Source: Candidatus Peregrinibacteria bacterium
Lineage (GTDB): Bacteria > Patescibacteriota > Gracilibacteria > UBA1369 > LOWO2-01-FULL-3
Length of the DNA stretch: 10,334 nt
Reading direction: 5' to 3'
NCBI GenBank assembly: GCA_016214225.1
Contig: JACROX010000035.1
Coordinates: 1-10,334 of the forward strand
Shown piece by piece: positions 1 to 10,334 of this stretch (positions within the stretch are counted from its first letter, which is position 1; every line of letters begins with the position of its first letter). The notes beneath the pieces are model-generated. The model was not told the DNA's origin. It saw nothing but the letters and a program-made list of their open reading frames with translations, and did not search any database. Both the position numbers and the translations under genes were made by a program.

Positions 1-36
1 CTGTGCGAATATTTTTTCATCAATTTTAAAATACAT
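1..36 (-). CDS. 5' end of an unidentified gene running off the left edge
   Basis: A minus-strand ATG at 34-36 opens 12 codons that continue past the window edge, reading MYFKIDEKIFAQ. A well-placed promoter for this strand lies just upstream (61-89), which supports a real gene start. The first residues resemble, from memory only, the beginning of small B3/B4-domain (phenylalanyl-tRNA-synthetase-beta-like) proteins seen in Patescibacteria, but 12 residues cannot establish that. No Shine-Dalgarno site precedes the ATG; the expected leader is about 18 nt. An out-of-frame ATG at 18-20 is the alternative start and is less likely. Confidence 0.4.
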   Translation of the reverse strand, partial: MYFKIDEKIFAQ

Positions 37-60
37 ATATTTGAGCTTAATTCGGGGTTC

Positions 61-89
61 ATTGTACTCAAAAAGTATTTTTACTGCAA
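61..89 (-). promoter_or_regulatory. Sigma-70-type promoter for the left-edge gene
   Basis: On the minus strand TTGCAG (84-89) and TACAAT (61-66) are separated by exactly 17 nt. Transcription would begin near position 54, leaving a leader of about 18 nt before the ATG at 36. It lies back to back with the plus-strand promoter at 95-123; the two -35 boxes are only 5 nt apart. Confidence 0.55.
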
Positions 90-94
90 AGGTA

Positions 95-123
95 TTGAAA
101 AGTGTACGGATTTTTGGTATAAT
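95..123 (+). promoter_or_regulatory. Sigma-70-type promoter with extended -10 for the FN3 surface protein
   Basis: TTGAAA (95-100), a 17-nt spacer and a consensus TATAAT (118-123) preceded by TGG give an extended -10 promoter, the best match in the window. The start point would be near 130, leaving an A-rich leader of about 24 nt and no Shine-Dalgarno site before the ATG at 154. A strong promoter suits an abundant surface protein. Confidence 0.75.
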
Positions 124-153
124 TACCCGATAAAACAAATAACAAAAATAAAA

Positions 154-1356
154 ATGAAGACAAAAACATTTAAAATTTGTACAGCTCTGGTTTCTCTAGC
201 CATTTTTTCAGTGGCAAACATGACTGCTTTTGCGGCTTCCGATAGCACAAAACCGAGCGATGTTGAAAATTTTAAAGGCACCGCCTTGGATGCGTCCGTA
301 AAACTGACTTGGGACGCGGCGACCGATAACGTGGCCGTTACAGGCTATAAAGTCTACTATGGACTTAAGCCTGTGGCAAAAAGCGGCGAAACTTACGATA
401 GTAACAAAGACGCGGGAAGTGTTCTTAATTATACGCTTACGGGGCTTACAAACGATAAAAAATATTATTTTTTATTTTTTTTCTATGATGCCGCCGGAAA
501 TGAAAGCGGCAGCTGGGCAAAGGAAATTTCTTTAACTCCGGTAAAAGGAGCGGCGGGAAGCGATAAAGAGGCTCCAAAAGTTTCCAGCGCGGTCGCGATG
601 AATAAGGAACAAGTTAAAGTTGTTTTTTCCGAGGCCGTTGTTCTTCCTCTGCAGGATCCGCAAGATGCCTTTACGGTGGAAGACGACAATTTTAAACCTT
701 TGGCTGTTTTAAAGGCTGAAATGGATAAGGATGATAAGGAGGAAAAGATTGTTGTTTTGACAACCGCGGCACAAAAAAAAGACGTAAAATATAAATTAAC
801 GGTTGGTATTGACCTGAAAGATAAAGCCGGAAATCCAATTATCAGCGGCACTTCCGACATAGCAGGATTTACCGGTAGCGATGCCGAGAAACCCGCTGAA
901 GATAAAAAAGCTCCCGAGGTTACAAAAGTCGAAAGCATGGACAGCACTCATGTTATTGTAACTTTTAACGAGGGCATTGTTTTGGGAATTGATCCTTCAA
1001 AGAATTTCAGCGTTATGCAAGAAGCCGATTCTAAAAAAACTTTGGATGTTTTGGGCGTTGAATTAGGCAAAAACGGCGCCGGTGTCGAAGACGCAAGCGC
1101 TATTGTTACAACTTCCGCGCAGGAAAATGTAAATTATGTTGTTGTTGTTTCCGGAGTAAAAGACGCTGACAGCAATGAAATAAATCCCGCGAAAGGAAGC
1201 GGTAAATTTATGGGCGCTTCCGCGAAGGCGGAAAAAGAAGGCGGTGATAAAATTAAAGATATTATCCCTCCAAAAGATGTTTTGAATTTACTCGCGAAGA
1301 AAACTCTTGACGCAAAAAACTATATTGTAACTTTGACATGGTCCATGCCAATATGA
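154..1356 (+). CDS. Secreted FN3 / Ig-like surface protein, truncated by a frameshift
   Basis: The 400-residue product starts with a clear signal peptide (basic start, hydrophobic core about 10-25, likely cleavage after AFA at 25-27). A fibronectin type III domain follows at about 34-130, with the W53, Y65 and DAAGNES (112-118) landmarks. Two bacterial Ig-like domains come next, about 138-241 and 251-356, each opening with a K/D-rich 'APxV' strand and containing 'VxFxE/VTFNE'. A linker and the first strands of a second FN3 domain (about 371-397, ending VTLTW) reach a TGA. Coding for the rest of that domain resumes at 1352 in another frame, with about 35 residues missing. This is probably an exported adhesin or surface-coat protein; its ligand is unknown. 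One oddity is a T-rich stretch coding YYFLFFFY in a core FN3 strand. The start is supported by the promoter at 95-123. The lost tail would have carried the anchor, so the product as written would be released rather than attached. Confidence 0.8.
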   Translation: MKTKTFKICTALVSLAIFSVANMTAFAASDSTKPSDVENFKGTALDASVKLTWDAATDNVAVTGYKVYYGLKPVAKSGETYDSNKDAGSVLNYTLTGLTNDKKYYFLFFFYDAAGNESGSWAKEISLTPVKGAAGSDKEAPKVSSAVAMNKEQVKVVFSEAVVLPLQDPQDAFTVEDDNFKPLAVLKAEMDKDDKEEKIVVLTTAAQKKDVKYKLTVGIDLKDKAGNPIISGTSDIAGFTGSDAEKPAEDKKAPEVTKVESMDSTHVIVTFNEGIVLGIDPSKNFSVMQEADSKKTLDVLGVELGKNGAGVEDASAIVTTSAQENVNYVVVVSGVKDADSNEINPAKGSGKFMGASAKAEKEGGDKIKDIIPPKDVLNLLAKKTLDAKNYIVTLTWSMPI

Positions 1357-1534
1357 AATTAAAAATATGGAACCGGGCGAGTATTGGTTCAAAGTTACCG
1401 AAAAAGATGTCGCCGGAAATGAAAGCAAGGGTTCCGTTGTAAAAGTAAAACTTGCCGGAACAGGGCCTGAATTGATTGGACTTTTTGCTCTATCTCTAGG
1501 ACTTGGCAGGGTTTTCACTCGCAGAAAAAAATAA
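1337..1534 (+). pseudogene. Out-of-frame C-terminal remnant of the FN3 surface protein with sorting-like tail
   Basis: This frame opens after a TGA at 1334-1336 and ends at TAA 1532-1534. From about 1352 it encodes the last strands of an FN3 domain, including YWFKVTEKDVAGNES, which matches the same part of the first FN3 domain upstream (YDAAGNES). A tail follows: TGPE (1460-1471), about 15 hydrophobic residues, then RRKK at the very end. That order (short polar motif, hydrophobic segment, basic end) is typical of C-terminal sorting signals recognised by sortase-like transpeptidases; the enzyme is not in this window. No start codon with a ribosome site is visible, so it is probably not translated separately. 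It belongs to the gene starting at 154. Confidence 0.75.
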
Positions 1535-1564
1535 AATATTTAATGAAAATTTAATATTTATTTA

Positions 1565-1596
1565 ATGCCCCTATGTAAAAGTAGGGGCATGTTTTT
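1565..1596 (+). terminator. Rho-independent terminator after the FN3 gene
   Basis: ATGCCCCTA (1565-1573) pairs perfectly with TAGGGGCAT (1582-1590) around an 8-nt loop, followed by GTTTTT (1591-1596). It sits 30 nt after the FN3 remnant's stop. The right arm also contains the AGGGG and the ATG (1589) that may start the next gene, so terminator and translation start overlap. Confidence 0.8.
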
Positions 1597-2443
1597 ATTG
1601 CCATCTAAAATAAAGAAAATTGTTTTTATTGCCATTGGATTGGTATATTTTGGCTTTTTTGTTTTAATTTCACAAATACCCGATAATAAATTTCATATTT
1701 ATTTTTTGGATATAGGACAAGGTGATTCTGTTTTAATAAAGACTCCGCAAAATCATCAGATGTTGATTGATGGAGGGCCAAACAGTTCCGTGATTGAAAG
1801 ATTGTCAGGCATTATGCCATTTTTTGACAATTCAATAGATTTTATTATTTTGACTCATCCACATGCGGATCATGTGAACGGGCTGATAGAAGTTTTGAAA
1901 AAATATTCCGTAAACGCGATTTTAATGACGGGTGTTTCTTCAAAAAGTCCTATTTATGAGGAGTTTTTACGTACCGTCTATAATAAAAAAATTCCTGTTT
2001 TTATCGCGGAATCAAAAACCGATTTTAAATTCGGAAATGTTTTTTTCGATGTTATCTATCCTTTCAATCAAATTTCCGGAGAATATTTTGAGAATCCGAA
2101 TAATTCGTCTGTTGCCGTTAAGGTGAGCTATAAGGATGAGCTTTCTCGCGTTTCCGAGAAAATTTTACTGACCGGCGATTTGCAGGATATCATTGAATCA
2201 AAGCTTGTGGACGCGGGAATTGATTTAAAGGCGAATATATTGAAAGCCGGCCATCATGGCAGCAAGAATGCTTCTTCTTTGAAATTTTTAAATAAAGTTA
2301 AGCCGGATTTTGCAGTAATTCAGTCCGGCAAGGATAATCGTTTCGGTCATCCTCATAAGCAAACTTTAGATAATCTAAAGAAAGCGGGAGTTAAAAAAAT
2401 TTATAGAAATGATATGGATGGAACTGTCGAGTTCGTATTTTGA
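1589..2443 (+). CDS. Membrane-anchored ComEC-like metallo-beta-lactamase-fold hydrolase
   Basis: From the ATG at 1589 this gives 284 residues: an N-terminal membrane segment (about 9-28) and then a complete MBL-fold domain like the C-terminal hydrolase domain of ComEC/Rec2. Visible landmarks are DIGQGDS (41-47), LIDGG (59-63), the metal motif THPHADH (89-95), LTGD (194-197), KAGHHGS (219-225) and FGHPH (252-256). The fold binds two metals and in ComEC is proposed to act on the non-transported DNA strand. Here there is no ComEC channel domain, so it is a stand-alone, probably extracytoplasmic enzyme; a nucleic-acid or phosphoester substrate is inference. An in-frame ATG at 1565 lies inside the terminator stem and is unlikely to be the start. 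A TTG at 1598, about 10 nt after AGGGG, is a credible alternative to 1589. No separate promoter is evident, so expression may depend on readthrough. Confidence 0.85.
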   Translation: MFLLPSKIKKIVFIAIGLVYFGFFVLISQIPDNKFHIYFLDIGQGDSVLIKTPQNHQMLIDGGPNSSVIERLSGIMPFFDNSIDFIILTHPHADHVNGLIEVLKKYSVNAILMTGVSSKSPIYEEFLRTVYNKKIPVFIAESKTDFKFGNVFFDVIYPFNQISGEYFENPNNSSVAVKVSYKDELSRVSEKILLTGDLQDIIESKLVDAGIDLKANILKAGHHGSKNASSLKFLNKVKPDFAVIQSGKDNRFGHPHKQTLDNLKKAGVKKIYRNDMDGTVEFVF

Positions 2444-2444
2444 A

Positions 2445-2567
2445 AGAATCTCTAAAAAACTATCATCTACTGTGTTGTCGAAAAATTTTGATTCTCCTGT
2501 ACATATTAGTACACTGCGAATCAAAATTTTTCTGCCGCCTTGTATCTGATAGTTTTTTAGAGATTCT
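2445..2567. terminator. 123-nt near-perfect palindrome, probable bidirectional terminator
   Basis: Two convergent genes end on either side of a long inverted repeat. The outer arms are 21 nt and perfect (2445-2465 with 2547-2567), and the inner arms are 15 nt and perfect (2480-2494 with 2518-2532). Both share the same centre (about 2506), and the strand between them pairs partly (TAC 2468-2470 with GTA 2542-2544 and scattered G-C/G-U pairs). A short TGTAC/GTACA stem caps it. It begins 1 nt after the hydrolase stop (2441-2443) and overlaps the murA stop (2566-2568). A-rich and T-rich tracts in the arms would act as U-tracts on both strands. Confidence 0.7.
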
Positions 2568-2877
2568 AAACGCGTTTTATTTTTGCCCCCAACAACTTAA
2601 GTTTTTCCTCTATTTTTTCGTATCCGCGATCTATGTAATTTATGTTTGAAATTTCCGTTTGTCCGTTCGCGATCAACGCGGCAATCACCATCGCGGCCCC
2701 GGCGCGGATATCACAACTCGCGATCGGAATCGCGGAAAGTTTTGTTGGGCCTATAATAAGCGCTTGATGAGGATTTAAAAATTCTATGCGCGCTCCCATT
2801 TTTTCCAATTCAAAAAGATAATTCAGACGTCCTTCAAATAATGTTTCAAATATTTTGCTGACACCATGAGCCTTGTC
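2566..2877 (-). pseudogene. murA: Frameshifted C-terminal part of murA
   Basis: This minus-strand frame opens directly after a TAG (2878-2880) and ends at TAG 2566-2568. It reads as the last quarter of UDP-N-acetylglucosamine 1-carboxyvinyltransferase: AHGVSKIFETLFEGR, then LNYLFELEKMGA, the IASCDIRAGAAMV segment (its Arg matches E. coli Arg397) and HIDRGY-type NYIDRGYEKIEEKL close to the end, as in other MurA proteins. Its frame differs from the N-terminal part, and about 20 residues between the two parts are missing. An internal ATG at 2806-2808 could start an 80-residue fragment, but that would hold no active site. Confidence 0.85.
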
Positions 2878-3761
2878 CTAAGTATCCTTACGGCATTCCA
2901 TTTTTCCGTGGGCGATATTTCCGCGTAATCTTTTCCAAGCTTAAATTTCACTCCGATTTCATCCAGTTTTTGCCAAAAACTGTCGAGATGAGCCGGATCA
3001 AATCCTTTAACAACAACATTTCCTTTTGTGGCTACAGCGGCTACAACAAAAGTCCCGGCCTCCAAATAGTCCCCCGTTACGCGATATTTAACGCCTTTAA
3101 GATTTTTTACTCCTTTAATTTTTAATATGTTTGTCCCGATTCCTGAAATTTTCGTGCCCATTTTATTTAAAAAATGACATAAGTCCTGTACGTGCGGTTC
3201 GGTTGCGGCAAGCCTTATTTCCGTATCTCCATTCGCCAAAACAGATGCCATAACGGCATTTTCCGTGGCCGTAACGCTTAATTCCGGAAGAACAACGGAC
3301 GTGCCCTTGAGGCTTTTAACTCTTATGTGAAGCCCTTCTTCATCATCCAAAATTTTACATCCCAATTTTTCAAAAGCGTATCTGTGCGCGTGAACCGATC
3401 TTTTCCCAAGCACGCATCCTCCGGGATAAGCCATTTTAATCTCACCAAAGCGTGGAAGCAGAGCTCCTACAATTAAAATTGACGCTCTCATTTTTTTTAC
3501 AAGATTTCCCTGAATTTTTTTCTGTTTTTTTTCTTTCGCGTCAATTGTCAGAGTTTTATTTTTGAATGTAACTTTTTCTACTATTGATTCTATTATTTTT
3601 GACATCGAATGAATGTCCTCTATATCCGGCACATTCTCCAGTATTGTTTTGCCTTTTGTTAAAAGCGCGGCACACATAATCGGCAGTGCGGCGTTTTTAG
3701 AGCCGCTTATCTTTATTTCACCCTTTAACGGCGTTCCCCCATTTATTATAAAATTGGCCAT
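2823..3761 (-). CDS. murA: MurA N-terminal three quarters, broken by deletion and frameshift
   Basis: MurA transfers enolpyruvate from PEP to UDP-GlcNAc, the first committed step of peptidoglycan synthesis in the cytoplasm. The 312-residue frame begins typically (SGSKNAALP with Lys22), has MRAS at 91-94, the PEP-binding loop YPGGCVLGKR with Cys116 (E. coli Cys115, so predicted fosfomycin-sensitive type) and DYLEAGTF at 231-238. It is family-like up to AVRI (290-293); the last 19 residues are out-of-frame nonsense. The true continuation is in another frame (2566-2877), and the missing 20 or so residues include the FPTDMQ-type segment carrying catalytic Asp305 of E. coli. Complete, the gene would encode about 415-420 residues, the usual length. 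Translated as written it should be inactive, so an intact copy elsewhere or an assembly error is expected. A good promoter lies upstream at 3785-3812. Confidence 0.9.
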   Translation of the reverse strand: MANFIINGGTPLKGEIKISGSKNAALPIMCAALLTKGKTILENVPDIEDIHSMSKIIESIVEKVTFKNKTLTIDAKEKKQKKIQGNLVKKMRASILIVGALLPRFGEIKMAYPGGCVLGKRSVHAHRYAFEKLGCKILDDEEGLHIRVKSLKGTSVVLPELSVTATENAVMASVLANGDTEIRLAATEPHVQDLCHFLNKMGTKISGIGTNILKIKGVKNLKGVKYRVTGDYLEAGTFVVAAVATKGNVVVKGFDPAHLDSFWQKLDEIGVKFKLGKDYAEISPTEKWNAVRILRTRLMVSAKYLKHYLKDV

Positions 3762-3784
3762 GTTTTTCTTAATTTGTGCCTACT

Positions 3785-3812
3785 ATTATAGCTATACCAT
3801 ATTTATTGTAAA
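3785..3812 (-). promoter_or_regulatory. Promoter of murA
   Basis: Minus strand TTTACA (3807-3812), 16-nt spacer and consensus TATAAT (3785-3790). The start point would be near 3778, giving a 17-nt leader before the murA ATG at 3761 with no good Shine-Dalgarno site. It is divergent from the promoter at 3851-3879. Confidence 0.65.
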
Positions 3813-3850
3813 TGGTCTATTGCACTATGGCCGGTTTTTGGCTTGAGTAA

Positions 3851-3879
3851 TTGATTTTTTGCCTTATTTTTGATAGAAT
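3851..3879 (+). promoter_or_regulatory. Promoter of the SLH surface-protein operon
   Basis: TTGATT (3851-3856), a 17-nt spacer and TAGAAT (3874-3879) preceded by TGA form an extended -10 promoter. The predicted leader of about 30 nt (from about 3886) is almost purely A with a few C and T, and has no Shine-Dalgarno site before the ATG at 3916. Confidence 0.65.
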
Positions 3880-3915
3880 TTAGGGATTTCAAACAAAAAT
3901 AAAAAGAAAAACAAA

Positions 3916-5187
3916 ATGAGAAGGTGGAAATTATTTTATGTTCTTTCTGGCATTATCGTTTCGGGATTACTGGTTAATTCATTTTTATCCAAAGAAAATG
4001 CCAGTGTTTTTCAAACCTCGGTTTTGCCTGTTATTAAGGGTATCGCGGATCAAAATCCTTTGGCTCCTCCTGATTTGTCTATAGAAAATATTGAATTGAA
4101 AAAAGTTTCAGACCCCACTTTTGATTCAAATTATTATAAATATAAGGCCTCTGTCGTAGTGCGAAATACAGGAGGAAACCTTGTTGACAGCAATGTGACT
4201 TTGCATGGAGACTTTGCTCAGAAATATGTTTATGTAAAAAATGTAGACAAAGGTTTTTCTCTTCCATCGGGGAAAAGTTATGCGATTGATAATTACGATA
4301 TAACTTTTGATGGAAATTATAACGGCGGTGAAATTCCCGTTACAATTGAGGTTCAAGACAAGGTGGACACAAATCTTGTAAACAATACTTTTAAAGTTGA
4401 GATTTTTGAACTTCCTCCAAAGCTTAATCCCGTGAAAATATCGGATATTCCCGAAGACGGGAAAGTTGTTTTAAATGTTAATTCGAAAAATTTGACTTAC
4501 AGGGATGATGATTTTTTGTTGTATACAAGAAATTCCACGTTAAATGATGAAAAAGTTATTTATTCCGAATCAAAAGGCAATGATGGCATGTACAGTTTTT
4601 ACGCGATCAATCCTTCGAAATCTTATTTTAAAAACGGGTTTGGCAGTGAAAAAGTTGATAATTCCGGCGAATATCCCGTGACAGCCGATTACGCGTACGT
4701 GAAGGCTGTTGATCCGAAAACCGGGTACTATGCCGTGAGCGATATTGTAAAATTAGCTCCTTCAAAAGAAATAAATCGAGCGGAATTCGCGAAAATTTTT
4801 GTGGATGAAATAGGAATTGAACCAAGTACTTACGCGGACAGCTATTATTCCGATGTCTTGAGTGATGATTGGTTTTTCCCTTATGTACAAACTTTATACG
4901 ATATCGGACTTTTAAATACGGACGTGCGTGAATATGAGCCCAATCAAGCAATGACACGCGGAGAAGTTTTGAAAATGGTTTTGACTTATTTTGACGCGGA
5001 CTTGGCGGTTCAGGACGACACTGTCCATTTTAAGGATGTGGATGAGGGGAATGACATTTATCCATATGCCGAAAGTTTGCTTGTAGCAGGTAAAGCGGAA
5101 GCTATCAGAGGTGAATTAAATCCCGAGCTCCCCGCCACAAAAGATTTTTTAATTTATCTTATAAATGAATATCGAAAGAGTAATTAA
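3916..5187 (+). CDS. Exported CARDB-like / SLH-repeat surface protein
   Basis: The 423-residue product starts with a basic tip and one hydrophobic segment (about 6-24), a signal peptide or anchor with no obvious cleavage site. A beta-rich domain at about 52-165 opens PPDLSIENIEL and includes ASVVVRNTGGNLV, the pattern of CARDB-type adhesion domains. A second beta-rich region follows (about 166-280). The C-terminus has S-layer-homology repeats: INRAEFAKIF (286-295), YSDV...DDWFFPYVQTLYDIGLL (311-333), YEPNQAMTRGEVLKMVL (340-356) and FKDVDEGNDIYPYAESL (372-388), followed by a degenerate third unit. SLH domains bind pyruvylated secondary cell-wall polymers in Gram-positives and peptidoglycan or LPS-linked sugars elsewhere, so wall attachment of an adhesion domain is the natural reading. 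It leads an operon, and its end overlaps the next gene by 23 nt. The domain class is fairly clear; the partner is unknown. Confidence 0.8.
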   Translation: MRRWKLFYVLSGIIVSGLLVNSFLSKENASVFQTSVLPVIKGIADQNPLAPPDLSIENIELKKVSDPTFDSNYYKYKASVVVRNTGGNLVDSNVTLHGDFAQKYVYVKNVDKGFSLPSGKSYAIDNYDITFDGNYNGGEIPVTIEVQDKVDTNLVNNTFKVEIFELPPKLNPVKISDIPEDGKVVLNVNSKNLTYRDDDFLLYTRNSTLNDEKVIYSESKGNDGMYSFYAINPSKSYFKNGFGSEKVDNSGEYPVTADYAYVKAVDPKTGYYAVSDIVKLAPSKEINRAEFAKIFVDEIGIEPSTYADSYYSDVLSDDWFFPYVQTLYDIGLLNTDVREYEPNQAMTRGEVLKMVLTYFDADLAVQDDTVHFKDVDEGNDIYPYAESLLVAGKAEAIRGELNPELPATKDFLIYLINEYRKSN

Positions 5188-5830
5188 AACTTACTTTATT
5201 TTTGTCATGTTCGTAGTGGCTGTTTCGATAGTTGGCTACAACACGCCAACCAAGGCCTATATGGCGAATGTTCTCGGCTATAATTTCAGTGTCGGCGAAA
5301 AATTTTCCGAATCTAAAAATGAAGAGAAACAAACCGCGGATTTTTTGACTTTCGCGGTAACGAATAATCCGAAAAAAACATTTGTGTTTGCCGGAGCTCA
5401 AAATTCCGAACTTATGAAACTTGTTTTCAGGTCGACTAAAAGTGATGTTATTTTAAGAAAAATTTCTTTCAAAATTGCGTTGATTGATCCGAAATACATT
5501 AAGAACGCGGGGCTTATTTATAAGGGAAATCTTGTTGCGGAAGGGGCGGTTAAGGATGGAAAATTGAATTTTGAGAATATGAATCACAAATTCGATAATA
5601 CCACCGAAGAATTTTTTTCTCTTTCAATAAGCTTAATCGATGATATCCCCGTTGGGCAAAGAATCAGGATGGATATTGAAAATCCCGATGATATTGTTAT
5701 CACCAATGGTGAAAATGAATTTAAATTACAGGCTTCTTATCCGATGAAAGGTAAATATTTAAGTGTCGTTCAAAAACGAACATGGGGCGTAAAAAAAGCC
5801 GCGAGGAAATCTCCTCCAAAGAAAAAATAA
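5165..5830 (+). CDS. Secreted beta-sandwich-like protein of unknown function with Lys-rich tail
   Basis: I do not recognise a named family. The 221-residue product has a signal sequence (hydrophobic stretch about 10-24, possible cleavage near TKA at 29-31). Its centre, about 75-185, has a pattern I associate with single modules of Patescibacterial surface proteins: polar strands such as ELMKLVFRST, then DVILRKISFKI, a 'ly-G-lv--G' turn (LIYKGNLVAEG), and a hydrophobic strand before GQRIRMDIENPDDIVI. The last 20 residues are very basic (RKSPPKKK end). Its ATG lies inside the last codons of the SLH gene (23-nt overlap, different frame), so translation is probably coupled and the two products likely work together at the cell surface. 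The basic tail could bind anionic wall polymer; that is inference. Confidence 0.7.
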   Translation: MNIERVIKTYFIFVMFVVAVSIVGYNTPTKAYMANVLGYNFSVGEKFSESKNEEKQTADFLTFAVTNNPKKTFVFAGAQNSELMKLVFRSTKSDVILRKISFKIALIDPKYIKNAGLIYKGNLVAEGAVKDGKLNFENMNHKFDNTTEEFFSLSISLIDDIPVGQRIRMDIENPDDIVITNGENEFKLQASYPMKGKYLSVVQKRTWGVKKAARKSPPKKK

Positions 5831-5852
5831 TCATTCAATAGTGGACGGCTAC

Positions 5853-6194
5853 TTACTCCATCGCTTCCAAATAACATTTGTCGCAGTAAATTATTTCAGA
5901 CCTATCTTTTTCAAAAGTCGTTTTAATCGGAGTTTTGCATTTCGCGCAGAGCCGGTCGTAAAGATGCCTTTTGTTTCTCATATTGAATCTTATTTTATGC
6001 CTACAGTCAGCGCATTTTAAAGCAATCGTTTCATTGTAATCAAATGGTGACATCTTGATCGGGAAAAATTGTCCCCATTCTCCAGTGCTTTTCATATGTT
6101 CTATTATTTTATCTCTTAAATTTTCATATTCTTCTTTTGAATATTTTTTATTGAATATGCAATATTCGGCATGTCGAAGTCCGACACATCCGAA
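5853..6194 (-). pseudogene. Frameshifted C-terminal part of the zinc-ribbon protein
   Basis: This frame carries the second half of the protein begun at 6439. It reads FGCVGLRHAEYC, then SKEEYE, HMKSTGEWGQFFPIKMSPF and DYNETIA, and then jumps without a frame change to LKCADCRHK at about 6018-6024. It ends with three Cys pairs (CADC, CAKC, CDKC) that form zinc-ribbon knuckles. In relatives as I remember them, a stretch of several dozen residues with its own Cys pair separates NET(I/V)A from the CPDCRHK motif, so a second, in-frame block appears lost here. An internal ATG (6093-6095) would start an 80-residue piece beginning MKSTGEW. The gene ends 22 nt from the convergent surface-protein gene; no clear terminator is seen between them. 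Confidence 0.7.
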
Positions 6195-6439
6195 TTGTCG
6201 TAAACTGTGAGAGATTTTTTAGACGAAAAAACAGATACGATGTCTTTCCCCGTGGCATCGCATTTGCGTTTGTACAGTGTTCTTTCATTTCTCCATGACA
6301 ATCTGCGCATTTGGCGGCAGTCCGGACAATAGTTCGGAGGAGGAACATTCATCTCCTTGTAAAAATTCACGTCTATATCCGTGATTGGAAAATCATTTCC
6401 GCAGTTTCCGCATTTTTTGGTTTCAACAATGTTTTCCAT
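6116..6439 (-). CDS. Zinc-ribbon protein, N-terminal part, broken by internal deletion
   Basis: The N-terminal region shows a family I associate with Patescibacteria: two Cys pairs, CGNC (10-13) and CPDC (38-41), with FPITDIDVNFYKEMNVP between them, followed by CRQMRRLSWRNER (41-53) and KRKCDATGKDI. Residues to about TVYD (78-81) are family-like; 82-107 are out of frame. The proper continuation is at 5853-6194 in another frame, and the middle of the protein, which I recall as well over 100 residues rich in Cys and aromatic residues, is absent. Its biochemical role is unknown; zinc binding follows from the cysteines, and nucleic-acid binding is a guess. The ATG is 9 nt after the yifB stop, so it is probably the second gene of a yifB operon. 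No Shine-Dalgarno site is visible. Confidence 0.7.
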   Translation of the reverse strand: MENIVETKKCGNCGNDFPITDIDVNFYKEMNVPPPNYCPDCRQMRRLSWRNERTLYKRKCDATGKDIVSVFSSKKSLTVYDNSDVSDFDMPNIAYSIKNIQKKNMKI

Positions 6440-6448
6440 GTTCGTATT

Positions 6449-7969
6449 CTAGCAGTGAACACTTCTGTATTGAAAAGCCTCGGCAATATGCTGGTCTTTT
6501 ATGTCTTCGCTTCCTTCCAAATCGGCAATTGTGCGGGAAACTTTTACAATCTTTAAATATGCCCTGCTGGACAGTTGCAGTTTCTCCGCCGCTTTATCAA
6601 GAATATTTCTGCTCTGTCTTTCGAAAACGCAGTGTTTTTTTATTTCTTCCAAAGACATGTCAGCGTTTTTATATAAATTTTTACTTTTTTTAAACCTTTG
6701 TGTTTGCATCGATCTCGCGGTCTGAATTTTTTTTAAAATTATTTCATTGTCAGTTTGTTGATCGTCAAGAAGGCTTCTTACGGGAGATTTTATGACTTCC
6801 GTAAATATGTCAAAACGATCCATTAACGGCCCGGAAAGTTTTTTGCGATAATTTTTTATCTGCGACTCCGTGCATATACATCTGATTTTTCTGTCGGTAA
6901 GATAGCCGCACGGACATGGGTTCATTGTCGCCAAAAATATGAAATTCGCGGGGAATTTTATTGAGAAGTGAATGCGATTTATGTGTATATATTTGTCCTC
7001 AAGCGGCTGGCGCATCGCCTCTAAAATTTGCCTTGGAAATTCGGCTATTTCATCAAAAAATAAAACGCCATTGTGCGCCAAAGAAATTTCTCCCGGCTTT
7101 GGATGGCTTCCTCCTCCAACAACCGCCGCGATTGACGCGGTGTGATGAACTTCTCTGAACGGACGTAACGTAATCAATGGAATTTTATTGTTTAACATGC
7201 CGGCTATCGAATAAATCTTGGTAACTTCAAATATTTCTTCTTTTGTCATATTTGTAAGAAGGGATTTTAAGGCTCTGCTCAAAAGCGTCTTCCCACAGCC
7301 CGGAGAGCCATAAAAAAGGATGTTGTGCCCTCCCGCGGCGGAAATTATAAGAGCTCTTTTCTCCTTATAAAGGCCGACAATCCCGTTTAGCGCCGATATT
7401 TCATTTTCCTCCAAGGAGAGACTTTCCATTGAAATTGTTTGAGAGGGATTTATTTCCATGTTACCCAAACAAAAATCCATAAACTCTTTTAGTGTATTTA
7501 AAGCGTAGATTTCTATCTCATCTATGAAGCAGGCTTCTCTCTCATTCTCTTTCGGCAGAAATATTTTTTTAAATCCTTGCTCTTTCGCGTATTGAGTAAT
7601 CGGCAAAATCCCTGGGATTGATTTTATGTCTCCCGTTAAAGAAAGCTCGCCTATGATTATTGAATTTTCTATTTTTTCTATTGGGATTTGTTGTGTAGCC
7701 AAAAGTATACTCGTGGCTATCGGCAGGTCAAAAAGAGCTCCTTGTTTTTTTATTTGGGCCGGCGCGAGATTGATTGTTTTTTTAGTTTGAGGAAATATCG
7801 CTCCGCTATTTTTGATACTTGAACGAACTCTTTCTTTGGATTCCTGAACTGAAGCATCCCCCATCCCGACTATTGAAAATGAAGAAAGCCCTCTTGATAT
7901 GTCGGCCTGAACCTCGATAACACGGCCTTCCAAGCCTATAAATGAACATGAAAATGTTTTGCCGACCAT
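6449..7969 (-). CDS. yifB: YifB/ComM family AAA+ ATPase (Mg-chelatase-like)
   Basis: The 506 residues match the usual family length and the gene looks intact. An N-terminal Lon-protease-like fold (about 1-170, with GLSSFSIVGMGDASVQESKERVR at 27-49) precedes the AAA+ Mg-chelatase core. Visible motifs are Walker A GSPGCGKT (221-228), Walker B VLFFDEIAEF (302-311), sensor-1 ATMN (347-350), the cysteines of NPCPCG...CIC (352, 354, 364, 366), the arginine-finger region SGPLMDRFD (379-387) and the C-terminal SSRAYLKIVKVSRTIADLEGSE (467-488). In naturally transformable bacteria ComM is a hexameric helicase that promotes branch migration during integration of incoming DNA; elsewhere its role is less defined. 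The usual 'GQ' before the AAA core is GL here (199-200). It probably heads an operon with the zinc-ribbon gene. The ATG is preceded by only a weak GGGA. Confidence 0.93.
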   Translation of the reverse strand: MVGKTFSCSFIGLEGRVIEVQADISRGLSSFSIVGMGDASVQESKERVRSSIKNSGAIFPQTKKTINLAPAQIKKQGALFDLPIATSILLATQQIPIEKIENSIIIGELSLTGDIKSIPGILPITQYAKEQGFKKIFLPKENEREACFIDEIEIYALNTLKEFMDFCLGNMEINPSQTISMESLSLEENEISALNGIVGLYKEKRALIISAAGGHNILFYGSPGCGKTLLSRALKSLLTNMTKEEIFEVTKIYSIAGMLNNKIPLITLRPFREVHHTASIAAVVGGGSHPKPGEISLAHNGVLFFDEIAEFPRQILEAMRQPLEDKYIHINRIHFSIKFPANFIFLATMNPCPCGYLTDRKIRCICTESQIKNYRKKLSGPLMDRFDIFTEVIKSPVRSLLDDQQTDNEIILKKIQTARSMQTQRFKKSKNLYKNADMSLEEIKKHCVFERQSRNILDKAAEKLQLSSRAYLKIVKVSRTIADLEGSEDIKDQHIAEAFQYRSVHC

Positions 7970-7992
7970 ATAATCCCGTTAAAATGGATTTC

Positions 7993-8026
7993 AATATGAC
8001 AGCCGGACATTAAATTTTCTTAAAAT
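7993..8026 (-). promoter_or_regulatory. Candidate yifB promoter with an upstream element shared with yraN
   Basis: The 15-mer AAATTTTCTTAAAAT (plus strand, 8012-8026) also occurs at 9490-9504 upstream of yraN. In both places a -10-like box lies 13 nt downstream on the minus strand: CATATT here (7993-7998) and TACAAT for yraN. This box is a weak match, so confidence is low. The 14-nt palindrome at 8025-8038 borders the element. Confidence 0.35.
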
Positions 8027-8073
8027 TTTTATAAAAATCTCGTGTTCCATGTTTTATTCAAGGACTGTTCCGT

Positions 8074-9075
8074 TCATTTGTTTACCAATTTGAAGATTTT
8101 GTCCTTAATTTTAAAATAAACGGCTTTTTCGTTCCCAAGCGGAATCATTTTGTCCGGCAAGGATTTTATTTCGTCGAAATCCCCTATTGATGTATACGCG
8201 TTTTCATCCGGATGATATATCCCAAACAGGATTTTTGTTTTGGATTTTTCCGGTAAAAGATTTATGTAGTAGTCTCCATATTTTCCTTTTGTCGTCGCGT
8301 TTTGGAATGACATTGAGGTCGCGAAGAAAAGACTGTCTTTCGCCCCCCACGCGAACAGCACGCCATCTTTCAATAAATTTAATTTCGTTATTTTATTTTT
8401 CCCATCCATCAGCCATAAATTTTGAGAGTCGCTTTTTGTAAAAACAAAATATTTTCCCGTATCGGACCACACTCCGTTTTCGATTTCAGTGAAATCAAAA
8501 TTTTCTATTTTATCTTTCGATTTAAGAATCGCGTCCACCCTGTAGGCTGTTCGCGTACTTCCTCCAAAATCCATTATTAGAATTGATTTTTTTGAGCCGA
8601 ATATTTTTGGAGTTTTCAGGCTTTTCGGGAAAAATACAATGGTTGTTTTTGAAGAATCTTTTTTATTGATAAGTTTGGTCATTTGAGTGTCCTTGTCTAA
8701 AACCAATTCATAATCTATTTTTTCTTCATCTTTTGGCATAGACTCCGCCGATTGCAAGAATGGAATTATTTCAAAATCGGCGTTTATTCGTGTTTTTCCA
8801 AACAACGAAACTTTTACCGTTTTTATCATTTTTTTGTAACCTTCTTTTGAAAGAATCAAGTTTTTTGATCCTATTGTTTCTTTTATTTCACAAGGGGACG
8901 CCCCACACTCAACGATTTGGCTTTCAAAAACTTCAACTACGAATGGCGCCGTGCCCGTTATTTCTATGTATCCTCTGTTTATTAAATTCCCCCACAAAAA
9001 ATACACAACGGATAAAATGACGATTAGAGCCAAAATTATCCCAAAGGCAAATACTTTTCTTTGTTCTCTATCCAT
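8074..9075 (-). CDS. Membrane-anchored PEGA-domain protein with propeller-like C-terminus
   Basis: The 333-residue product has a single N-terminal membrane helix (about 10-29) placing the rest outside the cytoplasm. A PEGA-like domain follows (about 35-105): GYIEITGTAPF, a Cys pair in ECGASPCEIK (C57, C62) that could form a disulfide, and ILSKEGYKKM. PEGA domains are short beta modules often found beside surface anchors and kinases. The region about 115-333 has repeated beta-blade-like motifs, e.g. WSDTGKYFVFTKSD (203-216) with LWLMDG, and WGAKDSLFFATS (243-254), resembling TolB/WD40-type blades; too few are clear to count. Its ATG overlaps the yraN stop by 8 nt (ATGGATAG), so translation is probably coupled. 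Function is unknown; a sensor or wall-binding role is inference. Confidence 0.75.
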   Translation of the reverse strand: MDREQRKVFAFGIILALIVILSVVYFLWGNLINRGYIEITGTAPFVVEVFESQIVECGASPCEIKETIGSKNLILSKEGYKKMIKTVKVSLFGKTRINADFEIIPFLQSAESMPKDEEKIDYELVLDKDTQMTKLINKKDSSKTTIVFFPKSLKTPKIFGSKKSILIMDFGGSTRTAYRVDAILKSKDKIENFDFTEIENGVWSDTGKYFVFTKSDSQNLWLMDGKNKITKLNLLKDGVLFAWGAKDSLFFATSMSFQNATTKGKYGDYYINLLPEKSKTKILFGIYHPDENAYTSIGDFDEIKSLPDKMIPLGNEKAVYFKIKDKIFKLVNK

Positions 9076-9439
9076 TGAAAATATTTTTTATGTGACGTAA
9101 ATTTGTTATTTCTTTGAGCGTTCCCAATTTTATGCTAATTACATCAACGCGCCAATTAAACGGGAGTTTTCCTGTTGCGGAATTTATAAAATAGAGCGCT
9201 GTTTTGAGTATTTTTAATCTTTTGCGAAAGTCCACCGCGTCCTCAGGCTCGCCAAAAATATCGCTTGTTCTCGCCTTTACTTCAACAAAGACAAGTTCAT
9301 TATCAGTTAGATCCACTGCTATTATGTCTATTTCCCCCATGGCGCATGAGAAATTGCGAGATAAAATTTTGTAATTTCTGGAGATTAGAAATTTCCCCGC
9401 GTAAATCTCTCCAAGGTTGCCAATTGATTTTTTATTCAT
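9068..9439 (-). CDS. yraN: YraN / UPF0102 endonuclease-fold protein
   Basis: The 123-residue product is full length for the family. It has the conserved order GNLGE (7-11), GEIDIIA (35-41), FVEVKART (51-58), the EDAVD block (66-70) before a basic helix (FRKRLKILK), and WRVDVISI (96-103). The PD-(D/E)XK-type active-site candidates Glu11, Asp38, Glu53 and Lys55 are all present, consistent with a Holliday-junction-resolvase-like nuclease fold; the cellular role of the family is not settled. It is divergent from dnaB and overlaps the downstream PEGA gene by 8 nt. The start is the first in-frame ATG after a plausible promoter at 9471-9504. Confidence 0.92.
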   Translation of the reverse strand: MNKKSIGNLGEIYAGKFLISRNYKILSRNFSCAMGEIDIIAVDLTDNELVFVEVKARTSDIFGEPEDAVDFRKRLKILKTALYFINSATGKLPFNWRVDVISIKLGTLKEITNLRHIKNIFNG

Positions 9440-9470
9440 ATTAATTTTGATTAGTCAAAATAGAGTTTTT

Positions 9471-9504
9471 ATTGTAGAGATCGTTCTTAAAATTTTCTTA
9501 AAAT
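9471..9504 (-). promoter_or_regulatory. Candidate yraN promoter with shared upstream element
   Basis: Minus strand TACAAT (9471-9476) would start transcription near 9464, leaving a leader of about 25 nt to the ATG at 9439. The -35 region is not consensus but is occupied by the 15-mer (9490-9504) also found upstream of yifB at the same 13-nt offset. A second CTTAAAAT copy (9486-9493) lies 11 nt away, one helical turn from that in the 15-mer (9497-9504). Confidence 0.45.
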
Positions 9505-9514
9505 ATTTAGTTTG

Positions 9515-9564
9515 TATAAGATGTTGAATAGTCGGTGGTCTTTGTTGTAAGATTGGAATCCGAC
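9515..9564 (+). promoter_or_regulatory. Candidate dnaB -10 box and leader hairpin
   Basis: TATAAG at 9515-9520 (preceded by TG) is the best -10 candidate for dnaB, but the -35 region is only AT-rich. A stem-loop could form just downstream: GTCGG (9531-9535) with CCGAC (9560-9564), and inside it GGTCTT (9537-9542) with AAGATT (9549-9554) using two G-U pairs. No known riboswitch or ribosomal-protein leader is recognised. Both calls are weak. Confidence 0.3.
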
Positions 9565-9597
9565 CTGTTGAAAGGGCTTTATTTTTAACTTTAGAAG

Positions 9598-10334
9598 ATG
9601 GCTGATCAAAATATCCATGTGCCTCCTCACAGTCTGGAAGCGGAGAAATCTACTATCGGAGCTCTTCTTATAGACAAAGATTCCATTATAAAAATATCCG
9701 ATTTTTTGAAGCCCGAAGATTTTTATCATGATGCCCATAGGCTTGTTTATAAGGCGATTTTGGATTTATATGACAAAAGAACTCCTGTCGATCTTGTAAC
9801 TTTGACGAATATTCTGGAGGAAAGAAAGGAGCTTAAGTCTATCGGCGGGGCTTCTTATTTAGCTCTTTTGGCAAACGAGGTACCCACTTCCACTCATATT
9901 TTCCAATACGCAAAGATTGTAAAAGAAAAATCCGTGCTCCGCAGATTGATATTGGCCGGAGATACAATCAAAGGGCTTGGACACATGGAAAATGAAGAAA
10001 TTGAGAATTTGATTGAACAGGCCGAAAAGTCTCTTTTTCATGTATCGCAAAATTTCATGAGTGATCGTTTTGTCCATATCAGGGATGTTTTGAGTCAGAC
10101 TTATGAAAAAATTTCAGATCTTCACGATCCTGAAGCAAAGGAGAAATACAGAGGGCTGCCTACCGGATTTAAGTCTTTGGATAATATTCTGTCGGGATTT
10201 CAGCCTTCGGATTTGATTGTGCTCGCGGCAAGGCCATCCATGGGAAAGACCGCTCTTGCTCTTAATATAGCCCAAAATATCGCGAAAAAAGGCAAGGCCG
10301 TAGGGCTTATTTCTTTGGAAATGTCAAAAGAGCA
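9598..10334 (+). CDS. dnaB: Replicative DNA helicase DnaB (3' part outside window)
   Basis: The frame is open from ATG 9598 to the window edge, 245 codons of an expected 440-470. The N-terminal domain starts VPPHSLEAEKSTIGALLID (8-26) and contains FYHDAHRLVYKAI (42-54) and GGASYLALLANEVPT (83-97), the family's protomer-pairing and DnaG-contacting domain. After a linker the RecA-like motor begins with GLPTGFKSLDNILSGFQPSDL (186-206), and Walker A is ARPSMGKT (211-218). DnaB is the hexameric 5'-3' helicase of the replication fork. A TAG directly upstream in frame (9592-9594) makes 9598 the first possible start; there is only a poor AGAAG adjacent to it. Divergent from yraN. No internal damage is seen in the visible half. 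Confidence 0.95.
   Translation, partial: MADQNIHVPPHSLEAEKSTIGALLIDKDSIIKISDFLKPEDFYHDAHRLVYKAILDLYDKRTPVDLVTLTNILEERKELKSIGGASYLALLANEVPTSTHIFQYAKIVKEKSVLRRLILAGDTIKGLGHMENEEIENLIEQAEKSLFHVSQNFMSDRFVHIRDVLSQTYEKISDLHDPEAKEKYRGLPTGFKSLDNILSGFQPSDLIVLAARPSMGKTALALNIAQNIAKKGKAVGLISLEMSKE

What the first reader, a model, noticed from the sequence alone, without database searches (positions are those of the whole stretch)
1337..6199. Three separate genes share the same lesion: a missing internal block with clean coding on both sides
The FN3 gene (near 1342-1352), murA (2872-2882) and the zinc-ribbon gene (6195-6196 and again about 6018-6024) each run family-like up to a point and resume family-like further on, with no other stops or frameshifts. 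Estimated losses differ widely: about 105 nt, about 50 nt, and two larger blocks. Other recognisable genes here (yifB, yraN, the hydrolase) look full length. Random decay usually also leaves point stops; their absence suggests either very recent deletions or dropped sequence in the assembly.
Basis: partly seen in the sequence, partly recalled or inferred. Interest (0 to 1): 0.72.

Follow-up and report, generated by a model that had tools for sequence, protein, structure and literature searches.

The report
Missing gene pieces from faulty assembly
Three genes on this short bacterial contig lack an internal block, but the same kind of clean loss turns up in core genes elsewhere in this one draft genome and not in the relatives checked, so it is most likely an assembly error rather than biology.

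Summary
The FN3 gene lacks about 98-101 nt, murA 58 nt, and the zinc-ribbon gene about 840-860 nt (frame-changing) and about 228 nt (in frame). Relatives keep the blocks: 119 of 119 listed murA homologues and 117 of 119 listed FN3 homologues, the other two ending before the joint.

It is not peculiar to this window, which is one whole contig of a 795-kb, 121-contig draft genome whose relatives are Peregrinibacteria/Gracilibacteria. In the window plus 34 readable contigs (of 40 sampled), 15 of 177 genes with a reference counterpart carry a strict frame-changing block loss; in contigs of three sister genomes, 0 of 186. Genes hit outside the window include recA, gltX, dnaG, pheT, murJ and ribBA. 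Lesioned genes are no more diverged than the rest. The same assembly has short N runs, a tsaD-like piece inside uvrA and in-frame stops. A conserved murA pattern from the missing block has no match in the assembly but one in each of four relatives.

Best explanation: ends joined without Ns across small gaps in a poor scaffolded assembly. Genuine recent deletion is very unlikely. No reads were available.

The parts
154..1349 (+). FN3-domain gene, part before the joint (residues 1 to about 398)
   Evidence: PF00041 hit; best homologue 489 aa, 60% identical
1346..1351 (+). Joint 1: about 98-101 nt missing, frame changes
   Evidence: 117 of 119 listed homologues keep the block; 2 end before it
1350..1534 (+). 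FN3-domain gene, part after the joint, in another frame, up to its stop
   Evidence: G012 relative residues 432-491 align at 1352-1531
2874..3761 (-). murA, part before the joint
   Evidence: PF00275 E 2.5e-57; the 119 other listed homologues are 60-69% identical
2873..2874 (-). Joint 2: 58 nt missing, frame changes
   Evidence: 119 of 119 listed homologues keep the block, 114 give exactly 58 nt
2566..2873 (-). murA C-terminal part in another frame
   Evidence: PF00275 E 3.2e-15, profile 326-417; 84% identical to G012
6195..6439 (-). Zinc-ribbon gene, N-terminal part
   Evidence: PF13451 at its cut-off; matches relatives' residues up to about 77-86
6194..6196 (-). Joint 3: about 840-860 nt missing, frame changes
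   Evidence: in the ten best relatives (529-562 aa) the best-scoring next piece starts at residue 353-373; 859 nt against G012
6018..6024 (-). Joint 4: about 228 nt missing, in frame
   Evidence: L025 relative residues 421 and 493 abut here
5853..6193 (-). Zinc-ribbon gene, C-terminal parts (two pieces in one frame)
   Evidence: PF23477 and PF13453 hits below their cut-offs

Best explanation
The blocks are missing from the assembly, not from the organism. In this low-quality scaffolded draft genome, contig ends on either side of short unsequenced or unresolved gaps, mostly about 40-170 nt, were joined end to end with no Ns, leaving clean frame-changing or in-frame losses inside genes. Shown: the losses, their recurrence across the sampled contigs, their absence in the sister contigs tested, the core genes hit, and other defects in the same assembly. 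Inferred: that the join was made by a scaffolder or gap closer at low read coverage; the software and the reads are unknown. The confidence given is for an assembly artefact of any kind; joining across gaps I hold for the likelier form, at about 0.7.
For: (1) Relatives keep the blocks: murA 119 of 119, FN3 117 of 119 (these are the best 120 listed, own entry left out, of 2,261 and 493 found). The ten best zinc-ribbon relatives are 529-562 aa. (2) The lesion recurs: 15 of 177 genes (16 joints, 12 of 35 readable contigs, window included) against 0 of 186 genes in sampled contigs of G008, G005 and G013 under the same test. Fisher p = 1.5e-5; without the window 12 of 167 against 0 of 186, p = 1e-4. 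The strict rule was set after I had seen the raw joints; the raw counts are 26 joints against 0. (3) Genes hit outside the window include RecA, GltX, DnaG, PheT, MurJ, RibBA, PPDK and HrcA. (4) Lesioned genes are as conserved as the rest: median identity 61.6% against 56.9%, Mann-Whitney p = 0.54. (5) The sampled G000 contigs hold 5 internal N runs of 8-119 nt in 236,859 readable bases; none in 312,750 sister bases or in 1.2 Mb of G012. At one of them (L120) the gene suggests a gap of about 3 nt where 60 Ns stand. (6) uvrA in L080 carries an extra 78 nt that reads as TsaD. Glutamate synthase in L114 has an exact 8-nt tandem duplication at a frame joint. ClpP in L118 has an in-frame TAA. (7) A conserved pattern for the missing murA block has no match in the whole assembly, while it occurs once in each of four relatives. 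(8) The strict losses vary freely in size: 43, 58, 61, 62, 62, 67, 70, 94, 98, 109, 122, 128, 149, 172, 322, 859 nt. That none is a multiple of three follows from the frame-change rule and is no evidence in itself.
Against: No reads could be mapped. At one N run (L110) the gap size looks about right, 24 Ns where I estimate 16-22 nt, which does not explain why other gaps of 40-170 nt carry no Ns; the other three N runs were not sized. Short tandem duplications, expected if overlapping ends were butted together, are not clearly in excess: 7.2 per 100 kb against 2.5-6.7 in four other genomes. In-frame gaps of 10 residues or more are not in excess either: 30 in 61,283 aa against 28 in 66,164 aa, although one third of random losses should be in frame. 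The genus has no other genome among those searched, so the comparison is with other genera of the family.
Confidence: 0.95

Rival explanations
1. Real, very recent block deletions in the sampled lineage: a genome in decay in which FN3, murA and the zinc-ribbon gene have just been inactivated.
For: The joints are clean and the flanks are still family-like. No N lies in the window.
Against: The same lesion is found in recA, gltX, dnaG, pheT, murJ and others on other contigs. A cell could hardly have lost all of these at once. Lesioned genes show no extra divergence. Faults of other kinds sit in the same assembly.
Confidence: 0.02
2. Lineage-specific natural variation: members of these families that simply lack the blocks, so nothing is broken.
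For: FN3 and zinc-ribbon proteins do vary in length between relatives.
Against: Three of the four losses change the reading frame, so no continuous product results. None of the 119 murA homologues compared lacks the block.
Confidence: 0.01
3. A different form of assembly fault: collapse of internal repeats, or false joins on short overlaps, rather than gaps closed by a scaffolder. This applies most to the zinc-ribbon gene. (The confidence is a share within the artefact reading, not an addition to it.)
For: The zinc-ribbon family is multicopy, 5 to 33 matches in each of the 22 relatives that match, and its N- and C-terminal ends align to the same window stretches. A tsaD/uvrA chimera in L080 joins where about 8-11 nt read family-like in both frames (my reading).
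Against: Aligned ends meet within 5 nt at 9 of the 16 strict joints, so little shared sequence is visible there. I did not test the murA, FN3, recA or gltX joints for repeats in the missing blocks, since those are not in the assembly.
Confidence: 0.25

Closest known systems
Local assembly errors and scaffolding-gap errors in metagenome-assembled genomes (Genome Res. 2020, PMC7111523; I saw passages only)
   Same: Errors inside protein-coding genes of draft metagenome genomes, including a candidate-phyla genome for which 13 such errors were reported; N gaps at joins; [quoted passage not shown]
   Different: The passages I saw describe consensus regions lacking read support, Ns inserted despite overlap, and wrong repeat numbers. 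Clean loss of 40-170 nt without Ns is not described in them in those words. The assembler used here is unknown.
Pseudogenes in reduced genomes (general knowledge)
   Same: Genes interrupted by frame changes.
   Different: Core genes are hit and the flanks are as conserved as intact genes.

Membership tests
Assembly artefact (collapsed gap / local misassembly) | Missing block is present in relatives | tested here: met
   murA 119 of 119, FN3 117 of 119 with 2 ending before the joint
Assembly artefact (collapsed gap / local misassembly) | Same lesion class scattered over the same assembly and absent from comparable assemblies | tested here: met
   15 of 177 genes against 0 of 186; sample is 40 of the other 120 contigs, 6 of which read all N, and 40 contigs of three sister genomes, 4 of which read all N
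Assembly artefact (collapsed gap / local misassembly) | Hits genes regardless of necessity | tested here: met
   RecA, GltX, DnaG, PheT, MurJ and others; necessity is general knowledge
Assembly artefact (collapsed gap / local misassembly) | Joint unsupported by reads | not testable with these tools
   No reads available
Assembly artefact (collapsed gap / local misassembly) | Other faults in the same assembly (N runs, chimera, in-frame stops) | tested here: met
Assembly artefact (collapsed gap / local misassembly) | About one third of losses in frame, as for random lengths | tested here: inconclusive
   no excess of in-frame gaps of 10 residues or more, 30 in 61,283 aa against 28 in 66,164 aa
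Pseudogene formed by decay | Relaxed conservation of the broken genes | tested here: not met
   median identity 61.6% lesioned, 56.9% others, p = 0.54
Pseudogene formed by decay | Dispensable genes preferentially broken | tested here: not met
   core genes among the hits

The most novel reading that the evidence does not exclude
The sampled population truly carries many recent block deletions in core genes, recA among them, as might be seen in a repair-deficient, dying or host-rescued lineage sampled mid-collapse.
Probability: 0.02. Interest if true: 0.85.

Novelty: not a real feature. Interest (0 to 1): 0.1.

Why it matters
It warns that 'broken' murA, recA, gltX and similar genes in this draft genome should not be read as gene loss or host dependence in this lineage. 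A cheap test (two-frame joints against a good relative) exposes such an assembly, although its completeness and contamination figures (83.88 and 0.85) do not.

Tried and rejected
Second murA copy: the C-terminal EPSP-synthase hit on contig C22 lies at a contig end next to a reading that looks like shikimate kinase (my reading, names recalled). I take it for aroA, not the missing part of murA.

Missing block elsewhere in the assembly: the murA pattern gives 0 hits in G000 and one hit in each of four relatives. A RecA pattern also gives 0 in G000, but I ran no positive control for it, so it carries little weight.

Tandem duplications as a general sign of butted overlapping ends: no clear excess. 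In-frame losses: no excess. Both are results against the simplest form of the mechanism.

Other-code reading of the internal stops: the stops in the 13 cases looked at were TAA, TAG and TGA alike, so I did not pursue a recoded codon.

An independent copy of the same organism: the best other murA is 69% identical and the best other FN3 60% (only the about 8,000 candidates sharing most words were scored). The genome scan may leave out the window's own and very near records.

Joints dropped before the strict count: 10 of the 26 raw joints. They are losses of 29 nt (L076), 47 nt with pieces 127 nt apart (L108), 68 nt with pieces 46 nt apart (L110), 447 nt in frame (L110), about 5 nt (L114), and five with no net loss (L076 twice, L114, L110, and L120, where the N run lies). 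The two L076 cases of one extra base lie in or near A runs.

Choice of contigs: not random. C22 and C57 of G000 were taken partly because earlier searches had hit them; C57 (L078) gives 1 of the 15 genes and 2 of the 16 joints. Some sister contigs (G008 C44, C49, C54; G013 C87, C88; G005 C2, C5) had likewise been hit before.

An earlier count said that 7 sampled contigs read all N and that the tsaD/uvrA overlap is about 20 nt. On checking it is 6 contigs and about 8-11 nt.

Full report
What the window is. The 10,334 bases are one whole contig, number 23 of 121, of a draft genome of 795,301 bases with completeness 83.88 and contamination 0.85. Relatives named by the databases are mostly Candidatus Peregrinibacteria and Gracilibacteria. 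No close relative turned up: the best other murA is 69% identical and the best other FN3 protein 60%. Gene order (FN3, MBL protein, murA, SLH protein, a small gene, yifB, an unnamed gene, yraN, dnaB) is the same in relative G012, contig 4, 28187-39012, except that no ORF of 100 aa or more stands there in the place of the zinc-ribbon gene (YifB, YraN and DnaB named by NCBIfam, SLH, FN3 and the MBL fold by Pfam).

The observation. I compared the listed murA and FN3 homologues (119 each, the best 120 of 2,261 and of 493, the window's own entry left out) with the window in all frames. All 119 murA homologues align in two frames around 2873/2874; 114 of them put the loss at exactly 58 nt, the other 5 at 55-67 nt. 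Of 119 FN3 homologues, 117 show a two-frame joint near 1350 with 89-128 nt missing (39 at 98, 50 at 101); the other two are 347 and 327 aa long and end before the joint. The zinc-ribbon gene was compared with 23 cysteine-rich ORFs of relatives. In the ten best, the N-terminal piece matches up to residue 77-86 and the best-scoring next piece starts at residue 353-373, in another frame. In 7 of those ten the next piece also matches, less well, from residue about 201-222, because the protein repeats itself, so the size of this loss is the least certain. The second joint, near 6020, is in frame and skips 71 residues by the aligned ends (about 76 by my arithmetic) against the L025 relative.

Is it only here? 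I took 40 of the other 120 contigs of the same assembly. Six read all N, leaving 236,859 readable bases with the window, about 30% of the assembly. As a yardstick I used 1,014 ORFs of at least 100 aa from 1.2 Mb of the relative G012, and ran the same test on contigs of three sister genomes: G008 and G013, listed with about 130 and 140 contigs, and G005 with about 70 (312,750 readable bases). The raw test gave 26 alignment joints in 177 G000 genes (25 frame-changing, some of them with little or no loss or in weakly similar genes) and none in 186 sister genes. With a strict rule, set after I had seen the raw joints (frame change, at least 40 nt missing, aligned pieces meeting within 35 nt), 16 joints in 15 genes on 12 contigs remain, against none (Fisher p = 1.5e-5). 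Leaving the window out, 12 of 167 against 0 of 186 (p = 1e-4). With identity of at least 40%, 14 of 154 against 0 of 145 (p = 1e-4; without the window 12 of 148, p = 4e-4). Lesioned and other genes are equally conserved (median identity 61.6% and 56.9%, p = 0.54).

Which genes? Outside the window, NCBIfam names the G012 counterparts of the strict cases as MurJ, RibBA, pyruvate phosphate dikinase, a GlmU-like protein, PheT, RecA, DnaG, HrcA and GltX, plus a protein with weak peptidoglycan-peptidase matches; one has no NCBIfam match (L106, counterpart in L087), and the L078 gene is another CxxC zinc-ribbon protein, like the one in the window, with a weak match below its cut-off. GAPDH in L114 has a loss of about 5 nt. 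That a cell lacking working RecA, primase, GltX, PheT, MurA and MurJ all at once is not credible is general knowledge, not a test.

Other defects of the same assembly. Five short N runs (8, 12, 24, 119 and 60 nt) lie inside sampled G000 contigs and none in the sister contigs or in 1.2 Mb of G012, whole-contig Ns aside. I take them for scaffold gaps; that they are operators' masks cannot be excluded but is unlikely at such lengths. In L080 the uvrA gene holds 78 extra nt with two stops, which read in another frame as TsaD residues (families named). In L114 the glutamate synthase frame breaks at an exact 8-nt tandem duplication. In L118 an in-frame TAA replaces a residue in a well conserved stretch of ClpP; that this is the catalytic serine is recalled, not tested. 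Aligned segments with stops number 14 of 206 in G000 and 5 of 191 in the sisters; several of the 14 are overextended ends or N-run cases.

Mechanism. The pieces meet almost bluntly: at 9 of 16 strict joints the aligned ends meet within 5 nt. The missing murA block, sought by a conserved pattern, has no match in the assembly, while each of four relatives has it once. The simplest account is that ends of neighbouring contigs were put together across short gaps without Ns. One N run (L120) seems some 57 nt too long for its gene and another (L110) about right (24 Ns for an estimated 16-22 nt); three were not sized. Against the simplest form stand the lack of a clear excess of tandem duplications and of in-frame losses. 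Repeat collapse may account for the zinc-ribbon gene instead. Either way the fault most likely lies in the assembly.

What is known. Passages of PMC7111523 (the rest not read) describe local assembly errors and scaffold-gap faults in metagenome genomes, including a candidate-phyla genome with 13, and say that such errors put incorrect protein-coding sequences into databases. The case here is therefore an instance of a known kind of problem, not a biological novelty.

Verdict. A by-product, a dispersed palindromic element, is told under noticed in passing and may deserve its own look.

Noticed in passing
window 2445-2567 (between the MBL gene and murA): A nested palindrome of about 123 nt (RNA fold -54.9 kcal/mol, z -13.4) that belongs to a dispersed family. 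A DNA search finds 14 places in this genome plus one short partial, and matches in 11 of 30 genomes of the taxonomic family, own included. A covariance model built from 8 copies matches in 17 of 30 genomes at E up to 1e-4, own included, 1 to 57 matches each, both strands counted. In the 8 copies 23 of 46 pairs show changes on both sides; a DNA palindrome would show this too. None of the 8 overlaps a gene aligned to G012 by more than 10 nt. No Rfam match in the window up to E 0.5, no Y1 transposase match in this genome. It looks like an ERIC- or MITE-like repeat (names recalled). One paper search listed 2 papers, neither read.
   Followed up: partly
L118:2446 (G000 contig 65): ClpP gene with a single in-frame TAA in a well conserved stretch.
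   Followed up: no
L080:3241-3420 (G000 contig 80): uvrA interrupted by 78 nt that read as TsaD in another frame, a chimeric insert.
   Followed up: partly
L067, L108, L110, L117, L120: Short N runs of 8, 12, 24, 119 and 60 nt inside contigs of this assembly, at least those of L110 and L120 within genes.
   Followed up: partly
window 5853-6439 and relatives: The zinc-ribbon (treble-clef, CxxC) family is strongly multicopy: 5 to 33 matches to the 80-aa query in each of 22 relatives, 9 in this genome, and none at E up to 0.001 in 8 of the 31 genomes searched.
   Followed up: no
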